Positions 1-64,000 of a stretch of DNA of 64,000 nucleotides are shown piece after piece (positions within the stretch are counted from its first letter, which is position 1; each line of letters begins with the position of its first letter). The notes beneath the pieces were generated by a model. The model was not told where the DNA came from, made no database searches, and saw only the letters and a program-made list of their open reading frames with translations. The DNA comes from Actinomarinicola tropica. Its GTDB lineage: Bacteria > Actinomycetota > Acidimicrobiia > Acidimicrobiales > SKKL01. Made by a program: the position numbers and the translations under genes. The stretch covers positions 3,313,001-3,377,000 of the forward strand of contig NZ_CP045851.1 of the NCBI RefSeq assembly GCF_009650215.1, written 5' to 3'.

Positions 1-111
1 GGTCGCGGGCACGGGACGACGGCGGTCGGGGCGGGGGTGGTCCGGCCGCACGACGACGGCGAGGACGGCGACGACCGCGCCCGCCGCCGCCATGGGCGCG
101 AGCGCGCTCAC
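1..111 (-). CDS. Possible start of a TadB-like pilus assembly membrane protein (cut by window edge)
   Basis: Only the first 37 codons are inside the window. A GTG start overlaps the stop of the upstream cpaF-like gene in the sequence GTGA, the usual arrangement in a translationally coupled operon. The visible residues form one hydrophobic segment (about residues 4-21, rich in Ala and Val) followed by an Arg/Pro-rich stretch. In Tad loci the gene after tadA/cpaF is normally tadB, an inner-membrane platform protein, and an N-terminal membrane segment would fit. The identification rests on position and hydrophobicity only; no diagnostic motif is visible. Confidence 0.4.
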   Translation of the reverse strand, partial: MSALAPMAAAGAVVAVLAVVVRPDHPRPDRRRPVPAT

Positions 112-1256
112 CCCACGGCCCGCCCGGGTCGCGTCGGCGTGGCGACCACCTGGTCGCCGCGCACGAGCGGCCGGCACCGCACGCCGCCCACCTCGTCGCC
201 GACCGGTTCGCCCACGGCCACGATGCGCCGACCGCCGTCGGAGGTGCGTCCGACCTGCACGACGACGTCGATCGCCGACGCGAGTTGCTCGCGCACGGCG
301 TGGAGGGGCAGCTCGATCCCCGCGAGCAGGCTCAGCGTCTCCACGCGCCGGAGCGCGTCGTCGGGGCTGTTGGCGTGGCACGTCGAGAGGGAGCCGTCGT
401 GGCCCGTGTTCATCGCCTGCAACATGTCGAGGGCCTCGGGCCCGCGCACCTCGCCGACGACGATGCGGTCGGGACGCATCCGGAGGGCCGTGCGCACCAG
501 CTCGCGGATCGTGACCGCGCCGTGCCCCTCGGCGTTGGCCGGCCGCGACTCGAGGCGCACGACGTGCTCGCCGGGCAGCCGGAGCTCGGCGGCGTCCTCG
601 ATCGTGAGGACGCGCTCGGACACCGGGATCGCCGCGGCGAGGGCGTTGAGGAGCGTGGTCTTGCCCGCGCCGGTGCCGCCGGACACGACCACGTTGCGAC
701 GCGCGAGGACCGCAGCGCGCAGCAGCTCGACCACCGGCGGCGGGGCGAACGCCTCCAACGGCACGGCGCGGGCGCCGAACCGGCGGACCGTGAGGCACGG
801 GCCGTCGACGGCGAGCGGGCGGACCACGGCGTGGACCCGGGAGCCGTCCGGCAGCCGTGCGTCGACCATCGGGGAGCTGCGGTCGACGCGCAGCCCGAGG
901 GGAGCGACGATGCGCTCGACGAGGCGCAGCGCGGTGGGTTCGTCGATCAGCAGGTCGGTGGCCTCGACGCGGCCGGCGCGCTCGACCCACACCCGGCCGC
1001 CGCCGTTCAGCATCACCTCGGTGACCGTCGGGTCGGCGAGCAGGGGGTCGAGCGGACCCAACCCGTGCACCCGGGCCGCCACGGCGTCGACCACTGCCGC
1101 CTCCGACGCCGGGCCGAGCAGCGGCGCCTCGGCCCGCACGAGCCGCCGCACGACGTCGATGACGTCGTGCGGGTCGATCGCGGGCCACTCGTCGAGGAGG
1201 CGGCGGTGGAGCGACTCGACGAGCTGCTCGAGGTCGACCGCCGTCATGGCGCTCAT
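108..1256 (-). CDS. cpaF: Tad/Flp pilus assembly ATPase (CpaF/TadA family)
   Basis: This secretion ATPase of the type II/IV family is about 382 residues, the usual CpaF length. It would power assembly of a Flp-type pilus at the cytoplasmic face of the membrane. The Walker A motif GGTGAGKTT lies near residue 190. The Walker B region contains RIVVGEVRGPEALDML and is followed by the characteristic NTGHDGSLSTCHANS segment with the conserved His. The ATG at 1256 was chosen because it overlaps the stop of the cpaE-like gene (ATGA); the open frame continues upstream but only as antisense of that gene. Gene order cpaE-cpaF-tadB matches actinobacterial tad loci. Confidence 0.93.
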   Translation of the reverse strand: MSAMTAVDLEQLVESLHRRLLDEWPAIDPHDVIDVVRRLVRAEAPLLGPASEAAVVDAVAARVHGLGPLDPLLADPTVTEVMLNGGGRVWVERAGRVEATDLLIDEPTALRLVERIVAPLGLRVDRSSPMVDARLPDGSRVHAVVRPLAVDGPCLTVRRFGARAVPLEAFAPPPVVELLRAAVLARRNVVVSGGTGAGKTTLLNALAAAIPVSERVLTIEDAAELRLPGEHVVRLESRPANAEGHGAVTIRELVRTALRMRPDRIVVGEVRGPEALDMLQAMNTGHDGSLSTCHANSPDDALRRVETLSLLAGIELPLHAVREQLASAIDVVVQVGRTSDGGRRIVAVGEPVGDEVGGVRCRPLVRGDQVVATPTRPGRAVG

Positions 1257-1915
1257 GCCGCCGCTCGCATCGCCCGCTCGAGCCCGCGGGGCAGACGCCG
1301 GGCGAGCAGACCGGCATCGACGGCACGCGCGACGCCGGGGTCGACCGCCACCTCGGCGACGACCGGCACGCCGAGCACCCCCTCGACGTCGGAGCGGTCG
1401 AGGGCCCGACCCGGCTCGGCCACGACGACCGCCGCGCTCGGACGGATGGGTGCCGCCGCGGCCCGGCGCAGCGCCAGGTAGCAGAGGCGGGTGACGAGGA
1501 GCGAGGTGCTCGCACCGGCCGCCACGGACAGCGCGGCGTCGGCGGCGGTGACCGTGCCGCAGTCCACGACCACGGTCCGGTGATCGGCGGCGAGCAGGGG
1601 ACCGAGCACGTCGAGCCGCTCCCGGTCCGTGGCGCCGTGGCCGAGCGGCAGGAGGTCGAGCCCGGGCCGGACCGGGACCTCGAGGCGGGCCAGGGCGTCC
1701 GCCGGCGCCTCCGCGCCCGCCCGGCTCCACTCCGCGACCCCCGGTCCGTCGGGATCAGCGGTCCCGAGCACGGCGGGGAGGTCCCCCGCGAGGTCGACGA
1801 GCAGGACGCCCGGACCGGGACGCGAGGCGATGACGAGAGCGAGGGAGGCGGCGACCACGGTGGTGCCGGATCCACCCTTCGCCGACCAGCAGGACACGAC
1901 CACTTGACCCTCCAC
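1253..1915 (-). CDS. CpaE/TadZ-like P-loop ATPase of the Tad pilus locus
   Basis: This ParA/MinD-type ATPase is about 220 residues. It begins with a deviant Walker A motif, SAKGGSGTT, near residue 11, in which the usual GKT ending is GTT and the last Lys is absent, as is common in CpaE/Ssd-type proteins. Further on are VLLVDLAGD and TVVVDCGTV, which fit the switch and Walker B strands. CpaE/TadZ proteins mark the pole or site of pilus assembly. It precedes cpaF with a 4-base overlap. The GTG at 1915 is preferred because upstream starts would overlap the divergent HAD gene, but a start at 2053 is open in the same frame. Confidence 0.8.
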   Translation of the reverse strand: MEGQVVVSCWSAKGGSGTTVVAASLALVIASRPGPGVLLVDLAGDLPAVLGTADPDGPGVAEWSRAGAEAPADALARLEVPVRPGLDLLPLGHGATDRERLDVLGPLLAADHRTVVVDCGTVTAADAALSVAAGASTSLLVTRLCYLALRRAAAAPIRPSAAVVVAEPGRALDRSDVEGVLGVPVVAEVAVDPGVARAVDAGLLARRLPRGLERAMRAAA

Positions 1916-2002
1916 GGGGCGCGACGGAGCAACCGGTGGGGGAAGGGTCGGGGAGCGCTCGGATCCTACGGTCGCTGCCACCGCCGGACAAGGGGTGGCT
2001 CC

Positions 2003-2008
2003 TAGAGT
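2003..2008 (+). promoter_or_regulatory. -10 box TAGAGT of a probable leaderless promoter (HAD gene)
   Basis: TAGAGT fits TANNNT and ends 7 bases before the ATG at 2016, so transcription would begin at or beside the start codon. No Shine-Dalgarno sequence is present. No convincing -35 box was seen. Confidence 0.55.
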
Positions 2009-2015
2009 CGGCCCG

Positions 2016-2906
2016 ATGGAGGCGGCCTTCTTCGATCTCGACAAGACGGTCATCGCGCGCGCCGCGCTCGTCGCCTTCAGCCGCCCGCTGCACCAGGCCG
2101 GCTACCTCTCGCGGTGGCTCGTCCTGCGCGCGCTGTACGGGCACTTCGTCTTCCAGTACCTGGGCGCCGACGACGAGCGGATGGCCCGGATGCGCGAGTC
2201 CGCGCTGCGGGTCACGAAGGGGTGGCACCAGCCCACGATCAAGGCGCTGGTCGAGGAGACGCTCGACGAGGTGATCGAGCCCATCGTCTACGCCGAGGCC
2301 CTCGAGCTCATCCGCCGCCACAAGGAGGAGGGCCGACGCGTCTACCTCGTGTCCGCCTCGCCCGAGGAGGTCGTCGTGCCGCTTGCCCGTCACCTCGGCG
2401 TCGACCAGGCGATCGCGACGACGTGCCGGCTCGACGAGGACCTCCGCTACACGGGCGAGGTCGACCTCTACGCCTTCGGGCCGTTCAAGGCCGAGGCGAT
2501 CCGATCCGAGGCCGACGTGCACGGCATCGACCTGGACGCGTCGTACGCCTACTCGGACTCCGCCACCGACCTGCCCATGCTCCGGGCGGTCGGCCACCCC
2601 GTGGCCGTCAACCCCGATCGCGACCTCCTGAAGGCCGCCCGCGCCGAGGGGTGGGAGGTGCAGGTGTTCGACCGTCCCGTCTCGATGCGGTCGCGACGGC
2701 CGGCATCGCCCCGCACCGCCGCGGGCATCGGGGGCGGCGCCGTGGCGCTCGGCGCCGTCGCCGCGCTCGCCCTGTGGTGGATCGGGACGCGTCGAACGCC
2801 ACCCCCCACGCGTTGGGGGAGGTGGCGTCCGGGTCGGGGGTCCGCCGGGTGGCGGTCGGTCAGACGGTCTTCAGCTTCTTCGACGCCACGGCGGCGAGGG
2901 CGATGA
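2016..2906 (+). CDS. HAD-IB family phosphatase (SerB-like) with C-terminal membrane segment
   Basis: The protein opens with the HAD nucleophile motif FFDLDKTVI. Motif II (VSASPEE, near residue 118) and the acidic motif YSDSATDLPML (near residue 182) follow. This set defines the HAD-IB/SerB branch, whose members hydrolyse small phosphate esters such as phosphoserine or lysophospholipid-type substrates. A hydrophobic stretch (about residues 235-254) suggests a single C-terminal membrane anchor. The last 40 residues are Arg/Pro/Ser-rich, read through a terminator-like hairpin and overlap a convergent small gene, so the true C-terminus may be shorter. The start is set at the ATG following the leaderless -10 box. 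Substrate unknown. Confidence 0.85.
   Translation: MEAAFFDLDKTVIARAALVAFSRPLHQAGYLSRWLVLRALYGHFVFQYLGADDERMARMRESALRVTKGWHQPTIKALVEETLDEVIEPIVYAEALELIRRHKEEGRRVYLVSASPEEVVVPLARHLGVDQAIATTCRLDEDLRYTGEVDLYAFGPFKAEAIRSEADVHGIDLDASYAYSDSATDLPMLRAVGHPVAVNPDRDLLKAARAEGWEVQVFDRPVSMRSRRPASPRTAAGIGGGAVALGAVAALALWWIGTRRTPPPTRWGRWRPGRGSAGWRSVRRSSASSTPRRRGR
2797..2827. terminator. Terminator-like hairpin between convergent genes
   Basis: CGCCACC pairs with GGTGGCG (7 bp), a 2-base bulge follows, and five more inner pairs close a small loop. It lies 32 bases beyond the stop of the minus-strand small gene and inside the low-complexity tail of the HAD frame. No T-run follows, as is common for hairpins in high-GC actinobacteria. 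Confidence 0.5.
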
Positions 2907-2934
2907 GGACCACGAGGAGCAGGAGCTTCTTCAT
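2860..2934 (-). CDS. Very small membrane peptide (24 residues)
   Basis: The peptide starts MKKLLLLVVLIALAAVASKK: a basic start, one hydrophobic helix and a Lys-rich end, which is typical of a single-pass membrane microprotein. Short proteins of this form are common in actinobacteria, often without known function. It ends inside the tail of the HAD frame and is followed by the hairpin at 2797-2827. No homologue was identified by eye, so it may be a membrane micropeptide or a chance frame. The hydrophobic composition and Lys pairs at both ends favour a real product. Confidence 0.5.
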   Translation of the reverse strand: MKKLLLLVVLIALAAVASKKLKTV

Positions 2935-2986
2935 CCCGCCAGTGTAGGGACGTTTCGGATCGCCCGTCCCCGGACAAGCGCGAGCG

Positions 2987-3463
2987 GTGACCGATGACAG
3001 GACCGACACCGCCGGCGAGATCGGGCGCCTCCTCGGCGACCGCCTGCTCGGGTGCGCCGAGTCGTTCACGGCCGGCCAGCTCGCCCAGGCGTTCGCGGCC
3101 GCAGAGGGGTCGGGCGACTGGTTTCGCGGCGGCGTCGTCGCCTACCGGCGCGAGGTCAAGCACGACGTCCTGCACGTGCCGCCGGGACCGCTCGTCAACG
3201 AGACGACGGCGGTGGCCATGGCGCGCGGGGTGGCCGAGCTGCTCGGCGTCGACGTGGCGGTCGCCTCGACCGGCGCCGCCGGACCCGACGGGCTCGACGG
3301 GGCGCCGCCGGGCACCGTCGTCATCGGCTGGATCGTCGACGGCGCGACCGGCGCGCGGTCGCTGCACCTCGAGGGCGACCCGGCCGAGGTGTGCGGCCGC
3401 GGCACGGAGGCCGCGCTGGACCTGCTGCGTGCCGCGCTGGCGGCGGACGCCGCGGCGACCTAG
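2987..3463 (+). CDS. pncC: Nicotinamide-nucleotide amidase (PncC / CinA C-terminal domain family)
   Basis: This stand-alone CinA-C domain of 158 residues matches the length of PncC enzymes, which deamidate NMN to nicotinate mononucleotide in pyridine nucleotide salvage. Visible family features are AESFTAGQLA (usually AESCTGG), the Tyr and Lys of VAYRREVK, and STGAAGPDG with the glycine-rich PGTVVIGW strand. The Ser, Tyr and Lys form the expected active site; replacement of CTGG by FTAG is a mild divergence. The start is GTG. The stop overlaps that of the convergent sigma factor gene by 4 bases. Confidence 0.85.
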   Translation: MTDDRTDTAGEIGRLLGDRLLGCAESFTAGQLAQAFAAAEGSGDWFRGGVVAYRREVKHDVLHVPPGPLVNETTAVAMARGVAELLGVDVAVASTGAAGPDGLDGAPPGTVVIGWIVDGATGARSLHLEGDPAEVCGRGTEAALDLLRAALAADAAAT

Positions 3464-4395
3464 ACGGCGAGCAGGTCGCGGGCGCCGGTGTCCGAGGACG
3501 GGTGGCGCAGCTTCGACATCGCCCGGGCCTCGATCTGGCGGATGCGCTCGCGCGTGAGGTTGAAGTGCTCGCCGACCTCTTCGAGGGTGCGGGGCTCTCC
3601 CCGGTCGAGGCCGAAGCGCAGCTTGAGGATCTCGCGCTCGCGCTCATCGAGCGGGGCGAGGAGCCGGGTGATCTCCTCGGGCAGCAGGGCGGTGGCCGCG
3701 ACCTCGAAGGGCGACTCGGCCGAGCGGTCCTCGACCACGTCGCCGAGCTCGGCGTCGCCGTCCTCGCGGAGCGGCTCGGACAGCGAGAGCGGCTCGGCGG
3801 CGAAGCGCAACGCCTCGGTGACCTTGTCCTCGGGCATCTCGACCTCGGCCGACAGCTCGGCGAGGGTGGCCGGACGGCCGAGCTTGAGCTCGAGCCGGGC
3901 GCGGGCCTTCTGGAGGCGGGCGAGGGTGTCGCCCGCGTGCACCGGGAGGCGGATCGTGCGGCCGGTGTTCGCGATGCCGCGGGTGATCGCCTGGCGGATC
4001 CACCACGTCGCGTAGGTGGAGAACTTGAAGCCCTTGCGCCAGTCGAACTTCTCGACCGCGTGCATCAGCCCGAGGTTGCCCTCCTGGATGAGGTCGAGCA
4101 GCGGGAGGCCGGAGGCCTGGTACTTCTTCGCGATCGACACCACCAGGCGCAGGTTCGACTGCACGAACGTCGACTCCGCCTGCTCGCCCTGGCGCACGGT
4201 GCGGCGCAGCTCGCGCTTGCGGGCCGGCGTCAGCTCGGACGCGGCGTCGAGCTCGGCCCGGGCCTCGTTCCCCGCCTCGATGGCCTGGGCGAGCCGGACC
4301 TCGTCATCCTTGGTGAGCAGCGGGTACTGCCCGATGTCGGTGAGGTAGAGACGGACGAGGTCTTCCTCGTCGCGCTCGACTCGCTCCTTCGCCAC
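3460..4395 (-). CDS. RNA polymerase sigma-70 factor, group 1/2 (SigB/HrdB-like)
   Basis: This is a short primary-type sigma factor of about 311 residues. Region 1.2 begins with DLVRLYLTDIGQYPLL. Region 2 contains SNLRLVVSIAKKY and the -10-binding FKFSTYATWWIRQAI. Region 4 ends with the helix-turn-helix TLEEVGEHFNLTRERIRQIE. It lacks the long N-terminal extension of a housekeeping sigma factor, so a group 2 (SigB/HrdA-like) role is likely, although it could be primary in this organism. The GTG at 4395 is preferred because GAGAAGG lies 8 bases upstream; an ATG 14 codons upstream is possible. The 217 bases upstream hold no further gene. Confidence 0.92.
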   Translation of the reverse strand: MAKERVERDEEDLVRLYLTDIGQYPLLTKDDEVRLAQAIEAGNEARAELDAASELTPARKRELRRTVRQGEQAESTFVQSNLRLVVSIAKKYQASGLPLLDLIQEGNLGLMHAVEKFDWRKGFKFSTYATWWIRQAITRGIANTGRTIRLPVHAGDTLARLQKARARLELKLGRPATLAELSAEVEMPEDKVTEALRFAAEPLSLSEPLREDGDAELGDVVEDRSAESPFEVAATALLPEEITRLLAPLDEREREILKLRFGLDRGEPRTLEEVGEHFNLTRERIRQIEARAMSKLRHPSSDTGARDLLAV

Positions 4396-4612
4396 GTTCG
4401 ATACCTTCTCTTGGCAGGGGTCGGACAGCCTCGGCAACTGTGCGCCTCACGATACCGGCCCGGTCAAGGGCACCCACCGCACAAGCGCACGATCACGCAT
4501 CGGTCCTGGTCACAGGGTCGCAGGGGGCGGTCGACAGGCGTCGGCGCACCCCGCTCGCGGGAGGATATCCACAGGCTCGGCCGACGCCACGCACCACGGC
4601 GGTGCGCAGCGG

Positions 4613-5158
4613 TCAGGGCAGGGGGCCGAGCAGACCGCCGGCCGCACCGAGGGCGGCGCGCAGGTCGGCGACGGGCCCGGCGTCGGCGTCGGGGAGGCGC
4701 GTGCGGAGCGTGGACACCTCGGACAGATCGCCCTCGAGGTCGGCGACGACGAGCCCGAGCGTGCGCAGGGTGGCGCCGTCGCAGACGGTCGACGCCCGGG
4801 CGCGGTGCGCCACGTGGGCATCGAGCAGCCCGGGCAGGAGCACCTCGCCGAGCACGGCCAGCCGCTCGGGTGTCCCGGGCAGGTCGCGGCACCGGTCGAG
4901 GAGGTCGGCGACCTCGGCCGATGGCGCGCGCTCGACGGTCGCCCGATCGAGGATCGTGGCCTCCGGGATGCGGGCGCTCCACAGCTCGGCGTGCCACGCG
5001 TGGCGGTGGCTCTGCGCCGCGAGCCGCCCGACGACGTGCGCCTCCGGGGTGGTCGTGCACCACCCGCCGACCAGCTCGAAGAGGCGGGCGCTCACCCACG
5101 CGGCACCGCCGGCGCGCGCCGCGAGCTCGTGGAGGGTCAGTGGCGGGGGTGTCGGCAC
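4613..5158 (-). CDS. Conserved-looking protein of unknown function
   Basis: The protein has about 181 residues, is mostly helical in composition and has no membrane segment. A notable cluster is RHAWHAELW near residue 60, which follows LFELVGGWCTTTPE. The His residues at helix-like spacing are reminiscent of ferritin-like or transferase helices, but no family could be assigned. The GTG at 5158 is chosen because it falls 12 bases after the marR stop; an ATG at 5224 would overlap that gene by more than 50 bases. It probably shares the marR transcript, but that does not show a role in osmoadaptation. Confidence 0.6.
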   Translation of the reverse strand: MPTPPPLTLHELAARAGGAAWVSARLFELVGGWCTTTPEAHVVGRLAAQSHRHAWHAELWSARIPEATILDRATVERAPSAEVADLLDRCRDLPGTPERLAVLGEVLLPGLLDAHVAHRARASTVCDGATLRTLGLVVADLEGDLSEVSTLRTRLPDADAGPVADLRAALGAAGGLLGPLP

Positions 5159-5169
5159 GGGCGGCGACC

Positions 5170-5670
5170 CTACCGGGCGGCCGGGACCGGGCACCGGCGC
5201 AGCGGGCACACGGGCACCTCGCACAGGCGGCAGATCGTCTGCGGGTCCTCGTGCACGACGGCCTCGGTGCGCAGGACCCGATCGAGGAGCAGCTCGAGGT
5301 GGCGTCGATCGGACACCGACAGGCCGGCCAGCGCCCGACCGAGGACGGCCCGACGCTGCTCGTGGACCCGCAGCGCGCGACGGCGGCCGCGCGCGGTGAG
5401 GTGCACGGCCACCTCGCGGTCGTCGCCTCCCGGGCGGCGCACCACGAGTCCGTCGTCGACGAGGCGGTCGACGAGACGCACGGTCGCCGAGTGGCTGAGG
5501 CCGATGTGGGAGCGGAGCACCTCGATCGTGCAGCCCGGCCGCCGCATGAGGAGGGAGAGGGCCGCCGGGCCCGACGCCCCGTGTCCCGCGGCGTCCGTCG
5601 TCACCCGGTCGATCTCGTCGGAGAGGCTCGTCGCGAGCGCTCCCAGCAGGTTCTCCGCTCGGCCTCGCAT
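5170..5670 (-). CDS. MarR-family regulator with C-terminal Cys cluster, divergent from ectABCD
   Basis: This winged helix-turn-helix protein has 166 residues. The recognition region (LRSHIGLSHSATVRLVDRLV) and the wing (GGDDREVAVHLTARG) are clear. After the domain comes a tail with Cys residues spaced C-x2-C-x4-C-x4-C (CRLCEVPVCPLRRCPV), which could bind a metal or sense redox state. MarR-type EctR regulators are known beside ectoine operons, so control of ectABCD is a reasonable inference. The ATG at 5670 lies 6 bases after a TATGAT -10 box that overlaps a 21-bp dyad, suggesting autorepression of a leaderless transcript. Confidence 0.88.
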   Translation of the reverse strand: MRGRAENLLGALATSLSDEIDRVTTDAAGHGASGPAALSLLMRRPGCTIEVLRSHIGLSHSATVRLVDRLVDDGLVVRRPGGDDREVAVHLTARGRRRALRVHEQRRAVLGRALAGLSVSDRRHLELLLDRVLRTEAVVHEDPQTICRLCEVPVCPLRRCPVPAAR

Positions 5671-5676
5671 CCGGCC

Positions 5677-5698
5677 ATCATATGCACGACGCACATGA
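5677..5698 (-). promoter_or_regulatory. marR -10 box overlapped by a 21-bp inverted repeat (probable operator)
   Basis: On the plus strand TCATATGC (5678-5685) and GCACATGA (5691-5698) form an inverted repeat with one mismatch and a 5-base spacer, the size expected for a MarR dimer site. On the minus strand TATGAT (5682-5677) is a good -10 box ending 6 bases before the marR ATG. The dyad covers the -10, so binding would block transcription of marR. An effect on ectA, 170 bases away, is less certain. Confidence 0.6.
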
Positions 5699-5868
5699 GT
5701 TCGAACGCGAAACCCCAGGTGAGAGGGTGGCGAGGTGTGAGGAGCGGCACGTCGGGTTCGCCGTCGGGGCCCCATGGGTATGGTCGGGACGCCGCCCCGA
5801 GCGGCTCCAGCTGTGCCAGTCGTTGACTCGGCAGGTGCGGCGTGCCATGCACGCGACCCACCAGAGAC

Positions 5869-6393
5869 ATGGACCCAGACGACGAGGACCACCCGTCGAT
5901 CACCTTCCGGCCACCGACGCCCGACGACGCTCGGGTGGTGTGGCAGATGGCCCGGGACTCCGGCGCCCTCGACCTCAACTCCCCCTACGCGTATCTGCTG
6001 GTCTGCGACCACTTCGCGGCGACGAGCCTCGTCGCCGAGGAGCCAGACGGGCGTCTCGTGGGGTTCGTGGCGGCCTACCGACCGCCCACCGAACCCGACG
6101 TGGTGTTCGTGTGGCAGATCGCCGTCGATCCCGCTCGCCGCGGGCACGGCATCGCGCAGCGCATGCTGCACGCCCTCGTGGATCGGCTCCTGCCGCTCGG
6201 CGTGCTCGGCCTCACCGCCACGGTGACACCGGGCAACGAGCCGTCGCGCCGCCTCTTCCAGTCGCTCGCACGCGACCGGCGGACGCGGTTCGAGGAGCGC
6301 CCGCTCTACGACGAGGAGCTGTTCCCCGGCGAGGGCCACGAGGCCGAGCACCGCGTGCTGATCGCACCGCTCGCGCCGACGGCCCCGACCTGA
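5869..6393 (+). CDS. ectA: L-2,4-diaminobutyrate acetyltransferase
   Basis: This GNAT-fold enzyme of about 174 residues transfers acetyl from acetyl-CoA to the gamma-amino group of L-2,4-diaminobutyrate, the second step of ectoine synthesis. The early SITFRPPTPDDARVVW, the substrate segment DLNSPYAYLLVCDHF and the acetyl-CoA loop DPARRGHGIAQRML are typical of EctA. It is the first gene of ectA-ectB-ectC-ectD, all on one strand. The ATG at 5869 gives the usual EctA N-terminus; an in-frame GTG 9 codons upstream is possible. The gap to ectB is 44 bases. Confidence 0.95.
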   Translation: MDPDDEDHPSITFRPPTPDDARVVWQMARDSGALDLNSPYAYLLVCDHFAATSLVAEEPDGRLVGFVAAYRPPTEPDVVFVWQIAVDPARRGHGIAQRMLHALVDRLLPLGVLGLTATVTPGNEPSRRLFQSLARDRRTRFEERPLYDEELFPGEGHEAEHRVLIAPLAPTAPT

Positions 6394-6437
6394 TCGACGA
6401 ACGCAACCCACGCACCCGACCGAACGAAGGAACACCC

Positions 6438-7721
6438 ATGGACATCTTCGAGCAGCACGAGTCCGCGGTCCGCAGCTACTGCCGATCGTGGCCCACCGTC
6501 TTCCAGAAGGCGAAGGGCGACCACCTCTGGGACGAGGCCGGCACCCAGTACCTCGACTTCTTCGCCGGCGCCGGGGCGCTCAACTACGGCCACAACCCCG
6601 AGCCGCTCAAGCGCGCCCTCCTCGACTACATCGAGAACGACGGCGTCACCCACTCGCTCGACACGCACACCACGGCGAAGGCCGCCTTCCTGGAGCGCCT
6701 CCACGAGGTCGTGCTCGAGCCCCGCGGGATGGACCACAAGGTCATGTTCCCCGGGCCGACCGGCACCAACGCGGTCGAGGCCGCGCTGAAGCTCGCCCGC
6801 AAGGTCACCGGCCGCGACACCGTCGTGTCGTTCACCAACGCCTTCCACGGCATGACCCTCGGGTCGCTGGCCATCACCGGCAACTCCATGAAGCGCCAGG
6901 GCGCCGGCGTGCCGCTCGGCAACGCCATCTCGATGCCCTACGACAGCTTCCTCGAGGAGCCCTCCGACTCGATCGGGTACCTCGAGTCGTTCATCGAGGA
7001 CGGCGGCAGCGGCATGGAGCTCCCCGCGCTGGTCATCCTCGAGACGGTCCAGGCGGAGGGCGGCATCAACGTGGCCAGCTTCGGCTGGCTCCAGCGGCTC
7101 TCCGAGCTGTGCAAGCGCCACGGGATCCTGCTCGCCGTCGACGACATCCAGGTCGGGTGCGGCCGCACGGGTCCGTTCTTCTCCTTCGAGCCCGCCGGCA
7201 TCACGCCCGACATCATCTGCCTGTCGAAGTCCCTCAGCGGCTACGGCCTCCCGCTGGCCGTCACGCTGATGCGGCCCGACCTCGACGTGTGGGCCCCGGG
7301 TGAGCACAACGGCACGTTCCGCGGCCACAACCCGGCGTTCGTCACCGCGACCGCCGCGCTCGACAACTGGACCAGCGACGACTTCTCCGACGAGGTCAAG
7401 GTCAAGAGCCAGGTCGTCGGCGAGCGGCTCACCGAGATCGCGGGTGCCCACCCCGAGATGAAGGCCACCGTCCGCGGCCGCGGCCTGATCCAGGGCCTCG
7501 CGTTCGAGGACCCGAGCCACGCCAGCCGCATCGCCCGGGCCTGCTTCGAGGAGCACCTGCTCATCGAGACCGCGGGCCCCGACGGCGAGGTGCTGAAGCT
7601 CCTCCCGCCGCTCACCGTCACCGAGGAGCACCTCGAGCAGGGTCTCGACATCGTGGCCGGCGCCGTGGAGAAGATCGCGGCAGGGGTGGAGGCCACCGAG
7701 CCCGAGGAGGTCGGCCGATGA
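6438..7721 (+). CDS. ectB: Diaminobutyrate--2-oxoglutarate aminotransferase
   Basis: EctB is a class III PLP-dependent aminotransferase (427 residues) that converts L-aspartate 4-semialdehyde plus glutamate to L-2,4-diaminobutyrate. It begins [19 protein letters not shown], a classic EctB start. Conserved segments include [17 protein letters not shown] (cofactor phosphate binding), the PLP ring Asp in [14 protein letters not shown] and the Schiff-base Lys in [23 protein letters not shown] provides a ribosome site. Its stop overlaps the ectC start (ATGA). The semialdehyde substrate would come from the lysC and asd products encoded elsewhere in the window. Confidence 0.97.
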
Positions 7722-8119
7722 TCGTCCGTCGACTCGACGAGATCTCCGGGACGAACCGCGACGTCGAAGGTCCGACCTTCGTGTCGCGCCGCTTCCTCCT
7801 CGCCGACGACCAGGTCGGCTTCTCCCTCCACGACACCGTCTTGTACGCCGGCACCGTGACGAACATGTGGTACCGCAACCACATCGAGGCCGTGTACTGC
7901 ATCGAGGGCCACGCCACGCTGCAGGACCTCGACAACGACGAGACCCACGACATCCGCCCCGGCACGCTCTACACGCTGAACGGACACGAGCGGCACACCC
8001 TGACCGTCCACGAGGACGTCCGGATGGTGTGCGTGTTCAACCCGCCGCTGACCGGCGGCGAGCTGCACGACGACGAGGGGACCTATCCCCTCCTGACCGC
8101 GGAAGGAGCGCCGTCATGA
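7718..8119 (+). CDS. ectC: L-ectoine synthase
   Basis: EctC (133 residues) is a cupin enzyme that closes the ring of N-gamma-acetyl-diaminobutyrate to give ectoine. The start [18 protein letters not shown] and the cupin core [14 protein letters not shown], with its Glu ligand, are diagnostic. So is the later [12 protein letters not shown], which carries the conserved Tyr and His residues. Length is as expected. Start and stop overlap the neighbouring genes by 4 bases (ATGA) on both sides, which indicates translational coupling in the ect operon. Confidence 0.97.
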
Positions 8120-9015
8120 GCACGATCGTCGACGACTACCCGTCCCGGATCGACACCAGCGCCGGGCTGATGCCCCGGCTCGACCCGGTCCTCCACGACC
8201 CGCGCGGCACCGACACCCCGGGCCCGCTCACACCCGAGCAGCTCGCCTCGTTCGAGCGCGACGGCTTCGTCGTGCTCGACGGTGCCTTCTCCGATGGCGA
8301 GATGGACGCCTGCATGCGCGAGCTCGAGGCCTTCGGCCGCGATCCCGCACGCCGGGCCCGACCGGAGACGATCGTCGAGCCCGAGAGCGACTCGGTCCGG
8401 TCGGTGTTCGCCGTCCACCGCGACAGCGAGGTCTTCTCGGACCTGGCGACCGACCCGCGGATCGCCGATGTCGCCCGCCAGATCCTCGGCAGCGACGCCT
8501 ACGTGCACCAGAGCCGCGTCAACCTGAAGCCGGCGATGACCGGCAAGGAGTTCTTCTGGCACTCGGACTTCGAGACCTGGCACGTGGAGGACGGCATGCC
8601 CCGCATGCGCGCCGTCAGCGCCTCCGTGGCGATGACCGACAACACCGAGTTCAACGGGCCGCTGATGCTCGTCCCCGGCTCGCACAAGTGGTACGTCACG
8701 ACCGTCGGTGAGACGCCGGAGCGCCACTACGAGACCTCGCTGCGCCGCCAGGAGATCGGCGTGCCGGACGAGGAGAGCCTCCGTCGCCTCGTGGACGAAG
8801 GCGGGATCGTGGCGCCGAAGGCGCAGCGCGGTGCCGTCATCTTCTTCGACTGCAACACCATGCACGCGTCCGGCGTGAACCTCTCGCCGTACCCCCGCTC
8901 CAACGCGTTCTTCGTCTTCAACAGCGTCGAGAACCTCGTGGTCGACCCGTTCAGCGGCCAGGAGCCCCGTCCGGAGCACATCGCCTCGCGCCAGCGGATC
9001 GAGCCGCTCGGCTGA
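8116..9015 (+). CDS. ectD: Ectoine 5-hydroxylase
   Basis: EctD (299 residues) is an Fe(II)/2-oxoglutarate dioxygenase that converts ectoine to 5-hydroxyectoine. The iron-binding HxD is in [11 protein letters not shown]. The distal His is in [18 protein letters not shown], which also holds the Arg that contacts 2-oxoglutarate. The EctD signature around [10 protein letters not shown] is present. It is the last gene of the operon; the ATG overlaps the ectC stop. A large hairpin directly follows the stop. The cell should therefore accumulate hydroxyectoine, a protectant against salt and heat stress. Confidence 0.96.
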
Positions 9016-9017
9016 TC

Positions 9018-9076
9018 CACGTCGGCCCCGCGTGGGCGCCGGGGCGGGCCGGCCTCCCACGGCGGGCGCCGACGTG
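9018..9076 (+). terminator. Long structured hairpin after ectD (probable terminator)
   Basis: Three stacked helices are visible: CACGTCGGC (9018-9026) with GCCGACGTG (9068-9076), CGTGGG (9031-9036) with CCCACG (9056-9061), and GCCGG with CCGGC around a 6-base loop. It starts three bases after the ectD stop and ends 13 bases before the next gene. No T-run follows. It could also form the leader of the GGDEF gene. Confidence 0.6.
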
Positions 9077-9089
9077 CGATCCTGTCGGG

Positions 9090-10514
9090 ATGGCCACGAC
9101 GACCGGGCCGACGGGCGGCAACCAGAGCGAGCGCACGGACGGGAGGCTCCCTCCCGTCCCCGATGCGTTCCTGGGCAACGTCATGCGGGCCAGCGCGAAC
9201 CCCTACGCCGTGCTCGACGCCGACGGGACGGTGCGCTTCGTGTCGGACCCGATCGTCGAGATCCTCGGCATCCCCGCCGACGAGTGCGTCGGGCGCAACG
9301 TGCTCGAGTTCATCGCCCCCGAGCACCACGTCACGGTCGCGACGGCGATCGCGGAGTTCACCAACCCCGACCGCGACGACGAGGGTTGGACCGGTCCCCC
9401 GATCTCGGTCGACCTCCTCCACGTCGACGGCATCCCCGTCCCGTGCCGGGTCCTGGGCGTCGGCAGCGGCACCGAGGGGTTCCACGGGGTCGTCGTCCGC
9501 ATCCGCCAGACATCCACGACGGCGAAGCTCGACCGGGCCATCGCCGGCATGGTGACCTCCGACGACCTCACCGAGGTGCTGCACCTCCTCCTCGACGTCC
9601 TCGTCGAGCAGCTGCCCGGCTCCGCCGCCACCATCGGGATGGCGTGGGACGGCCGTGCGTTCTCGCGCACGGTGGGCACGCCCGGCGCACCCGTGCTGCG
9701 CGGTCCGCTGAGCGGCACCGACAGCGACGACGTCGACCCGCCGTGGGAGCGGACGATGGCCGACCGCATGCACGCCGTCGCCGACGTCGGCGCGCTCCCT
9801 GCTGCCATCTCCGACGTCGCGTCGTCGGCGGGGTGGGCCACCTGCTGGGCGTTCCCCATCGAGCTCTCCGGCGGGTGCGAGGACGCGCTCGTCGTCTGGC
9901 GCCGACCCCCCGGCGCACCGACGCAGCACCACCGCGAGGCGGTCGAGCGCCTCGTCCACCTGATCCAGCTCGCCATCACCGCGCACCACTCACGGCGCAC
10001 GCTCGAGCGGCAGGCGCGCACCGACCCCCTGACCGGCCTCGCCAACCGGTTGGCGCTGCTCGACCGCTTCGAGGAGATCGGTCGAGCGGAGCAGCAGGCG
10101 CCCGTCGGCGTCCTCTACTGCGACCTCGACGACTTCAAGCCCATCAACGATCAGTTCGGCCACGCCACCGGCGATCGCGTCCTCACCATCGCCGCCCACC
10201 GCATCGCCAGCCAGGTCCGCACCGGCGACCTCGTCGCACGCGTCGGCGGCGACGAGTTCGCGGTCGTGTGCCTCTCCGCCGATCCGGCGCGCCTGGCCGG
10301 GCTCGCTCGGCGGCTCCTGCGGTCGTTCGACGAACCCGTCGTGATCGACGGGCGCTCGGTGCACCTGGGCATCAGCGTGGGGACCGCGGTCCTCGACCCG
10401 TCCGAGGCCCGCACCCCGAGCGCGATCCTCCAGGAGGCCGACACCGCGCTGCTGGCCGCCAAGGCCGAGGGCAAGGGCACCTGGCGCGCGGCGACCGCGC
10501 CGAGCGAGGGCTGA
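9090..10514 (+). CDS. PAS-domain diguanylate cyclase
   Basis: This soluble signalling protein has 474 residues. A PAS-like domain occupies about residues 25-135 (ANPYAVLDADGTVRFVS and the following strands). A GAF-like middle part spans about 140-290. The C-terminal GGDEF domain begins at DPLTGLANRLALL (near 315). The active-site motif GGDEF is intact, and an I-site RxxD (RTGD) lies five residues before it, so c-di-GMP synthesis with product inhibition is expected. There is no EAL domain and no membrane segment. The ligand sensed is unknown. The gene starts shortly after the ectD hairpin; no functional link to ectoine is shown. Confidence 0.9.
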   Translation: MATTTGPTGGNQSERTDGRLPPVPDAFLGNVMRASANPYAVLDADGTVRFVSDPIVEILGIPADECVGRNVLEFIAPEHHVTVATAIAEFTNPDRDDEGWTGPPISVDLLHVDGIPVPCRVLGVGSGTEGFHGVVVRIRQTSTTAKLDRAIAGMVTSDDLTEVLHLLLDVLVEQLPGSAATIGMAWDGRAFSRTVGTPGAPVLRGPLSGTDSDDVDPPWERTMADRMHAVADVGALPAAISDVASSAGWATCWAFPIELSGGCEDALVVWRRPPGAPTQHHREAVERLVHLIQLAITAHHSRRTLERQARTDPLTGLANRLALLDRFEEIGRAEQQAPVGVLYCDLDDFKPINDQFGHATGDRVLTIAAHRIASQVRTGDLVARVGGDEFAVVCLSADPARLAGLARRLLRSFDEPVVIDGRSVHLGISVGTAVLDPSEARTPSAILQEADTALLAAKAEGKGTWRAATAPSEG

Positions 10515-10530
10515 CCGCACGCATCACATC

Positions 10531-10580
10531 GTGAGGCCCGTCCTCACGCCTCCCCGGGTGACACCCACGAACCCCGGAGG
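10531..10580 (+). promoter_or_regulatory. Two hairpins in the leader of the methyltransferase gene
   Basis: GTGAGG-cccgt-CCTCAC (10531-10547) is a perfect 6-bp stem. A second stem pairs CCTCC (10549-10553) with GGAGG (10576-10580) and also has inner GGG/CCC pairs. GGAGG is the ribosome site of the gene at 10588, so the second stem would hide it. The first hairpin could end the upstream transcript. Confidence 0.45.
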
Positions 10581-10587
10581 GAACCCC

Positions 10588-11661
10588 ATGAGCACCACCC
10601 CCGTCCTCGCCGAGGCCCTCGACGAGCGGCTGCTCGCCTCGACGACCGCGGCGCTCGACCTGGCGAGCCTCTACCTCGGCGACCGACTCGGCTTCTACCG
10701 CGTCCTCGCCGACGGCGACGCACGCACGGTCGGCGAGCTGGCCGCGGCCGCCGGCACCGACGTCCGCTACACCCGGGAGTGGCTCGAGCACCAGGCGGTC
10801 ACCGGCTTCGTCCGCACCGACGACGACCACCGCCCCTGGGACGAGCGCCGCTTCACCCTGCCGGCCGAGCACGTCGGCGTCCTCGCCGATCCCCTGAGCG
10901 CCGACCACCTCGCCCCGTTCGCCCGCATGCTGGTCGGCATCGCCGCCACGCTCGACGAGGTCGTCGACGCGTTCCACACCGGGCGGGGCGTCCCGTTCCA
11001 CCGGTACGGCACCGACATGCGCCGGGGACAGGGCGCGATCAACCGCCCGGCCTTCACCCACGACCTCGTCGACTCGTGGCTCGCGGCCGCACCCGACCTG
11101 CACGCGCGGCTCCGCTCCGGTGGTCGCATCGCCGACCTCGGCTGCGGTGTCGGGTGGTCGACGATCGCGCTGAAGGCGGGCTACCCGTCGGCGACGGTGA
11201 TCGGCTTCGACGAGGACGAGGCCTCCATCGTCGAGGCCCGCCAGCACGCGGACCACCACGACGTGCACGTCCGGTTCGAGGCGACCGACGCCGCGGCGCT
11301 CGCCGACCACGGGCCGTTCGACGCCGTCCTCGTCCTGGAGGCGCTGCACGACATGGCCCGCCCCGCCGACGTGCTGCGCGCCGCCCGTCGTGCCCTCACG
11401 AGCGACGGCTCGGTGGTGGTCGCCGACGAGAAGGTGTCGCCCACCTTCACGTCGCCCGGCGACGACGTCGAGCGGATGATGTACGGCTGGAGCGTCACGC
11501 ACTGCCTGCCGGCGTCACGGTTCGACGCCCCGTCGGCGGCGATCGGCACGGTCATCCGCGAGGACACGGTGCGCGAGCTGGCGGCGGAGGCCGGGTTCGG
11601 GCACGTCGAGGTGCTACCCGTCGACGCCGGCTTCTTCGCCATCTACCGCCTCCGGGCCTGA
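10588..11661 (+). CDS. Class I SAM-dependent methyltransferase with N-terminal dimerisation domain
   Basis: The protein has 357 residues. The first 130 form a winged-helix-like dimerisation domain of the O-methyltransferase type (ASLYLGDRLGFYRVLADGD, then TREWLEHQAVTGFV). The SAM-binding motif I is IADLGCGVGWSTIAL near residue 175, the acidic loop is VIGFDEDEASI, and FDAVLVLEALHDM fits motif IV. It resembles the M. tuberculosis Rv2258c type of methyltransferase of unknown substrate. The start is fixed by GGAGGG 7 bases before the ATG. It stands alone between the GGDEF gene and the phosphoribosyltransferase fusion. Confidence 0.82.
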   Translation: MSTTPVLAEALDERLLASTTAALDLASLYLGDRLGFYRVLADGDARTVGELAAAAGTDVRYTREWLEHQAVTGFVRTDDDHRPWDERRFTLPAEHVGVLADPLSADHLAPFARMLVGIAATLDEVVDAFHTGRGVPFHRYGTDMRRGQGAINRPAFTHDLVDSWLAAAPDLHARLRSGGRIADLGCGVGWSTIALKAGYPSATVIGFDEDEASIVEARQHADHHDVHVRFEATDAAALADHGPFDAVLVLEALHDMARPADVLRAARRALTSDGSVVVADEKVSPTFTSPGDDVERMMYGWSVTHCLPASRFDAPSAAIGTVIREDTVRELAAEAGFGHVEVLPVDAGFFAIYRLRA

Positions 11662-11731
11662 GCCCGAAGGTCGTGCGACCCTGCCGCGCACCGGCGGTCC
11701 GGGGGTACCGTCGATCGTGGAGGTGGTCACC

Positions 11732-13000
11732 ATGCGCTTCCGCGATCGACGTGCCGCCGGCCGCCAGCTGGCCGAGCGGCTCGCACATCTCCAGGGCCGT
11801 CCCGTCCTGGTCCTCGGCCTCCCTCGGGGCGGCGTGCCCGTCGCCGCCGAGGTCGCACGTGCGCTCCACGCACCGCTCGACGTGATCGTCGTGCGCAAGC
11901 TCGGCGCCCCCGGGCAGCGCGAGCTGGCGATGGGAGCCGCCGGCGAGGACGGCGTGCGGGTCGTCGACGACCGCGTCGTGTCGATGGTGCGGGCGACGGA
12001 CGACCAGATCGCGGCGGCCGAACGCCGGGAACGGCCCGAGGTCGAGGCGCGCGCCGCCCGCTTCCGCTCCGGCCGCCCCCGCCACCCGCTCGAAGGTCGG
12101 ACGGTCGTCATCGTCGACGACGGCGTCGCCACCGGGTCGACCGCCCGGGCCGCCTGCCGCGTCGCCCGGGCCGAGGGGGCGTCGCACGTCGTGCTCGCGA
12201 CGCCGGTCGCCCCGGAGGAGTGGGAGGACCGACTCGCCGGCGAGGCCGACGAGCTCGTCGCCGTCAGCACGCCCAGGGGCTTCATGGCCGTCGGGCAGTT
12301 CTACGACGAGTTCGGGCAGGTCCCCGACGACGAGGTCGTGGCCGTCCTGCGCGACTCCGACGCCATCGACGAGGAGGTCGAGATCGAGGCCGGCGGCGTC
12401 GAGCTCGCCGGCGACCTCCGCATCCCCGCCGGCGCGGCGGGGGTGGTCGTCTTCGCCCACGGCTCGGGGAGCAGCCGCCACAGCCCCCGCAACCGCCACG
12501 TCGCCCAGGTGCTCTCCGACGCGGGGCTCGGGACGTTGCTCTTCGACCTCCTCACCGTCGACGAGGAGCGCGAGCGCGCGAACGTGTTCGACGTCGAGCG
12601 CCTCGGGCGTCGGCTGGTCGACACGACGCACTGGCTCAGGCAGCGGCTCGGCACGCCGGACCAGCCGTTCGCCTTCCTCGGCGCGAGCACCGGCGCCGCG
12701 GCGGCGCTGTGGGCCGCGACCGACCCGGCGACGCGCCCGTGGGCCGTCGTGTCGCGCGGGGGACGTCCGGACCTCGCCGGGGAGCGCCTCGCGATGGTCA
12801 CCGCACCCACGCTCCTCGTCGTCGGCGGGCGTGACGAGGTGGTCCTCGACCTCAACCGACGGGCGGCCGCGCAGATGCACGGACCGGTCCGGGTCGAGGT
12901 CGTCCCTGGCGCGACGCACCTCTTCGAGGAGCCGGGCACGCTCGATGCCGCCGCGGCGCTCGCCCGCGACTTCCTGCTCGACACCCTGCCCGGCTCCTGA
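11732..13000 (+). CDS. Phosphoribosyltransferase-alpha/beta hydrolase fusion
   Basis: Two domains are joined in 422 residues. Residues 1-205 form a type I phosphoribosyltransferase fold with the PRPP loop VVIVDDGVATGSTARAA and the early LPRGGVPVAAEVA. Residues 210-422 form an alpha/beta hydrolase (FAHGSGSSRHSPRN, nucleophile elbow FLGASTGAAAA, Asp in VVGGRDEVV, His in PGATHLFEEP). Fusions of this layout occur in actinobacteria and proteobacteria, but the substrate is not established. GGAGG at 11719-11723 makes the ATG at 11732 the start; a GTG 5 codons upstream is less likely. A strong hairpin follows the stop. Confidence 0.85.
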   Translation: MRFRDRRAAGRQLAERLAHLQGRPVLVLGLPRGGVPVAAEVARALHAPLDVIVVRKLGAPGQRELAMGAAGEDGVRVVDDRVVSMVRATDDQIAAAERRERPEVEARAARFRSGRPRHPLEGRTVVIVDDGVATGSTARAACRVARAEGASHVVLATPVAPEEWEDRLAGEADELVAVSTPRGFMAVGQFYDEFGQVPDDEVVAVLRDSDAIDEEVEIEAGGVELAGDLRIPAGAAGVVVFAHGSGSSRHSPRNRHVAQVLSDAGLGTLLFDLLTVDEERERANVFDVERLGRRLVDTTHWLRQRLGTPDQPFAFLGASTGAAAALWAATDPATRPWAVVSRGGRPDLAGERLAMVTAPTLLVVGGRDEVVLDLNRRAAAQMHGPVRVEVVPGATHLFEEPGTLDAAAALARDFLLDTLPGS

Positions 13001-13004
13001 CGCG

Positions 13005-13039
13005 GCTCCGCCCCCGGGCCGAGGCACCGGGGGCGGAGC
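13005..13039. terminator. Strong hairpin between convergent genes
   Basis: A perfect 13-bp stem (GCTCCGCCCCCGG with CCGGGGGCGGAGC) closes a 9-base loop, four bases after the hydrolase fusion stop and 25 bases before the glnII stop on the other strand. It probably ends both transcripts. No T-run is present on either side. Confidence 0.7.
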
Positions 13040-13063
13040 GGCGAGCGACGAGCTCGGCTGCTG

Positions 13064-14065
13064 TCAGTCGGCCAGGGCGCTGCAGCAGGTGTCGGTGATG
13101 AGACGGGTCACGACGTACGGGTCGCAGTTGGCGTTCGGCCGGCGATCCTCGATGTAGCCCTTCTTGTCGACCTCGACCTGCCACGGGATGCGCACCGACG
13201 CACCACGGTTGGACACGCCGTAGCTGAACTCGGTCCACGGAGCGGTCTCGTGGAGGCCGGTGAGGCGCTCCTCGATGCCGGCGCCGTAGTTCTTGATGTG
13301 GAGGTCGGCCTTGGCGGCGAGCGCCTCGCAGGCGGTGATGATCGGGTCGTAGCCCTCACGCATCGCCTTGGTCGAGAAGTTGGTGTGCGCACCCGCGCCG
13401 TTCCAGTCGCCGGCCACCGGCTTCGGGTCGAGCGTGGCGGCGATGTCGAACTCCTCACCGCAGCGGTAGAGCAGCCAGCGGGCCACCCAGATCTGGTCGG
13501 CGGCCTCGAGGGGACCGGCGGGGCCGATCTGGAACTCCCACTGGCCCATCATCACCTCGGCGTTGGTGCCGGAGATGGCGAGCCCGGCCTCCATGCACGC
13601 CTCGGTGTGCATCTCGACGACGTCGCGGCCCCAGATCTCGTCGGAGCCGACGCCGCAGTAGTACGGGCCCTGCGGGCCGGGGAAGCCGCCCTGGGGCCAG
13701 CCGAGCGGGCGGCCGTCCTTCAGGAACGTGTACTCCTGCTCGATGCCGAACCAGGGCTCCTGGTCCTTGAACTTCTCGGCGACCGCGGCGCACGCGGCGC
13801 GGGTGTTCGACGGGTGCGGCGTCATGTCGGGGAGGAGGACCTCGCACATGACGAGGACGTCGTCACCGCCCCGGATGGGGTCCGGGTACACGGCGACAGG
13901 GTTCAGGACGCAGTCGGAGTTGGCGCCCGGCGCCTGGTTGGTGCTCGAACCGTCGAAGCCCCAGACCGGCGGCTCGGCACCGTCGGCCACGACCTTGGTC
14001 TTCGACCGCAGCTTCGAGGTCGGCTCGGTGCCGTCGATCCAGATGTACTCAGCCCGGTAGCTCAC
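13064..14065 (-). CDS. glnII: Glutamine synthetase type II
   Basis: This eukaryote-type GSII has 333 residues, much shorter than GSI. It makes glutamine from glutamate, ammonia and ATP. Hallmarks are the start MSYRAEYIWIDGTEP, the segment PPVWGFDGSSTNQAPG, the metal-binding EQEYTFL, GTNAEVMMGQWEFQIGP and the ATP-site NGAGAHTNFSTKAMRE. GSII is found in some actinobacteria (for example Streptomyces and Frankia), where it is transcribed under nitrogen limitation and is not adenylylated. It lies head-to-head with a GSI gene across 190 bases, which presumably carry both promoters. Confidence 0.96.
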   Translation of the reverse strand: MSYRAEYIWIDGTEPTSKLRSKTKVVADGAEPPVWGFDGSSTNQAPGANSDCVLNPVAVYPDPIRGGDDVLVMCEVLLPDMTPHPSNTRAACAAVAEKFKDQEPWFGIEQEYTFLKDGRPLGWPQGGFPGPQGPYYCGVGSDEIWGRDVVEMHTEACMEAGLAISGTNAEVMMGQWEFQIGPAGPLEAADQIWVARWLLYRCGEEFDIAATLDPKPVAGDWNGAGAHTNFSTKAMREGYDPIITACEALAAKADLHIKNYGAGIEERLTGLHETAPWTEFSYGVSNRGASVRIPWQVEVDKKGYIEDRRPNANCDPYVVTRLITDTCCSALAD

Positions 14066-14256
14066 GCGTGTTCAGTCCTCTCGAGTGCCGCGCCCGGGTC
14101 TGTCCTCGGCGCGGAGGGGTGTGGGTGGGCCTCGGCCCGTGTCCTGGAGACGGTAACCGGGGGGCGATTTCTCGGCCGTTGCACATGTGTGAACGGAATG
14201 TGAACCGGCCGCCCGAGCGGGCTCGGTCGCCCGGGAGCCGTGCCAGGATGGCGCCC

Positions 14257-15594
14257 ATGGAACGTCAGCAGGACTACGTGCTGCGCACCGTCGAGGAGCG
14301 AGGGGTGCGTCTCGTGCGCCTCTGGTTCACCGACGTGCTCGGGCAGCTGAAGTCGTTCGCCATCTCCCCCGCCGAGCTCGAGACCGCCTTCGAGGAGGGC
14401 ATGCACTTCGACGGCTCGGCCATCGACGGGTTCTCCCGGGTGCAGGAGAGCGACGTGCTCGCCCGCCCCGACCCGAACAGCTTCGAGATCCTGCCGTGGG
14501 CCGACGACGACGGCACCTCGGCCCGGATGTTCTGCGACATCGACAACCTCGACGGCACCCCCTTCGAGGGCGATCCCCGTGGCGTGCTCCGCCGGGGGCT
14601 CGACCGGGCGCGTGAGGTCGGCGGGTACTCGTTCTTCGTCGCCCCCGAGATGGAGTTCTTCTACTTCGCCGACAACGACCCGAGCCGCCCGCCCGAGCCG
14701 CTCGACACCGGGTCGTACTTCGACCTCACCACCGCCGACGTCGCCGGCGACATGCGCAAGCGCACGATCGCGATGCTCGAGTCGATGGGCATCCCCGTCG
14801 AGTACTCGTTCCACGAGGACAGCCCGAGCCAGCACGAGATCGACCTGCGCTACACCGACGGCCTCTCGATGGCCGACAACGTGATGACGTTCCGGCTCGT
14901 GGTGCGGGAGATCGCCATGGAGCAGGGCGCCTACGCCACGTTCATGCCCAAGCCCCTCGCCGGTGTGCAGGGCTCGGGGATGCACACGCACATCTCGCTG
15001 TTCGAGGGCGACGAGAACGCCTTCCACGACCCCGACGACCCCTACAACCTGTCCGACACCGGGCGAGCGTTCATCGCCGGGCTGCTCCACCACGCGCCGG
15101 AGATCACCGCGGTCACCAACCAGCTGGTGAACTCCTACAAGCGGCTCATCGTCGGCTACGAGGCGCCCGTCTACGTCTCCTGGGCCCGCAACAACCGCTC
15201 GGCGCTCGTGCGGGTGCCGGTCACGAAGGCCGGCAAGGCGTCCTCCACTCGGATCGAGTACCGGGCCCCGGACCCGGCGTGCAACCCGTACCTCTCGTTC
15301 GCCGTCATCCTGGCGGCGGGCATGGCTGGCATCGAGAAGGGCTACGAGCTGCCCGACGAGTCGGCGGCCAACGTCTTCGAGATGAGCGACAAGGAGCGGG
15401 CCGCCGCCGGGCTGCGCCCCCTCCCCCAGTCGCTCGCCGAGGCGCTCGACGCCATGGAGGGCTCCGAGATGGTCGCCGAGGCGCTGGGGGACCACATCTT
15501 CGAGTGGTTCCTCCGCAACAAGCGGTCCGAGTGGGCGGACTACAAGGCCCACGTCTCCCAGTTCGAGCTCAGCCGCTACCTCCCGAACTGGTAG
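14257..15594 (+). CDS. glnA: Glutamine synthetase type I, short (alpha) form
   Basis: This GSI has 445 residues. The N-terminal beta-grasp domain contains VRLVRLWFTDVLGQLK, and HFDGSAIDGFSRVQESD follows. Active-site segments are APEMEFFYF, GSGMHTHISLF, NQLVNSYKRL and RIEYRAPDPACNPY. The adenylylation Tyr motif (NLYDLP) of GSI-beta is replaced by a region like that of Bacillus GlnA, so this is a GSI-alpha enzyme probably not controlled by adenylylation. The ATG at 14257 gives the usual start MERQQ; an in-frame ATG three codons upstream is possible. The GlnR-like gene follows after 6 bases. Confidence 0.94.
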   Translation: MERQQDYVLRTVEERGVRLVRLWFTDVLGQLKSFAISPAELETAFEEGMHFDGSAIDGFSRVQESDVLARPDPNSFEILPWADDDGTSARMFCDIDNLDGTPFEGDPRGVLRRGLDRAREVGGYSFFVAPEMEFFYFADNDPSRPPEPLDTGSYFDLTTADVAGDMRKRTIAMLESMGIPVEYSFHEDSPSQHEIDLRYTDGLSMADNVMTFRLVVREIAMEQGAYATFMPKPLAGVQGSGMHTHISLFEGDENAFHDPDDPYNLSDTGRAFIAGLLHHAPEITAVTNQLVNSYKRLIVGYEAPVYVSWARNNRSALVRVPVTKAGKASSTRIEYRAPDPACNPYLSFAVILAAGMAGIEKGYELPDESAANVFEMSDKERAAAGLRPLPQSLAEALDAMEGSEMVAEALGDHIFEWFLRNKRSEWADYKAHVSQFELSRYLPNW

Positions 15595-15600
15595 CCGCCG

Positions 15601-16281
15601 GTGGAACCTCTCCTGCTGTTCCCCGATCCCGCACCGCCCGAGCTGGCCCAGGCCCTCGACCTCGGCGGCTACCCGTGGCGGCCCGTCGGCGACGAGTCCG
15701 CCGTCGACCGCCAGGAGCCGCCCGACGGCTGGGCCGGTGCCATCGTCTGCGCCGACCAGAACCCCGAGGCCGCGTTCGCGGTCTGCCGGGCCGTCCGCAA
15801 GCGCGACGTCCCGCTCGAGCCGCTGCTGCTCCTCGTCTCGGGGGCCCAACTCGGCGACCTCGAGCTGCGCGACGACCTGTTCGACGACTTCATGCTCACG
15901 CCGTTCCACCCCCGTGAGCTCGAAGCCCGCTTGAAGCACCTCTTCTGGCGCACCGGGCGGGGCACGCGCCCCGAGCTCATCGAGTACGGCGACCTGGTCC
16001 TCAACCTCGAGACGTACCAGGCGGCGCTCAGCGGCAAGCCGATCGACCTCACCTACATGGAGTACGAGCTGCTGAAGTTCCTCGCCTCGCACCCCGGCAA
16101 GGTGTTCACCCGCGAGACGCTCCTCTCGCGGGTGTGGGGCTACGAGTACTACGGCGGCGCCCGCACGGTCGACGTCCACATCCGGCGGCTCCGGGCCAAG
16201 CTCGGCGAGGAGCACGCGGGGCTCATCCAGACGGTGCGCTCGGTCGGCTACTCGTTCGGCCAGTCCCGGTGGGGCATCTGA
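15601..16281 (+). CDS. OmpR/PhoB-type regulator, GlnR-like, with degenerate receiver
   Basis: The protein has 226 residues. The C-terminal half (about 125-222) is a clear winged-helix DNA-binding domain: IDLTYMEYELLKFLASHPG, then VWGYEYYGGARTVDVHIRRL. The N-terminal half resembles a receiver domain, but the strand where the phosphorylated Asp belongs reads GAIVCADQNPE with Cys at the expected position, so phosphorylation is unlikely. Actinobacterial GlnR is an orphan regulator of the same kind. The position 6 bases after glnA, and opposite glnII, supports a role in nitrogen control. The start is GTG; no histidine kinase gene is near. Confidence 0.82.
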   Translation: MEPLLLFPDPAPPELAQALDLGGYPWRPVGDESAVDRQEPPDGWAGAIVCADQNPEAAFAVCRAVRKRDVPLEPLLLLVSGAQLGDLELRDDLFDDFMLTPFHPRELEARLKHLFWRTGRGTRPELIEYGDLVLNLETYQAALSGKPIDLTYMEYELLKFLASHPGKVFTRETLLSRVWGYEYYGGARTVDVHIRRLRAKLGEEHAGLIQTVRSVGYSFGQSRWGI

Positions 16282-16315
16282 GCCCCGGCGCGCCGCCGAG
16301 CCCCGGACGCGACGA

Positions 16316-16339
16316 TGGCCGCCCCCGGAGGAGCGGCCA
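16316..16339. terminator. Hairpin between convergent regulator and cold shock genes
   Basis: TGGCCGC (16316-16322) and GCGGCCA (16333-16339) form a perfect 7-bp stem with a 10-base loop. It lies 34 bases after the GlnR-like gene and 27 bases after the stop of the minus-strand cold shock gene, so it could serve both. No T-run. Confidence 0.5.
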
Positions 16340-16366
16340 CCAGCGTTGCTGCGGAGTACGTCGGAG

Positions 16367-16567
16367 CTAGATCGCCCGGACGTCCTGGGCCTGATCGCCC
16401 TTGGGGCCCGAGGTGACCTCGAACTCCACCGCCTGACCTTCCTCGAGGGAGCGGTAGCCGTTCCCCTGAATCGCGGAGAAGTGGACGAAGACGTCCGCTC
16501 CACCCTCGCGAGAGATGAAGCCGTAGCCCTTCTCCGCGTTGAACCACTTGACGGTACCGGTAGCCAA
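16367..16567 (-). CDS. Cold shock protein (CspA family)
   Basis: This is a single cold-shock domain of 66 residues, a five-stranded RNA-binding barrel. RNP1 is KGYGFISR and RNP2 is VFVHFSAI, both intact, and the start [15 protein letters not shown] is near-consensus. CSPs melt RNA secondary structure and act as chaperones during cold or growth shifts. Translation appears to begin at TTG (16567) behind GAAAGGGGA, because no ATG or GTG gives the conserved N-terminus. About 120 bases of upstream sequence before the next gene could form the long leader common for csp genes. Confidence 0.95.
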
Positions 16568-16687
16568 GACCGATCCCCTTTCTGACGTGCTGGGGTCGGC
16601 CTGCGCCGGGGTCCCACTGGAATTGCGCTGCCAACCTAGCCCAGGTCGGGGCGAATGCCTAGGGGGCGGTCGAGATTTCGGGACGGC

Positions 16688-16846
16688 TCAGACGTTGAGG
16701 TCGAGCAGTTCGCTGCCCTCGTGCGTGGTCTCGACGTCCTTCCGGAGGAAGAACCCGAGCACTCCAGCTGCCGCGGCGCCGCTCATCATCACCGCGACGG
16801 GGATGGCGACCACGAGGACGATCACGATGATGACGGCACCGATCAT
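16688..16846 (-). CDS. Small single-pass membrane protein
   Basis: The predicted protein has 52 residues and begins MIGAVIIVIVLVVAIPVAVM, a strongly hydrophobic helix over residues 2-30. A short charged C-terminal tail (FLRKDVETTHEGSELLDL) would be cytoplasmic. No family is recognised. The ATG at 16846 is preferred because the helix then starts at the N-terminus; the frame is open for 26 more codons upstream. It is on the same strand as the RidA and cold shock genes, and nothing in the context reveals a function. Confidence 0.6.
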   Translation of the reverse strand: MIGAVIIVIVLVVAIPVAVMMSGAAAAGVLGFFLRKDVETTHEGSELLDLNV

Positions 16847-16979
16847 CGGCCCATCATGCCCGCTCGGGGGCAGGCGGGTCGAACGCCGGCTCCGCGGCGC
16901 CGTCGGGGAGCCGGACCACCCCAACGCGTGCTGCGCCTCCCCATGGAGCGGTGCCGACGGTCGAGGCCGTCAGCGGGGA

Positions 16980-17330
16980 TCAGCTGCCGGTGTGGGCCCA
17001 GGCCTCGATCTCGACGAGGGCACCGATCGGGAGCTCGGCCACGCCGATGGCGGAGCGGGCCGGGCGGTGGTCCCCGAAGTACTCGAGGTACACCTCGTTC
17101 ATCAGCGCGTAGTCGCTCATGTGGCGCAGGAACACGGTGGTCTTGACCACCTGCTCCTTCGTGGCGCCCTCCGACGCCAGCAGGCCGTCGAGGTTCTGGA
17201 GCGCCTGGGCGAGCTGGCCGCCGGTGCCGCCGTCGGCGAGCTTGCCGTCCTTGATCCCCACCTGACCCGACACGATCAGCCACTCGCCCGCCCGGACGAT
17301 CGGCGTGTACGGGCCCACTGGCGTGCTCAT
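16980..17330 (-). CDS. RidA/YjgF family enamine-imine deaminase
   Basis: This protein (116 residues) has the RidA fold. It shows the start MSTPVGPYTPIVRAGEWLIV, the strand VSGQVGIKDGKL, the segment VVKTTVFLRHMSDYALMNEVY and the conserved Arg of RPARSAIGVAELP, which binds the substrate carboxylate in RidA. The usual role is hydrolysis of reactive 2-aminoacrylate intermediates released by PLP enzymes. GAGGAG upstream supports the ATG. It follows the xanthine-dehydrogenase-like gene on the same strand after 22 bases, so the two are probably co-transcribed and RidA may act in the same catabolic route. Confidence 0.9.
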   Translation of the reverse strand: MSTPVGPYTPIVRAGEWLIVSGQVGIKDGKLADGGTGGQLAQALQNLDGLLASEGATKEQVVKTTVFLRHMSDYALMNEVYLEYFGDHRPARSAIGVAELPIGALVEIEAWAHTGS

Positions 17331-17352
17331 TGTCGTGCTCCTCGGTCGACGG

Positions 17353-18912
17353 TCACGGCTGCCGGACAGTCTGGCCCGTGGGCCACACCTCGGGACGACC
17401 CTGGGCGCACCACACCGCGCCGGCGACGGCGGCGAACACCGCGTCGGACCCGTTCACCGCCGGCCCGTCGGATGCCTCGATCTCGACCTCGATCGGGGGC
17501 GTGTCGACGGCGCGCAGCACGCCGAACGACCGGATCGTCAGGTCGTGGATCGTGCCCTCGCCATCGACGACCAGCCCCTCCGAGGTGACCCAGCTGAGCG
17601 CCATGTGGGCGGCGCCGACGCAGTAGGACCGGAGGACGACGTCGTCGAGCACCTGGCCGCAGCGGACCCGCACGGCCAGCCGACCGTCGACCACCTCGGC
17701 CGATGCCACGGCGCCGTCCGGTGTCGTCACCTCCACCGGCCCGTCGGCCAGGGCCGCCCGCAGCGCCCACGCCTCGGCCCACCCCGCCGCGCGGAGGTCG
17801 ACGGACGTCGCGGGGCCGGCCACATCCACCTCCTCGACCTCGACGTCGGGCAGCACGGCGCGGATCCGCTCCGCGATGCCCGGCGTGCGCACCACGCGCA
17901 CGACGCCGGACCCGTCGGCCCGCACGCCGGCGGCGATCGGCGGGCGCTTGGGCCCCAACCGAACGGCGTCCTCCCGGGAGAGGTGGACGACGACGGGACG
18001 CCCGTGCTCGTCGGCCAGCTGGCGGGCGGCCGCTCGCACGAGGGAGTCGACCTTGCCGCCGAACGCCCCGCCGTTCGCCAGCGGCGACGCGGGCTCGCCG
18101 CCCGGCTCGCACCACGACGCGTCGGTCTCCAGGTAGGCGGGCTCGACCCACGACGTGCGCAGGGTGACGGCCCACTCCCCCGGCGGCAGCTCGAGCGGCG
18201 GCTCGGGCGTGACCGTGGTGCGCCGCCCCTGCACCTTCCCGGAGGCGGCTCGCGCCTCGCTCAGCGTCTCGCCCACCGCCCAGCCACCCTCCGGACGTGG
18301 GACCGCGACGAGGGCGCCGGCGGGTGCCGTGTCGGCGGCGAAACCCCCCGCGCCCACTGCCACGTCGGGCGCCACCCGCTGGGGCCCGTGGCCCTCGATC
18401 TCCGCACGGCGGGCCGCGTCGTCGAGGTCGCGCTCGTGGCGCAGGACGTCGGCGGCGACCGAGGGGCGCCCGGTGGCGACGTCCCATGCGTCGAGGATCG
18501 TGCGCCACCCGGTGCAGCGGCACAGGTGCGCCTGGAGCGCCCGCTCGACCTCCGGGACGCCGGCGTCGGGCTTCGCCCGGTGCAACCCATCGAGGCGGAC
18601 GATGATCCCCGGCGTGCAGAAGCCGCACTGGCTCCCGCCGGTGGCGCAGAACGCCTCGCCCCACCGCTCCCTCCGCTCGGCGTCCATCCCGTCGAGCGTG
18701 GTGATGGTCCGGCCCGTCACGCGCCGTGCGGGAGTCACGCAGGCGACGCGTGGCTGGCCGTCGACGAGGACGGTGCAGCAGCCGCACTGGCCCTGCGGCG
18801 AGCACCCGTCCTTCGGGCTGTGGATCCCCAGCCGGTCGCGCAGCACCTCGAGCAGCGACGCCCCGTCGTCGGGGACCTCCACCTGGCGGCCGTCGACCTC
18901 GAACTGGATCAT
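17353..18912 (-). CDS. Condensed xanthine dehydrogenase-like fusion: 2Fe-2S subunit joined to a shortened molybdenum-subunit region
   Basis: Residues 1-155 are a complete small subunit of the xanthine dehydrogenase family. Cys37, Cys43, Cys46 and Cys58 fit the plant-type 2Fe-2S cluster, and Cys96, Cys99, Cys131 and Cys133 (CGFCTPG and CRCTGW) fit the second cluster. The remaining 360 residues resemble pieces of the large subunit: GEWAVTLRTSWVEPAYLE, then NGGAFGGK near 280, REDAVRLGPKRPP, and a C-terminal PPIEVEIEASDGPAVNGSDA. A normal large subunit is about 750 residues, so most of the molybdopterin domain is missing. No separate Mo or FAD subunit is near. It may be an electron-transfer or noncatalytic member of the family. 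Confidence 0.75.
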   Translation of the reverse strand: MIQFEVDGRQVEVPDDGASLLEVLRDRLGIHSPKDGCSPQGQCGCCTVLVDGQPRVACVTPARRVTGRTITTLDGMDAERRERWGEAFCATGGSQCGFCTPGIIVRLDGLHRAKPDAGVPEVERALQAHLCRCTGWRTILDAWDVATGRPSVAADVLRHERDLDDAARRAEIEGHGPQRVAPDVAVGAGGFAADTAPAGALVAVPRPEGGWAVGETLSEARAASGKVQGRRTTVTPEPPLELPPGEWAVTLRTSWVEPAYLETDASWCEPGGEPASPLANGGAFGGKVDSLVRAAARQLADEHGRPVVVHLSREDAVRLGPKRPPIAAGVRADGSGVVRVVRTPGIAERIRAVLPDVEVEEVDVAGPATSVDLRAAGWAEAWALRAALADGPVEVTTPDGAVASAEVVDGRLAVRVRCGQVLDDVVLRSYCVGAAHMALSWVTSEGLVVDGEGTIHDLTIRSFGVLRAVDTPPIEVEIEASDGPAVNGSDAVFAAVAGAVWCAQGRPEVWPTGQTVRQP

Positions 18913-18919
18913 GCGCCCG

Positions 18920-18925
18920 ACCCTA
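18920..18925 (-). promoter_or_regulatory. -10 box TAGGGT (leaderless) for the xanthine dehydrogenase-like gene
   Basis: On the minus strand TAGGGT ends 7 bases before the ATG at 18912. This supports both the start choice and a leaderless transcript that probably continues into the RidA gene. Confidence 0.5.
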
Positions 18926-18986
18926 GGCCGGGCGCGGAAACGGCCGGGCACGAGGCCCGGCCGTCGGCGCTGGACAGATCAGTCGG

Positions 18987-19307
18987 TCAGCTGAAGGACT
19001 GGCCGCAGCCGCAGGTGCGCGACGCGTTCGGGTTGTTGATGGCGAACCCGGCGTCCTGGAGGCCGTCCTTGTAGTCGAGGGTGGCGCCGTTCAGGAGCTG
19101 GGCGCTGGACGGGTCGGAGACCACGCGGACACCGCCGAAGTCGACGGCGAGGTCGTCCTCGGCCACGTCGGTGTCGAAGAACATCTCGTAGCTGAAGCCC
19201 GAGCACCCGCCGGGGCGGACGGCGACGCGCAGCGCGAGGGCCGCGTCGCCTTCGGCGTCGATGAGCTGCTTGACCTTGTCGGCGGCGGAATCGGTGAGGG
19301 TGATCAA
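18987..19307 (-). CDS. Iron-sulfur cluster insertion protein (ErpA/IscA, HesB family)
   Basis: This A-type Fe-S carrier has 106 residues. It holds the three invariant Cys residues, one in RPGGCSGFSYEM and two in RTCGCGQSF. It delivers clusters to apoproteins in the cytoplasm. Translation probably begins at TTG (19307), because AGGAGG lies 9 bases before it and the result starts at the conserved ITLTDSAADKV; no ATG or GTG is suitably placed. The next genes upstream are a SufR-like Fe-S sensor and Mrp, so this is a small Fe-S homeostasis locus. Confidence 0.92.
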   Translation of the reverse strand: MITLTDSAADKVKQLIDAEGDAALALRVAVRPGGCSGFSYEMFFDTDVAEDDLAVDFGGVRVVSDPSSAQLLNGATLDYKDGLQDAGFAINNPNASRTCGCGQSFS

Positions 19308-19380
19308 CGGACTGATCCTCCTGGGAGAACGGGGCTGTGGTGATGGTATCGGTGGAACGGCATCCGGCGCACCCGTCGGC

Positions 19381-20145
19381 TCACGCCGGGGGACCGACGG
19401 CGACGGGGATCTCGACGAGGCAGGGCTCGCGATCGACGAGCGTGTGGAAGCTGACGGGGCAGGGGCCGTCGATCCCGGCGAGGAAGCCCTCGACCATCCC
19501 ACGGTGCAGGGCGCAGACGACCGACGGGTTGGACTCGGCCAGCTCGGCGAAGGGGCAGTGGGCGAACGCGATGGTGGCGACGCCGTCGTCGTCGTCGACG
19601 CCGGCCTCGATCGCCACCTCGGGGTCGAAGCCGAGCGCGTCGAGCTCGGTCATCAGGGCCTCGACCGGTGGTGCGCCGGCGGGCCACGGTCGAGCGTCGA
19701 GCTCCCCCTGGTCGCGTCCGGCGGCGGCGATGGTGTCGGGCTCGAGGCCGGCCTCGGCGGCGAGCCGGAGGAGCATGCGGGCGATCGTGGGGTACGGCGA
19801 CGGTTCGAGCCCGAGCGACGGCGCGTCGGCGGCGAGCGAATACAGGTGCTGGGGTCGCCCCACCCCGCGTCGGGACTCGCTGCGCACGTCGAGCAGGCCG
19901 ACCTCGCGCATGCGCTCCAGGTGCGGTCGGACGGTGTTGACGTGGAGGTCGAGCGACTCCGCGATCTGCGCCGTGGAGCGCGGCGCGGGCGACCGGGCGA
20001 GCTCGAGGTAGATCGCGTACCGGGTGTTGTCGCCGAGGGCCTTCAGGATCGCGAGGCGCGGCGAGCGGTCGCCGCTCCGAGGAGCGGTGGGCGGCAGGCC
20101 GCCATCGACGGTCGGACCGTCGACGCTGACAGGATCCTCCGACAC
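19381..20145 (-). CDS. SufR-like helix-turn-helix regulator with four-Cys C-terminal domain
   Basis: The protein has 254 residues. Residues about 30-100 form an ArsR/MarR-like winged helix (STAQIAESLDLHVNTVRPHL, then RRGVGRPQHLYSL). The C-terminal part has four Cys residues, starting HCPFAELAESNPSVVCALHR and spaced C-x13-C-x17-C-x12-C. This is close to the cluster-binding pattern of SufR, which represses suf genes when its Fe-S cluster is present. Neighbours are an A-type carrier gene and, divergently, mrp. The GTG at 20145 follows TAAACT after 8 bases, a leaderless arrangement. The targets are inferred from the neighbours. Confidence 0.85.
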   Translation of the reverse strand: MSEDPVSVDGPTVDGGLPPTAPRSGDRSPRLAILKALGDNTRYAIYLELARSPAPRSTAQIAESLDLHVNTVRPHLERMREVGLLDVRSESRRGVGRPQHLYSLAADAPSLGLEPSPYPTIARMLLRLAAEAGLEPDTIAAAGRDQGELDARPWPAGAPPVEALMTELDALGFDPEVAIEAGVDDDDGVATIAFAHCPFAELAESNPSVVCALHRGMVEGFLAGIDGPCPVSFHTLVDREPCLVEIPVAVGPPA

Positions 20146-20153
20146 GGACGACG

Positions 20154-20180
20154 AGTTTACACGGCGCTCTCCGGTAAAAT
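20154..20180. promoter_or_regulatory. Back-to-back leaderless promoters of the SufR-like and mrp genes
   Basis: The minus-strand -10 TAAACT (20159-20154) ends 8 bases before the regulator GTG, and the plus-strand -10 TAAAAT (20175-20180) ends 7 bases before the mrp GTG. TTTAC (20156-20160) and GTAAA (20174-20178) make a dyad with a 13-base spacer. The dyad follows from the two mirrored -10 boxes, but it would also let one regulator dimer cover both promoters. Confidence 0.6.
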
Positions 20181-20187
20181 CGGCCTC

Positions 20188-21405
20188 GTGCCTCCCACCA
20201 CCGGATCCGATGCGCCGCCGACGGTGGCGCCACCCACCCACGAGGACGTCGTCGGCGTCCTGCGCGGGGTCGTCGATCCGGAGCTCGGGTCCGACGTCGT
20301 CGACCTCGGCATGGCCAAGGACGTCGCCGTCGACGCCGACGGCACGGTGCGCGTGACCGTGGCGCTCACCACCGCCGGCTGCCCCCTCCGGGCCCAGCTC
20401 CAGCGCGACGTCCGCACCCGCGTCGGCTCGATGCCCGGCGTCACCGACGTCCGCATCGAGTGGACGGAGATGACCGCGGAGGAGAAGGCCACCGCGATGG
20501 ACCGGGCCCGCTGGAACGCCCGCGCCGACGCCCCCGACACGCTCATCCCCGCCACCACCCGCGTGGTGGCCGTCGCCTCCGGCAAGGGCGGGGTCGGCAA
20601 GTCGTCGGTCACCGTCAACCTCGCCGTGGCCGTCGCCGCCAGGGGCTACCGCGTCGGTGTCCTCGACGCCGACATCTGGGGCTTCTCCGTGCCCCGCATG
20701 CTCGGGCTCGAAGGACGCCTCGGCGGCGCCGGCGACGGGCCGACCCCCGAGGGCGAGCGCCCGAAGATCGCGCCGATCACCATGCCCGTCGGCGACGGGC
20801 AGCTCGAGGTCGTGTCGATGGGGTTCCTCGTCGACGCCGAGGAGACCGCCCTCATGTGGCGGGGGCTCATGCTCAACCGCGCCGTCCAGCACTTCGTCGA
20901 GGACGTCGCCTGGGGCGACCTCGACTACCTCTTCATCGACATGCCGCCGGGCACCGGCGACGTCGCCATGGGCCTCGCCCGGATGCTGCCGCGTGCCGAG
21001 ATGCTGGTGGTCACCACGCCCGCGCTCACAGCGCAGAAGGTCGCCATCCGCGCCGCCTCGATGGCCCGGCGCAGCCACCTGCGGGTCGCCGGCGTGATCG
21101 AGAACATGAGCGCGTTCGTCTGCGACCACGGCGAGAGCTACCCGCTGTTCGGGTCCGGCGGCGGCGAGCTGCTCGCCCGTGACGCCGGCGTGCCGCTGCT
21201 CGGCCAGATCCCGCTCGAGCCGTCCGTCGCCGACGGTGGCGACAACGGGCGACCGATCGCGCTCGGTGAGGGCCCCGCCGCCGACGCGTTCCGCGACCTG
21301 GCCGCCCAGGTCGTCGAGGAGGCGATCCCTCCGGTCGAGATGGCCGGCTGCAGCGCCCGCATGCTCGACGCCGCCGTCTCGGCGCTCGACGACCTCGACC
21401 TCTAG
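20188..21405 (+). CDS. mrp: Mrp/NBP35-type Fe-S cluster carrier ATPase
   Basis: The 405-residue protein has an N-terminal MIP18/SufT-like domain (about residues 17-95: VLRGVVDPELGSDVVDLGM, then TTAGCPLRAQL). It is followed by a P-loop ATPase with the deviant Walker A ASGKGGVGKSSVTVNLA, then DADIWGFSVPRM and DYLFIDMPPGTGD. ApbC/Mrp proteins bind and hand over Fe-S clusters. The CxxC motif of many Mrp proteins is reduced to a single Cys (VCDHGESYPLFG), as in various actinobacterial relatives. The start is GTG with a leaderless promoter. It is divergent from the SufR-like gene and upstream of the riboswitch. Confidence 0.93.
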   Translation: MPPTTGSDAPPTVAPPTHEDVVGVLRGVVDPELGSDVVDLGMAKDVAVDADGTVRVTVALTTAGCPLRAQLQRDVRTRVGSMPGVTDVRIEWTEMTAEEKATAMDRARWNARADAPDTLIPATTRVVAVASGKGGVGKSSVTVNLAVAVAARGYRVGVLDADIWGFSVPRMLGLEGRLGGAGDGPTPEGERPKIAPITMPVGDGQLEVVSMGFLVDAEETALMWRGLMLNRAVQHFVEDVAWGDLDYLFIDMPPGTGDVAMGLARMLPRAEMLVVTTPALTAQKVAIRAASMARRSHLRVAGVIENMSAFVCDHGESYPLFGSGGGELLARDAGVPLLGQIPLEPSVADGGDNGRPIALGEGPAADAFRDLAAQVVEEAIPPVEMAGCSARMLDAAVSALDDLDL

Positions 21406-21414
21406 GAGCGCCGG

Positions 21415-21420
21415 TAGCCT
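21415..21420 (+). promoter_or_regulatory. -10 box TAGCCT for the guanidine riboswitch transcript
   Basis: TAGCCT lies 10 bases after the mrp stop and about 29 bases before the riboswitch P1 helix, placing transcription start near 21427. The -35 region would fall in the end of mrp and was not recognisable. Confidence 0.4.
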
Positions 21421-21448
21421 GGGCCCCGCTCGGCCGGTCGGCGGCCGG

Positions 21449-21488
21449 GGCCGACGAGGGTGTCCCGTACCGGCTGCGCAAAGACGGG
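21449..21488 (+). ncRNA. Guanidine-III riboswitch (ykkC-III class)
   Basis: The 40 bases upstream of the Gdx gene fit the pseudoknotted guanidine-III fold. P1 pairs GGCCG (21449-21453) with CGGCT (21471-21475). P2, the pseudoknot, pairs CCCGT (21464-21468) with ACGGG (21484-21488). The conserved ACGAGG follows the first P1 strand and CAAAGACGG precedes and forms the last strand, as in the class consensus recalled from the Thermobifida fusca example. The AGGAGG ribosome site begins four bases later (21492), so folding could control access to it. The gene downstream is of the guanidinium exporter type, which strengthens the call. Confidence 0.87.
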
Positions 21489-21502
21489 CTCAGGAGGATG
21501 TC

Positions 21503-21823
21503 GTGTCCTGGTTCGTTCTCGTCGTCGCGGGTCTGCTCGAGGTCGGCTGGGCGGCGATGCTGCCCCAGACCGAGGGGCTGACGCGCCTCGGCCCCACCGC
21601 CGGCTTCGTCGCCCTCCTGGCGGCCAGCATGTTCGGCCTCGCCAAGGCCACCGAGACGATCCCGCTCGGCACGGCCTACGCCGTGTGGGTCGGGATCGGA
21701 GCCGCCGGCACCACCCTCGTCGGCATCGTCGTCCACGACGACCCGGCGGGGGCGGCGCAGCTCGGCTTCCTGGCGCTGCTCGTCGTCTCGATCGTCGGGC
21801 TGAAGGTGGCCAGCAGCGCCTGA
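21503..21823 (+). CDS. gdx: Guanidinium exporter, small multidrug resistance family (Gdx/SugE)
   Basis: This four-helix SMR protein of 106 residues works as an antiparallel homodimer exchanging guanidinium for protons. The essential Glu is in VVAGLLEVGWAAML, and the Gdx-subtype segment PLGTAYAVWVGIGAAGT and the closing VVSIVGLKVAS are clear. The Gdx subtype, as opposed to the drug exporter EmrE subtype, typically sits behind guanidine riboswitches, as here. The start is GTG at 21503 with AGGAGG five bases upstream. The gene is followed immediately by a convergent metallo-beta-lactamase-like gene. Confidence 0.93.
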   Translation: MSWFVLVVAGLLEVGWAAMLPQTEGLTRLGPTAGFVALLAASMFGLAKATETIPLGTAYAVWVGIGAAGTTLVGIVVHDDPAGAAQLGFLALLVVSIVGLKVASSA

Positions 21824-21832
21824 CGGCGACGG

Positions 21833-22456
21833 TCAGCCGCCGGCGGCCGCGGCGATCTCGTCGATGCGGGACTGCGGGTCCTCGATGAGGTGGCCCGCCG
21901 CCGGCGCGATGCCCCGCAGGCGGCGGCGCCGCAGCGAGGTCACCATGGCGACGTAGGCGTCGGCGTCGACGACCTCCGGTGCCGGGTCGACCTCCAGGTA
22001 GTCGCCGGCGAAGACGACCCGCTCCTCCTCGAGGAAGAAGCAGGCTCGCGGCGCGGCGACGCCGGGCGCGTCGAGGACGGTGAGGCGGAACTCGGTGCCG
22101 AGGATCGTGTCGCCGGGCGCGAGCGTGGCCGTCGCGCCCTCTGCGCCGACGCCGTCGACCGCCATCAGCTCGGCGCCGGTGGCCGCAGCCAGGGCCGCCG
22201 CTCCGCTCGAGTCGACCGCACCGGTGCAGACGATCCAGCGCACGCGGTCGCCGCCGCACCCGGCGACGGCGTCGCGGTGGTCGGCGACGTCGGGGCCGGG
22301 ATCGATCACGACGATCTCGTCGATGCCCACGAGGTAGGTGTTGGCCCCGGCCTCGCCACCGACGTCGAGCGCGATGCGACGCACCAGCGGGCTGAGCGCT
22401 CGCGCCACCCCCGGCACGATCGGCGGTGGGACGTCGTCGATCTCTTCGTCGGTCAT
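21833..22456 (-). CDS. Metallo-beta-lactamase fold protein lacking the metal-binding HxHxDH motif
   Basis: The protein has 207 residues and the strand order of an MBL-fold hydrolase: GGEAGANTYLVG, IVVIDPGPDVADH, an FLEEERVVFAGDYLE strand and a late APAAGHLIEDP. The metal-binding segment that should read THxHxDH is WIVCTGAVDSSGAAAL, so at least the first two His are gone and hydrolase activity is unlikely. Only the later His in AGHLI and some Asp residues remain. It overlaps the NUDIX gene stop (ATGA), and the two probably form one transcript with fxsA. An MBL gene also neighbours ArsA-like genes in mycobacteria, where the motif is normally intact. Confidence 0.75.
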   Translation of the reverse strand: MTDEEIDDVPPPIVPGVARALSPLVRRIALDVGGEAGANTYLVGIDEIVVIDPGPDVADHRDAVAGCGGDRVRWIVCTGAVDSSGAAALAAATGAELMAVDGVGAEGATATLAPGDTILGTEFRLTVLDAPGVAAPRACFFLEEERVVFAGDYLEVDPAPEVVDADAYVAMVTSLRRRRLRGIAPAAGHLIEDPQSRIDEIAAAAGG

Positions 22457-23283
22457 GCGAGGTCTCCGTGGGTCGGGGTGGGCGCGTCGAGCCCGCGGTC
22501 GAGGTCGGGGTCGCCGGGGAGGCGGATCCGCACGCCACCGTCCTCGTGGACCAGGTCGGGTGCGGCGGCGGTGGCCGTGGCGGCGCCGAGCATCTCGTCG
22601 ACGTCGTCGAAGCGGACGAGCGCCTCGAGCGTGCGCGCCGTCGGCTGGATGACGTCGATCCGCCCTGCGGCGGCGAGCTCGAGGGCGTCGGCGGGCCGGA
22701 GCCACGTGACGTCGACCGTCTCCCGGTCGTCGTGGCGGGCGTCCTGGCCCTCGGGAGCGCGGGCGAGGAAGAAGCGGGTGTCGTAGCGCCGGGGAGGGCC
22801 GACCGGGGTGACCCAGTGCGAGAAGTAGTGGAGCGCGTCGACCGCGAGCGAGAGGCCCTCGGCCGTGCAGATCTCGGTCAGCGTCCGGCGTCCGGCGTCG
22901 AGCGCCGCCCGGTGCTCGGCGAACCGCCCTCGGCGCACGGGATCGTCGAGGCGGAGCATCGTGCCGTCGTCGTCGTAGGCGAGGAGGACGCCGACCTCCT
23001 CGAAGCACTCCCGGATGGCGGCCACCCAGTAGGCGAGCCCGCCGCCCTCGACGCCGAGCCGCACCGAGGCCTCCAGGTCGGGGAGGCGGTCGACGGGGCC
23101 ACCGGGGCCGATCCGATCGGCGGGGTCGACGGCACCACCGGGGAAGACGTGGGCACCGCCGACGAAGACGTTGGCCGGGTGGCGCCGCACCATCATCACC
23201 TCGGGCCCGGAGGGGGCGTCCCGCACGAGCATCACCGTGGCGGCCGGGCGCACCTGCACGGCGGCCGGGTCGGCGGCCGTCAT
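22453..23283 (-). CDS. NUDIX hydrolase, NUDT19-like with split Nudix box
   Basis: The protein has 276 residues, longer than a minimal NUDIX enzyme. The Nudix box begins at GGAHVFPGGAVDPAD and ends with IRECFEEVGVLLA, with about 30 residues inserted between the halves. An interrupted box is characteristic of the NUDT19/RP2p group, some of which cleave CoA or acyl-CoA diphosphates. The catalytic REcxEE residues (RECFEEVG) are present. The ATG at 23283 overlaps the fxsA stop, and its own stop overlaps the next gene, giving a tight three-gene operon. CoA substrates are inferred only. Confidence 0.85.
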   Translation of the reverse strand: MTAADPAAVQVRPAATVMLVRDAPSGPEVMMVRRHPANVFVGGAHVFPGGAVDPADRIGPGGPVDRLPDLEASVRLGVEGGGLAYWVAAIRECFEEVGVLLAYDDDGTMLRLDDPVRRGRFAEHRAALDAGRRTLTEICTAEGLSLAVDALHYFSHWVTPVGPPRRYDTRFFLARAPEGQDARHDDRETVDVTWLRPADALELAAAGRIDVIQPTARTLEALVRFDDVDEMLGAATATAAAPDLVHEDGGVRIRLPGDPDLDRGLDAPTPTHGDLA

Positions 23284-23789
23284 CGTCCGAGCTCTCCGCC
23301 CCGCCCCGTGGGGTCGTCGGGGTCGCCGTCGCCGGCCGGCGTCTCCCAGGACTCGGCCTCCCAGACGTCGCGGGTGTCGGCGGCGCGGTCGCGCCCGGAG
23401 AACGGGAAGCGCGAGGCCGCGCTGTCGATCACCCGCACGGCGGTGATCCGCGAGATCAGCGCGCTGCGGACGATCGCCCGGGTGGGCGGCAGCAGGAGCA
23501 GCAGGCCGAGGACGTCGCTGGTGAACCCCGGCGTGAGCAGCAGGGCGCCGGCGAACAGCACCAAGGCACCGTCGACGATCTCGCGGTGGGGGACCTGCCC
23601 GTTGCGCAGCGTGCTGTTGAAGCGCCGCCAGATGGCGATGCCCTGGCGCTTCACGAGCCACGCGCCGAGCACGCTCATCACGACGAGCAGCGCCAGCGTC
23701 TCGACCACGCCGATGACCTGCGCGACCTGCACGATGACGTACAGCTCGAGGAGCGGTACGACGAGGAACAGCAGCGCGAGCACCGGCAT
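23280..23789 (-). CDS. fxsA: FxsA family membrane protein
   Basis: The protein has 169 residues. Hydrophobic segments lie at about 1-25, 27-45 and 73-100, with the family landmarks LLVVMSVLGAWLVKRQG and the central ALLLTPGFTSDVLGLLLLLPP. E. coli FxsA suppresses phage F exclusion when overproduced, but the normal function is not known. The C-terminal 50 residues are hydrophilic and acidic. It is the first gene of the fxsA-NUDIX-MBL group, behind a leaderless promoter (TAGCCT ending 8 bases before the ATG). Confidence 0.9.
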   Translation of the reverse strand: MPVLALLFLVVPLLELYVIVQVAQVIGVVETLALLVVMSVLGAWLVKRQGIAIWRRFNSTLRNGQVPHREIVDGALVLFAGALLLTPGFTSDVLGLLLLLPPTRAIVRSALISRITAVRVIDSAASRFPFSGRDRAADTRDVWEAESWETPAGDGDPDDPTGRGGELGR

Positions 23790-23797
23790 GGTGATCC

Positions 23798-23803
23798 AGG
23801 CTA
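23798..23803 (-). promoter_or_regulatory. -10 box TAGCCT (leaderless) for fxsA
   Basis: On the minus strand TAGCCT ends 8 bases before the fxsA ATG at 23789, with no Shine-Dalgarno between. Confidence 0.5.
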
Positions 23804-23824
23804 CCGGCGGGGATCCGCAGCCGG

Positions 23825-23847
23825 CCGGGCCCGAGAGGACGGCCCGG
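23825..23847 (-). terminator. Hairpin after the WhiB gene
   Basis: CCGGGCC (23825-23831) and GGCCCGG (23841-23847) form a perfect 7-bp stem with a 9-base loop. It lies between the whiB stop at 23875 and the fxsA promoter, on the path of minus-strand transcription. No T-run. Confidence 0.5.
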
Positions 23848-23874
23848 GTCGGCCGTCGGCCCCGTCCGGAGGGT

Positions 23875-24138
23875 TCAGCTCAGCTCGGAGGCGAGCAGCT
23901 GGCGGCGCTCGTTCTCGTTCAGCCCGCCCCAGATGCCGTGCGGCTCACGGATCGCGACCGCGTAGTCCAGGCACGGCTGGCGCACCGAGCAGCCGGCGCA
24001 GATGACCTTCGCCCGCGACTCGCGCTCCAGCTTCTCGTCCTTGCGTTCGAACTGCGGTGGCGGGAAGAACACGGCTGCCTGCGGCCCCCTGCACGCTGCC
24101 CTCACCTGCCACGATTCCTCGGTCCTCTGTGCGCTCAC
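23875..24138 (-). CDS. WhiB-family Fe-S transcription factor
   Basis: This protein has 87 residues with the four cluster Cys residues of WhiB proteins: AACRGPQ, then ICAGCSVRQPC giving C-x2-C-x5-C. The family turn motif GIWGG is followed by LNENERRQLL. WhiB proteins bind a 4Fe-4S cluster, contact the primary sigma factor and respond to redox or nitric oxide. The paralogue (WhiB1, 2, 4 and so on) cannot be fixed from sequence by eye. The position near two ArsA-like genes recalls mycobacterial whiB4, but the sequence is not an obvious WhiB4. The start is GTG with GAAGGGGG upstream. Confidence 0.95.
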   Translation of the reverse strand: MSAQRTEESWQVRAACRGPQAAVFFPPPQFERKDEKLERESRAKVICAGCSVRQPCLDYAVAIREPHGIWGGLNENERRQLLASELS

Positions 24139-24239
24139 GCTCAGAACCCCCTTCCGTGGCAGGCGACCCTATGCCCGGATGTCGGCTGAGACAAGGGTCA
24201 CTTTCGCGAGGCCGGCAGGAGCCTCTCGCGGCGATCGGT

Positions 24240-25544
24240 TCAGGCGTCGGGCACCGTGTGGGACCGGTCGCGGTGGTCCCGCGCCGCGCCCTCCTCGGGC
24301 TCGACCTCGAGGAGCAGGCCTTCGAGCGAGACCACGCGGACGCGCTCGCCGTCGGCGATCGGCGTGGCCCGGTTCGTCCGGGCTCGCCACGGCGCGCCGC
24401 GCACGACCACGACGCCGTCGGGGTCGACCGGCCCCCGTGCCAGCCCCGGCTCGCCGACCATCCACTCACGACCGATCGTCGGGGTGGAGAACCGCGTCCG
24501 CACCATCGCCGGCATGCCCGAGATGTAGGTCAGGACGATGCCGACGAACGCTGCGCCCAGCGTGACCCACGAGAGCGAGAGCCCGTCGTAGAACCACAGC
24601 GTGCCCACCGCGAACATCACGAACCCGATGCCGGTCCACACCCGTGGGATGCCCGTCTGGACGTCGACCGAGAAGGCGAGGAACGAGAGGATCACCAGCG
24701 CGACGGCCCACGGACGCACCGGGAGCACCCACAGCCCGTAGCAGGCGAGGACGAGCGAGCCGGCGCCCACGATGCCGGCGATGCCGATGCCGGCGGTGAA
24801 CAGCTCGAAGACGATGAGGGCGAGCCCGATCGCGAGCAGGAGGTACGCCACGGGCGGGCTGGCGACCGTGTGGAACAGCTGTCCCGTGAGGTCGAGCTCG
24901 CTGAAGCGCACGCCGGTGCGGGGCTCGAGCGCGGGCTCGCCGTCCTGGACGACCTGCTGGGTCTCGAAGCCGGGGAGCAGCAGCGCCAGCTCGCCGAGCG
25001 TCGGCGCCGGGCCGGTGGCGATGCCGAGCTCCTCCGCCCGCTCGGCGCCGATGGTGGTGCCGTCGAGCAGCCGCTCGTGCTCGCCGAAGAGGGGTCCGAG
25101 CTCGTCGGGGAGCACCGACTCGCCGGTGTCGCCGATGCGGGAGCCGACGGAGATGCCGATCGGGTCGGCCACCGACGCCAGCTGCGCCGCGCCACCGAGC
25201 GCCTGCGAGCCGGACGGGCCGATCCACACCGCCACGGGCACGTCGGCGTCGTGGATCCGGCGGGCCAGATCGGCCAGCTCGTCGTCGTCGATCACGGCAC
25301 CCGGGGAGTTCAGGTTGATGACGAGGTAGCGCGCCTCGTCCTGCTCGGCCTCGTCGATCGAGGTGCGGATGAACTCGGCGACGACGGGGTCGATGAGACC
25401 GCTGACCTCGATGACCGAGATGAAGCCCGGGTCGTCGGAGCCGCTGGAGCTGGGAGGGTCGGCGTCGTCCTGGCCCACCGCCGGCCCGGCGAGCAGGCCG
25501 AGGGCCAGCAGGGCGAGCAGGACGCCGCTGGTTAGTCTGCGCAC
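24240..25544 (-). CDS. NfeD-like membrane protein with degenerate ClpP-type protease domain
   Basis: The 434-residue protein has a signal peptide (residues 1-24, ending at AVGQ) and a ClpP-class domain at about 40-200 (SVIEVSGLIDPVVAEFI, YLVINLNSPGAVIDD). At least four membrane helices follow at about 240-365, then a C-terminal OB-fold-like NfeD domain. In active NfeD proteases the catalytic Ser sits in a motif like AASAG; here the aligned segment is GSQALGGAAQL, with Gly in place of Ser, so proteolysis is unlikely. NfeD proteins are usually paired with stomatins in membrane quality control, but no stomatin gene is adjacent. The gene is divergent from the arsA-like pair with only 27 bases between starts. 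Confidence 0.83.
   Translation of the reverse strand: MRRLTSGVLLALLALGLLAGPAVGQDDADPPSSSGSDDPGFISVIEVSGLIDPVVAEFIRTSIDEAEQDEARYLVINLNSPGAVIDDDELADLARRIHDADVPVAVWIGPSGSQALGGAAQLASVADPIGISVGSRIGDTGESVLPDELGPLFGEHERLLDGTTIGAERAEELGIATGPAPTLGELALLLPGFETQQVVQDGEPALEPRTGVRFSELDLTGQLFHTVASPPVAYLLLAIGLALIVFELFTAGIGIAGIVGAGSLVLACYGLWVLPVRPWAVALVILSFLAFSVDVQTGIPRVWTGIGFVMFAVGTLWFYDGLSLSWVTLGAAFVGIVLTYISGMPAMVRTRFSTPTIGREWMVGEPGLARGPVDPDGVVVVRGAPWRARTNRATPIADGERVRVVSLEGLLLEVEPEEGAARDHRDRSHTVPDA
25533..25538 (+). promoter_or_regulatory. -10 box TAGTCT for the arsA-like pair, inside the nfeD 5' end
   Basis: TAGTCT lies 33 bases before the GTG at 25572 and inside the first codons of the divergent nfeD-like gene. 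The resulting leader would contain the ribosome site GAAGGGGAG. Placement is tentative. Confidence 0.35.
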
Positions 25545-25571
25545 GAGGTCTCCGTCACGCGAAGGGGAGTA

Positions 25572-26564
25572 GTGGATCCTGCCCGGTTCTTCGCAGCATC
25601 TCGGCTCGCCATCGTTGCCGGGAAGGGCGGCGTCGGCAAAACGACCGTCAGCGCTGCGCTGGCGCGAGCCGCGGCTCGCGTCGGGCGACCCAGCCTCGTC
25701 GTCGAGGTGGAGGGCAAGAGCGGGCTCGCCACGGCCTTCGAACGACCCGAGCTGTCGTACGAGCCGAGCGAGATGTGGCCCCGCGGGGACCCGCCCGGCG
25801 CCGCTGCCGTGGACGCCCGTGCGCTCACCGCCGACGACGCGCTGCTCGAGTACCTCGCCGACCACGGGCTCGACCGCGTGTCCCGGCGTCTGGTGCGCAG
25901 CGGGGCGCTCGACGTCGTGGCCACCGCCGCGCCGGGCATCGAGGACATCCTGCTGCTCGGGAAGGTGAAGCAGATCGAGCGGGCGGAGTCCGAGCGCCTC
26001 GTCGTGCTCGACACGCCGGCGGCGGGCCACGCCGTGACCTTCCTCCGCTCGGCGCGGGGGTTGCTCGACGCCGTGAGCGCCGGACCGATCCGTGCCCAGG
26101 CCAGCGACGTCCTGGAGATGCTGACCGACCCCGCCCGCACACGGGTCCTCCTCGTGACGATCCCCGAGGAGACCCCGATCAACGAGCTCATCGAGACCGC
26201 CTACCGCCTCGAGGACGAGGTCGGGATCGCCCTCGGTCCGATCATCGTCAACGGCGTCGCACCCGAGCCGCCGTCGCTCCCGACCGATGCCCGCGCTGCG
26301 GCCGCTGCGGCCGGTGTCGAGCTCACCGAGGAGGAGGCCGACGCGCTCGACGCTGCCGCGTCGTTCCGGCACGAGCGCGCCGAGCTGCAGCGCGCCCAGC
26401 TCGCGCACCTCGGACGTGCGCTGCCGCTCCCGCAGATCCACCTGCCTGCCGCGTCGGCGGTCGAGCTCGGCCGCGGCGAGATCGACCGGTTGGCGCGCGC
26501 TCTCGTGGACGGGGTCGCCGCGCTCGCCGACACCGAGGTGACCGCCGGGGAGCGCGGGCAGTGA
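25572..26564 (+). CDS. ArsA/Get3-like ATPase, first of a tandem pair
   Basis: The protein has 330 residues. A deviant Walker A motif GKGGVGKTT with signature Lys lies at residues 17-25. Further family elements are SLVVEVEGKSG, the switch-like LVVLDTPAAGHAVTFLRS and PEETPINELIETA. Two adjacent ArsA-like genes occur in mycobacteria (Rv3679-Rv3680 type), where they form a Get3-like complex rather than an arsenite pump; no arsB or arsR lies here. The start is GTG behind GGGGAG. The stop overlaps the GTG of the partner gene (GTGA). Confidence 0.9.
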   Translation: MDPARFFAASRLAIVAGKGGVGKTTVSAALARAAARVGRPSLVVEVEGKSGLATAFERPELSYEPSEMWPRGDPPGAAAVDARALTADDALLEYLADHGLDRVSRRLVRSGALDVVATAAPGIEDILLLGKVKQIERAESERLVVLDTPAAGHAVTFLRSARGLLDAVSAGPIRAQASDVLEMLTDPARTRVLLVTIPEETPINELIETAYRLEDEVGIALGPIIVNGVAPEPPSLPTDARAAAAAAGVELTEEEADALDAAASFRHERAELQRAQLAHLGRALPLPQIHLPAASAVELGRGEIDRLARALVDGVAALADTEVTAGERGQ

Positions 26565-27646
26565 GCGGCACGACGTTCGCCGACGTCCTCGCCGGGGCCT
26601 CGGTGCTCATCTCCGCCGGCTCCGGGGGCGTGGGGAAGACGACGACCTCGGCGGCGATCGGCGTGGCCGCCGCACGGGAGGGCCGACGGGTCGTCGTCGT
26701 CACCATCGACCCGGCACGGCGGCTGGCCGACGCGCTCGGCATCGGTGGCGACGGCCTCGGCAACGAGCCGCAGCGGATCGACGGGCCGTGGTCGGGCGAG
26801 CTCTGGGCCGCCATGCTCGACACCCGCGCCACCTTCGACGACCTCGTCGCTCGCCACGCCGACCCCGACCAGGCCGAGGAGATCCTCGCCAACCGCTTCT
26901 ACCGCAACATCGCCGACTCGCTGTCGGGCACGCAGGAGTACATGGCGGCCGAGAAGCTGCACGCCCTCCACGTCGACCCCCGGTTCGACCTCGTCGTCGT
27001 CGACACCCCGCCGACGCGCAACGCCTTCGACTTCATCGAGGCCCCCCACACGCTCACCCGCTTCCTCGACCACCGGCTGTACCGGCTGCTGATGGCGCCG
27101 ACCAGCCGCGTCGGCCGCGCCGTCGGCGTGGCGACCTCCGCGTTCGTCCGGACGGTCTCGCGGGTCGTCGGCGCGGCCGTCGTCGAGGACGCCATCGGCT
27201 TCTTCCGCGCCTTCGAGGGCCTCGAGGACGGCTTCCGCCAGCGCGCCGCCGAGGTCGCCGACCTGTTCCGGGACGAGACCACGGCCTTCGTCCTCGTGAC
27301 GTCCTCGCGCCGCGAGTCGCTCGACGAGGCCGGTTGGTTCGCCGATCAGCTGGGCGGCCGCGGCATCGACGTCGCCGCCCTCGTCGTCAACCGCGTCCAG
27401 CCCCGTCCGGTCGAGGGATCGGTCGACCGCTACCGCGAGCTGACCCGCGACCATCCGGGCACCGACCTCGCGCGGCTCGCGGAGGTGCTCGTCGACCAGT
27501 GCGAGACGGCCGACGTGGAACGCAGTCGCCTGGCCACGCTCGCCCCCACGCTCCGCGAGGCACCGCTCGTGCTGGTGCCGATGCTCGGCACCGACGTGCA
27601 CGACCTCGACGGGCTCGTCGCGGTGGCTGACCTCGTCGTCGGCTGA
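26561..27646 (+). CDS. ArsA/Get3-like ATPase, second of a tandem pair
   Basis: The 361-residue protein has the P-loop GSGGVGKTTTSAAIG (residues 20-34), in which the signature Lys of the deviant Walker A motif is replaced by Ser21, while the first gene product keeps it. In ArsA/Get3 dimers the signature Lys acts across the interface, so the two proteins may form a heterodimer with asymmetric sites. Other motifs are VVVTIDPARRLADALG, LVVVDTPPTRNAFDF and a hydrophobic middle part. The start overlaps the stop of the first gene, so coupled translation and equal amounts are likely. Confidence 0.9.
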   Translation: MSGTTFADVLAGASVLISAGSGGVGKTTTSAAIGVAAAREGRRVVVVTIDPARRLADALGIGGDGLGNEPQRIDGPWSGELWAAMLDTRATFDDLVARHADPDQAEEILANRFYRNIADSLSGTQEYMAAEKLHALHVDPRFDLVVVDTPPTRNAFDFIEAPHTLTRFLDHRLYRLLMAPTSRVGRAVGVATSAFVRTVSRVVGAAVVEDAIGFFRAFEGLEDGFRQRAAEVADLFRDETTAFVLVTSSRRESLDEAGWFADQLGGRGIDVAALVVNRVQPRPVEGSVDRYRELTRDHPGTDLARLAEVLVDQCETADVERSRLATLAPTLREAPLVLVPMLGTDVHDLDGLVAVADLVVG

Positions 27647-27662
27647 GCCGCCGGGGCGGTAC

Positions 27663-28016
27663 CTAGGCGGAGGCGTCGCCCGACGCGGCCAGGGCGGCGA
27701 CCGCCTCGTCGAGCGTCTCGGTGACCGGCACGATGCGGTCGAACCCGGTCGTGTGCAGCAGGCGGGTGAGGGTGGGGCGGCTGCACGCCACCGCGACCTC
27801 GCCCCCCGCCTCGCGGGCACGCCGGATGCCCCCGATGAGGGCACCGAGCCCCGCGGAGTCCATGAACGGCACCTCGGACAGGTCGATCAGCAGCCGGCCG
27901 GCCGAGGCGAGGTCGCCGAGGGCTTCGCGGAACTGGCCCACGGTGTAGGCATCCAGCTCTCCGACGGGACGGCAGACGGTGTGGTCCGCGGTCTCCTCGA
28001 TCTGGATCTCGAGCAC
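27663..28016 (-). CDS. STAS-domain anti-sigma factor antagonist
   Basis: A single STAS domain fills this 117-residue protein. The phosphorylatable Ser is in VPFMDSAGLGALIGGIRRA, and GELDAYTVGQFREAL is the usual early helix. Such proteins (SpoIIAA/RsbV type) release a sigma factor by binding its kinase-type anti-sigma partner, or act in other partner-switching circuits. No anti-sigma kinase is encoded nearby. GTG at 28016 is preceded by GGGAG. It converges on the ArsA gene and is divergent from the receiver-domain gene, whose product might belong to the same signalling route. Confidence 0.9.
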   Translation of the reverse strand: MLEIQIEETADHTVCRPVGELDAYTVGQFREALGDLASAGRLLIDLSEVPFMDSAGLGALIGGIRRAREAGGEVAVACSRPTLTRLLHTTGFDRIVPVTETLDEAVAALAASGDASA

Positions 28017-28123
28017 TCGTGTCGTCTCCCTGGTCGTGGCTGATCGAGCCTTGTCGATCGTCGGCGGGCACGCAAGGAGCCCCCGACGACCTGCCCGGAT
28101 GGAGGCGGCGCGCGGGCGGCGGG

Positions 28124-28129
28124 TAGCGT
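28124..28129 (+). promoter_or_regulatory. -10 box TAGCGT (leaderless) for the receiver protein
   Basis: TAGCGT ends 7 bases before the GTG at 28137, which decides between that GTG and another GTG three codons upstream. Confidence 0.5.
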
Positions 28130-28136
28130 GGCGGCC

Positions 28137-28538
28137 GTGCCTCACGTCTTGCTCGCCACCGACGCCGACTGGATCCGCGACGACATCGACGCCGCGCTGA
28201 GCGACCCCGACACCACGGTGTCCCGGGTGCGCCGGGGCTCCGACGTCACCGGCGCCATCGCCCAGATCGGCCCCGACCTCGTCATCCTCGACCTCCAGAT
28301 CGGCAACATGGGCGGCATCGCGACGTGCCACGCCATCCGGCACGAGGAGGCCGCCGGCCGCCTCGATCCCGTCAAGGTGCTGCTGCTCCTCGACCGGGCG
28401 GACGACCGCTGGCTCGCCACGACGTCGGGAGCCGACGGCTGGATGGTGAAGCCGCTCGACACGTTCCGCGTCCGGCGGGCCGCCCGGGCGATCCTCGCCG
28501 GCGAACCCTGGGACGAGCACCCCGAGCCGGTCGGCTGA
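28137..28538 (+). CDS. Single-domain response regulator receiver protein
   Basis: This stand-alone receiver domain has 133 residues. The phosphorylated Asp is in LVILDLQIGNMGG and the conserved Lys is in GWMVKPLDTF. The Thr/Ser at the end of strand 4 is replaced by Asp (LLLLDRADD). There is no output domain, so it must act through a partner, possibly the divergent STAS protein. The start is set at the GTG 7 bases after the -10 box. A histidine kinase gene is not near. Confidence 0.85.
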   Translation: MPHVLLATDADWIRDDIDAALSDPDTTVSRVRRGSDVTGAIAQIGPDLVILDLQIGNMGGIATCHAIRHEEAAGRLDPVKVLLLLDRADDRWLATTSGADGWMVKPLDTFRVRRAARAILAGEPWDEHPEPVG

Positions 28539-28634
28539 CCCGTCCGCCGGGCGGGCGTCGCGACGCATCCGCCTTGGCCGACAGGGGTGATCGTCGGGTA
28601 GCCTTGCCAGTCCGTCGGGGAGATCCCGACGCAC

Positions 28635-28711
28635 CGGGTAGTAGCGCAGCTTGGCAGCGCGCCTCGTTCGGGACGAGGAGGTCGTGGGTTCAAATCCCGC
28701 CTACCCGACCA
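28635..28711 (+). tRNA. tRNA-Pro (anticodon CGG)
   Basis: A full cloverleaf can be drawn. The acceptor CGGGTAG (28635-28641) pairs with CTACCCG (28701-28707) and is followed by A and an encoded CCA (28709-28711). The D stem is GCGC with GCGC. The anticodon stem CCTCG/CGAGG closes the loop TTCGGGA, which presents CGG at 28669-28671. The T arm is GTGGG-TTCAAAT-CCCGC. It reads CCG proline codons, which are abundant in this genome. TAGCCT about 30 bases upstream may be its -10 box. Confidence 0.97.
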
Positions 28712-28737
28712 ACGTGATGTCGGCGGACATCGGTGAC

Positions 28738-28762
28738 GGACCGGCACCTTCGGGGCCGGTCC
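28738..28762 (+). terminator. UUCG-capped hairpin after tRNA-Pro
   Basis: GGACCGG (28738-28744) pairs with CCGGTCC (28756-28762), and inner CC/GG pairs close a TTCG tetraloop. It lies 26 bases after the tRNA and is a convincing intrinsic structure, though no T-run follows. Confidence 0.65.
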
Positions 28763-28849
28763 GCTGCGCGTCCGGGCGTGGTTCCGCCGTTTCCGGGCCG
28801 GCGGCGCGGGTAGCTGCGCTCGGCCACGCCGCCGAGACCGGGAGCCCCG

Positions 28850-29350
28850 ATGGCCGCCGACGACCGCCTGCCCGATCCCATGGACCGCGACGACCCGCCG
28901 CTCAGCCCGAGCCACGACCGGCCGGACGGGGTCGACGACGCCACCGTCGAGGCGACGGGGACGCTGAGCGAGGCCCACGAGTACCTCATCCGGGCCCGGG
29001 GCCACCTCTACTCGTTCCACCAGCTGATGGGGCGCGTCGACAAGCTCGTCGGCGAGGCCGCCGAGGGGCTGCGCGACGCCGGCCACGACGAGCTCTCGCA
29101 GTTCCTCGAGGACGAGGTCGTCGGTCGCAACGCCATCGACGGCCGATGGACGTTCCAGATCGTCGAGGAGTTCGACCTCTGCTACTACGAGCCGGTCACC
29201 GAGGCCGAGAGCCGCGTGCGGACCGAGCTGATGGGCGGGCGGCGGCACATCTTCGAGTCCGAGCTCAAGGACGGCCGCATCACGCCAGGTCGACGGGGCC
29301 ACGAACGACGGCCGCCGAGAGCGCACGATCCCCGCATCGAGACCGAGTAG
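28850..29350 (+). CDS. Conserved actinobacterial protein of unknown function
   Basis: The protein has 166 residues, with an acidic and Pro-rich first 35 and a helical core. The core segments AHEYLIRARGHLYSFHQLMG and WTFQIVEEFDLCYYEPV, then GRRHIFESELKD, look strongly constrained; as far as I recall, similar hypothetical proteins recur in actinobacteria. The His, Tyr and Glu content could make a ligand pocket, but no activity is known. The start is the ATG at 28850. It is followed after 37 bases by the MazG-like gene on the same strand, which has its own promoter-like box. Confidence 0.7.
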   Translation: MAADDRLPDPMDRDDPPLSPSHDRPDGVDDATVEATGTLSEAHEYLIRARGHLYSFHQLMGRVDKLVGEAAEGLRDAGHDELSQFLEDEVVGRNAIDGRWTFQIVEEFDLCYYEPVTEAESRVRTELMGGRRHIFESELKDGRITPGRRGHERRPPRAHDPRIETE

Positions 29351-29374
29351 GCCGGGACGGACGGATCGGGCGCC

Positions 29375-29380
29375 TAGCGT
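29375..29380 (+). promoter_or_regulatory. -10 box TAGCGT (leaderless) for the MazG-like gene
   Basis: TAGCGT ends 7 bases before the ATG at 29388; no Shine-Dalgarno lies between. Confidence 0.5.
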
Positions 29381-29387
29381 CCGGCGG

Positions 29388-29639
29388 ATGGAGATCGCCG
29401 AGTTCCAGGCCCTGATGGACCAGCTCTACGGCGCCGCCGACCGCGAGCGCGGCATGCCGTCGACGGTTGCGTGGCTGGCCGAGGAGGTCGGCGAGCTGGC
29501 CCAGGCGGTGCGCAAGGGGACGGCGGAGCAGCAGCTCCACGAGCTCGGGGACGTGCTGGCCTGGCTGGCATCGCTCGCGAACCAGCTGGGCCTGTCCCTC
29601 GAGGACGCCGCGCAGCGCTACGTCGACACCCCGCCGTAG
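29388..29639 (+). CDS. MazG-like nucleotide pyrophosphohydrolase
   Basis: This 83-residue protein is a single MazG-type four-helix domain. The metal-binding residues follow the EExxE...ExxD pattern: LAEEVGELAQAV, then HELGDVLAWLASLAN. Short MazG-like enzymes hydrolyse noncanonical or excess NTPs to NMP plus pyrophosphate and act as housecleaning enzymes. It is compact but complete for this class. It converges on asd, with only 4 bases between the stops. Confidence 0.9.
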   Translation: MEIAEFQALMDQLYGAADRERGMPSTVAWLAEEVGELAQAVRKGTAEQQLHELGDVLAWLASLANQLGLSLEDAAQRYVDTPP

Positions 29640-29643
29640 CGGG

Positions 29644-31963
<2,320 letters not shown>

Positions 31964-31971
31964 GGCGTCGG

Positions 31972-31977
31972 ACGCTA
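31972..31977 (-). promoter_or_regulatory. -10 box TAGCGT (leaderless) for lysC
   Basis: On the minus strand TAGCGT ends 8 bases before the GTG of lysC, with no ribosome site between. Confidence 0.5.
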
Positions 31978-32016
31978 GCAACCCGGCGGCGGGCCTCCTC
32001 CCGCCCCGGCGTCGGC

Positions 32017-32967
32017 TCAGGTCTCGTCGTCGGCGTAGGGGTCGAACGAGATCGCGGCGTCCAGCCGCTGGAACGCCACGAGCCACTGCTCGGGCTCTCC
32101 GTCGAGGCGGGCCCGGAGCCGCAGCGCCGCGCCGTCGCGCTCGAGGGCCTCGTCGGGGGCGTCGACCAGCTGCTCGGCGAGGACGCTCCGCTCGGCCAGG
32201 ACGCTCCGCAGGCCCTCCTCGGCGTCGGCGGCGATCTGCTCGTCGTCGAAGGCCCAGACCACGGCCAGGTCCCAGGCACCGTCCTCCTCCGCGGGGGCGA
32301 GACCCATGCCGATCCACGACCGCTCGGGCTCCGCGTCGACCTGACCGCGCACGAAGGAGAACGCGACGACGTCGCCGTCACGGTCCAGGGCGTCGTAGGC
32401 CTCGAGGAACCCGTCGGGCCCGGCCGGTGCGTCGCCGACGGGCTCGCGCAGGAGGGCGCGGTCGCTCACCAGGAGCTCCGAGTCGGCGGACAGCCGGAGG
32501 CCCTCCCCGAGCGCCGCGCCGCGCACCCGCTCGTCGTCGAACGCGCCCCGGAGGGCGAACTCGCTGGGGCTCCCCATCCAGCAGCGGACATCGGACGGGT
32601 CGTGGGGTAGCGACGCCTCGTCGAGCTCCATGAACTGGGCGACGGTGCGCCACACGACGGGATCGGGGCGCACCCCGGTCTCACGGGTCGAGTCGACCAG
32701 GGCGTCGAGGGACGTGTCCTCGTAGCCGAGCTCCCGGGCCGCCTCGAGGTCGGCCCCCTCGACGAAGGGGACGTCGTCGGGCACGCGCCCCACCAGGTCC
32801 TCGAGGCAGGCTGATCCGTCCTCGTCGTCGTCCTCGGAGGTGGCGACGAACCACACGGTCGCCCCGACGATGGCGAGGACGACGACCACGGCGACGACCA
32901 CCAGCCCGCCGCGTGGCGCCGCCGCAGACGACGGGGCGGGTTCGGGCGGTGGCGTGGGCTCGCTCAT
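32017..32967 (-). CDS. Membrane-anchored extracytoplasmic protein of unknown function
   Basis: The protein has 316 residues. A short Pro-rich cytoplasmic N-terminus is followed by one membrane helix at about 21-42 (GGLVVVAVVVVLAIVGATVW), an acidic spacer and a soluble domain of about 260 residues outside the cell. The domain is rich in Asp, Glu and Ala with two Cys residues (ACLEDLVG and VRCWMG). No catalytic motif is recognised. It starts 83 bases from the divergent cyclophilin gene, another membrane-anchored extracytoplasmic protein, so the pair may share an envelope role. Confidence 0.7.
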   Translation of the reverse strand: MSEPTPPPEPAPSSAAAPRGGLVVVAVVVVLAIVGATVWFVATSEDDDEDGSACLEDLVGRVPDDVPFVEGADLEAARELGYEDTSLDALVDSTRETGVRPDPVVWRTVAQFMELDEASLPHDPSDVRCWMGSPSEFALRGAFDDERVRGAALGEGLRLSADSELLVSDRALLREPVGDAPAGPDGFLEAYDALDRDGDVVAFSFVRGQVDAEPERSWIGMGLAPAEEDGAWDLAVVWAFDDEQIAADAEEGLRSVLAERSVLAEQLVDAPDEALERDGAALRLRARLDGEPEQWLVAFQRLDAAISFDPYADDET

Positions 32968-33036
32968 CGCCCCTTGCTAGTCGCGCGCGGGCGAAGGGGC
33001 GCGCCGGGCGCGTCCTGAGCGCGGTTCCGCCGTTGG

Positions 33037-33042
33037 TAGCGT
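33037..33042 (+). promoter_or_regulatory. -10 box TAGCGT (near-leaderless) for the cyclophilin gene
   Basis: TAGCGT ends 8 bases before the ATG at 33051, and no Shine-Dalgarno is seen. Confidence 0.5.
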
Positions 33043-33050
33043 TCCCGCTC

Positions 33051-33923
33051 ATGCCGAGCGACAAGCGCCAACGCCAGAAGGAGCGGGAGCGGGCTGCCCG
33101 CGAGGCCCAGGCCGCCGCCGAGCACCGGGCCAAGCAGCGCCGCACGTGGATCCAGCTGGGCGGCCTGGTCGTGCTCATCGTCGTGCTCGCCGCTCTCTAC
33201 AGCATCTTCGCCGGCGGCGACGACGACGACGGGGACGGGGCGGACACCGCGACCGACACCTCCGCCGAGACCTCCGACGAGGACGCCGCCACCGACCCCG
33301 ATGCCGAGCCGCTCCCCTGCCCGCCTGCCGAGGGCGTCGACGAGCCGGTCCTCGACTTCCCCGCGCCCCCGCCCGACTGCCTCGAGGAGGGCGCGAGCTA
33401 CGAGGCGGTCTTCGACACCACCGCCGGGGAGATCCGGGTGGCGCTCGACGTCGAGGAGACGCCGAACACGGCGAACAACTTCGCCTACCTCGCCCGCTAC
33501 GGCTACTACGACGGCACCGACCTGTTCCGCTCGAACACGGGGATCGAGATCCTCCAGGGCGGGTCGCCGCACACGAACAGCAGCTCCGACCCGGGCCCGG
33601 GCTACAACCTCGAGGACGAGGGCGACTTCAGGGTCGACGAGGTCACCGGCGAGCTGTCGGGGCCGTACACCTACGAGCCCGGCCAGCTGGTGATGGCCCG
33701 CACGCCGCTCCCCGACGGCGCCGGCGCCCAGTTCTTCTTCACCACCGGACCCGCCGCCTCGCAGCTCGACGGGACGGGCACCTACGTGGTGTTCGGGAAC
33801 GTCACCGAGGGGATGGACGTCCTCGAGGCGATCATGGCGACCCACGAGGACGGCGACCAGCCGGGCGAGGGCGCGCCGAACCCGGTGCCCGTCGTCAACT
33901 CGGTCCAGATCGTCCAGACCTGA
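33051..33923 (+). CDS. Membrane-anchored cyclophilin-type peptidyl-prolyl isomerase
   Basis: This 290-residue protein has a basic, Gln/Ala/Arg-rich cytoplasmic N-terminus (1-32), a membrane helix at 33-53 (WIQLGGLVVLIVVLAALYSIF), an acidic Asp-rich linker and a cyclophilin domain from about 120. In the domain are TPNTANNFAYLARYGYYDG, the catalytic Arg region DLFRSNTGIEILQGGSP and GAQFFFTTGPA. It should speed proline isomerisation in secreted proteins on the outer face of the membrane, as in related actinobacterial PPIases. The linker suggests a flexible tether. Confidence 0.9.
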   Translation: MPSDKRQRQKERERAAREAQAAAEHRAKQRRTWIQLGGLVVLIVVLAALYSIFAGGDDDDGDGADTATDTSAETSDEDAATDPDAEPLPCPPAEGVDEPVLDFPAPPPDCLEEGASYEAVFDTTAGEIRVALDVEETPNTANNFAYLARYGYYDGTDLFRSNTGIEILQGGSPHTNSSSDPGPGYNLEDEGDFRVDEVTGELSGPYTYEPGQLVMARTPLPDGAGAQFFFTTGPAASQLDGTGTYVVFGNVTEGMDVLEAIMATHEDGDQPGEGAPNPVPVVNSVQIVQT

Positions 33924-33938
33924 CCGCGCGCAGGCGCC

Positions 33939-34481
33939 TCAGAGGTGCTCGGCGACGGCGTCGGCGATCGCCCGAGCCGTGCGGTCGACCTCGTCGACCC
34001 ACGTCGCCGCCGCACCATCCGACGCGGTGTCGGACACGACCTTGACGATCCGGCACGGGACGCCGGCCGCCTCGCAGGCCCGCGCCACGGCGTAGCCCTC
34101 CATGTCGACCAGGTGCGCCCGTGCGGCGAGCGCGTCGCGCAGGGCGCCGTCGGCCACGAACGCATCGCCGGTCGCGAGGGTGACGTCGATGTCGGGGTCG
34201 AGCACGACCTCGCCGCTCAGATCCTCGCCGATGAGCCGACCGAGGAAGGCGTGGTCCACGTCGTGCTCGATCACCCGGCCGATGACGTGTGTGCCGGTCA
34301 TGTGGTCGCGGAGCGCGCCGGCGGTCCCGACGTTGAGGACGAGCGACGGCCGGCGCGCCGCGATCGCCGCCGTGACGGCGACGGCCGCGGACACCTTGCC
34401 GATGCCCGTGAGCACGACGTCGTGCGCGTCGAGGTGGCGGGCCTCCTGGCGGACGGCGACGACGACGAGCGGCCGGCCCAT
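33939..34481 (-). CDS. Nucleoside phosphorylase-like protein (MTA/SAH nucleosidase family)
   Basis: The protein has 180 residues, somewhat shorter than typical MTA/SAH nucleosidases (about 230). Family features are LTGIGKVSAAVAVTAAIA, SLVLNVGTAGALRD, the substrate-binding AHLVDMEGYAVARACEAAG and the catalytic-Asp segment VKVVSDTASDGAA. It likely cleaves the N-glycosidic bond of a purine nucleoside and releases the base. Its ATG overlaps the apt stop (TGATG), so the released adenine could be salvaged by the apt product encoded just upstream. That pairing makes a purine salvage operon likely. The exact substrate is not fixed. Confidence 0.85.
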   Translation of the reverse strand: MGRPLVVVAVRQEARHLDAHDVVLTGIGKVSAAVAVTAAIAARRPSLVLNVGTAGALRDHMTGTHVIGRVIEHDVDHAFLGRLIGEDLSGEVVLDPDIDVTLATGDAFVADGALRDALAARAHLVDMEGYAVARACEAAGVPCRIVKVVSDTASDGAAATWVDEVDRTARAIADAVAEHL

Positions 34482-35008
34482 CAGTCGTAGGTGAGGAGGC
34501 TGACGAGGTCCACGTCGCCGAGCTTGGCGGCGCCGCCGAGGAACCCGAGCTCGATGATGACGCCGAGGCCGACCACGTCGCCGCCGACCGCCTGCACGAG
34601 GCGGATCGCGGCGCTCGCCGTGCCGCCGGTGGCGAGCACGTCGTCGACGACGAGCACCTTCTCCCCCGGTGTGACGGCGTCGACGTGGATCTCGAGCTCG
34701 TCGGTCCCGTACTCGAGGTCGTAAGCCTCCGACTCGGTCCCCCACGGGAGCTTGCCGGGCTTGCGGGCGGGGACGAAGCCGGCGTCGAGCCGGTACGCGA
34801 CCGGCGCGGCGACGACGAAGCCACGGGCTTCGATGCCGACGACCTTCGTGATGCCCCGGCCGATGAAGTGGCCGGCCAGGCGGTCGATCGTGGCCGCCAG
34901 GGCCGCGGGGTCGGCGAGCAGCGGCGTGATGTCCTTGAACGTGACGCCGGGCTGGGGCCAGTCGGCGACGTCGCGGATGTAGGACCCGAGGTCGAGGTCG
35001 TCGGCCAT
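34481..35008 (-). CDS. apt: Adenine phosphoribosyltransferase
   Basis: Apt (175 residues) converts adenine and PRPP to AMP. The start with IRDVADWPQPGVTFKDITPL is diagnostic, and KVVGIEARGFVVAAPVAY and the PRPP loop VLVVDDVLATGGTASAA are intact. Length is typical. AGGGG stands 8 bases before the ATG. It overlaps the nucleosidase gene by one base and follows the large membrane protein gene after 11 bases on the same strand, so all may be in one transcript starting at the sigma factor. Confidence 0.97.
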   Translation of the reverse strand: MADDLDLGSYIRDVADWPQPGVTFKDITPLLADPAALAATIDRLAGHFIGRGITKVVGIEARGFVVAAPVAYRLDAGFVPARKPGKLPWGTESEAYDLEYGTDELEIHVDAVTPGEKVLVVDDVLATGGTASAAIRLVQAVGGDVVGLGVIIELGFLGGAAKLGDVDLVSLLTYD

Positions 35009-35019
35009 GGCGCCCCTGT

Positions 35020-37065
35020 CTACTCGCCGCCCGAGAAGCGGACGGCCTGGCCGCCGGCGTCGACCCGGCGGACCGTCGGGGCGTCCGTGTCGAGGCCCTC
35101 GACGAGGACCGGACCGGTCACCGTGCCGGTCTGCCAGTCCTGGGCCCAGACGAGCGCCGCGGAGCCGTCCTCGCTGAGGTCGACGAAGGTCTGCCACCCG
35201 ATCTCCTCGGGGAGCGGGACCTCCGCCACCACCTCGTCGGCCAGGTCGTGGACGGTGAGGACCGGACGGGACGGACTCCCGCTGCCGGTCCACTCCGTGA
35301 AGTGCACGTACGCCCAGCCGTCCGTCGAGCCGTCGAGACCCCCGAGCCATCCCGCAGCCACCCAGTCCTCTGCATCGAGGCCGGGCCGGATCTGGCACTG
35401 CATGTGGCACGTGCTGAACAACGTCCGTCCCTCCGGGAGGTGCGCCACGCCGTCGAGTCCCGAGTCGTAGCCGCCGGACTGCCCGATGGTGTGCAGGGCG
35501 CCGGTCTCGAGGCCGATCGCCACGAGCACCTGCGGTTCCGTCTCGTCCGGATCAAGGCTCATGGTGTCTCCAGTGGTGATCCACGCCTCCCCACCGGCGA
35601 CCGACCAGAGCTCTGGGTGCTCCTCCGGGCCGACGAGCCCGCGCGGCGTCGCGCCGTCCGCCAGGTGCCAGATCGCCTCGTCGTCGGAAGCCTCCTGGAA
35701 GACGACGCCGCCGGTGCCGTCGTCGAACGCCCGCTCGACCGGTCCGTCCCAGACCCGACGCCACTCGCCGGCCACGATGCGGTCGATGCCCGCGTCGCCG
35801 AACACCAGGAGGTCGCGGCCGATCGACTCGGGGGTGACGGTCTCCAGGTCGTCCAGGTGGACAGGGACAGCGACCTCCGGATCGGCGGGTTCCGGCGGGG
35901 CCTCCTCTGCGGCGAGCGGCAGCGACGTCCACGCCCGGACCTCCCACAGCTGCGCGGCCCCGGACCACACGAGCTCACGGTCGCCCGAGTCGAGGTCGAC
36001 GAGGTACACGCCCGGCTCATCGGACGACGCGTCGCACGCCGCGGCGTTGAGGTGCACGATCGCCCGCCCGTCCGCCGCCACGCCGATCGGCGCCGAGGAC
36101 GGGTTCGCCGCCGGGTTCGGCCCGAGCAGGGGGGCCACTTCCCCGTCGCGCACGACCATGGCATCGGCGATGAAGCAGCTCTCCTGCTCCGCCCTCACGA
36201 GGAGCTGGTTCCCCACGATCCATGCTGCGGTGGCGCGCCGCGGCTGGCCGTCGGTCCCGACAGGCAGGGAGATCGCCATCCCGGCGCCGCCCTCCATCAG
36301 GGTGATCGTCGTGGCCCCGTCGGACTCGCAGACGACGGCGTCCGTGCCGTCGACGCGGGCCGCGACCCAGCAGCCCGGCATGTACGTCGTCAGCGATCCC
36401 GACGCGCTGTCGTAGATGCCCTGGCCGGGGACGGTGACCACCCGGTGGTCCGAGGACAGCCGCCACTCGTCGGCGTCGTACCAGGCGTCCGTCGCGCCGC
36501 CGACGGCGCGGAGGCCACGCTCGGGGTCGACGCCGACCTGGACCCCGTCCCACAACGGCGCACCTCCGTCCGGGCGGACCTCGGTGACGAGCCCCGATGC
36601 CGGGTCGAGCCACACGAGCGCGCCGTCGGCCGCCCGCAGGGGGACGACGTTGGTGACCGTCGAGGTGAGACCGTCGCTGCGATCGGTGGTCGCCAGCTCG
36701 TAGCCGTCGACGCGGCGGAGCAGCTCGCCGTCGAGGCCGCGCAGCTCGACGGCCCCCTCGACCTGGACGGCGATGCCCTCGGCGGCGAGGGGACCGATCG
36801 CCCCGAGGTCGTCGTCGTCCGGTGGGTCGGTCACCTCGGGCTGTTCGATGACCTCGACCCGTGTGGGCTCGTCCCCGCCCGGCAACGTGGCCGCGGCGAT
36901 GCCGGCCACGACCAGCAGGACAGCCGCGCCCATCACACCGTGGCGGGTGCGGCGGCGACGCCGGATCCCGGCCCGGATCGCGCCCATGTCGGGGCCGGGG
37001 GACGCCGGCGCGCCGGTCGAGCGCAGGAGCCGGCGGATCTCGGTCGGGTCGTCCTCAGCAGCCAT
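35020..37065 (-). CDS. Large membrane-anchored protein, partner of an ECF sigma factor
   Basis: The protein has 681 residues. The first 45 are cytoplasmic and basic (IRRLLRSTGAP, then AGIRRRRRTRH), one membrane helix follows at about 45-62, and the rest lies outside the cell. The outer part is rich in Trp, Asp and Gly with repeated strands such as ALVWLDPASGLV and VYLVDLDSGDRELVW, as expected for a beta-propeller, and has several Cys residues. Its start overlaps the end of the sigma factor gene by 11 bases. Such pairs usually encode sigma and its membrane anti-sigma; here the cytoplasmic part is too short to show an anti-sigma motif, so that role is inferred from position. Confidence 0.7.
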   Translation of the reverse strand: MAAEDDPTEIRRLLRSTGAPASPGPDMGAIRAGIRRRRRTRHGVMGAAVLLVVAGIAAATLPGGDEPTRVEVIEQPEVTDPPDDDDLGAIGPLAAEGIAVQVEGAVELRGLDGELLRRVDGYELATTDRSDGLTSTVTNVVPLRAADGALVWLDPASGLVTEVRPDGGAPLWDGVQVGVDPERGLRAVGGATDAWYDADEWRLSSDHRVVTVPGQGIYDSASGSLTTYMPGCWVAARVDGTDAVVCESDGATTITLMEGGAGMAISLPVGTDGQPRRATAAWIVGNQLLVRAEQESCFIADAMVVRDGEVAPLLGPNPAANPSSAPIGVAADGRAIVHLNAAACDASSDEPGVYLVDLDSGDRELVWSGAAQLWEVRAWTSLPLAAEEAPPEPADPEVAVPVHLDDLETVTPESIGRDLLVFGDAGIDRIVAGEWRRVWDGPVERAFDDGTGGVVFQEASDDEAIWHLADGATPRGLVGPEEHPELWSVAGGEAWITTGDTMSLDPDETEPQVLVAIGLETGALHTIGQSGGYDSGLDGVAHLPEGRTLFSTCHMQCQIRPGLDAEDWVAAGWLGGLDGSTDGWAYVHFTEWTGSGSPSRPVLTVHDLADEVVAEVPLPEEIGWQTFVDLSEDGSAALVWAQDWQTGTVTGPVLVEGLDTDAPTVRRVDAGGQAVRFSGGE

Positions 37066-37606
37066 CGGTCACCTCCTCGGCGATGTCGTCGTCCCGCAGG
37101 CGGTCCTGCAACGCGGCGAGGGCGCGGTGGGCCTGCATGCGGACCGCACCCGCGCTGATGCCGAGCACCGCGCCCGCCTGCTCGGCGGACAGATCGAGCA
37201 CGTAGCGGAGGAGGACGACGCGGCGCTGCCGCTCGGGCAGCGCCCGCAGCGCTCCGCGCACCGCCACGGCGTCGCCGGCATCCGGATCACGGTGCTCGGT
37301 CGGCAGAGGTCGGGCTCGCATCCGTTCGACGGCACGCCGCTCGGCACCACGGCGCCGGAACGACGAGGCCGCCATGTTGGCGCCGACCCGGAACGCCCAG
37401 CCGACCGGCGAGTCGAGCTGGCGCACCTTCGTCCAGCGGTCGCCGGCGCGGATCAGCGCCTCCTGGGCCAGCTCCTCGGCGAGGAACCGGTCGCCGCAGT
37501 GGTGGGCGAGCGCCGCGACGAGGCCCGGATGCGCGTCACGGCAGAAGCGCTCGAAGTCGTCCTCCCCGTATGCCGCCCGCGCTTCCACCACGACCAGTAC
37601 ACGCAC
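37055..37606 (-). CDS. ECF-type RNA polymerase sigma factor
   Basis: The 183-residue protein has region 2 (FLAEELAQEALIRAGDRW, then PVGWAFRVGANMA) and region 4 (LRALPERQRRVVLLRYVLDL followed by the helix-turn-helix LSAEQAGAVLGISAGAVR). It resembles the actinobacterial SigE-like ECF group that is co-encoded with membrane proteins. The start is uncertain: GTG at 37606 is the longest, and a GTG six codons later is plausible. A tandem palindromic repeat lies directly upstream, between this gene and the next. The signal is presumably sensed by the large membrane protein downstream. Confidence 0.87.
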   Translation of the reverse strand: MRVLVVVEARAAYGEDDFERFCRDAHPGLVAALAHHCGDRFLAEELAQEALIRAGDRWTKVRQLDSPVGWAFRVGANMAASSFRRRGAERRAVERMRARPLPTEHRDPDAGDAVAVRGALRALPERQRRVVLLRYVLDLSAEQAGAVLGISAGAVRMQAHRALAALQDRLRDDDIAEEVTDGC

Positions 37607-37643
37607 GAGCGCTCCGTCGCGTCACGGATCCCCAGTTCCGGCT

Positions 37644-37738
37644 CGCGGGGGCGATGTCGCCAACCCGCTGGCGCGATCGCCCCCGCGACGGCCGCGCGGG
37701 GGCGATGTCGCCAACCCGCTGGCGCGATCGCCCCCGCG
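37644..37738. repeat. Tandem pair of 44-bp palindromic (REP-like) elements
   Basis: Two copies (37644-37687 and 37695-37738), identical in the region compared, are spaced by 51 bp. Each has a perfect 12-bp outer stem (CGCGGGGGCGAT with ATCGCCCCCGCG), a 2-base mismatch, and an inner CGCCA/TGGCG stem around ACCCGC. They lie between the stop of the S51-like gene and the start of the sigma factor gene. The size and palindromic form recall REP elements. They might also act as terminators of the upstream transcript. Confidence 0.75.
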
Positions 37739-37757
37739 ACCGGGGGGGCGAGGCGGG

Positions 37758-38447
37758 TCAGACGCGCAGGGGCGGGAGGGCGGAGAGGTCGGCGCCCGAG
37801 CCGTTGCGGAAGACGTGGACGCTGCCCGCGCCCTCGGCCGACCACGAGCCGTTGGGCCGGTGGATCAGCGCGGTGCGCTCCTCGATGCCGGCGACGACGA
37901 GGCCCGGCGCGGCCAGCCCGACCGTGCGGTGCACCTTGTCGTGGGACCACTGGTCGTAGCGGGGGATCATCGTGAAGCCCGACAGCAGGCCGACCCCGAC
38001 CGTGAACGCCCCACCCCGCGTGTCGACCATGTGGTCGAACAGCACCGCGCCGCCCGCGGCGGCCCCGGCCAGCACGGCACCGCCCTTCCACGCCTCGATC
38101 ATGGCGTCGCACAGCGGCGAGTCCTTCAGCACCGAGCGCAGGTGCATCGGCGATCCGCCGGCCGGCCCTCCGGCCAGGTAGACGAACCGGGCCTCGCGCA
38201 CCGCCCGGACGTTCTCCTCGTCCAGCGCGTCGGAGCGCACCAGGACCCGGGGCACCACCACCGACGCGCCGAGCGAGTCGAACCACGCCCGCGCGTGGTC
38301 GGCCACGGCGTCGGCACCCTCGTAGGCGGCAGCCGTGGTCAGCACGACCACCGAGTCGGCGCCCGACTCCGCGAGGAGCGCAGCGTCGAAGCTGCACCCG
38401 TCGGTCCACTCGTCGCCGCCGACCAGGCAGAGCGGCCCGGCGCTCAT
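37758..38447 (-). CDS. Peptidase S51/cyanophycinase-like protein lacking the nucleophilic Ser
   Basis: The 229-residue protein follows the class I glutamine amidotransferase-like fold of S51 enzymes: PLCLVGGDEWTDGCSFD, VVVLTTAAAYEG, FVYLAGGPAGGSPMHL. The nucleophile elbow should read like GSSAGA, but here it is VLAGAAAGGAVL with Ala in place of Ser. A late VVAGIEERTALIHRP matches the usual Glu/His segment. Peptidase activity is therefore doubtful, and the protein may bind a ligand instead. The ATG overlaps the stop of the methyltransferase-like gene, so the two are coupled. Confidence 0.78.
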   Translation of the reverse strand: MSAGPLCLVGGDEWTDGCSFDAALLAESGADSVVVLTTAAAYEGADAVADHARAWFDSLGASVVVPRVLVRSDALDEENVRAVREARFVYLAGGPAGGSPMHLRSVLKDSPLCDAMIEAWKGGAVLAGAAAGGAVLFDHMVDTRGGAFTVGVGLLSGFTMIPRYDQWSHDKVHRTVGLAAPGLVVAGIEERTALIHRPNGSWSAEGAGSVHVFRNGSGADLSALPPLRV

Positions 38448-38959
38448 CGCGCCACCCCCTCGAACGGGACGGGCCGGCGCCGGCGGGCGCGAGCCACGAC
38501 CCACGGTCGGAGCACGGGGGACGAGACGGGCATCGGGAACCTCTCCAGGTCGGTGACGACGAGACCGCGGGCGCGCAGGTCGGCGGGGACGTCCCGGTCG
38601 ATCCACCAGCCGGTCCGCTCGTGGGCGACGGTAGCGGCCCGGCGCTGCGCCATCGCCGTGGCGCCGACGCCGAGCGACGGTTCGACGACCGTCAGCCAGC
38701 CGTCCTCTGCGAGCAGGGCGACCAGGCGGTCGATCTCGGCCGCCGGGTCGTCGACCGAGGCCAGCCGGGCGATCGAGACGACGTGGTCGTAGGCGCCGTC
38801 GTCAGCGCCCCCGTCGGCACCCGCGACCACGAGGACCGCACCGTCCAACGTCCCGCGGAAGATGCGCCCACGCAGCGAGAGCTGCTCGTCGATGGGGCCG
38901 GTCGCCCATGGATCGATGACGCCGCGCGCCGCGGCCGGGAGGGACACCACGACGGCCAC
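38444..38959 (-). CDS. Short methyltransferase-like protein of unknown function
   Basis: The protein has 171 residues. The central part AYDHVVSIARLASVDDPA with LLAEDGWLTVVEPSLG resembles motifs IV-VI of class I SAM methyltransferases. The N-terminal third lacks the glycine-rich SAM loop: the first segment reads VAVVVSLPAAARGVIDPWAT and then goes straight to DGAVLVVAG. It is thus either a truncated or a very divergent member. The GTG at 38959 gives the longest product without overlap of the divergent dehydrogenase promoter. It overlaps the S51-like gene by 4 bases. Confidence 0.6.
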   Translation of the reverse strand: MAVVVSLPAAARGVIDPWATGPIDEQLSLRGRIFRGTLDGAVLVVAGADGGADDGAYDHVVSIARLASVDDPAAEIDRLVALLAEDGWLTVVEPSLGVGATAMAQRRAATVAHERTGWWIDRDVPADLRARGLVVTDLERFPMPVSSPVLRPWVVARARRRRPVPFEGVAR

Positions 38960-39008
38960 GCTAAACGCTCGGCAGGGCCGCCTTTGGCCCCGTACCCGGG
39001 CGCGTCTG

Positions 39009-39014
39009 TAGCCT
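39009..39014 (+). promoter_or_regulatory. -10 box TAGCCT for the 3-hydroxyacyl-CoA dehydrogenase gene
   Basis: TAGCCT ends 9 bases before the ATG at 39024, giving a leader of only a few bases. Confidence 0.45.
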
Positions 39015-39023
39015 CGGCGCCCT

Positions 39024-39872
39024 ATGGGGAACCTCACCGTTGGCATCGTCGGATCAGGGATCATGGGCTCGGGCATCGCCGAGGTGGCCGCCAAGGCGGG
39101 CCACACGGTCATCCTGCGCAGTCGCAAGCAGGAGTCGGCCGACGCCATGGTCGCCGGCCTGGAGAAGTCGCTGAACCGCCAGGTCGAGAAGGGCCGGCTC
39201 GAGGAGAGCGCCCGTGACGAGGCGCTCGCCCGGGTCAGCGCCGTCGCCGATCTGTCGGCCCTCGCCGACTGCGACCTCGTCATCGAGTCGATCGTCGAGG
39301 ACCTCGACACGAAGGTCGCCCTCTTCAAGGAGCTCGACGGCATCGTCAAGGCCGACGGCATCCTCGCCACCAACACCTCGACGTTGCCCGTCGTCGAGAT
39401 GGCGGTCGCCACGAACCGACCCGACAAGGTCGTGGGCATCCACTTCTTCAACCCGGCGCCGATGATGGCCCTCGTCGAGGTCATCGCCCCGCTCACCGCG
39501 TCGGACGCCACCGTCGACGCCGCGCTCGAGTTCGCCTCCGGCTGCGGCAAGTCGCCGGTGAAGGTCGGCGACCGGGCCGGCTTCATCGTGAACGCCCTGC
39601 TGTTCCCGTACCTGAACAACGCCATCCGGATGCTCGAGTCCGGCACCGCCAGCCGCGACGACATCGACACCGCGATGAAGGGCGGAGCGAACTTCCCGAT
39701 GGGGCCGTTCGCCCTCCTCGACCTCGTCGGCCTCGACACGTCGCTGTCGATCCTCGATGCCCTCTACGAGGAGTTCAAGGACGCCAACTACGCCGCCCAG
39801 CCGCTGCTGCGCCGCATGGTCGCCGCGGGCAAGCTCGGCCGGAAGTCCGGCGCCGGCTTCTACGACTACTGA
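39024..39872 (+). CDS. 3-hydroxybutyryl-CoA dehydrogenase
   Basis: The 282-residue NAD(P)-dependent enzyme interconverts 3-hydroxybutyryl-CoA and acetoacetyl-CoA. The Rossmann start is VGIVGSGIMGSGIAEVAAKA. The catalytic His is in VVGIHFFNPAPMMALVEVI, with the preceding TNTSTLPV, and the C-terminal helix domain contains PMGPFALLDLVGLDT. The sequence resembles FadB2/Hbd enzymes of butyrate or polyhydroxybutyrate metabolism. With the ethylmalonyl-CoA mutase gene 0.7 kb downstream it would fit acetyl-CoA assimilation by the ethylmalonyl-CoA pathway, although other genes of that route are outside the window. Confidence 0.93.
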   Translation: MGNLTVGIVGSGIMGSGIAEVAAKAGHTVILRSRKQESADAMVAGLEKSLNRQVEKGRLEESARDEALARVSAVADLSALADCDLVIESIVEDLDTKVALFKELDGIVKADGILATNTSTLPVVEMAVATNRPDKVVGIHFFNPAPMMALVEVIAPLTASDATVDAALEFASGCGKSPVKVGDRAGFIVNALLFPYLNNAIRMLESGTASRDDIDTAMKGGANFPMGPFALLDLVGLDTSLSILDALYEEFKDANYAAQPLLRRMVAAGKLGRKSGAGFYDY

Positions 39873-39908
39873 TCCCGTCACGCCCGGGGGCGGGCCGATG
39901 AGCGCCAC

Positions 39909-40583
39909 ATGAGGCCCGTCGAGCCGCCCCCGAGCGTGTGGGAGCTCCCCTCGGCGCACGACGCCGACGACGAGGGCCTCGTCGCCATCGGCGCCGACCT
40001 GGAGCCCGGCACCCTGCTCGCCGCCTACCGCGGCGGCATGTTCCCGATGCCGGTCGGACGGTCGGGCCCGCTCGGCTGGTGGTCGCCCGACCCGCGTGGG
40101 GTGCTCGCCCTCGACGGGCTGCAGGTGAGCCGCTCGTTGCGGCGCTCGTGCCGGGAGTACGAGATCCGGGTGGACACGGCGTTCGCCGACGTCATCGCGG
40201 CGTGCGCCGATCCCCGGCGGCCCGGCGGCTGGATCACCCCGGGGTTCGAGGCGGCCTACGGCGAGCTGCACGCCCTCGGGTGGGCCCACTCGGTCGAGGC
40301 GTGGACCCACGACGGCGAGCTGGCCGGTGGCCTCTACGGCGTGGCGGTCGGCGGCCTCTTCGCCGGCGAGTCGATGTTCCACCGCCGACGTGACGCGTCG
40401 AAGGTCGCGCTCGTCGGCCTGGTCGAGCGCCTGCGCGCCGACGGCGACCCCCGTCGGGTGCTCGACGTGCAGTGGCCGACGGACCACCTCGCCACGCTCG
40501 GGGTGATCGGCGTGGCCCGGGAGGAGTACCTGCGACGGCTGGCCGCCGCGCTGGAGGCGCCGGATCCCGACTGCTGGGTGTGA
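39909..40583 (+). CDS. aat: Leucyl/phenylalanyl-tRNA--protein transferase
   Basis: Aat (224 residues) transfers Leu or Phe to proteins with N-terminal Arg or Lys, marking them for ClpAP/ClpS degradation. Typical segments are GLVAIGADLEPGTLLAAYRG, GMFPMPV, LGWWSPDPRGVL, GWITPGFEAAYGELHALGWAHSVE (read in parts) and GLFAGESMFHRRRDASKVAL, where the last Glu and His residues line the active site. It starts 36 bases after the dehydrogenase. The N-end rule substrate adaptor clpS is not in the window. Confidence 0.95.
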   Translation: MRPVEPPPSVWELPSAHDADDEGLVAIGADLEPGTLLAAYRGGMFPMPVGRSGPLGWWSPDPRGVLALDGLQVSRSLRRSCREYEIRVDTAFADVIAACADPRRPGGWITPGFEAAYGELHALGWAHSVEAWTHDGELAGGLYGVAVGGLFAGESMFHRRRDASKVALVGLVERLRADGDPRRVLDVQWPTDHLATLGVIGVAREEYLRRLAAALEAPDPDCWV

Positions 40584-40615
40584 CACGGACCTCGCCGGGG
40601 ACGGAGAATGGCGGG

Positions 40616-42601
40616 ATGACCGAGGGACCGCAGGAGAGCCACCAGCTGGAGCGGCGTGAGCCCGATCGCCCGTGGATGATGCGCACCTACTCGGGGCACT
40701 CCACGGCGCGGGCCTCGAACGAGCTGTACCGGACCAACCTGGCCAAGGGCCAGACCGGCCTGTCGATCGCCTTCGACCTGCCGACCCAGACCGGCTACGA
40801 CCCCGACGCTCCCGAGGCCAAGGGCGAGGTCGGCAAGGTCGGCGTCCCGGTCGCCCACCTCGGGCACATGGAGCAGCTCCTCGACGGCATCCCCGTCGGC
40901 GAGATGAACACGTCGATGACGATCAACGCCACCGCGGCGTGGCTGCTCGGCCTCTACGTGGCGAACGCCGAGCGCCAGGGCGTCGAGTCCCAGGCGCTGC
41001 GGGGCACGACGCAGAACGACATCGTCAAGGAGTACCTGAGCCGCGGGACGTACATCTACCCGCCGCTCCCCTCCAAGCGCCTCATCGTCGACATGGTGGC
41101 GTTCTGCTCGGAGTGGATCCCGAAGTGGAACCCGATGAACGTGTGCAGCTACCACCTGCAGGAGGCCGGGGCGACGCCGGTCCAGGAGATCGCGTACTCG
41201 CTGGCCACCGCGATCGACGTGCTCGACGCGGTGAAGGCGTCCGGCCAGGTCCCCGAGGACCGCTTCCCCGCGGTCGTCGCCTCGATCTCGTTCTTCGTGA
41301 ACGCCGGCATCCGCTTCGTCGAGGAGACCTGCAAGATGCGGGGCTTCACGCAGATGTGGGACCGCCTCACCCTCGAGCGCTACGGCGTCACCGACCCGAA
41401 GGCCCGCCGCTTCCGCTACGGCGTGCAGGTGAACAGCCTCGGGCTCACCGAGGCGCAGCCCGAGAACAACGTGCAGCGCATCGTGCTCGAGGCCCTCGGC
41501 GTCACCCTGTCGAAGAACGCCCGGGCCCGGTCGCTCCAGCTGCCGGCGTGGAACGAGGCCCTCGGCCTCCCCCGCCCGTGGGACCAGCAGTGGTCGCTGC
41601 GCATCCAGCAGGTCCTCGCCTACGAGACCGACCTGCTCGAGTACGAGGACATCTTCGACGGCTCCCACGTCATCGAGGGCCGCACCAACGAGCTGATCGA
41701 GGCCGCGCAGGCCGAGCTCGACGAGGTGCTCGAGATGGGCGGCGCGTTCGAGGCGATCGAGGAGCTGAAGGGCCGGCTCGTCGGGTCCCACGCCGAGCGC
41801 GTCCGCCGCATCGAGAACGGCGAGCTACCGATCGTCGGCGTCAACCGCTTCGTCGAGACGGCCGACTCCCCCCTCGGCGGCGAGGAGTCGATCATGCGGG
41901 TCGACCCCGGCGTGCAGCAGGAGATGATCACCGACGTCGCCGAGTGGCGCTCGAACCGTGACAACGACGCGGTGAAGCGGTCGCTCGACGAGCTGCGCCG
42001 CGCCGCCGAGTCCGGCGACAACGTCATGCCGGCGACGATCGACCTGGCCCACGCGGGCGGCACCACCGGCGAGTGGGCCAACGCCCTGCGCGAGGTCTTC
42101 GGCGAGTACCGGGCGCCCACGGGTGTGGCCGCCGCGGCAGGGAGGGGTGGCATGAGCGACGGTCTGCGAGCGGTGGCCGACCGGGTGCGCACGATGGCCG
42201 GCGGCCCGCCCCGGTTCCTGGTCGCCAAGCCCGGCCTCGACGGGCACTCGAACGGCGCCGAGCAGATCGCCGTCGCGGCCCGTGACGCGGGCATGGAGGT
42301 CATCTACCAGGGCATCCGCCTGACCCCGGAGCAGATCGCTGCTGTCGCCCGCGACGAGGACGTCGACGTCATCGGCCTGTCGATCCTGTCGGGCAGCCAC
42401 CTCGAGCTGATCCCCCGGGTCGTCGAGCTGGTGCGGGGCGAGGGCGTCGAGGCGCCGATCGTGGTCGGCGGCATCATCCCCGAGGAGGACCGTCCCGTCC
42501 TCGAGGCCGCCGGGTGCGCCGCGGTCTACACGCCGAAGGACTTCGAGCTCGGCCGGATCATGGCCGAGATCGTCGACCTGGTGGCCGCCCGCCGCAGCTG
42601 A
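40616..42601 (+). CDS. Coenzyme B12-dependent acyl-CoA mutase, ethylmalonyl-CoA mutase type (Ecm/MeaA)
   Basis: The 661-residue protein joins a catalytic TIM-barrel domain (about 20-520) and a B12-binding domain (about 535-661) with the DxHxxG motif in KPGLDGHSNGAEQIA. Segments such as TYSGHSTARASNELYRTNL, LPTQTGYDPD, GEMNTSMTINATAAWLL and NVCSYHLQEAGATPVQE match the MeaA/Ecm branch better than the heterodimeric methylmalonyl-CoA mutase. It would convert ethylmalonyl-CoA to methylsuccinyl-CoA in acetyl-CoA assimilation. Substrate choice by eye remains an inference. The ATG at 40616 comes 32 bases after aat; a clear terminator follows. Confidence 0.88.
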   Translation: MTEGPQESHQLERREPDRPWMMRTYSGHSTARASNELYRTNLAKGQTGLSIAFDLPTQTGYDPDAPEAKGEVGKVGVPVAHLGHMEQLLDGIPVGEMNTSMTINATAAWLLGLYVANAERQGVESQALRGTTQNDIVKEYLSRGTYIYPPLPSKRLIVDMVAFCSEWIPKWNPMNVCSYHLQEAGATPVQEIAYSLATAIDVLDAVKASGQVPEDRFPAVVASISFFVNAGIRFVEETCKMRGFTQMWDRLTLERYGVTDPKARRFRYGVQVNSLGLTEAQPENNVQRIVLEALGVTLSKNARARSLQLPAWNEALGLPRPWDQQWSLRIQQVLAYETDLLEYEDIFDGSHVIEGRTNELIEAAQAELDEVLEMGGAFEAIEELKGRLVGSHAERVRRIENGELPIVGVNRFVETADSPLGGEESIMRVDPGVQQEMITDVAEWRSNRDNDAVKRSLDELRRAAESGDNVMPATIDLAHAGGTTGEWANALREVFGEYRAPTGVAAAAGRGGMSDGLRAVADRVRTMAGGPPRFLVAKPGLDGHSNGAEQIAVAARDAGMEVIYQGIRLTPEQIAAVARDEDVDVIGLSILSGSHLELIPRVVELVRGEGVEAPIVVGGIIPEEDRPVLEAAGCAAVYTPKDFELGRIMAEIVDLVAARRS

Positions 42602-42604
42602 TCG

Positions 42605-42632
42605 CCTCGGGCGCGGAACTGCGCGCCCGAGG
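42605..42632 (+). terminator. Intrinsic-type hairpin after the mutase gene
   Basis: A perfect 11-bp stem, CCTCGGGCGCG (42605-42615) with CGCGCCCGAGG (42622-42632), closes the loop GAACTG. It starts 4 bases after the stop and is followed by GCTTCACT. Confidence 0.75.
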
Positions 42633-42668
42633 GCTTCACTCCGGCCTCGGCCCGCCGATGGATCGGGA

Positions 42669-43517
42669 GTGACTGATCGACGCTTCCTCCTCGCCGTGGG
42701 TGGTGCCCTCGTCGGCGCCATCGGTGGCGCCGCGGCAGCCGTGAACGGCGCGCCGATCGCCGGTCTGGCCGCCGCCATCGGGGCGGTCGTCGCCGGCGCC
42801 GGCGTGCTCCTCAGCCCCGCCGACCCTCGCGATCTGCCCGGGCCGACGGCCGCGTCCACCGCTGTCGACGGCGACACTGCCGACGCCCCGACCGCATCGA
42901 CGGAGACCCACCACGCGCCGGCGACCTCCGCCGCCCCCGTCGAAGCCGTGCAGAACGCTGCCGTCCCCGCGATGTTCGGCCCGCCACCCGCCGCCCCGAC
43001 GCCCGACGCCGCGACTCCGCCGCCCACGCCCGGTGAGCCCACCGGCCAGCCGCCGCTCCTCATCGACCCGACCACCGGTCTGTTCTCCGAGGACTACTTC
43101 AACATCGCCATCGAGGCCCGCCTGGCTGCGGCGCGGCGGCACCTACGCCCGGTGGGCGTCGTGCTGATCGACGTGGTCGAGGGGCTGCGCGTCGACCGGG
43201 TGCGCCCGGCCGACCCCCAGCGTGTGGCCGACGCCGTGCGCGCCACCTTGCGGGAGGCTGACACCGCCTGTCGCCGCCCGGACGGCAAGTTCGCGCTCCT
43301 GCTGGAGGACACCCCCGAGAACGGGGCGATCTGGACGGTCGAGCGCATCCGCCGCCGGCTCGTCGACTCCGACGCATCGCTGACCGTGTGGGCGGGCATC
43401 GCCTGCTACCCGGCGCACGCGTTCGACAAGGAGTCGATCCTGCGGTCGGCCGACCAGGCGCTCGACGCCGCCCGCGAGTGGCGCCAGGACCGCATCGAGG
43501 TCGCCGCCGGCGACTGA
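42669..43517 (+). CDS. Membrane protein with degenerate GGDEF-like domain
   Basis: The 282-residue protein has two hydrophobic segments near the start (about 6-24 and 28-48), a long Pro/Ala/Thr-rich linker (55-130) and a C-terminal domain shaped like a GGDEF domain: LLIDPTTGLFSEDYFNIAIE, then VGVVLIDVVEGL. The catalytic loop that should read GG(D/E)EF is RRPDGKFALLLED, so c-di-GMP synthesis is not expected. Such domains often serve as GTP or c-di-GMP receptors. The start is GTG at 42669. It stands alone after the mutase terminator. Confidence 0.75.
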   Translation: MTDRRFLLAVGGALVGAIGGAAAAVNGAPIAGLAAAIGAVVAGAGVLLSPADPRDLPGPTAASTAVDGDTADAPTASTETHHAPATSAAPVEAVQNAAVPAMFGPPPAAPTPDAATPPPTPGEPTGQPPLLIDPTTGLFSEDYFNIAIEARLAAARRHLRPVGVVLIDVVEGLRVDRVRPADPQRVADAVRATLREADTACRRPDGKFALLLEDTPENGAIWTVERIRRRLVDSDASLTVWAGIACYPAHAFDKESILRSADQALDAAREWRQDRIEVAAGD

Positions 43518-43555
43518 CTCTCCGATCTCGGCTCGCGGGTCGACCCTCGGGTCCG

Positions 43556-44146
43556 ATGCGCGTGCCAGAGCACGCGGATCGGACCCAACCCCGAGAGCGC
43601 GAGCGGTGTGTCCCCATCGTGGAGCGGACGACCGGGACGGTGCAGGCTGGGGTGGTGCACCCCGGCGCGGCGGACGGCCTCGACTTCGACGACTGCTTCC
43701 GTCACCACTACGCCCGGCTGGTCCGCTCCCTCGGGGCCGGTGCCGACGGGGCGGAGGAGGCGGTGCAGGAGGCGTTCGTCGAAGCCCACCTGCGGTGGCG
43801 AACGGTGTCCCGGCTCGACGATCCGGTCGGCTGGGTGCGACGGGTGGCGATCCGGCGCATCCTCAACCAGAACCGCAGCCTCCTGCGGCGCACCCGCGCT
43901 GTCGGGCGACTGGCCGATGGCGCCCGCAGAGCGGAGGGCCCGCCGTCCCTGCCCGACGACGGTCTCGCCGCGGCGATCCGGCGGTTGCCGGTCCGCCAGC
44001 GGATCGCGCTCGTCCTCCACCACCTCGACGGGCTCCCCGTCCGTGAGGTGGCCGACGCCATGGGTGTCGCCGAGGGGACGGTGAAGTCCCAGCTCCACGA
44101 TGCGCGGGCGAACCTCCGGACGATGCTCGAGGTGGACGATGACTGA
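43556..44146 (+). CDS. ECF-type RNA polymerase sigma factor
   Basis: Region 2 is seen in FRHHYARLVRSLGAGADGAE and VQEAFVEAHLRWRTV, followed by the DDPVGWVRRVAIRRIL helix. Region 4 has AAIRRLPVRQRIALVLHHLD, then LPVREVADAMGVAEGTVKSQ as the helix-turn-helix. Length is about 196 residues from the ATG at 43556; a GTG at 43619 would give 175 residues and fits the first conserved part equally well. Its stop overlaps the start of a membrane-protein gene, the usual sigma/anti-sigma layout and the second such module of the window. Confidence 0.87.
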   Translation: MRVPEHADRTQPRERERCVPIVERTTGTVQAGVVHPGAADGLDFDDCFRHHYARLVRSLGAGADGAEEAVQEAFVEAHLRWRTVSRLDDPVGWVRRVAIRRILNQNRSLLRRTRAVGRLADGARRAEGPPSLPDDGLAAAIRRLPVRQRIALVLHHLDGLPVREVADAMGVAEGTVKSQLHDARANLRTMLEVDDD

Positions 44147-45164
44147 CCCGCACCTCACCGACGCCCTCCGCTCGATGCAGCCCGACGTCGAGGCGAGCGA
44201 CACGGAGGAGGCCCTGCGCCGTGTCGCCGCCGAGGCCCGCCGGCGCCGCCGGCGAGGGCGAGCGCTCACCGTCGCCGCGGCCGCCGCGGCGGTGGTCGTC
44301 CTCGCCGCCGGCGTCGCGGCGCTCGACCTGCGTGACGACGGGGAGCGCCGGGTGGTCACCGAGGCACCCACGTCGACGACGGCGCCGAGCACGACGACGC
44401 CCTCCACGTCGACGACGAGCACCACGACGAGCACGACCACGACCGTTCCCGCGGATCCCGAGCTGGCGACGTTCTCGGACCTCGCCGGTGGGGTGACCGG
44501 GCTGGAGCTGTACTCGTGGATGCCGGTCGATCCCTGGTGGGAGGGCCTCTGGCGAGCGGACCCCGACCTGGCGGACGACGTGGCCGCGATCGTTGCGGCA
44601 GGTGGGGACGCCCGCCTCCCCGACGCCTTCGACCTCGTCAGCATGCGGTTCGAGCTCCCCGACGGACGGATCGTCGTGGCGCGGGTCGACCTGGAGTCGG
44701 GATGGGTCGGTCCGTTCATCGACGGGGAAGCGGGTCTCCTCGTCGTGGGAGCGCAGCTTCCGGACGAGCTCACCCGCCGACTCCGGACCGGCTTCGATGA
44801 CGCGGTCGGCCGCCCGTGGGAGCCGGTCGACCTCGACCACCCGAACTCGCTGGTGGGCCGGGCGATCGATCGGATGGACCTGCCCATCGCCGACCTGGAG
44901 CGGATCCCGTCGGCGACGAGCGAGGCGCTCGACGCGGACCGTGTCGACGGCTACCCGAGGTGGTTCGTCGAGATCCTCGACGGAGGTGACGGACCGGTGC
45001 TGGAGTTGAGGGAACGGGGGGTGGGTGACGACTCCTCACGGGGAACCGACTACCGCCTCCGCCTGGTCCAGACGCCGACCGGTTGGGATGTCGGCGGCGC
45101 GGAGTCACGCGTGCTCTGCCTTCGCTCGACGCCGGGACCACCGCCGAACCACGGCTGCCTCTGA
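44139..45164 (+). CDS. Membrane protein, probable partner (anti-sigma-like) of the adjacent ECF sigma factor
   Basis: The protein has 341 residues. A cytoplasmic N-terminus of about 42 (LTDALRSMQPDVEASDTEEA, then an Arg cluster) is followed by a membrane helix at about 43-65 and a Thr/Ser-rich linker of 30 residues that is probably glycosylated or extended. An outer domain of about 230 residues follows with Trp-rich strands (YSWMPVDPWWEGLW) and two Cys near the end. No zinc-binding HxxxCxxC anti-sigma motif is present. The ATG overlaps the sigma stop by 8 bases, which argues for coupled synthesis and direct interaction. Confidence 0.7.
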   Translation: MTDPHLTDALRSMQPDVEASDTEEALRRVAAEARRRRRRGRALTVAAAAAAVVVLAAGVAALDLRDDGERRVVTEAPTSTTAPSTTTPSTSTTSTTTSTTTTVPADPELATFSDLAGGVTGLELYSWMPVDPWWEGLWRADPDLADDVAAIVAAGGDARLPDAFDLVSMRFELPDGRIVVARVDLESGWVGPFIDGEAGLLVVGAQLPDELTRRLRTGFDDAVGRPWEPVDLDHPNSLVGRAIDRMDLPIADLERIPSATSEALDADRVDGYPRWFVEILDGGDGPVLELRERGVGDDSSRGTDYRLRLVQTPTGWDVGGAESRVLCLRSTPGPPPNHGCL

Positions 45165-45190
45165 CATCGGCCGGACAGGTCTGTTGCGAG

Positions 45191-45213
45191 TTTCGGGCGG
45201 TAGGCGCCCGAAA
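45191..45213. terminator. Hairpin between convergent anti-sigma-like and reductase genes
   Basis: TTTCGGGCG (45191-45199) and CGCCCGAAA (45205-45213) form a perfect 9-bp stem with a 5-base loop, and GCGA/TCGC extend it past one mismatch. It lies midway between the two stops and can serve both directions. Confidence 0.7.
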
Positions 45214-45236
45214 GTCGCGAATGTCCTGCGGCCCGC

Positions 45237-46010
45237 CTAGCCCTCGACGCGGATGGCGGAGATGCGGGCCATCTCGTCGTCGGACAGCTCGACGTCGAAC
45301 ACGTCGACGTTCTGCTGCCGGTGCTCCGGGTTGCCCGACCGTGGGATCGGCGACACCTTGTCCTGCTGCAGCAGCCAGCGCAGCGCGATCTGCTGGGGCG
45401 TCTTGCCGTGCGCGTCGGCGATCTCCGCCAGCACCGGCGACGACAGCCCGTCGCCCCGCAGCGGCGAGTACGCGGTGATCATCACGTCGCGCTCCGCGGC
45501 GATGCCGAGCAACGTGTTCTGCGTCCGCCCCGGCTGGTACGGGACCTGGTCGGCGAGGATCGGCGCCATCTCCATCGCCTCGAGCAGCAGTGGGCCCCGG
45601 AAGTTGCTCACCCCCAGGTGGCGCACCTTGCCCGCGTCCTTCGCCGCCACCATCGCCTCGAGCGTCTCGCCGAGCGGCACCTCGTCGGTCGGCCAGTGGA
45701 TCAGCAGCAGGTCGACGTACTCGGTGCCGAGCCGCCGCAGGCTGTCGTCGACCGCCGGTCCGACCTTGTCGCCGGCCAGGCTCTCGCCGACGATCTTGGT
45801 GGTGAGGAAGACCTCCTCGCGGGGGACGCCGCTCTGCGCGATGCCCTCCCCGACCTCCCGCTCGTTGCGGTACGCCTGCGCGGTGTCGATCTGGCGGTAG
45901 CCGATCTCGAGCGCGTGGCGGGTGCCCTCCCGGGCCTCGTCGCCGGACAGCTGCCACGTGCCGAACCCGAGCGCCGGGACCTGCTCGCCTTGGACCTCGA
46001 TGTGCTCCAT
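45237..46010 (-). CDS. Aldo/keto reductase
   Basis: The 257-residue NADPH-dependent reductase has the AKR catalytic tetrad: Asp and Tyr in YRQIDTAQAYRNEREVG, Lys in VFLTTKIVGES and His in DLLLIHWPTDEV. The NADPH-phosphate segment is SPIPRSGNPEHRQQNV. It resembles the DkgA/DkgB group (2,5-diketo-D-gluconate reductase and general aldehyde reductase). The ATG at 46010 follows TAGGGT by 6 bases, so the mRNA is probably leaderless. It lies divergent from the HIT gene. The physiological substrate is unknown. Confidence 0.93.
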   Translation of the reverse strand: MEHIEVQGEQVPALGFGTWQLSGDEAREGTRHALEIGYRQIDTAQAYRNEREVGEGIAQSGVPREEVFLTTKIVGESLAGDKVGPAVDDSLRRLGTEYVDLLLIHWPTDEVPLGETLEAMVAAKDAGKVRHLGVSNFRGPLLLEAMEMAPILADQVPYQPGRTQNTLLGIAAERDVMITAYSPLRGDGLSSPVLAEIADAHGKTPQQIALRWLLQQDKVSPIPRSGNPEHRQQNVDVFDVELSDDEMARISAIRVEG

Positions 46011-46016
46011 CTCCGG

Positions 46017-46022
46017 ACCCTA
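46017..46022 (-). promoter_or_regulatory. -10 box TAGGGT (leaderless) for the aldo/keto reductase
   Basis: On the minus strand TAGGGT ends 6 bases before the ATG at 46010. Confidence 0.5.
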
Positions 46023-46082
46023 CCGACGGATCGATGACCACGAATCGTGCATCTGGCGGGCCTCGCCTGGTAGGAGTGGCCC

Positions 46083-46541
46083 GTGAGCTGCAAGACGTGC
46101 GAGATGGTCGCCCGCCGTGACGCCGGCGACGCGCCGCCGTGGGACAACATCCTCCGCACCCCCGAGTGGGACGTCGTGCACGCCTACGACACCTCGCACG
46201 AGGGTTGGCTGGTCGTCGTCCTCCGCCGCCACGTGACCTCGCTGTCGGAGATGACCGACCACGAAGCGGCCGAGCTCGGCCGCCTGACGAGGGACGTCTC
46301 CGCCGCGCTCGAACGCGTGCTCGGCGTGCCGCGCACCTACATCGTGCAGTTCGCCGAGCACCCGCTGCACCCGCACGTCCACGTGCACCTGATCGCCCGT
46401 CCCGAGGACCTCGCGAAGGAGCTGCGCGGCCCGGGCATCTTCACGCGGCTCGGGGTCATCAAGTCCTCACGGGTGCCGGTCGAGCGGATGAACGAGATCG
46501 CGCTCGCCGTGCGCGCGCAGCTCACGGAGCCGAGCGCCTAG
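46083..46541 (+). CDS. HIT-family nucleotide-binding hydrolase
   Basis: The protein has 152 residues with the histidine triad in HPLHPHVHVHLIARPED. An N-terminal CKTCEMVARRD gives a CxxC pair that could hold zinc, as in many HIT proteins. HIT enzymes hydrolyse nucleoside phosphoramidates, adenylated intermediates or dinucleoside polyphosphates. The start is GTG. The 3' end overlaps the stop of the convergent CoA transferase gene by 4 bases. The substrate cannot be assigned. Confidence 0.88.
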   Translation: MSCKTCEMVARRDAGDAPPWDNILRTPEWDVVHAYDTSHEGWLVVVLRRHVTSLSEMTDHEAAELGRLTRDVSAALERVLGVPRTYIVQFAEHPLHPHVHVHLIARPEDLAKELRGPGIFTRLGVIKSSRVPVERMNEIALAVRAQLTEPSA

Positions 46542-47671
46542 GACCCCTCGTCGTCGAGCTCGGCGAGGACCTCGTCGGTGTCCGCCCCGAGCCCCGGCGC
46601 CGGTCGGGCGACTCGTCCCGGCGTGGCGGACAGGCGCGCCACAAGGCCCTGCATCGACACGCCGTCGAGCTCGACCACCGAGCCGCGCGCCCGGTAGTGC
46701 GGATCGTCGGCGATGTCGGCCATGTCGTAGACCGGCGCCGCTGCGGCCTCCGCCTCCTCGAACGCTGCGAGCACCTGGGCGAGCGACCGCTCCCCGATCC
46801 AGCGACCGACCAGGTCGTCGACCTCGTCGCGGTGGGCGACCCGTCCGGCGAACGAGGCGAACCGCGGGTCCCCGGCTGCGCCGACCAGGTTCATCACCCG
46901 CTGGGCGACGGACTCCGCGGACGTGGAGATCGCCACCCACTTGTCGTCGGCCGTGCGGTAGGTGTTGCGCGGCACGGTGTAGGGGATGCCGGCGCCGAGC
47001 CGCGGCGGCAGCTCGCCGGTGGCAGCGTAGACCGAGAACAGCGGCCCCATCAGCTGGAACATGCTCTCGAGCAGGTTCACGTCGACCACCTGCCCGACCC
47101 CGGAGTGCAGCGCGACCATCGTGGAGAAGGCCCCGACCAGCGCGGCGACCTCGTCGGTGAGGGCGATCGGCGGGAGCAGCGGCGCGCCGTCGGGTTCGCC
47201 GTTGATCGACGCGAAGCCCGACATGGCCTCGGCCAACGTGGCGAAGCCCGGGCGGGACGCGTAGGGCCCGTCCTGGCCGAAGCCGGACACGCGCGTGATG
47301 ACGAGCGTCGGGTTGCGGGCGATCAGCTCGTCGGGCACGAACCCGAGCGCCTCGAGCTTGCCGGGCCGGAAGTTCTCGATGAGGACGTCGGCGCTGTCGA
47401 TGAGCCGGTGCAGCGCGTCGCGACCCTCGTCGGACTTCAGGTCGAGGACGACCGATCGCTTGCCGCGTCCGCACAGCTTCCACCAGAAGGTGACGTCGTC
47501 GGACGGGTCGCGCCAGCCCATCGCCCGCGTGGTGTCGCCGCCGTCGGGCCGCTCGACCTTGATGACGTCGGCCCCGAAGTCGGCGAGGTAGCGGGCGCAG
47601 CCGGGTCCGGCGACGACGGTGGCGAGGTCGATGACGCGCAGATCGGCCAGAGGACCGGGCGACGACGTCAT
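46538..47671 (-). CDS. CaiB/BaiF family (class III) CoA transferase
   Basis: The enzyme has 377 residues and the family pattern: LRVIDLATVVAGPGCARYLA, GADVIKVERPDGGDTTR, WWKLCGRGKRSVVLDLKSDE, ENFRPGKLEALGF and the long YAAT...GAGIPYTVPRNTYRTADDKW region (read in parts). The catalytic Asp is expected in the central segment SGQ/NGEPDG-VNLLESMFQLM; its exact position was not verified. It transfers CoA between carboxylic acids, substrate unknown. The ATG overlaps the stop of the phosphoesterase gene, making it the last gene of the pccB-accE operon, which fits acyl-CoA catabolism. Confidence 0.92.
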   Translation of the reverse strand: MTSSPGPLADLRVIDLATVVAGPGCARYLADFGADVIKVERPDGGDTTRAMGWRDPSDDVTFWWKLCGRGKRSVVLDLKSDEGRDALHRLIDSADVLIENFRPGKLEALGFVPDELIARNPTLVITRVSGFGQDGPYASRPGFATLAEAMSGFASINGEPDGAPLLPPIALTDEVAALVGAFSTMVALHSGVGQVVDVNLLESMFQLMGPLFSVYAATGELPPRLGAGIPYTVPRNTYRTADDKWVAISTSAESVAQRVMNLVGAAGDPRFASFAGRVAHRDEVDDLVGRWIGERSLAQVLAAFEEAEAAAAPVYDMADIADDPHYRARGSVVELDGVSMQGLVARLSATPGRVARPAPGLGADTDEVLAELDDEGS

Positions 47672-48672
47672 CGCCGGCTCCAGATGGGGAAGCAGCGGTC
47701 CGACAACGCCCCGAACGCGTAGGCGACGTAGTCCATGAGGTCGCCGTAGAGGCCCCGGCACGTCTCTGACCACTCGAGCGCGTCGGGCGTCGAGATGCGC
47801 CGGTGGATCTGGAGGATGCCGCCGTCGAAGATCCGGTACTCGGCCCAGGAACCGGGGAAGTCCTTCACCGACGCCACCTCCACCCACGGAAGCTCTCCGG
47901 TGGCGGCGAAGTGCCGCACCCGGTTGCGGTGCGTGTGCCCTGCGAAGTAGCCGACGACCTCCGGCCGACGGGCGACCACCTCGACGAGCCGCTCGGACGA
48001 GTCCGGGTCGATGCCGAAGTAGTTCTCCGACCGGGTGGCCGAGGACGGGTCCCAGGGGTGGTGGTGCCCGAAGACGAGCACCGGGACCTCGCTGCCGGCC
48101 GCGTTGTCGTCGAGCCACTCGAGCTGTTCGGCGTCGAGGCCGCCGCCCGCACGTCGGGGCACGGTCGTGTCGATCATCAGCAGCCGGGCGCCGGGCACGT
48201 CGACCCGCACCGGGTCGCTCGGCATCGTCGTCTGGCCCTCGTAGGCGTCGTGGTTGCCGCGGATGTGGTGCATGCGCTCGCCGAGCGCGCCGCCGTACAC
48301 CTCGAGGAAGCGCTGGTACTCCTCATCGGTTCCGTTGGACGTCAGGTCGCCCTTGACGAGCACGGCGACCGGGTCGATGGCTGCGATCTCGTCGACGGCA
48401 CCGCGGTTCATGCGCTCGGGGTACGGCTCGGTGCCCTCGGGGACGCGGAACACCGGCGTCTCGACGCCTTCGATGACGCCGCACTCCGTCTCGCCGAAGT
48501 GGACGTCGTTCACCGTGGCGACACGGCAGAGGAGCTCGCCCGGCGCGGGCAGCGTGCGCACGGCGATGCCCTCGAGGACGTGCTCGGTGTCCGGCGCCAG
48601 ACCCGTGTGGCGGCGGACGTCGGCCCCGGCGTGGAAGACCACCTCGTCGTCGGCGACCGTGGTCAGCTCCAT
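47668..48672 (-). CDS. Calcineurin-like metallophosphoesterase
   Basis: The 334-residue protein carries all blocks of the binuclear metallophosphoesterases: VATVNDVHFG, LVKGDLTSNGT, HHIRGNHDAYEG, VLVFGHHHPW and VGYFAGHTHRNRV. The first 45 residues form an extra strand-rich extension. The substrate could be a cyclic nucleotide or a phosphodiester lipid (3',5'-cAMP phosphodiesterase-like), but this is not settled. No signal peptide is seen. The start ATG lies 10 bases after the stop of the accE-like gene, and its stop overlaps the CoA transferase start, so it is part of that operon. Confidence 0.88.
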   Translation of the reverse strand: MELTTVADDEVVFHAGADVRRHTGLAPDTEHVLEGIAVRTLPAPGELLCRVATVNDVHFGETECGVIEGVETPVFRVPEGTEPYPERMNRGAVDEIAAIDPVAVLVKGDLTSNGTDEEYQRFLEVYGGALGERMHHIRGNHDAYEGQTTMPSDPVRVDVPGARLLMIDTTVPRRAGGGLDAEQLEWLDDNAAGSEVPVLVFGHHHPWDPSSATRSENYFGIDPDSSERLVEVVARRPEVVGYFAGHTHRNRVRHFAATGELPWVEVASVKDFPGSWAEYRIFDGGILQIHRRISTPDALEWSETCRGLYGDLMDYVAYAFGALSDRCFPIWSRR

Positions 48673-48682
48673 GCCGGACACC

Positions 48683-48922
48683 TCAGAAGAGGGCAGGCCG
48701 GTCGCGGCGTTGGGGCACCGGCTTCGACCACCAGCGTCCGGAGAACCGCCAGCGCGGCGGCGGCTCCTCCGTGCCGCTGTCGACGGCGACGCCCGACGCC
48801 AGCACGGTCTGCACCGCGGCCATGATCGCCGCCATCTCCTCGTCGGTGGGATCCGGGCCCCGCGTGACCTGCACCTGCGCGTCGGCATCCATCGCCGCGC
48901 CGTCGCTGCTCGCTCCGCTCAC
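48683..48922 (-). CDS. Acyl-CoA carboxylase epsilon subunit-like protein
   Basis: This small protein (79 residues) carries the epsilon-subunit signature VTRGPDPTDEEMAAIMAAVQ followed by a Trp-rich tail (PRWRFSGRWWSKP). Epsilon subunits (AccE/PccE) occur only in actinobacteria and stabilise the alpha-beta complex of acetyl- or propionyl-CoA carboxylases. The GTG overlaps the stop of the carboxylase beta gene (GTGA), the standard gene order pccB-pccE. The alpha (biotin carboxylase) gene is not in the window. Confidence 0.88.
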   Translation of the reverse strand: MSGASSDGAAMDADAQVQVTRGPDPTDEEMAAIMAAVQTVLASGVAVDSGTEEPPPRWRFSGRWWSKPVPQRRDRPALF

Positions 48923-50475
48923 AGTGGCACGTTCCCGTGCTTGCGCTTGGGGAGCTCCTCGCGCTTCGAGCGGAGCATCTCGAGGCCGGCCACCAGCTTG
49001 ATGCGGGTCTCGGCCGGGTCGATCACGTCGTCGACGTAGCCCCGCTCGGCCGCCACGTAGGGGTTGGCGTAGCGCTCGACGTACTCGTCGACGAGCTCGG
49101 TGCGGCGGGCGACCGGGTCGGCGGCGGTCTGCAGCTCGCGCCGGTAGACGATCTCGACCGCGCCCTGCGGGCCCATCACGGCCAGCTCGGCCGACGGCCA
49201 GGCGAAGGCCAGGTCGGCGCCGATCGACTTGGAGTTCATCACCACGTAGGCGCCGCCATAGGCCTTGCGGGTGATGACCTGGATGCGGGGCACGGTGGCC
49301 TCGCAGAAGGCGTAGAGCAGCTTGGCGCCGTGGCGGATGATGCCGTTGTACTCCTGGTCGACGCCGGGCAGGAACCCGGGCACGTCGACGAAGGTGACGA
49401 GCGGGATGTTGAAGGCGTCGCACGTGCGGACGAAGCGGGCCGCCTTCTCCGACGACTCGATGTCGAGCACCCCGGCGAACATCGTCGGCTGGTTGCCGAC
49501 CACGCCGACCGGCTTGCCGTCGATGCGGATGAAGCCGCACACGATGCTCTTCGCCCAGTGCGGGAAGTACTCGAAGAACTCGCCGTCGTCGGCGACGGCC
49601 TCGATGACCTTGCCCATGTCGTAGGGCACGTTCGGGCTGGCCGGCATGAGGTCGACGAGCTCGGGGCACAGGCGGTGCGGGTCGTCGGTGGGCTCGAAGG
49701 CCGGGGGCTCCTCGAGGTTGTTCGACGGCAGGTAGCTCATGAGGAAACGCACGTCGTCGAGGCACGCCTGCTCGTCGTCGGAGACGAACGTGGCGACACC
49801 GGACTTCGAGGCGTGGCTCTGGGCGCCGCCGAGCTCCTCGAGGGTGACCTCCTCGCCGGTCACGGTCTTCACGACGTCGGGACCGGTGATGAACATGTGC
49901 GAGGACTCCCGCACCATGAAGATGAAGTCGGTCATGGCCGGGCTGTAGACCGCGCCGCCGGCGCACGGGCCGAGGATCACCGAGATCTGCGGCACCACGC
50001 CCGAGGCCTGGACGTTGCGGTAGAAGATGCCGCCGTAGGAGTCGAGGGAGACGACGCCCTCCTGGATGCGGGCGCCGGCGCCGTCGTTGAGGCCGATGAC
50101 GGGGGCGCCGACGGAGAGCGCGAGGTCCATCATCTTGTGGATCTTCTCGGCGAACACCTCGCCGAGGGCGCCGCCGAACACCGTGAAGTCCTGGGAGAAG
50201 ACGAAGACCTTGCGTCCGTCGATCGTGCCCCAGCCGGTGATGACGCCGTCGGTGTAGGGCCGCTCCTCGATGCCCGAGGTGTGGGCGCGGTGACGGGCGA
50301 GCATGTCGAGCTCGTGGAACGAGCCGTCGTCGAGCAGGTACTCGATGCGCTCGCGGGCGAGCATCTTGCCCTTGGCCTTCTGGCGTTCGACCGAACGCTC
50401 GGACCCTGCGTGGAGCGCTTCTTCCTTGCGCTTACGGAGCTCTTCGATGCGCTCGGCGAGGCTGATCTCGGACAT
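48919..50475 (-). CDS. Acyl-CoA (propionyl-/acetyl-CoA) carboxylase beta subunit
   Basis: This carboxyltransferase subunit has 518 residues. Typical segments are KMLARERIEYLLDDGSFHEL, VFVFSQDFTVFGGALGEVFA, the acyl-CoA oxyanion holes in GGAVYSPAMTDFIF and RKAYGGAYVVMNSKSIGADL, and FVDVPGFLPGVDQEYNGIIR. It moves CO2 from carboxybiotin to propionyl-CoA or acetyl-CoA. Propionyl-CoA carboxylation would link to the B12 mutase and ethylmalonyl-CoA route of the same window. A -10 box TAGCCT ends 6 bases before the ATG (leaderless). Which acyl-CoA is preferred cannot be read by eye. Confidence 0.95.
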   Translation of the reverse strand: MSEISLAERIEELRKRKEEALHAGSERSVERQKAKGKMLARERIEYLLDDGSFHELDMLARHRAHTSGIEERPYTDGVITGWGTIDGRKVFVFSQDFTVFGGALGEVFAEKIHKMMDLALSVGAPVIGLNDGAGARIQEGVVSLDSYGGIFYRNVQASGVVPQISVILGPCAGGAVYSPAMTDFIFMVRESSHMFITGPDVVKTVTGEEVTLEELGGAQSHASKSGVATFVSDDEQACLDDVRFLMSYLPSNNLEEPPAFEPTDDPHRLCPELVDLMPASPNVPYDMGKVIEAVADDGEFFEYFPHWAKSIVCGFIRIDGKPVGVVGNQPTMFAGVLDIESSEKAARFVRTCDAFNIPLVTFVDVPGFLPGVDQEYNGIIRHGAKLLYAFCEATVPRIQVITRKAYGGAYVVMNSKSIGADLAFAWPSAELAVMGPQGAVEIVYRRELQTAADPVARRTELVDEYVERYANPYVAAERGYVDDVIDPAETRIKLVAGLEMLRSKREELPKRKHGNVPL

Positions 50476-50481
50476 GGGCGC

Positions 50482-50487
50482 AGGCTA
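50482..50487 (-). promoter_or_regulatory. -10 box TAGCCT (leaderless) for the carboxylase operon
   Basis: On the minus strand TAGCCT ends 6 bases before the ATG at 50475. It would drive pccB-accE-phosphoesterase-CoA transferase. Confidence 0.5.
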
Positions 50488-50529
50488 CTCGCCGCCCGAG
50501 AACGGCCCCAAAGAGGCGCAGGAACCCGC

Positions 50530-50781
50530 TCAGGCGGCCCGCGCGAGCGGCGCGGACCCCGTGGTCGACGGTGCGGCAGCGGCCGCCCCCGCCGGGGCGC
50601 CCGCCACGCCGGGCTCGACGACGCGAGCCAGGCGGACGAGTGCCCGGGCGAGGTGACGCCGGACCGGGTGGTCGGCCCGGAGCCGGTGGAGGTGGTGCTG
50701 GTGGTGGTGGTCGGGTCGGTGGCGCTGCAGCTGGCGCTCGCGCAGGGCGGCGTCGGCCAGCAGCTGGAGGTGCTGGTGCAT
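50530..50781 (-). CDS. Small His/Arg-rich protein of unknown function
   Basis: The 83-residue frame has an unusual composition. It starts MHQHLQLLADAALRERQLQ, continues with a His-rich block (RPDHHHQHHLHRL) containing 12 His within the first 40 residues, and ends in an Ala/Pro/Ser tail. GGAGAG lies 6 bases before the ATG. The His cluster could bind Ni, Co or Zn, or the sequence could be a chance product of GC-rich DNA. It follows a 27-residue peptide gene and an operator-like palindrome on the same strand. No homologue is recognised. Confidence 0.45.
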   Translation of the reverse strand: MHQHLQLLADAALRERQLQRHRPDHHHQHHLHRLRADHPVRRHLARALVRLARVVEPGVAGAPAGAAAAAPSTTGSAPLARAA

Positions 50782-50865
50782 GGTGCTCTCCGGTGGGTGG
50801 TGCCGTCGGGGTGGACCGTTCGCGCCCGGTGGCGGTGTGCCGCGCCTGTGGAACGCCGGTCAGTG

Positions 50866-50898
50866 GTGAGGCGTGAGGTGGGGCCTCACGTCGTGAGG
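50866..50898. promoter_or_regulatory. Cluster of CGTGAGG motifs forming a palindrome
   Basis: GTGAGG occurs at 50866 and CGTGAGG at 50872, and a perfect palindrome CCTCACG-T-CGTGAGG spans 50884-50898, starting 12 bases after the stop of the 27-residue peptide. It might be an operator or an RNA hairpin acting between the peptide and the His-rich protein. Confidence 0.45.
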
Positions 50899-50909
50899 TC
50901 GAGCGAGGC

Positions 50910-50993
50910 TCAGCTCGCGAGGAGCGGCGGCGCGCTGCGCCGACCTCGACCCGCGGGGGTGCCGCCGCCGATCGTGCGGTTGGCGTCGATCAT
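50910..50993 (-). CDS. 27-residue peptide with exceptionally strong ribosome site
   Basis: AAGGAGGTG, a 9-base match to the anti-Shine-Dalgarno, stands 5 bases before the ATG at 50993; no other gene in the window has such a site. The peptide begins MIDANRTIGGGTPAGRGRRS and ends PPLLAS: an acidic start, a Gly/Arg-rich middle and no membrane helix. It is followed by a palindrome (50884-50898) and a small His-rich frame, as in a leader peptide/attenuator or a small-peptide operon. It may alternatively be a peptide natural-product precursor, but no modification enzyme gene is near. Confidence 0.5.
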   Translation of the reverse strand: MIDANRTIGGGTPAGRGRRSAPPLLAS

Positions 50994-51079
50994 GTGGGCA
51001 CCTCCTTCGCGTGGTCGGACCCGCCGGATCGCGGGTGAGCGGAGGAGCTTCACGCGGCGAGCCGGTGCTCGCCAGCGAA

Positions 51080-51790
51080 TTACCCGGCGTTCAGGTGCGC
51101 GGAGAGGAACGCGGTGGTGCGGGTCCAGGCCGCGGCGGCAGCGCTGGCGTCGTAGAACATCTCCGACGCGTGGTTGTCGAACGCGTGCCCGGCGTCGGGC
51201 TGGACGAGCACCTCGATGTTGCTCTTCGGGCTGACGGCGTCCCTGATCGCCTGGAGGTCGGCCTCCGGGATGTACGGGTCGGTCGCGCCGAACTGCAGGA
51301 GGAGCGGGCAGTCGATCTGGTCGACCCTGTCGAGCGACGACGCCAACCCCGACCCGTAGTAGGAGACGACGACGTCGGGCTCGTACTCGGCGGCGACGAG
51401 GAACGCCTGCGTGCCGCCGAAGCAGAACCCGATCACGCCGACGCCGCCGATCACCTCCGGCAGCTCGCGCAGCGCCTCGAGCGCGGCGCCGAGGTCGGCG
51501 AGGCAGGCATCGCCGTCGACCTGTCCGGCGACCTTCATCGCCTGGCCGAGCGTGGTCTCGTTGAAGGTGTCGACCGCGAAGCCCGGCTGCACCCGCCAGA
51601 ACACGTCGGGCACGAGCGCGACGTAGCCCGCCGCCGCCAGCCGCTCGGCCACGTCCCTCATGTACGCGTTGACGCCGCCGATCTCCTGGATGACGAGCAC
51701 CCCGGGCCCGGTCCCCGTGTCGGGCACCGCCAGGTGGGCGCCCATCTCGCCGTCGTGGAGGCTGATCGTCTCGGTGCGGGTCGTCGGCAT
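51080..51790 (-). CDS. Dienelactone hydrolase family protein
   Basis: The 236-residue alpha/beta hydrolase has the DLH-type nucleophile Cys in GVGVIGFCFGGTQAFLV, the Asp in LLQFGATDPYIPEA and the His in VQPDAGHAFDNH, so the Cys-Asp-His triad is complete. Early strands TGPGVLVIQEIGGVNAYMRD and VALVPDVFWRVQPGF agree with the family. Members open lactones of aromatic degradation or act on other esters. The ATG follows TAGCGT by 6 bases. It is divergent from ligC with only 32 bases between the starts. Confidence 0.93.
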   Translation of the reverse strand: MPTTRTETISLHDGEMGAHLAVPDTGTGPGVLVIQEIGGVNAYMRDVAERLAAAGYVALVPDVFWRVQPGFAVDTFNETTLGQAMKVAGQVDGDACLADLGAALEALRELPEVIGGVGVIGFCFGGTQAFLVAAEYEPDVVVSYYGSGLASSLDRVDQIDCPLLLQFGATDPYIPEADLQAIRDAVSPKSNIEVLVQPDAGHAFDNHASEMFYDASAAAAAWTRTTAFLSAHLNAG

Positions 51791-51796
51791 GGCACG

Positions 51797-51814
51797 ACGC
51801 TAGCCACCTAGTCT
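51797..51814. promoter_or_regulatory. Back-to-back leaderless promoters of the hydrolase and ligC genes
   Basis: TAGCGT on the minus strand (51802-51797) ends 6 bases before the hydrolase ATG, and TAGTCT on the plus strand (51809-51814) ends 8 bases before the ligC GTG. The two -10 boxes are separated by 6 bases, so polymerase binding in one direction should exclude the other. Confidence 0.55.
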
Positions 51815-51822
51815 CGGCCGGC

Positions 51823-52887
51823 GTGGACCTGCCGGTGATGCCCCCCGTGAAGCCCATGCTCGCCAAGGCCGTCCGCGACATGCCCGACCGCGACGACATC
51901 TGGTTCGAGCCCAAGTGGGACGGCTTCCGCTGCATCGTGTTCCGCGACGGTGACGAGATCGAGCTCGGCAGCCGCAACGAGCGACCGCTCACCCGCTACT
52001 TCCCCGAGCTGATCGAGCCGTTGCGTCGGGCGCTCCCCGATCGTTGCGTCGTCGACGGCGAGGTCGTCATCGCCGGGTCCGAGGGGCTCGACTTCGACGC
52101 CCTGCTCCAGCGCATCCACCCGGCCGAGTCACGGGTGAACATGCTCGCCGAGACGACGCCCGCGTCGTTCGTCGCGTTCGACCTGCTCGCCGTCGGCGAC
52201 GAGGACCTGCGGCAGGTGCCGTTCTCCGAGCGCCGCGCCCGGCTCGAGGAGCTCCTCGCCGGCGTCGACGCACCGATCCACCTCACACCGGGCACCACCG
52301 ACCGAACGGTCGGCGCCGACTGGTTCGACCGCTTCGAGGGCGCCGGCCTCGACGGCGTCATCGCCAAGCCGCTCGGCGACCCCTACGTCGAGGACAAGCG
52401 CACCCAGTTCAAGGTGAAGCACCAGCGCACCGCCGACGTGGTCGTCGCCGGCTACCGGGTGCACAAGTCCGGCGACGGCGTCGGTTCGCTCCTCCTCGGG
52501 CTGTACGACGACGACGGGGTGCTCCACCACGTCGGCGTGGCCGCCAGCTTCAAGGCCGCCGACCGCCCGCAGCTGGCCGTCGAGCTCGCACCGCTCGTCC
52601 TCCACGACATCAGCCAGCACCCGTGGTCGACGTGGATGACCCCGAGCGAGGGCGACGGCCGCCAGCCGGGCGCCCCGAGCCGGTGGAACGCGAACAAGGA
52701 CCTCTCGTGGGTGCCGATCCGGCCGGAGCGCGTCGCCGAGGTCAGCTACCAGCACATGCAGGGCGACCGGTTCCGCCAGACCACGCACCTGGTGCGGTGG
52801 CGTCCCGATCGTGACCCGACGAGCTGCACCTACGCCCAGCTCGAGGTGGCGGTCCCCTACGAGCTCCACGAGGTGTTCGGCGCCTGA
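51823..52887 (+). CDS. ligC: ATP-dependent DNA ligase, LigC type
   Basis: The 354-residue ligase joins nicks in duplex DNA and is the usual companion of LigD in actinobacterial end repair. The adenylated Lys is in IWFEPKWDGFRCIVF (motif I). Other motifs include GSRNERPLTRYFPEL, VVDGEVVIAG (III/IIIa region), DGVIAKPLGDPYVEDKR (IV) and FKVKHQRTADVVVAGYR (V). The length is typical of LigC without polymerase or nuclease domains. The start is GTG (leaderless). Its last 32 bases recur at 54458-54489 and flank an inserted segment. Confidence 0.95.
   Translation: MDLPVMPPVKPMLAKAVRDMPDRDDIWFEPKWDGFRCIVFRDGDEIELGSRNERPLTRYFPELIEPLRRALPDRCVVDGEVVIAGSEGLDFDALLQRIHPAESRVNMLAETTPASFVAFDLLAVGDEDLRQVPFSERRARLEELLAGVDAPIHLTPGTTDRTVGADWFDRFEGAGLDGVIAKPLGDPYVEDKRTQFKVKHQRTADVVVAGYRVHKSGDGVGSLLLGLYDDDGVLHHVGVAASFKAADRPQLAVELAPLVLHDISQHPWSTWMTPSEGDGRQPGAPSRWNANKDLSWVPIRPERVAEVSYQHMQGDRFRQTTHLVRWRPDRDPTSCTYAQLEVAVPYELHEVFGA
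52856..52887. repeat. Left 32-bp direct repeat (att-like), overlapping the ligC 3' end
   Basis: It begins CCTACGAGCTCCACGAGG, runs to the TGA of ligC, and is identical to 54458-54489. Antisense, it encodes the last nine residues and stop of the membrane partner protein. Confidence 0.85.
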
Positions 52888-53921
52888 GTCCCGTCGGCAA
52901 CGACGAAGGGAACGCCCGGTACGTCCGCCACCATCCGCTCGACGGTTGCATCCAGTGGACGCATCGACAGACCCCGTAGGTGGCCGTCACCGAACCCGAC
53001 GATCAGGACCTGCACAGGGGGTGGGGGCTGCCCGTAGGGCCCTCCGCGCAGCGCGCGGAACGCGGACTGCGACTCGGCGATGAGAACCACCGCCCACCGA
53101 CGTGCCCCTGGCCCGCCCGTGTCACCGCTCTCCAGGCCGAGTGGTGGCTCGTCCTCGCCGACTCGCCATTCGAGGACGTAGGCGACGCCGGTCGCCGAAC
53201 CATCGTTGAGCTGGACCTGCGCCTCGATGAGCGCCGACTGCCGAACGGACTCGGTCGTCGACGGCCCACCGGGCGACGCGAGGTCCGCAGGCTCCCACCG
53301 CAGCGAACGAGCCACCTCGACCGCCAGCGCCGCCTCCTCCGCATCGGTACCACCGCGCACCATCACCTCGTAGCCACCACAGCCGGCATGGCTTCCCAGC
53401 CCAGACTCAGCGATGAAGCTCGTACTCGCCGGCTGGTAGAGGACCGTGCCCGGTGGCTCGTGAACCTGCCTGGTCAGATGGCCCTCGCTCGCCCACGGGA
53501 CGGGCGGCACGTTCAACTGAACCGTCTGATCGCCGACGTCCCACGACCACGCCGTGGTCCCCGGCTGCACCCCGCGCACGAGGGGGGTGATCGTGTAGAG
53601 CGGGTCCGCGCCAGGGGTGGCCCCGCTCGGTAGCGACCCGTCGAGGAGAGCTCCATCGGGGCAGACGAGGTCCGGCAAGCCATCGGTGATCCGCTGCGTC
53701 GTCGCCACATCCGTCCGACCGTCATTGCTCAGGACCACGCCGACCGCGATCGCCGCAGCCAGGACGGCGGCCGCGATCGCGACCGCGGGCACGACGCGTC
53801 GGGCACGCCGGCGCGATGTGTCCGGCTCGAGGTCGACGAGGCCGTCGGCCTGCGCCCTCTCGACGATCTCGTCCCACTGGTCGGGGACGGGCACGTCGTC
53901 CAGAGCGTCGAAGTGGTTCAT
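52857..53921 (-). CDS. Membrane protein, probable partner of the adjacent ECF sigma factor
   Basis: The 354-residue protein has a cytoplasmic N-terminus of about 45 (DALDDVPVPDQWDEIVERA), a membrane helix at about 47-68 (AVAIAAAVLAAAIAVGVVL) and an outer domain of about 285 with several Cys (LVCPDGALL, SHAGCGGYEV). No known anti-sigma motif is seen; the role is inferred from the ATGA overlap with the sigma stop. The last residues, QAPNTSWSS, are read from the antisense of the ligC end. The same nine residues end the GGDEF protein, because both frames finish inside a copy of the 32-bp repeat. Confidence 0.7.
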   Translation of the reverse strand: MNHFDALDDVPVPDQWDEIVERAQADGLVDLEPDTSRRRARRVVPAVAIAAAVLAAAIAVGVVLSNDGRTDVATTQRITDGLPDLVCPDGALLDGSLPSGATPGADPLYTITPLVRGVQPGTTAWSWDVGDQTVQLNVPPVPWASEGHLTRQVHEPPGTVLYQPASTSFIAESGLGSHAGCGGYEVMVRGGTDAEEAALAVEVARSLRWEPADLASPGGPSTTESVRQSALIEAQVQLNDGSATGVAYVLEWRVGEDEPPLGLESGDTGGPGARRWAVVLIAESQSAFRALRGGPYGQPPPPVQVLIVGFGDGHLRGLSMRPLDATVERMVADVPGVPFVVADGTQAPNTSWSS

Positions 53922-54400
53922 GGTCGATCCTCCTCGAGGAGGGGGCGGGCTCGGCGGTTGGCACGGTGGAGCCGGACGCGGATCGTCGACGCCGGAGATC
54001 CGGTGATCGCTGCCAGCTCGGTGGGCGTCCATCCGCCGACGTGCACGAGCACGAGCAGCTCACGGTCCGCGGCCGGAAGCGCCGCGAGCGCACGGATGAG
54101 GTCGACCGCCGGTTCGGGCATCGACTCGCTGCGGTCGATCACCTCACCGACTGGCCCCCGGCGGGCGAGCTCACCTCGGGCGATCACGAACGCAGCTCGC
54201 CATACCCACGCCTCGACGTCGCGCACCTCGGCACCACGCCGCAGCACCTGCGCGAACGCCTCGGCGACCGCGTCGTCGGTGACGTCGCGCGAGCCGGTGA
54301 ACGCGAGGACGGCACGCCACAGACGGTCGTGCGTCGCCTCGTAGGCGTCACGCACCCGGCCCAGTTCGCGCTCCTCCGCCACGGCGGCATCCTGCTCCAC
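53918..54400 (-). CDS. ECF-type RNA polymerase sigma factor
   Basis: The short sigma factor has 160 residues. Region 2 appears in DAYEATHDRLWRAVLAFTGS and VTDDAVAEAFAQVLRRG, and region 4 in LAALPAADRELLVLVHVGGW with the helix-turn-helix WTPTELAAITGSPASTIRVR. It starts at GTG (54400) close to the right repeat. With the overlapping membrane-protein gene it makes the third sigma/membrane-partner module of the window, and the only one lying inside a repeat-bounded insertion. Confidence 0.85.
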   Translation of the reverse strand: MEQDAAVAEERELGRVRDAYEATHDRLWRAVLAFTGSRDVTDDAVAEAFAQVLRRGAEVRDVEAWVWRAAFVIARGELARRGPVGEVIDRSESMPEPAVDLIRALAALPAADRELLVLVHVGGWTPTELAAITGSPASTIRVRLHRANRRARPLLEEDRP

Positions 54401-54457
54401 ACCCCTACAGGGCGTCAGCGACCCCCGAGCGTTGCACCCGTTCTCGACGCGAGGGCG

Positions 54458-54489
54458 CCTACGAGCTCCACGAGGTGTTCGGCGCCTGA
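54458..54489. repeat. Right 32-bp direct repeat (att-like)
   Basis: It is identical to 52856-52887. Antisense it supplies the C-terminal residues and TAG stop of the GGDEF gene. Confidence 0.85.
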
Positions 54490-55682
54490 CCGGGGTCGGC
54501 GATCACGACCCGGTCGCGGCCGGCAGCCTTGGCCGCGTACATCGCCTGGTCGGCGGCACGCACGAGGTCGCGTGGCGTGGTGCCGTGCCCCGGCGCCGCC
54601 GCGACCCCGACGGAGATCGTCACCGGGTCGACCCCGTCGGGCGACACAGCGCCGATGAGGTCCTTCCGCCACCGGTCGGCCCGCTCGGCCGCCACGTCGA
54701 GCGTCGTGCCCGGCAGCACGACGACGAACTCCTCGCCGCCGTACCGGCAGGCGACGTCGCCCTCCCGGATCCTGTGGCGGAGCAGCTCGGCGATGGCGAT
54801 GAGGATCCCGTCGCCCGCCTCGTGCCCGAGGGTGTCGTTCACGACCTTGAAGTGGTCGACGTCGACCAGCACGAGGGCGAGCGGAACGTCGTCTCGCTGG
54901 CAGCGCGATAGCTCACCGGCGAGTGACTCGAGCAGGTAGCGCCGGTTGAACAGGCCGGTCAGCGGGTCCCGCACCGCCTGCTCCCGCAGGCTCTCCTGCA
55001 GCGCCTCGATCTCGGCCATGCGTCGCCGGAGGGCGTCGTTCGCCGACCGCAGCTCGTCCTCGGCCCGGCGGCGCTCCTCGACCTCGCGCTGGACGAGCGC
55101 GAACGTGCGGGCGTTCTGGAGCGCCAGCGCTGCGTGGCTGGCGAAGGCCAGCGCCCGGTCGGCGTGGGCCGCGGTGTAGTAGTCGGGCTCGTAGGCGTCG
55201 AGCGTGATCATCCCGATGCACTCGTCGCCGAAGATCAGCGGCACCCCCATCCAGCAGCGGACCCCGGACATCTCGTGGGCCGGATGCGGGAAGTTCGGGT
55301 ACGGGTGGTCACCGAGGATGTCGGGGACGATCACCGGCCGGTGGCCCCGCACGACCTCGGCGTTCGGGGCGCCGTCGCCGTCGACGTCGAAGCCGACGCC
55401 CGAGAAGACGTCGAGGTCGATCCCCTCCCCGGCGACGATCACGACCTGGTCGCCCCGCAGTTCCTGCACCGAGGCGGTGTCGTAGTGGACCACCTCCCGC
55501 AGCTCCTGGAGGATCAGGTGCACGACGTCGCGGAAGTCGAGGCTCGACGACACGGCCTGCGCGGCGCGGATCAGCGCCTGGTCCTGACGCCGCGCTCGCC
55601 GCTCGTGGTCGAGCTCGGCGGCGAGGCGCGCTGGATCCAGGCCCTCGTCCGCGCCCTGTTCGCCCGCTGCGGTCGCGCCCAC
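54459..55682 (-). CDS. GAF-domain diguanylate cyclase
   Basis: The 407-residue protein has a GAF domain at about 35-185 (AAQAVSSSLDFRDVVHLILQ, then GVRCWMGVPLIFGDE), a coiled-coil at about 185-235 (REVEERRRAEDELRSANDAL) and a GGDEF domain from DPLTGLFNRRYLLESL. The active site YGGEEF is intact, and RxxD (REGD) five residues before it forms an I-site. It should make c-di-GMP from GTP in response to an unknown ligand. The start GTG (55682) follows GGAGG, with a TAGCCT -10 box further up. Its stop is inside the right 32-bp repeat, and in the ancestral order it would have overlapped the end of ligC. Confidence 0.92.
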   Translation of the reverse strand: MGATAAGEQGADEGLDPARLAAELDHERRARRQDQALIRAAQAVSSSLDFRDVVHLILQELREVVHYDTASVQELRGDQVVIVAGEGIDLDVFSGVGFDVDGDGAPNAEVVRGHRPVIVPDILGDHPYPNFPHPAHEMSGVRCWMGVPLIFGDECIGMITLDAYEPDYYTAAHADRALAFASHAALALQNARTFALVQREVEERRRAEDELRSANDALRRRMAEIEALQESLREQAVRDPLTGLFNRRYLLESLAGELSRCQRDDVPLALVLVDVDHFKVVNDTLGHEAGDGILIAIAELLRHRIREGDVACRYGGEEFVVVLPGTTLDVAAERADRWRKDLIGAVSPDGVDPVTISVGVAAAPGHGTTPRDLVRAADQAMYAAKAAGRDRVVIADPGQAPNTSWSS

Positions 55683-55716
55683 TCTGCCTCCGGCCGTCAG
55701 GCTAGCCCCGGGCGCA

Positions 55717-56724
55717 TCAGTCCTTCTTCCGACGGCTCGGCTGCACCCGGCGGGGCTCGCCAGGCTGCTTGGCGAAGTTCGGGGGCCAGGGTGCGTCGCC
55801 GAGCCCGCCCTCCTCGTCTCGTCGAGCGAGGTCGAGCAGGCCCTTCAGCGACCCGACCGCCTCGTCGATCCCCTCGTCGGGATCCGTGCCGGCGGCGACG
55901 CGCTCTGCCACGGTCGCCATGGTGAAGTCGCCGAGCTCGCAGTCCGGCACCTCGTCCCACGTGAGCGGGCAGGACACCCAGCCATCGGGGTTGGACCGGA
56001 CCGAGTACGCCGAGGCGACCGTGCGGTCCCGCGCGTTCTGGTTGTAGTCGAGGAAGACCTTCTCGCCTCGCTCCTCCTTCCACCAGGCGGTGGTGGCGAG
56101 GTCGGGGACGCGACGCTCGACCTCGCGCCCGAGGGCCAGGGCGGCGCGGCGCACGCCGAGGAAGTCCCACTTGGCCAGGATGCGGACGTTGATGTGGATC
56201 CCCCTGGAGCCGGACGTCTTCGGGAACCCGACCAGGTCGTGCTCGACGAGAACGTCACGGACGACCATCGCCACGTCCCTCACGGCCGAGAAGGGCACAC
56301 CGGGCTGGGGGTCGAGGTCGATCCGCAGCTCGTCGGGGTGGTCGAGGTCCCACCGCCGCACCGCCCACGGGTTGAGGTCGAGGCACCCGAGGTTGACCGC
56401 CCAGATGATGTGGGCGACGTCGGCCGGGCAGAGTTCCTCAGCCGTGCGTCCGCTCGGGAACGCCACGGTGGCGGTCTGCAGCCACTCCGGCCGCTTCTCC
56501 GGTACGCGCTTCTGGAAGAACGGCTCGGTGCCGGCGCCATCCGGGTACCGCTTCAGCACCGTGGGGCGGGAACGCACGCCACGCAGCGCCCCCTTGCCGA
56601 CCGTGAGGTAGTACTCGACCAGGTCCAGCTTCGTGGCGCCGGTGCCCGGGAAGAAGAGCTTGTCGGGGTTGGAGACCCGCACCTCCTTCCCGTCGACCTC
56701 GACCGTCGTCGCCTTGGTGGCCAT
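55717..56724 (-). CDS. LigD-type primase-polymerase (NHEJ polymerase domain protein)
   Basis: This is a stand-alone polymerase domain of 335 residues, of the archaeo-eukaryotic primase type that is fused in full-length LigD. Segments are VSNPDKLFFPGTGATKLDLV, KRYPDGAGTEPFFQKRVP, the catalytic acids of DELRIDLDPQPGVPF, GFPKTSGSRGIHINVRI and VFLDYNQNARDRTVASAYSV. It fills gaps with ribonucleotides or dNTPs during nonhomologous end joining. The genome region also holds ligC and an exonuclease gene, while ku was not seen. The Lys/Arg-rich C-terminus may contact DNA. Confidence 0.93.
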   Translation of the reverse strand: MATKATTVEVDGKEVRVSNPDKLFFPGTGATKLDLVEYYLTVGKGALRGVRSRPTVLKRYPDGAGTEPFFQKRVPEKRPEWLQTATVAFPSGRTAEELCPADVAHIIWAVNLGCLDLNPWAVRRWDLDHPDELRIDLDPQPGVPFSAVRDVAMVVRDVLVEHDLVGFPKTSGSRGIHINVRILAKWDFLGVRRAALALGREVERRVPDLATTAWWKEERGEKVFLDYNQNARDRTVASAYSVRSNPDGWVSCPLTWDEVPDCELGDFTMATVAERVAAGTDPDEGIDEAVGSLKGLLDLARRDEEGGLGDAPWPPNFAKQPGEPRRVQPSRRKKD

Positions 56725-56789
56725 CCGCCCAGCTAATCACCGTCCGTCGCGACAGGCCCGGACGTTGCAGCCCCTTGGGGCGCCGGATG

Positions 56790-57668
56790 TCAGGCGCGGG
56801 CGTCCGCGAGGCGAGCCGCTCGTTCGGCGAGGGCCGGCTGGTCGAGGTAGTCGGCGACGGATGCGAAGTCCTCCGTGGGGCCCGTCCAGCGCAGCTCGTC
56901 GACGTCGTCGATCGTCTCGCAGTCGTCGACCAGCGTCGCGAGGCGCACGAACAGCGCCGCGAGCTCGCGGTTCTCGTTGAGCGTCACGGCGAGCTTGGCC
57001 GCGCCACGGACGTCGGCCTCCCACGTCGTCGGGTCCTCGGGGATGTCGACCACGTGACCCCAGCGGGAGAGCACCGCACCGGCCGACTTCGCCCCCCAGC
57101 CCTGGAGACCGGGGAACCCGTCGGCGCTGTCGCCGACGAGCGCCAGGTAGTCGGGGATCGACTCGGGCGGCACGCCGAACTTGGCGATCACCTCGTCCGG
57201 ACCGATGAGCTCCCGCTTGCGGCGGTCGAACTGCCAGACGCGCCCCTCGACGACGCACTGGGCCAGGTCCTTGTCGGGCGTGGCGATGAGCACCCGCTCG
57301 ACCCGGTCGTCTGCCGCGGCCACCCGAGCAGCCGAGGCCAGCGCGTCGTCCGCCTCGTGCTCGACCATGGCGAAGACCCGTAAGCCCGCCGCCGTGAGCG
57401 CCGCCTCGAGCAGCGGGAACTGGGCGAGGAGCACAGGGTCGACGCCCGAGCCGTCCTTGTACCCGGGCCACAGGTCGTTGCGGAACGACTCGATGACGTG
57501 GTCGGTGGCGATCCCGACGTGGGTGGCTCCGTCCTCGAGCAGCGTGAGCATCGACCCGACCACCGCCCGCGCCGCGCCCACGTCCCGTTCGTCGCGAGCC
57601 GTGTGCCCCGGCACGGCGAAGAAGTACCGGAACAGCTCGTAGGTGCCGTCGACGAGGTGGACGTCCAT
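56790..57668 (-). CDS. 5'-3' exonuclease (flap endonuclease family)
   Basis: The 292-residue protein matches the DNA polymerase I N-terminal nuclease family. Acidic metal ligands appear in MDVHLVDGTYELFRYFF, VEHEADDALASAARV, RVLIATPDKDLAQCV and LALVGDSADGFPGLQG, and the helix-hairpin-helix follows in GWGAKSAGAVLSRWG. The first residues are encoded by a sequence that also exists as a broken copy at 58922-58972, where a related 5' end (MGLDVHLIDGTYELFR) stops after 16 codons. The present start with AGGAGAA therefore seems to have been supplied by an insertion. The protein itself looks complete. Confidence 0.92.
   Translation of the reverse strand: MDVHLVDGTYELFRYFFAVPGHTARDERDVGAARAVVGSMLTLLEDGATHVGIATDHVIESFRNDLWPGYKDGSGVDPVLLAQFPLLEAALTAAGLRVFAMVEHEADDALASAARVAAADDRVERVLIATPDKDLAQCVVEGRVWQFDRRKRELIGPDEVIAKFGVPPESIPDYLALVGDSADGFPGLQGWGAKSAGAVLSRWGHVVDIPEDPTTWEADVRGAAKLAVTLNENRELAALFVRLATLVDDCETIDDVDELRWTGPTEDFASVADYLDQPALAERAARLADARA
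57625..57652. repeat. Left 28-bp direct repeat (att-like), within the exonuclease 5' end
   Basis: It begins TACCGGAACAGCTCGTAGG and equals 58923-58950 for 28 bases. Antisense it encodes the VDGTYELFRY region of the active exonuclease gene. Confidence 0.85.
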
Positions 57669-57716
57669 GGCATTTCTCCTGCTCAGAGGCGGTACTCGCA
57701 TCGCCGACGGCGAAAT

Positions 57717-57737
57717 CGACACAACGAGCCTGACACA
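57717..57737. repeat. Paired GACACA motifs near the left end of the element
   Basis: GACACA occurs at 57718-57723 and 57732-57737, 14 bases apart. The same hexamer is paired at 58799-58804 and 58812-58817, 13 bases apart, and occurs inverted (TGTGTC) at 58899-58904. Noncoding ends carrying repeated sites are expected for recombinase or excisionase arm sites. Confidence 0.4.
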
Positions 57738-57783
57738 GCGTGCGGCGATTGCCGGGCCAGATCACCTCCGGACGGTCAGGGCA

Positions 57784-58089
57784 ATGCTGACCCAACCAGA
57801 GCAGATCACCCCCGACCCGTCCGACATCTTCCTCGACACCGAGGGCCTCGCCCGCCGCTGGGGCATCGGGACCACCAAGGTCAAGGAGATGGCCAAGGAC
57901 GGCCTCCTGCCAGCCTCCATCGTGCCCGGCATGGTGCGCATCCCACTCGCCGCCCTGCGGGCGTGGGAGATGGCGACCTCGCTGGCGGACACGGCGGCCG
58001 ACCCGGCCCGTCCGACGGACCACATCACCGTTCTGGCACCTCCGCCGGCTCGCCCCGCCGGCCGCGCGGCCCGGAAGGCGGTGGCGTGA
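57784..58089 (+). CDS. Excisionase-like helix-turn-helix protein
   Basis: The 101-residue protein has a MerR/excisionase-type winged helix at about 15-60: FLDTEGLARRWGIGTTKVKE followed by the wing residues LLPASIVPGMVRIPLAALRA. Such small proteins act as recombination directionality factors in integrative elements, or as local repressors. The rest is Pro/Ala-rich. The ATG at 57784 has only a weak AGGG upstream; the frame is open further upstream through the repeat, but that part is antisense of the exonuclease gene. The stop overlaps the next ATG (TGATG). Confidence 0.7.
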   Translation: MLTQPEQITPDPSDIFLDTEGLARRWGIGTTKVKEMAKDGLLPASIVPGMVRIPLAALRAWEMATSLADTAADPARPTDHITVLAPPPARPAGRAARKAVA

Positions 58090-58331
58090 TGGGTGCCCGG
58101 CGCAAGCCCGTGGCCTGCCACGACTGCGGTGTCGCCCTGTACGCCCCGACGCCGAAGGTGGCGTCGTACCGGGTGGTGTGGACCGACCCGTTCTCGGGGA
58201 AGCGGCCGAACCGGCGCTACCCGACCAGGTCCCACCATCCTGGCTTCCCCGGAACTGCTCCCCCGGGGAAGCCGGCCGCCCGAGACGCCCAGTGCGCAGT
58301 AGCCTCGACGGCATGGCCGACCGTGAGGTGA
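58089..58331 (+). CDS. Small CxxC protein of the element
   Basis: The 80-residue frame begins MGARRKPVACHDCGVALYAP, with a CxxC pair that could bind zinc with other ligands, followed by a basic, aromatic stretch (YRVVWTDPFSGKRPNRRYP). The last 30 residues are low complexity and overlap the antitoxin-like gene in another frame. Small zinc-ribbon-like proteins commonly accompany excisionase genes in actinobacterial integrative elements. Function unknown; start fixed by the one-base overlap with the HTH gene. Confidence 0.55.
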   Translation: MGARRKPVACHDCGVALYAPTPKVASYRVVWTDPFSGKRPNRRYPTRSHHPGFPGTAPPGKPAARDAQCAVASTAWPTVR

Positions 58332-58495
58332 TCACCGCCGAGGACCTCGACCGGATGACCCCCGATCAGCGGGCGGCGGCCGTCCGGGCCAGCATCGTCA
58401 CCGACTGGGACCAGGTGCCCCCCGAGGTTCGAGCACGCGTCGAAGCCACGGCGGCCACCCTCGCCAGGCAGGCCGACCACCGCACGGCGGGGTGA
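58313..58495 (+). CDS. Antitoxin-like small protein
   Basis: The 60-residue, largely helical and acidic protein (VITAEDLDRMTPDQRAAAVR, then VPPEVRARVEATAATLARQ) overlaps the next gene by 4 bases (GTGA). Size, charge and position are as in antitoxins of type II modules whose toxin gene follows. No DNA-binding motif is obvious, so it may rely on the HTH protein for regulation. The assignment is from architecture, not homology. Confidence 0.5.
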   Translation: MADREVITAEDLDRMTPDQRAAAVRASIVTDWDQVPPEVRARVEATAATLARQADHRTAG

Positions 58496-58800
58496 GCGCC
58501 CGCCGTCAGGTCCGGGTCGCTCCGTCGTTCTTCGACCGGCTCGACGAGCTGCTTCCCGCCGAGCGAACCGGCAGCGGGACCCCGTCGACGGGAGACTTCC
58601 TCTTCTACGAGCTTCCTCCCCTGATGGACGCACTCGCCGAGGATCATCGGGCGGTCACGCTGGCAGTCGAGGGACTCGAACAGGTGCGAGTGCTGATCGC
58701 CGCTGGGACGCTGGTTCCCCGGGTGGCGCTCTACGTCACGGTGGCCGACGACGGTGCCGTCGAGATCATCTACCTCCAGATCGACACCGACCCCGACTGA
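58492..58800 (+). CDS. Toxin-like protein, possibly RelE/ParE fold
   Basis: The 102-residue protein starts RQVRVAPSFFDRLDELLP and ends with strands EQVRVLIAAGTLVPRVALYV and GAVEIIYLQIDTD. The helix-then-sheet order and the small size recall RelE/ParE toxins, which have the form of a first basic strand, two helices and a C-terminal sheet. The residues that cut mRNA in RelE were not identified. The GTG overlaps the antitoxin-like stop. If it is a toxin, it could stabilise the element by killing cells that lose it. Confidence 0.5.
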   Translation: MSARRQVRVAPSFFDRLDELLPAERTGSGTPSTGDFLFYELPPLMDALAEDHRAVTLAVEGLEQVRVLIAAGTLVPRVALYVTVADDGAVEIIYLQIDTDPD

Positions 58801-58921
58801 CACAACTCGCTGACACAAACCGACCCCGAAATGGCGTCTGTGGGCGACAGGTGGCGACTCCTCACGACCGCCTGCGACCCGAAAGCCCAGGTAGCGTCTG
58901 TGTCGTTACGCTGACCTGCAC

Positions 58922-58972
58922 CTACCGGAACAGCTCGTAGGTGCCGTCGATCAGGTGGACGTCGAGACCCAT
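58922..58972 (-). pseudogene. Remnant 5' end of the exonuclease gene, displaced by the element
   Basis: Reading on the minus strand from 58972 gives MGLDVHLIDGTYELFR and then TAG. This matches the start of the active exonuclease (MDVHLVDGTYELFR) with two extra residues and Val to Ile. The break falls at the end of the 28-bp repeat. It shows that the element entered the gene at codon 16-17 and supplied a substitute 5' end. Confidence 0.8.
58923..58950. repeat. Right 28-bp direct repeat (att-like)
   Basis: It is identical to 57625-57652 and lies within the remnant 5' end of the exonuclease gene. Outside it AGGTGGACGTC also matches. Confidence 0.85.
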
Positions 58973-58995
58973 CCGCGCATCCTCGCAGACGCTCG

Positions 58996-59526
58996 TCAGT
59001 CGAGCTTCTTGGCGATGCCGGCGACGGTGCGCCACGTGCGGGTGGTGATGGCCTCGCCGAAGGCTCGTTCGAGCGCCCGCATGCCGTCCGGGGTCGTCGA
59101 GCGCGTCGTGTCGATCGTCCAGCACACGTGGCGGTCGTCGGCGCTCACGATCTGCCACCCGCTGTCGGCCACGGGCTCGGGCAGGACCTGGCCCCTCGCA
59201 GGTGGCCGTCGCAGGAACGTGACCTGGAAGCGGGAGGCGGCGTCGTCGAGTCCGGCGAAGGGGTCGGCCTCGAGGAGGTCCATGATCTGGGCCCGGGTGC
59301 GCAGGATCGTGATGCTGCGGAAGCCGAGGCGCTCGGGCCAGGCGTCCTCGATGCGCTGCTCGAGCGACCGGAGCGCCCGGCTGGCGGAGTCGAAGACGAC
59401 GTTGCCCGTGCCGGCGACGGTGCCGACGACGTCGAGCCCGAGGTCGGTCAGCACCTCGGTGAAGCGAGCGTTTCGCATCTTGGGGTTGATCGGACCGATG
59501 CCCCGAAGGAGCGCCACGTACCGCAC
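58996..59526 (-). CDS. DUF1697 family protein
   Basis: The 176-residue protein shows the DUF1697 pattern: start RYVALLRGIGPINPKMRNAR, then FTEVLTDLGLDVVGTVAGTG and VVFDSASRALRSLEQRIEDA. The usual start is ALLRGINVGG; here the second half of that motif differs (IGPIN). The function of the family is not known. GTG at 59526 starts the conserved strand directly. It probably lay directly upstream of the exonuclease gene on the same strand before the element was inserted. Confidence 0.85.
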   Translation of the reverse strand: MRYVALLRGIGPINPKMRNARFTEVLTDLGLDVVGTVAGTGNVVFDSASRALRSLEQRIEDAWPERLGFRSITILRTRAQIMDLLEADPFAGLDDAASRFQVTFLRRPPARGQVLPEPVADSGWQIVSADDRHVCWTIDTTRSTTPDGMRALERAFGEAITTRTWRTVAGIAKKLD

Positions 59527-59557
59527 CGGCTCAGTCAACCACGGCCCGCAGCTGAGG

Positions 59558-59980
59558 TCAGCCGTCCCGGGCCACGCTCCAGACGTCGACCTGCAACGGC
59601 GCCCACGCGCACTCGACCGGGTCCTCGGCCTCGACGACCACGAACCGCAGCTCGCCGTCGACGACCTCGACCGACGACGTCTGGTCGCACCGCGGGTAGC
59701 TGCCGACCACGATGACGACCTCGTCGAGGTCGACGTCGCGCAGCGCCCCGACGTCGAGCTCGGGAGCCGCCGACTGGAGCAGCTCGTCGAGCTCCGCCGG
59801 CGTCTCGATGGTGCGGTCGGGCTGCCCGACCCGTTCCAGCAGCCCCCGGTCGTGATCCGCTTCGGACCACCCGACGACGAACCGGGCATCGACCTCGGGC
59901 GCCGCAGATCCGGCGTCGTCACCGCATCCACCGAGAGGGAGTCCGGCGACGAGCACGGCGAGGATCGATCGGAGGACCAT
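59558..59980 (-). CDS. Putative lipoprotein of unknown function
   Basis: The 140-residue precursor has a signal peptide with the lipobox PLGGCGDD (Cys at about 19), so it is probably lipid-anchored on the outside of the membrane. The mature part has three segments of beta character (RFVVGWSEADHD, VVIVVGSYPRCDQTSSVEVV, LRFVVVEAEDPVECAW) and two more Cys that may pair. The start ATG is preceded by GGAGG. No family is recognised. It is divergent from the DUF488 gene. Confidence 0.7.
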   Translation of the reverse strand: MVLRSILAVLVAGLPLGGCGDDAGSAAPEVDARFVVGWSEADHDRGLLERVGQPDRTIETPAELDELLQSAAPELDVGALRDVDLDEVVIVVGSYPRCDQTSSVEVVDGELRFVVVEAEDPVECAWAPLQVDVWSVARDG

Positions 59981-60044
59981 GCCCCTACGACGAGCGCGGC
60001 ACCCGGACCGGTTCCCGCTGCGCACAGCGGGTAGGCCGGCCGAC

Positions 60045-60587
60045 ATGGCTCCGATCCGCACCTTCGGCCACGGCACCGCGTCGCAGGAGGAGATCGTCGA
60101 CCTCCTCCGGGCCGCGGGGATCGAGGAGGTCGTCGACGTCCGCCGCTACCCGGGCAGCCGCCGGCACCCACACGTCGCGACTGATGCGATGGCGCGGTGG
60201 CTGCCCGAGGCGGGCATCGCCTACCGGCACCTCCCGAGCCTCGGCGGTCGTCGCAAGCCGGCAGCGGACTCGCCCAACGTCGGGCTGCGCAACGACCAGT
60301 TCCGCGCCTACGGCGACCACATGGCGACCGACGAGTTCGCCGAGGGCATCGCCGACCTGCTGGAGAGCGCGGACGACCACCCGGTGGCGATCATGTGCTC
60401 GGAGTCGGTGTGGTGGCGCTGCCACCGGCGGCTGGTGTCGGACCACCTCGTGCTCGTCGAGGAGCGCCCCGTGGAGCACCTGTTCCACGACGGCCGCCTC
60501 ACCGCGCACGATCCGCTGGAGACGGCACGCCGAGACGACGGCCACGTGGTGTACGACGTGGGCGTCGACCGACCGCTCTCCGGCTGA
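60045..60587 (+). CDS. DUF488 family protein
   Basis: The 180-residue protein carries the DUF488 signatures: IRTFGHGTASQEEIVDLL, VVDVRRYPGSRRHPHV, YRHLPSLGGRRKP and the Cys-rich-helix motif VAIMCSESVWWRCHRRLVSD. The conserved Cys, Glu and CHR residues suggest an enzyme, but none is established for this family. The ATG at 60045 gives the usual N-terminus. It stands alone. Confidence 0.9.
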   Translation: MAPIRTFGHGTASQEEIVDLLRAAGIEEVVDVRRYPGSRRHPHVATDAMARWLPEAGIAYRHLPSLGGRRKPAADSPNVGLRNDQFRAYGDHMATDEFAEGIADLLESADDHPVAIMCSESVWWRCHRRLVSDHLVLVEERPVEHLFHDGRLTAHDPLETARRDDGHVVYDVGVDRPLSG

Positions 60588-60638
60588 CGCTGACCCGAGC
60601 GACCACCGCAGCGCGCCGGCGCCTGGCATCCTCTCGCG

Positions 60639-60857
60639 ATGGACCTGATCGAGCACGAGCACGACGAGCACATGCGCCGCGAGGCCGCAGCCGACAAGCT
60701 GCGGGAGATCGCCGACATGCTGTCCCGCCACAACGAGATCCGCTTCGTCCAGGGCGGGCTGGCCACCACCGTGAAGGTGCCCGACGAGGTGGAGTTCAGC
60801 CTCGAGGTCGAGATCGGCTCCGACGGCAACGAGATCGAGATCGAGATCAGCTGGTAG
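60639..60857 (+). CDS. Amphi-Trp domain protein
   Basis: This 72-residue protein fits the amphi-Trp family: an N-terminal basic helix (RREAAADKLREIADMLSRH), alternating strands (VKVPDEVEFSLEVEIG) and the closing acidic strand EIEIEISW with the eponymous Trp. Proteins of this type are small and cytoplasmic with no known activity. The ATG at 60639 is the likely start. Confidence 0.88.
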   Translation: MDLIEHEHDEHMRREAAADKLREIADMLSRHNEIRFVQGGLATTVKVPDEVEFSLEVEIGSDGNEIEIEISW

Positions 60858-60881
60858 CGACTCCCGGTCACCACCGGCCGC

Positions 60882-61415
60882 TCACTCGGCCGTGGCGAGC
60901 AGGGCCTCCATGTCGACGAGCTCGGTGACGGGGTCGAACGCCGCCATCCAGCGCTCGACGACGTCCGCGTTGTCGCCCCCGCACACCTCGGCGTCCATCT
61001 CGAACCGCTCGACCTCGCCCTCCATCGCCCAGACCTGCGCGCCGGTACCGCCGGTGCAGTCCTCACCCTCGACGGCTTCGTCGCCCTCGAGCGCGGCGAC
61101 GTTCGCCCGCAGCTGGTCCCAGGTCCCGTCGTCGAGCGTCGCCGTGTCCTCGCCGACGACGTCGCCGTAGGAGTCGACCACGACGTAGGCCTGCCCGTCG
61201 GTGACCGTGACCGTCCAGCTCCGGTGGTACTCGGGCGGGATCGAGGCGTCACGGAACGCGAACCCGGCCTCGGTGATCTCCTGGCCTGAGGGTGCGGTCG
61301 TCGTCGAGGCCGCCGACCCTCCCCCGTCGTCGTCACCGCAGGCTGCGACGACGAGGAGGGCGAGGAGGGCGAGCGACGATCGGGCGGTCCGACGGCGTCG
61401 GGGGGTGCGCGGCAT
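60882..61415 (-). CDS. Putative lipoprotein of unknown function
   Basis: The precursor has 177 residues, with a basic start, a hydrophobic core (SLALLALLVVAAC) and a lipobox Cys at about 26, followed by an Asp/Gly/Ser/Thr linker. The mature domain has strands HRSWTVTVTDGQAYVVVDSY and a pair of Cys (EDCTGG, EVCGG). The composition resembles small lipoproteins found repeatedly in this genome, but the fold is unknown. The ATG follows TACTCT by 6 bases (leaderless). It converges on the amphi-Trp gene. Confidence 0.7.
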   Translation of the reverse strand: MPRTPRRRRTARSSLALLALLVVAACGDDDGGGSAASTTTAPSGQEITEAGFAFRDASIPPEYHRSWTVTVTDGQAYVVVDSYGDVVGEDTATLDDGTWDQLRANVAALEGDEAVEGEDCTGGTGAQVWAMEGEVERFEMDAEVCGGDNADVVERWMAAFDPVTELVDMEALLATAE

Positions 61416-61421
61416 CGGGTG

Positions 61422-61427
61422 AGAGTA
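61422..61427 (-). promoter_or_regulatory. -10 box TACTCT (leaderless) for the lipoprotein gene
   Basis: On the minus strand TACTCT ends 6 bases before the ATG at 61415. Confidence 0.45.
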
Positions 61428-61456
61428 CGCCCGCGACGTCGCGCGTGGCGGACCCA

Positions 61457-63604
61457 CTACCGGGACGCCACGGTGCGACGCACCGCCTCGACGAGCGTGG
61501 GCACGAGCACCGCGTCGAGGGTGCTCGTCTTCGTCGACCAGAACGCGGCGGCGCCCTGGAGGTTGTCGGCGGTCCGCCAGATCGTCACCTTGCGACCGTC
61601 GGAGCCCGCGCCGGCGACGTCGGCCCACGGAAGGGTCGCGGCACCGACGGTGATGCCGTCCGCTCCGACGACCACGCCGGCGACCTCCACCCCACCGTCG
61701 GCCTCGAACCGCTGGAGCAGCCGGTCGACGAGGAGCGGCTCGACCCGCTGCTGGCACCAGGTGGAGACCGCGCCGACGGCCTCGTTCCACCGTTCCGCGT
61801 TGCCCTTGCGCCTGGTGAGCTCGATGCGGATCTCCCGCCCGGCACCCAGCAACCGGCAGCTGAAGCGGCCGCCGCCGTTGGACTCGACCCGCGCGCCGAG
61901 CGCGAGGTGCTCGACCTCGGAGGCGACGAGCCGCACATCACCCCATGCGAGCGCGTCGGCCTCCACGACGAGCGGTCGCGTGGTCCCGAGCGCGCCCTGG
62001 CCCGGTGGCACGTCCCTGTAGGTGGCGGCACCCTCCTCCGGCTTCGGCGGTGCGGGGAGGTCGTCGTCGCTGCCGAGGGGCGGGAGCGGAGGGAGCGGCG
62101 CACCGGGGGCCGGTGGCGTCGTCGGGGCGAACGACGCCAGGCGGCCGGCGGTGGCGTCGAGGCCGTAGTGCGCCACCAGCGCCGTCCACTGGGCCGGCTC
62201 GATCTCGCCGGCGAGGACCTTGTCGTAGAAGCCGAGGACGTCGAGGACCTCGCCCTCCCGCTCGAAGCGCGGCGGCACGCCCAGGCGGTCGACGATGCGG
62301 AACCCCGCCGCGACCGTCGCCGCCCCGATGATGTGGGTCGCGGCGCGCCGAGCGACCGCCTCGCGCTCCGGGCGCAGGAGACGACCGTGGCGGGCGTCGT
62401 CGTGGAGCGTCTCGCCGAGCTCGGCGAGCCCGTCGCGGGTGGTGGGCAGGTCGGCGGCGGTCGCCCCGGGTGCGACGCGGCCGAGGCCGACGGCGACCGA
62501 GTCGAGCCAGGCGGGAAGGATGAGCTTCTCGGCCACGTCGTCCCAGCTGAGCGGCAGGAGCCGTCCCGACGTGCCGCGGAGGCGGTGCTCCTCGAGCTGC
62601 TCGGCCACGCCGTCGAGGTCGCGCAGCACCGAGGTGGCGGGCCGTGCGGCCACGCCTCGCCCCCTGAACGCCGCCGGGTCCACGCCGAGCGCGCTGATCC
62701 GCTCCGCCACCGGCGGGTGGCTGTCGAACTTCGAGTGCGCCGAGGTGCCGAGCGCCACGTCGGCGTGGGTCGCGGACATCTGGGCCACCGTCGGGCTGTC
62801 GAGGAACGCGTCGAAGCCGGACAGGTACGGGGCGCGGTAGCCCTGCTCGAGCACCGGGCCGTACTCGGTCTGCCAATAGGTCTGGAAGGCCATCGATCCG
62901 AGCGGCAACCGGGCGAGGGCGGAGGCGGCCGTCGCCGGCGACGTGACCCGTGCCGCCAGTCGATCGGCGGCGTGCTCCTGGGCGCGGGAGAGGCCCTGGG
63001 TGACCGACAGGTAGAGCTCGGCGTAGAGCATGAAGGGACGCCGGAGGAACGAGTCGTCGACCGCCGCCAGCGTGCGGGTCAGCGAGCCGCGCATCTGGTA
63101 GAGGATCGGGCCGAGCTCGACGTCGCCTCCGTGGAAGTGCCCGAACTCGTGGGCGATCACGGACTCCAGCTCCTCGGGCTCGAGCACCCGCATCAGCGGG
63201 ACCCCGACGGCGAGGATGCGGTGGCCGCCGACGCCGAGGCGCCCACCGACGGTCGTGACGAAGGCGTTCACGTCGTCGATGAGGAAGACACCGGCGGGCG
63301 GCGGCTCGCCGACTTCGCGCGCCACCCGTTCGACGAGGGCCATCAGATCGGGCTGCGTCTCGGCGGTGACCCGCGGCCCCGGGATCTGGAACGGCGGCTT
63401 GCGCGGGACGAGCGCCTTCAGGAGCGACCAGCCGACCACCGGGAGGACGAGCACGTAGAGGTGGAGGCGGCCGACGTAGACCAGCTCGAGGACGGGCGCG
63501 GCGATGAAGAGGAGCGCCAGGCCGACGACGAGCACGTGGAAGCCGACGATGAGCGCGACGGCGAGGGCCGCCTGAGCTCGCAGTGATGCCGATCGTCTCG
63601 CCAC
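61457..63604 (-). CDS. Membrane-bound M48 family metallopeptidase with long C-terminal extension
   Basis: The protein has 715 residues, about twice a minimal HtpX-type enzyme. Two membrane helices lie at about 10-37 and 40-62. The zinc motif HEFGH is in LESVIAHEFGHFHGGDVE (near 152), and the third ligand Glu is in SRAQEHAADRLAARV. The protease domain ends near 310 with HPPVAERISALG. The remaining 400 residues include a Pro-rich hinge (TTPPAPGAPLPPLPPLG) and a C-terminal domain of unknown role. M48 enzymes degrade or process membrane proteins. The same open frame starts 96 bases from the next gene upstream. Confidence 0.9.
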   Translation of the reverse strand: MARRSASLRAQAALAVALIVGFHVLVVGLALLFIAAPVLELVYVGRLHLYVLVLPVVGWSLLKALVPRKPPFQIPGPRVTAETQPDLMALVERVAREVGEPPPAGVFLIDDVNAFVTTVGGRLGVGGHRILAVGVPLMRVLEPEELESVIAHEFGHFHGGDVELGPILYQMRGSLTRTLAAVDDSFLRRPFMLYAELYLSVTQGLSRAQEHAADRLAARVTSPATAASALARLPLGSMAFQTYWQTEYGPVLEQGYRAPYLSGFDAFLDSPTVAQMSATHADVALGTSAHSKFDSHPPVAERISALGVDPAAFRGRGVAARPATSVLRDLDGVAEQLEEHRLRGTSGRLLPLSWDDVAEKLILPAWLDSVAVGLGRVAPGATAADLPTTRDGLAELGETLHDDARHGRLLRPEREAVARRAATHIIGAATVAAGFRIVDRLGVPPRFEREGEVLDVLGFYDKVLAGEIEPAQWTALVAHYGLDATAGRLASFAPTTPPAPGAPLPPLPPLGSDDDLPAPPKPEEGAATYRDVPPGQGALGTTRPLVVEADALAWGDVRLVASEVEHLALGARVESNGGGRFSCRLLGAGREIRIELTRRKGNAERWNEAVGAVSTWCQQRVEPLLVDRLLQRFEADGGVEVAGVVVGADGITVGAATLPWADVAGAGSDGRKVTIWRTADNLQGAAAFWSTKTSTLDAVLVPTLVEAVRRTVASR

Positions 63605-63700
63605 GTGTGCCGCCGCCTCCTCGGGCCGCGCCGCACGGCCTCGGTTCCGGTCGGCAGGTCCCGCCCGGGAGTTGAGCCGTCGGGTCCGAGGGCGCCAGGG

Positions 63701-64000
63701 CTACTCGGACCAGGGCACGACGCAGCGCCAGGTGGCGAAGAGGTCGGCTCCCACCCCGTCACCGCCCTCGTCGCCCCGACCCGGATCGCGGTACGCCTCC
63801 CGGTCGCTGTCCAGTCGACAGCGCAGGTCCCGCACCCACTGCCCCTCGATCACCTCGGGAGCGAACCGCCCGCCGGTCGCCCGGTCCGGCCGATCGGGAT
63901 CGGCCAGGTTCACGTTGACGAGCCCGAGGAGCACCTGGGCCACGAGCAGCAGCGCGATCGCGCGCCCGCCGAGCAGCCGCGCCGCGCCGAGGACCAGCAG
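63701..64000 (-). CDS. Partial membrane protein of unknown function (start outside window)
   Basis: The last 99 codons are inside the window and the frame is open to the edge. The first part is hydrophobic (ARLLGGRAIALLLVAQVLLG), a membrane helix, followed by a hydrophilic C-terminal domain of about 75 residues (RFAPEVIEGQWVRDLRCRLD) with two Cys and a terminal VVPWSE. The domain is probably outside the cell, but no family is recognised. It lies upstream of the M48 gene on the same strand. Confidence 0.6.
   Translation of the reverse strand: MLVLGAARLLGGRAIALLLVAQVLLGLVNVNLADPDRPDRATGGRFAPEVIEGQWVRDLRCRLDSDREAYRDPGRGDEGGDGVGADLFATWRCVVPWSE

Follow-up and report, generated by a model that had tools for sequence, protein, structure and literature searches.

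The window, that is, the whole stretch of 64,000 nucleotides analyzed here (C1:3313001-3377000 of a single-contig genome of 3.72 Mb), contains on its minus strand an open reading frame that runs from 18912 to 17353, comprises 519 codons from an ATG plus the stop codon and fills positions 17353-18912. It encodes a miniature xanthine-dehydrogenase-like protein of 519 aa. Its N-terminus corresponds to a plant-type [2Fe-2S] domain (18688..18912, minus strand; Cys37, Cys43, Cys46 and Cys58), which is followed by Fer2_2, the second [2Fe-2S] domain (18487..18699, minus strand; Cys96, Cys99, Cys131 and Cys133). Above the Pfam cut-off, the protein matches Fer2_2 with 62.2 bits (residues 72-142) and Fer2 with 23.2 bits. 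The ORF, both Pfam domains and the eight cysteines bear out the first-pass annotation of this DNA, which had described a single chain of 519 residues with two complete 2Fe-2S domains.

In a set of 100 family members (the window protein, 59 loci and 40 genome stretches, giving 98 distinct sequences), the eight cluster cysteines are complete in 98, the other two members being truncated or gapped at the N-terminus. The motif of the first cluster, GCSPQGQCGCC (18775-18807), has one extra residue and an extra cysteine (Cys45) when compared with the usual form; the CGCC form is also present in 14 of the 20 full-size relatives that we used as parents. The extra cysteine is replaced by Ala in two members from family f5.

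Matches of the remainder of the protein to molybdenum-domain profiles stay below the threshold: MoCoBD_1 scores 24.2 bits (Pfam cut-off 27; profile positions 94-144 of 244) and MoCoBD_2 14.7 bits (cut-off 27; positions 228-283 of 283). Ald_Xan_dh_C was not matched in the Pfam search of the miniature protein, nor did that search reveal any cofactor motif other than the two [2Fe-2S] clusters. The host genome carries a MoaC gene and, outside the window, three full MoCoBD_1 genes (C1:1359391, 3257478 and 3552171). As no such gene adjoins the miniature gene, a missing molybdenum subunit encoded next door was rejected, in agreement with the earlier statement that no Mo-hydroxylase subunit gene is adjacent.

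Downstream, and 23 nt past the stop codon of the miniature gene, starts a RidA-family gene of 116 aa (16980..17330, minus strand), the product of which scores 103.1 bits against TIGR00004 (cut-off 106.25; residues 4-112 of 116 matched). An ErpA/IscA-type iron-sulfur carrier gene (18987..19304, minus strand; NF010147, 129.2 bits, cut-off 117) ends about 77 nt upstream. Divergent from these genes lies one which, from its translation, we take to encode an Mrp/ApbC-type ATPase (20176..21405, plus strand). This neighbourhood is conserved. Among the 99 loci used for synteny counts (L039 was left out), 87 have ErpA upstream in the same orientation, 81 have Mrp in the opposite orientation, and 81 have RidA. 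The assignment of RidA to the same operon is consistent with a strong linkage: at 77 of the 99 loci it lies downstream within 200 nt and on the same strand, with a 4-nt overlap at 10. At 18 of the 99 loci RidA was not found beside the miniature gene, and in G031, a relative that lacks the miniature gene, RidA is still present at the corresponding position, near the IscA end; RidA is therefore not strictly tied to the miniature gene.

Distribution and relation to full-size enzymes

The distribution of the short form, which the first-pass annotation had proposed to check, was determined by one scan of a bacterial and archaeal genome collection (genome_contigs) and by surveys of genome samples. 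The scan gave 65 loci encoding relatives. Their record titles are nearly all Acidimicrobiia, Acidimicrobiales or Actinomycetota, and the few odd titles (e.g., Bifidobacterium, Patescibacteria) look like mislabelled MAGs. Of 198 genomes drawn evenly from this class of soil and water bacteria, 66 show a match at E <= 1e-60, as a single copy in each; three of these matches (G060, G076 and G185) span much less than the whole profile. When 396 genomes of the phylum were sampled, 42 reached E <= 1e-45, and the 18 full-length matches among them all fall within the same class. Matches in the other phylum genomes are confined to the N-terminal 150-240 positions, mostly in frames of 820-1,230 aa. A literature search, which covered papers other than subscription papers, found no description of the short form.

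Protein length ranges from 494 to 588 aa in the 100-member set, for which loci were fetched from 40 of the 66 holder genomes. A frameshift joining to missing sequence, which the first-pass annotation had named as the result that would overturn its reading, is excluded by this conserved short length, and so are a sequencing error or a local deletion. As to its other suggestion, that homologues might show an ordinary large subunit interrupted by a deletion, full-size relatives do exist, but as separate paralogues, and some genomes carry both forms side by side (G002, G027, G071, G075 and G110). A search of the host genome with the miniature protein yielded only two further Fe-S matches, whose open reading frames encode 183 and 420 aa, and no full-size single-chain paralogue was found. 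Both halves of the miniature protein are under purifying selection: over the 14 closest non-overlapping pairs (72-97% identity), dN/dS ranged from 0.05 to 0.25 in the C-terminal part and from 0 to 0.19 in the Fe-S part.

The first alignment included the window protein and 59 loci, six fragmentary loci of the 65 having been removed; alignment A1 included the window protein and 52 of the 65 loci, with fragments and near-identical loci omitted. The nearest full-size relatives are single-chain xanthine dehydrogenases of 850-880 aa from Actinomycetota, of the TIGR03311 type (selenium-dependent xanthine dehydrogenase). Four tested parents score 791, 812, 792 and 1012 bits against TIGR03311 (cut-off 830.45), whereas the miniature protein, which is about 330 residues shorter, scores 147.5 bits, below that cut-off and with its best stretch at residues 3-195. 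Both forms share the domain order in one chain and, in most cases, a motif of the GCxPxGQCGCC type. The alignment of the miniature form with 20 parents is collinear, with NGGAFGGK, KRxPI, the Arg of the FRGFG loop, xxxHM and LRS/TIRS following each other in both. When compared with parent L141, about 335 columns of the alignment are missing, in several blocks. The Ald_Xan_dh_C region has lost stretches of 28 and 31 residues, and two more, of 21 and 11, are missing behind it; a lost block of 30 (including the equivalent of Gln767) precedes NGGAFGGK, and 17 residues are absent from MoCoBD_1. The largest losses, of 80, 37 and 58 residues, fall in the first half of MoCoBD_2, and there are small gaps besides. 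Column statistics, for which 14 of the 100 members were used, show that 36 of the 45 parent-invariant columns are retained in the Fe-S part; in the Mo part 33 of 233 are retained, 91 being deleted and 109 changed.

A tree was built with 39 of the 100 members, the same number as used for the active-site motif counts, and the 20 parents. All 39 members fall in one clade with a long stem (1.42 substitutions per site); the support printed for this clade is 80, a value that may be shifted by re-rooting, and the intended outgroup is not a single clade. As part of a reading to which we give roughly even chances, the subfamily would have arisen once, by internal shrinkage of a TIGR03311-type single-chain xanthine dehydrogenase, and would since have been stable and vertically inherited.

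The reduced molybdenum domain

Alignment of the C-terminal part with large subunits of the three-subunit type by hhalign was too weak for residue mapping, which was made possible by aligning the single-chain parents: these were aligned to solved structures, and the miniature form was then aligned to the parents. Active-site residues listed for xanthine oxidase in PMC3909206 are Gln767, Glu802, Arg880, Phe914 and Glu1261. All five are present in the 20 parents. Among the 39 aligned miniature members only one of the five is retained, namely Arg880, the equivalent of which (Arg323, in REDAVRLGPKRPP; 17938..17976, minus strand, residues 313-325) is kept in all 39. The equivalent of Gln767 is deleted and the position of Glu802 is variable. 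Arg374, in GPATSVDLRAAGWAEA (17770..17817, minus strand, residues 366-381), corresponds to Arg912 of the AFRGFG loop; in the same stretch, the position of Phe914 is mostly occupied by Ala, Phe being found in four members. In the parent alignment, GPATSxxxR corresponds to the FRGFG loop and not to the GTxxSR segment.

The column of Glu1261 aligns with a gap in the miniature form. Nearby is Asp490, in the segment GSDAV (17437..17451, minus strand, residues 488-492), which lies where parents have GVGE with the catalytic Glu1261, the equivalence being uncertain. Residue 490 is acidic in 94 of the 100 members and non-acidic in the four f5 members as well as in L102 and L113; judged from the alignment, Asp490 could be a stand-in for the catalytic Glu.

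The largest losses are sited at residues 391-408 (17689..17742, minus strand), where the first half of MoCoBD_2 is gone, and with it EMGQG and TTGSRG: of the 39 members in the alignment, none has EMGQG and none keeps the TTGSRG Arg. We take these two segments to be pterin and phosphate contacts. The position of Gln1194 is occupied by Tyr430 (Tyr in 96/100), within the segment LRSYCVGAAHM, which also contains His436 (17602..17634, minus strand, residues 427-437).

Other residues of the Mo part have been preserved. Phe284, in NGGAFGGK (18052..18075, minus strand, residues 280-287), is kept in all 100 members and Arg374 in 99; their equivalents in KdhL, Phe269 and Arg383, are reported to stabilise the cofactor (PMC8305194). 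Glu262, Asp264, Arg313, Glu314, Arg323, His436, Glu445, Arg461 and Ser462 are invariant in the 100 members. As far as conservation can tell, this pattern would resemble a ligand or partner site more than filler.

An AlphaFold2 model built from 53 aligned sequences (pLDDT 92.5, pTM 0.93) was overlaid on known structures with VIA-align, as the first-pass annotation had recommended. Of its 519 residues, 483 superpose on rat xanthine oxidoreductase (4yrw_B; Z 24.2, 2.8 A, 24% identity). The superposed ranges of the predicted model span from the first Fe-S domain through the C-terminus, hence the Mo domain appears to be shrunk throughout and not cut off, and the miniature protein is, according to the model, a whole xanthine-oxidase-family fold at reduced scale. 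The C-terminal part is therefore about half the normal size, as first described; it does not consist of scattered motifs, but, by the parent alignment and the predicted fold, of a collinear, compacted whole Mo domain. Sequence and prediction together establish that both [2Fe-2S] sites are intact, that the Mo module has about half its size with the overall fold, and that it has lost most catalytic residues together with the pterin-side half of MoCoBD_2. There is good evidence that the ordinary Mo function has been lost.

The Desulfovibrio aldehyde oxidoreductase (MOP; 1sij, 1dgj) resembles the miniature protein in being a single chain with two [2Fe-2S] domains and a Mo part and without a FAD domain; the model superposes on these structures over 479 (1sij, from Desulfovibrio gigas; Z 23.5, 3.0 A) and 481 residues (1dgj; Z 23.3), at 3.0-3.1 A. 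In contrast to the miniature protein, it has 907 residues and complete Moco-binding segments. Mammalian xanthine oxidoreductase (4yrw and others) shares homology in the Fe-S domains and the superposed fold, but has a FAD domain, a full Mo domain and all five active-site residues named above. The N-terminal 150 residues of the miniature protein are 34-37% identical to the small [2Fe-2S] subunits of Mo hydroxylases (1rm6_C, 3hrd_D; Z about 21-22), which, in contrast, have no Mo-type domain and serve as a subunit of a full enzyme.

Cofactor genes and candidate functions

Mo hydroxylases are defined by their cofactor. The first-pass annotation had asked whether Moco genes always co-occur with the miniature gene, and the answer is negative: MoaC is present in 61 of the 66 holder genomes, and two of the five without it (G106 and G118) belong to family f5, in which MoaA and MoeA were not found. 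In the other three its absence looks like an assembly gap: G111 carries MoeA and ten MoCoBD_1 matches, while G028 and G194 (the latter 64% complete) carry conventional MoCoBD_1 genes, with no MoeA match. G106 and G118 are from one genus and are 96-97% complete. MoaA was found in none of the 12 f5 genomes searched, and MoeA and MoCoBD_1 in none of eight. Four f5 genomes (G055, G102, G106 and G118, all 96-97% complete) carry the miniature gene, complete and with no stops, followed by RidA. As neither MoaA nor MoeA was found in these four, the f5 protein should, on the basis of gene content, work without molybdenum cofactor. G055 and G102 show an orphan MoaC-like match, although MoaA and MoeA were not found.

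For the members outside f5, working without molybdenum would be an extension from f5, which the loss of the pterin segments supports. Outside f5, residue 490 is acidic except in L102 and L113, whereas in f5 it is not, so that the non-f5 proteins could retain a cofactor-related function; together with the kept Phe284 and Arg374, this is the pattern expected if the other members still used the cofactor. MoaC in 61 of the 66 holders and the MoaC matches of G055 and G102 likewise weigh against a cofactor-free reading.

The explanation that we prefer, at about even confidence, is that the subfamily is stable and descends from a purine-type molybdenum enzyme, of the TIGR03311 type, that shrank once, and that it is now a cofactor-free two-cluster redox relay or sensor coupled to RidA, not a hydroxylase. 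A relay or sensor is preferred over an oxidase because no cofactor for a two-electron oxidation is evident. The miniature protein has probably turned to a new job. Put in other terms, and a shade less confidently, one lineage within the xanthine oxidase family would have shed Moco and kept, under selection, the miniaturised Mo fold and both clusters, giving a Moco-independent redox protein that forms a unit with RidA acting on a reactive nitrogen metabolite. Gene content would directly speak against Mo chemistry in f5. Less certainly, what was the Mo pocket, now remodelled and with invariant Arg, His and Glu and near-invariant Tyr residues, may bind a ligand or a partner, the two clusters may pass or sense single electrons, and the miniature protein and RidA may be one functional unit in which RidA handles imine or enamine intermediates. 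If true, the Mo hydroxylases would have a pseudoenzyme branch that is maintained in bacteria lacking Moco synthesis. A conserved branch apparently living without Moco would offer a natural test of the Mo-domain fold and the Fe-S pair alone; the frequent RidA neighbour provides a handle on function, and an annotation of miniature genes as xanthine dehydrogenase should be avoided.

The proposal made at first, of a minimal enzyme, an electron carrier or a scaffold, divides accordingly: deleted pterin segments, the retention of one active-site residue out of five and the f5 genomes disfavour a minimal Mo enzyme, and a carrier and a scaffold both fit the sequence. A non-catalytic scaffold or regulator, in which a protein-binding surface (e.g., for RidA or full-size xanthine dehydrogenase) would be the purpose and the clusters would be structural, has a minor but real chance. 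The loss of catalytic residues in a strongly conserved domain and the coexistence of a full-size paralogue in some genomes fit such a role. The conservation of all eight cluster cysteines in 98 of 100 members points instead to a redox role, and a regulator of the full-size enzyme would often be without its target, as none was found in the host genome or, by the MoCoBD_1 search, in the f5 genomes tested.

Unlikely, in our estimate, is a new enzyme, whose remodelled pocket would hold another small cofactor or metal and oxidise an amine or N-heterocycle, RidA then hydrolysing the imine product. The adjacency of RidA is consistent with it, as are the invariant His and charged residues, which align in order with the former active-site segments. 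So are three loci of family f2: downstream of RidA, L087 and L089 carry a PLP decarboxylase, and L087 and L088 an 8-oxoguanine deaminase. Two-electron oxidation would nevertheless need a cofactor, and Pfam gave no known motif for one beyond the two clusters.

It is improbable that the protein is a minimal genuine Mo hydroxylase, with molybdopterin or a derivative bound in the truncated pocket and Asp490 replacing the catalytic Glu, the Moco-less family f5 being the only lineage excepted. The (near-)invariance of Phe284, Arg323 and Arg374, the acidic residue 490 in 94 of 100 members with its absence from the four f5 proteins, and MoaC in 61 of 66 holders speak for it. EMGQG and the Arg of TTGSRG are, on the other hand, lost in 39 of 39 members, Gln767 is deleted, Gln1194 is mostly Tyr and Glu802 is not conserved; moreover, the gene is intact in four f5 genomes. 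Phe284, Arg323 and His436 are kept in the f5 members too, so their conservation is no proof of cofactor binding. That the gene is a relic, a pseudogene-like paralogue in decay that happens to have survived next to RidA, is hardly credible: the low retention of parent-invariant Mo-part columns (33/233) would suit it, against purifying selection, near-constant length, invariant residues across deep clades, wide distribution and a confident, compact predicted fold.

Further genes of the neighbourhood

The miniature form adjoins ErpA and RidA, unlike its TIGR03311 parents, the neighbours of which (single tested loci) are PALP, Peptidase_M20, OTCace, amidohydrolase, carbon-nitrogen hydrolase and luciferase-like genes. 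Several of these families are listed for reductive uric acid clusters (PMC12507026).

In the genome that keeps RidA without the miniature gene (G031, locus L177), RidA is clustered with a response regulator, an amidohydrolase, two glutamine synthetases and a full-size TIGR03311-type xanthine dehydrogenase. In G002 (L163), a response regulator and two glutamine synthetase genes likewise share one neighbourhood with a full-size xanthine dehydrogenase of the TIGR03311 type, and an 8-oxoguanine deaminase lies near the miniature gene.

A divergent protein of about 280-320 aa is often encoded immediately upstream of the miniature gene, for example at L092:8985-9932 and L110:6265-7110. It matches no Pfam or NCBIfam family; a kinase identity was dropped, and the protein is described by its Tat- or lipoprotein-like start and a CQxxxCGPVLD motif. 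A type I glutamine synthetase gene lies near the miniature gene at 80 of the 99 loci, and in the window it and a different gene, both of which, from their sequence, we take to encode glutamine synthetases, adjoin on opposite strands (13064-15594).

Follow-up and report, generated by a model that had tools for sequence, protein, structure and literature searches.

The gdx locus and its leader

Within the window (the whole stretch of 64,000 nucleotides analysed), a gene for a Gdx-type exporter of the SMR family follows a same-strand Mrp-type ATPase gene, whose stop codon lies at 21405, and faces a convergent gene for a metallo-beta-lactamase-fold protein that ends at 21833, an arrangement that makes the exporter gene probably monocistronic. 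The guanidine-III riboswitch is a known class of RNA sensor for toxic guanidine, and the first-pass annotation had read its elements from the exporter's leader by eye, namely the helix P1, the pseudoknot helix P2 and the motifs ACGAGG and CAAAGACGG, with AGGAGG and the SMR gene directly 3' of them; all are found where it placed them (Table 1). P1 has five pairs, four of them Watson-Crick and the terminal one G-U. The one element that holds in part is CAAAGACGG, which is present here but varies as a class motif, relatives having GACAAGACGG, GCACGACGG or GAACGACGG, with A-G-ACG as the invariant core of this strand. A second species of the genus also has a hairpin at the position of P0, although of other sequence.

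Table 1. Features of the leader and exporter gene, in window coordinates
Feature	Position	Strand	Partner or basis
Candidate -10 element, TAGCCT	21415-21420	+	Suggested by TANNNT enrichment in leaders
5' hairpin P0 (GGCCG-GUCGG-CGGCC)	21432-21446	+	Optional hairpin of the Rfam model, aligned to its first helix
Guanidine-III aptamer core (pseudoknot), very probable	21449-21488	+	RF01763, R1, invariant columns
P1, 5' strand GGCCG	21449-21453	+	21471-21475
ACGAGG	21454-21459	+	Read from sequence
P2 (pseudoknot), 5' strand CCCGU	21464-21468	+	21484-21488; 5 pairs
P1, 3' strand CGGCU	21471-21475	+	21449-21453
CAAAGACGG	21479-21487	+	Read from sequence
P2, 3' strand ACGGG	21484-21488	+	Ends 3 nt 5' of Shine-Dalgarno
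Shine-Dalgarno AGGAGG	21492-21497	+	Sequence; GTG 5 nt 3'
Gdx-type SMR exporter gene (106 aa, GTG start)	21503-21823	+	PF00893, Gdx-Clo alignment

The exporter (P0001) matches PF00893 at 85 bits (cut-off 23.7), which places it in the SMR family, and it is the sole PF00893 protein found in the genome. Residues E13, W16, S42, Y59 and W62 are all in place, of which W16 separates the two subtypes, being conserved in Gdx and Gly or Ala in Qac types (PMC7695847); together with the alignment to Gdx-Clo described below, these residues bear out the initial reading of the gene as Gdx-type. We use this label rather than that of a SugE equivalog since the NCBIfam SugE model, the top-scoring NCBIfam model for the protein, gives 95 bits against an equivalog cut-off of 126. 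No relative of the protein was found in the viral contigs searched, and the genome yielded no full-length urea/guanidine carboxylase, the matches being stretches of biotin-carboxylase and biotinyl domains.

The genes around gdx offer some observations of their own. The upstream ATPase (19261-21405, plus strand) is of the Mrp/NUBPL type with a FeS_assembly_P domain and is divergent from an IscA-type Fe-S protein and an ArsR/HTH_20-type regulator (18987-20127, minus strand), a compact Fe-S assembly neighbourhood that adjoins gdx. Further upstream, in a minus-strand frame (17353-18951), a small subunit of the [2Fe-2S] xanthine-dehydrogenase type (Fer2, Fer2_2) is joined to a region whose one molybdopterin-binding match is weak, and the frame looks like a remnant or an unusual fusion of a molybdenum hydroxylase. 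Downstream, at 25572-27646 (plus strand), two ATPase genes stand in succession, the first ArsA-type by Pfam and the second apparently similar, by sequence only.

Covariance models and covariation

The Rfam family model, RF01763, scores the site at 24.6 bits over 21427-21492, below its gathering cut-off of 36, and when the whole window was searched with Rfam at gathering score a tRNA alone was reported; this cut-off is a database threshold and does not itself measure a structural feature. An independent covariance model, R1, was built from 35 motif-bearing leaders of SMR genes in Acidimicrobiia, other actinobacteria, myxobacteria and other phyla, the loci being gathered via the protein alone and the window and its genus-mate being excluded from the training set. 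As the leaders were picked by motif and gene context, R1 describes guanidine-III-like leaders by construction. This model, blind to the window's site though built on such leaders, scores it at 40.1 bits (E 5.3e-6) over 21444-21502, which is rank 1 in the 3.7-Mb genome, the runner-up reaching 24.6 bits, some 15.5 bits lower. A covariance-model score below threshold had been named beforehand as grounds for rejecting the aptamer, and taken literally the Rfam score gives those grounds, whereas R1 supports the site; the Rfam threshold wrongly rejects it because the RF01763 cut-off misses the acidimicrobial subtype to which it belongs.

That the leader is a chance resemblance in GC-rich sequence, and no riboswitch, might be argued from the sub-threshold Rfam score and from genome position 1683996, which at 26.8 bits outscores the site under RF01763 yet lacks the motif set and a guanidine gene, but this position is missing from the R1 matches at E up to 10, R1 puts the site well clear of every other, and the leader is kept before Gdx in many families and within the genus, where the second species (L001) has the same core before this gene in another neighbourhood, all of which leaves chance a very small probability. 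By minimum free energy the leader does not fold more stably than its shuffles (z 0.02), under a folding model that does not include the pseudoknot, and searches of the genome for guanidine-I and guanidine-II riboswitches found none.

Both P1 and P2 covary across phyla, with compensatory changes among members, and the covarying columns form crossed helices, as is needed for a pseudoknot. The covariation score of alignment A1 is 0.204, against 0.053 (sd 0.012) after shuffling and at most 0.093 when the partners are slid. The inner pair of P1 is GC in 22 leaders of A1, CG in 10 and UA in 3; at pair 21452-21472 the window has C-G, classical leaders have G-C and a third group has U-A, with pairing kept in 39 of 39 leaders. 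The outermost pair of P2 is C-G here and G-C in classical members. Counts for P2 are to be taken from A1, since the 39-leader tabulation assigned the P2 3' strand by best pairing and misplaced it in L025, L027, L080 and L133. The site also matches every one of the 18 columns invariant among the 35 independent leaders. The published description of the guanidine-III pocket features C6-G7, flanked by A, and G17 (PMC7736828), and the pocket nucleotides kept in the window, the CG dimer within ACGA and the G of CCGUACC, fit this arrangement.

An Acidimicrobiia form of the aptamer

The full motif was found in 17 loci of Acidimicrobiia, with a Gdx-type gene downstream in 16 of them, and it precedes Gdx genes in 15 Acidimicrobiia loci besides the window's and in other phyla. 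Only three of the 17 reach 36 bits under RF01763, and in each of these the second P1 pair is the classical G-C and the pattern is CCGG-ACGAGG ... CCGUACC-CGG. The remaining 14, of which the window is a member, have the pattern CCG-ACGAGG ... CCGUACC-GG and score between 20.5 and 32.2 bits; this poor scoring of the flipped-P1 form under the family model was noted across L001, L139, L142-L148, L150, L176-L178 and L180. Six further loci (L149, L151, L152, L179, L181 and L183) were set aside as weak R1 matches with an incomplete motif or a position inside coding sequence. As the Rfam cut-off misses 14 of the 17 loci, the published count of the class, which is described as mainly actinobacterial and as controlling translation and mRNA stability (PMC12186494), is probably too low.

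The exception among the 17 is L170 (G225:C113, 4476-5618, minus strand; G225 belongs to the window's order), where a full guanidine-III motif, scored by R1 at 34.3 bits, stands before a Rieske oxygenase gene, with a TTAGAGT box and AGGA upstream of its GTG start. The encoded protein has Ring_hydroxyl_A and Rieske domains and its nearest PDB entry is carnitine monooxygenase, which suggests an enzyme like the carnitine/glycine-betaine monooxygenases. It is a single case, no close homologue being found in 38 other genomes of G225's family; a Rieske protein has also been noted near a guanidinase cluster in marine Synechococcus (PMC10119275). Tentatively, and with the balance somewhat against it, the acidimicrobial leaders may form a coherent subtype, defined by the flipped P1 pair, a CCCGU/ACGGG P2 and a short variable strand and largely missed by Rfam, at least one member of which would control a Rieske oxygenase of guanidine or N-alkylguanidine metabolism. 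Were this so, the metabolism of these compounds would include an enzyme absent from the literature searched. A corrected guanidine-III model could reveal more guanidine-related genes of the oxygenase's kind.

The same features could be read as a ykkC-III-like aptamer of altered specificity in Acidimicrobiia, one that recognizes a substituted guanidine or another cation and is matched by its SMR exporter, given the flipped P1 pair, the different P2 and loop, the Rieske oxygenase gene behind one relative's motif and the transport of substituted guanidinyl compounds by Gdx-Clo (PMC7695847). Against this, every invariant pocket nucleotide is retained, the flipped pair is no more than compensatory, and flipped and classical forms alike precede Gdx-type genes, so a shift in ligand appears very improbable. 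For the window we favour an aptamer that would bind guanidine itself: the interval 21449-21488 is very probably an aptamer of the guanidine-III (ykkC-III) class within the 5' leader of gdx, itself probably a monocistronic gene, and this reading explains the locus best as a whole. An aptamer ahead of a Gdx-type gene is supported by its predicted structure, covariation and invariant nucleotides, by gene context in relatives and by the Gdx residues of the protein. The pairing of sensor with exporter is firm, and from it we infer that the organism meets and exports guanidine.

A proposed path from guanidine binding to exporter production

The leader would be transcribed from its own promoter just past the mrp stop codon. 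Of 39 guanidine-III leaders, 22 have a TANNNT box 30-48 nt 5' of ACGA where shuffling predicts 2.8, and none of 1000 mononucleotide shuffles reached 22; since 21415 is the first base of such a -10-like box at the locus, the RNA probably starts at about 21427. The span first annotated, from 21415, thus contains all the elements but probably begins upstream of the RNA itself. No canonical -35 element was seen at the locus, and a generic consensus promoter scan gave no match there. A 9-bp anti-Shine-Dalgarno stem between CCTGGGCCC (21418-21426) and GGGCTCAGG (21486-21494) was considered and rejected: it shares bases with the -10 box and probably lies outside the transcript. No intrinsic terminator was found at the locus, and there is accordingly no sign of a transcriptional switch.

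In the class, bound guanidine stabilizes the pseudoknot, makes the Shine-Dalgarno sequence easier to reach and protects the transcript against RNase E (PMC12186494). The anatomy of the window's leader agrees with this mechanism because only 3 nt separate the end of P2 from the Shine-Dalgarno sequence, and locking P2 should thus raise exporter production. By analogy, guanidinium would settle in the conserved ACGAGG/CCGUACC pocket of this copy and lock the P1/P2 pseudoknot; the aptamer would act as an ON switch, with translation initiation favoured, the mRNA shielded from RNase E, or both; and Gdx would then expel guanidinium in exchange for protons. In the guanidine-free OFF state, 21483-21489 could possibly pair with 21511-21517 and 21491-21495 with 21506-21510, a 12-bp alternative predicted by folding that engages the P2 3' strand and the Shine-Dalgarno sequence with codons 2-5, and that is peculiar to this leader and unconserved.

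Which of the two steps dominates is a closer matter. The aptamer may owe its effect chiefly to protection of the mRNA against RNase E and less to freeing of the Shine-Dalgarno sequence. Such protection has been reported for guanidine-III riboswitches (Richards and Belasco, cited in PMC12186494), and the fold model points the same way in finding no conserved sequestration of the Shine-Dalgarno sequence among relatives: of 28 leaders, locking the aptamer makes this sequence less accessible in 19 and more so in 4, so the translational step draws no computed support from this model. The 12-bp sequestering alternative in the window's own leader argues for the translational route, and we judge protection as the main route to be a credible reading, if a little short of an even one. 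By either route the switch would turn exporter production on.

The site adds one more example of a known pairing of sensor with exporter, here in a lineage-specific form missed by the standard Rfam search: an ordinary but solid case in a little-studied actinobacterial class. It shares with the RF01763 class P1, the pseudoknot P2, ACGAGG and CCGUACC, the A-G-ACG strand, the optional 5' hairpin and a position directly before an SMR gene, but differs in having C-G rather than G-C as the second P1 pair and the outermost P2 pair, and GCGCAAAG as the strand joining P1 to P2 where the class has a GACAAG-type strand. The exporter's sequence aligns along its whole length with Gdx-Clo (6wk5, E 1.2e-22; structures 6WK5, 6WK8 and 6WK9), with which it is colinear over residues 2-105 and shares the five Gdx residues at identical positions, whereas LPQT follows TM1 in place of the LKYS of Gdx-Clo and the SugE score lies below the NCBIfam cut-off. 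With EmrE and the Qac subtype it has in common the fold and the catalytic Glu in TM1, but its match to EmrE (E about 6e-8) is some 15 orders of magnitude weaker than that to Gdx-Clo, and it keeps Trp at position 16 where Qac types have Gly or Ala.
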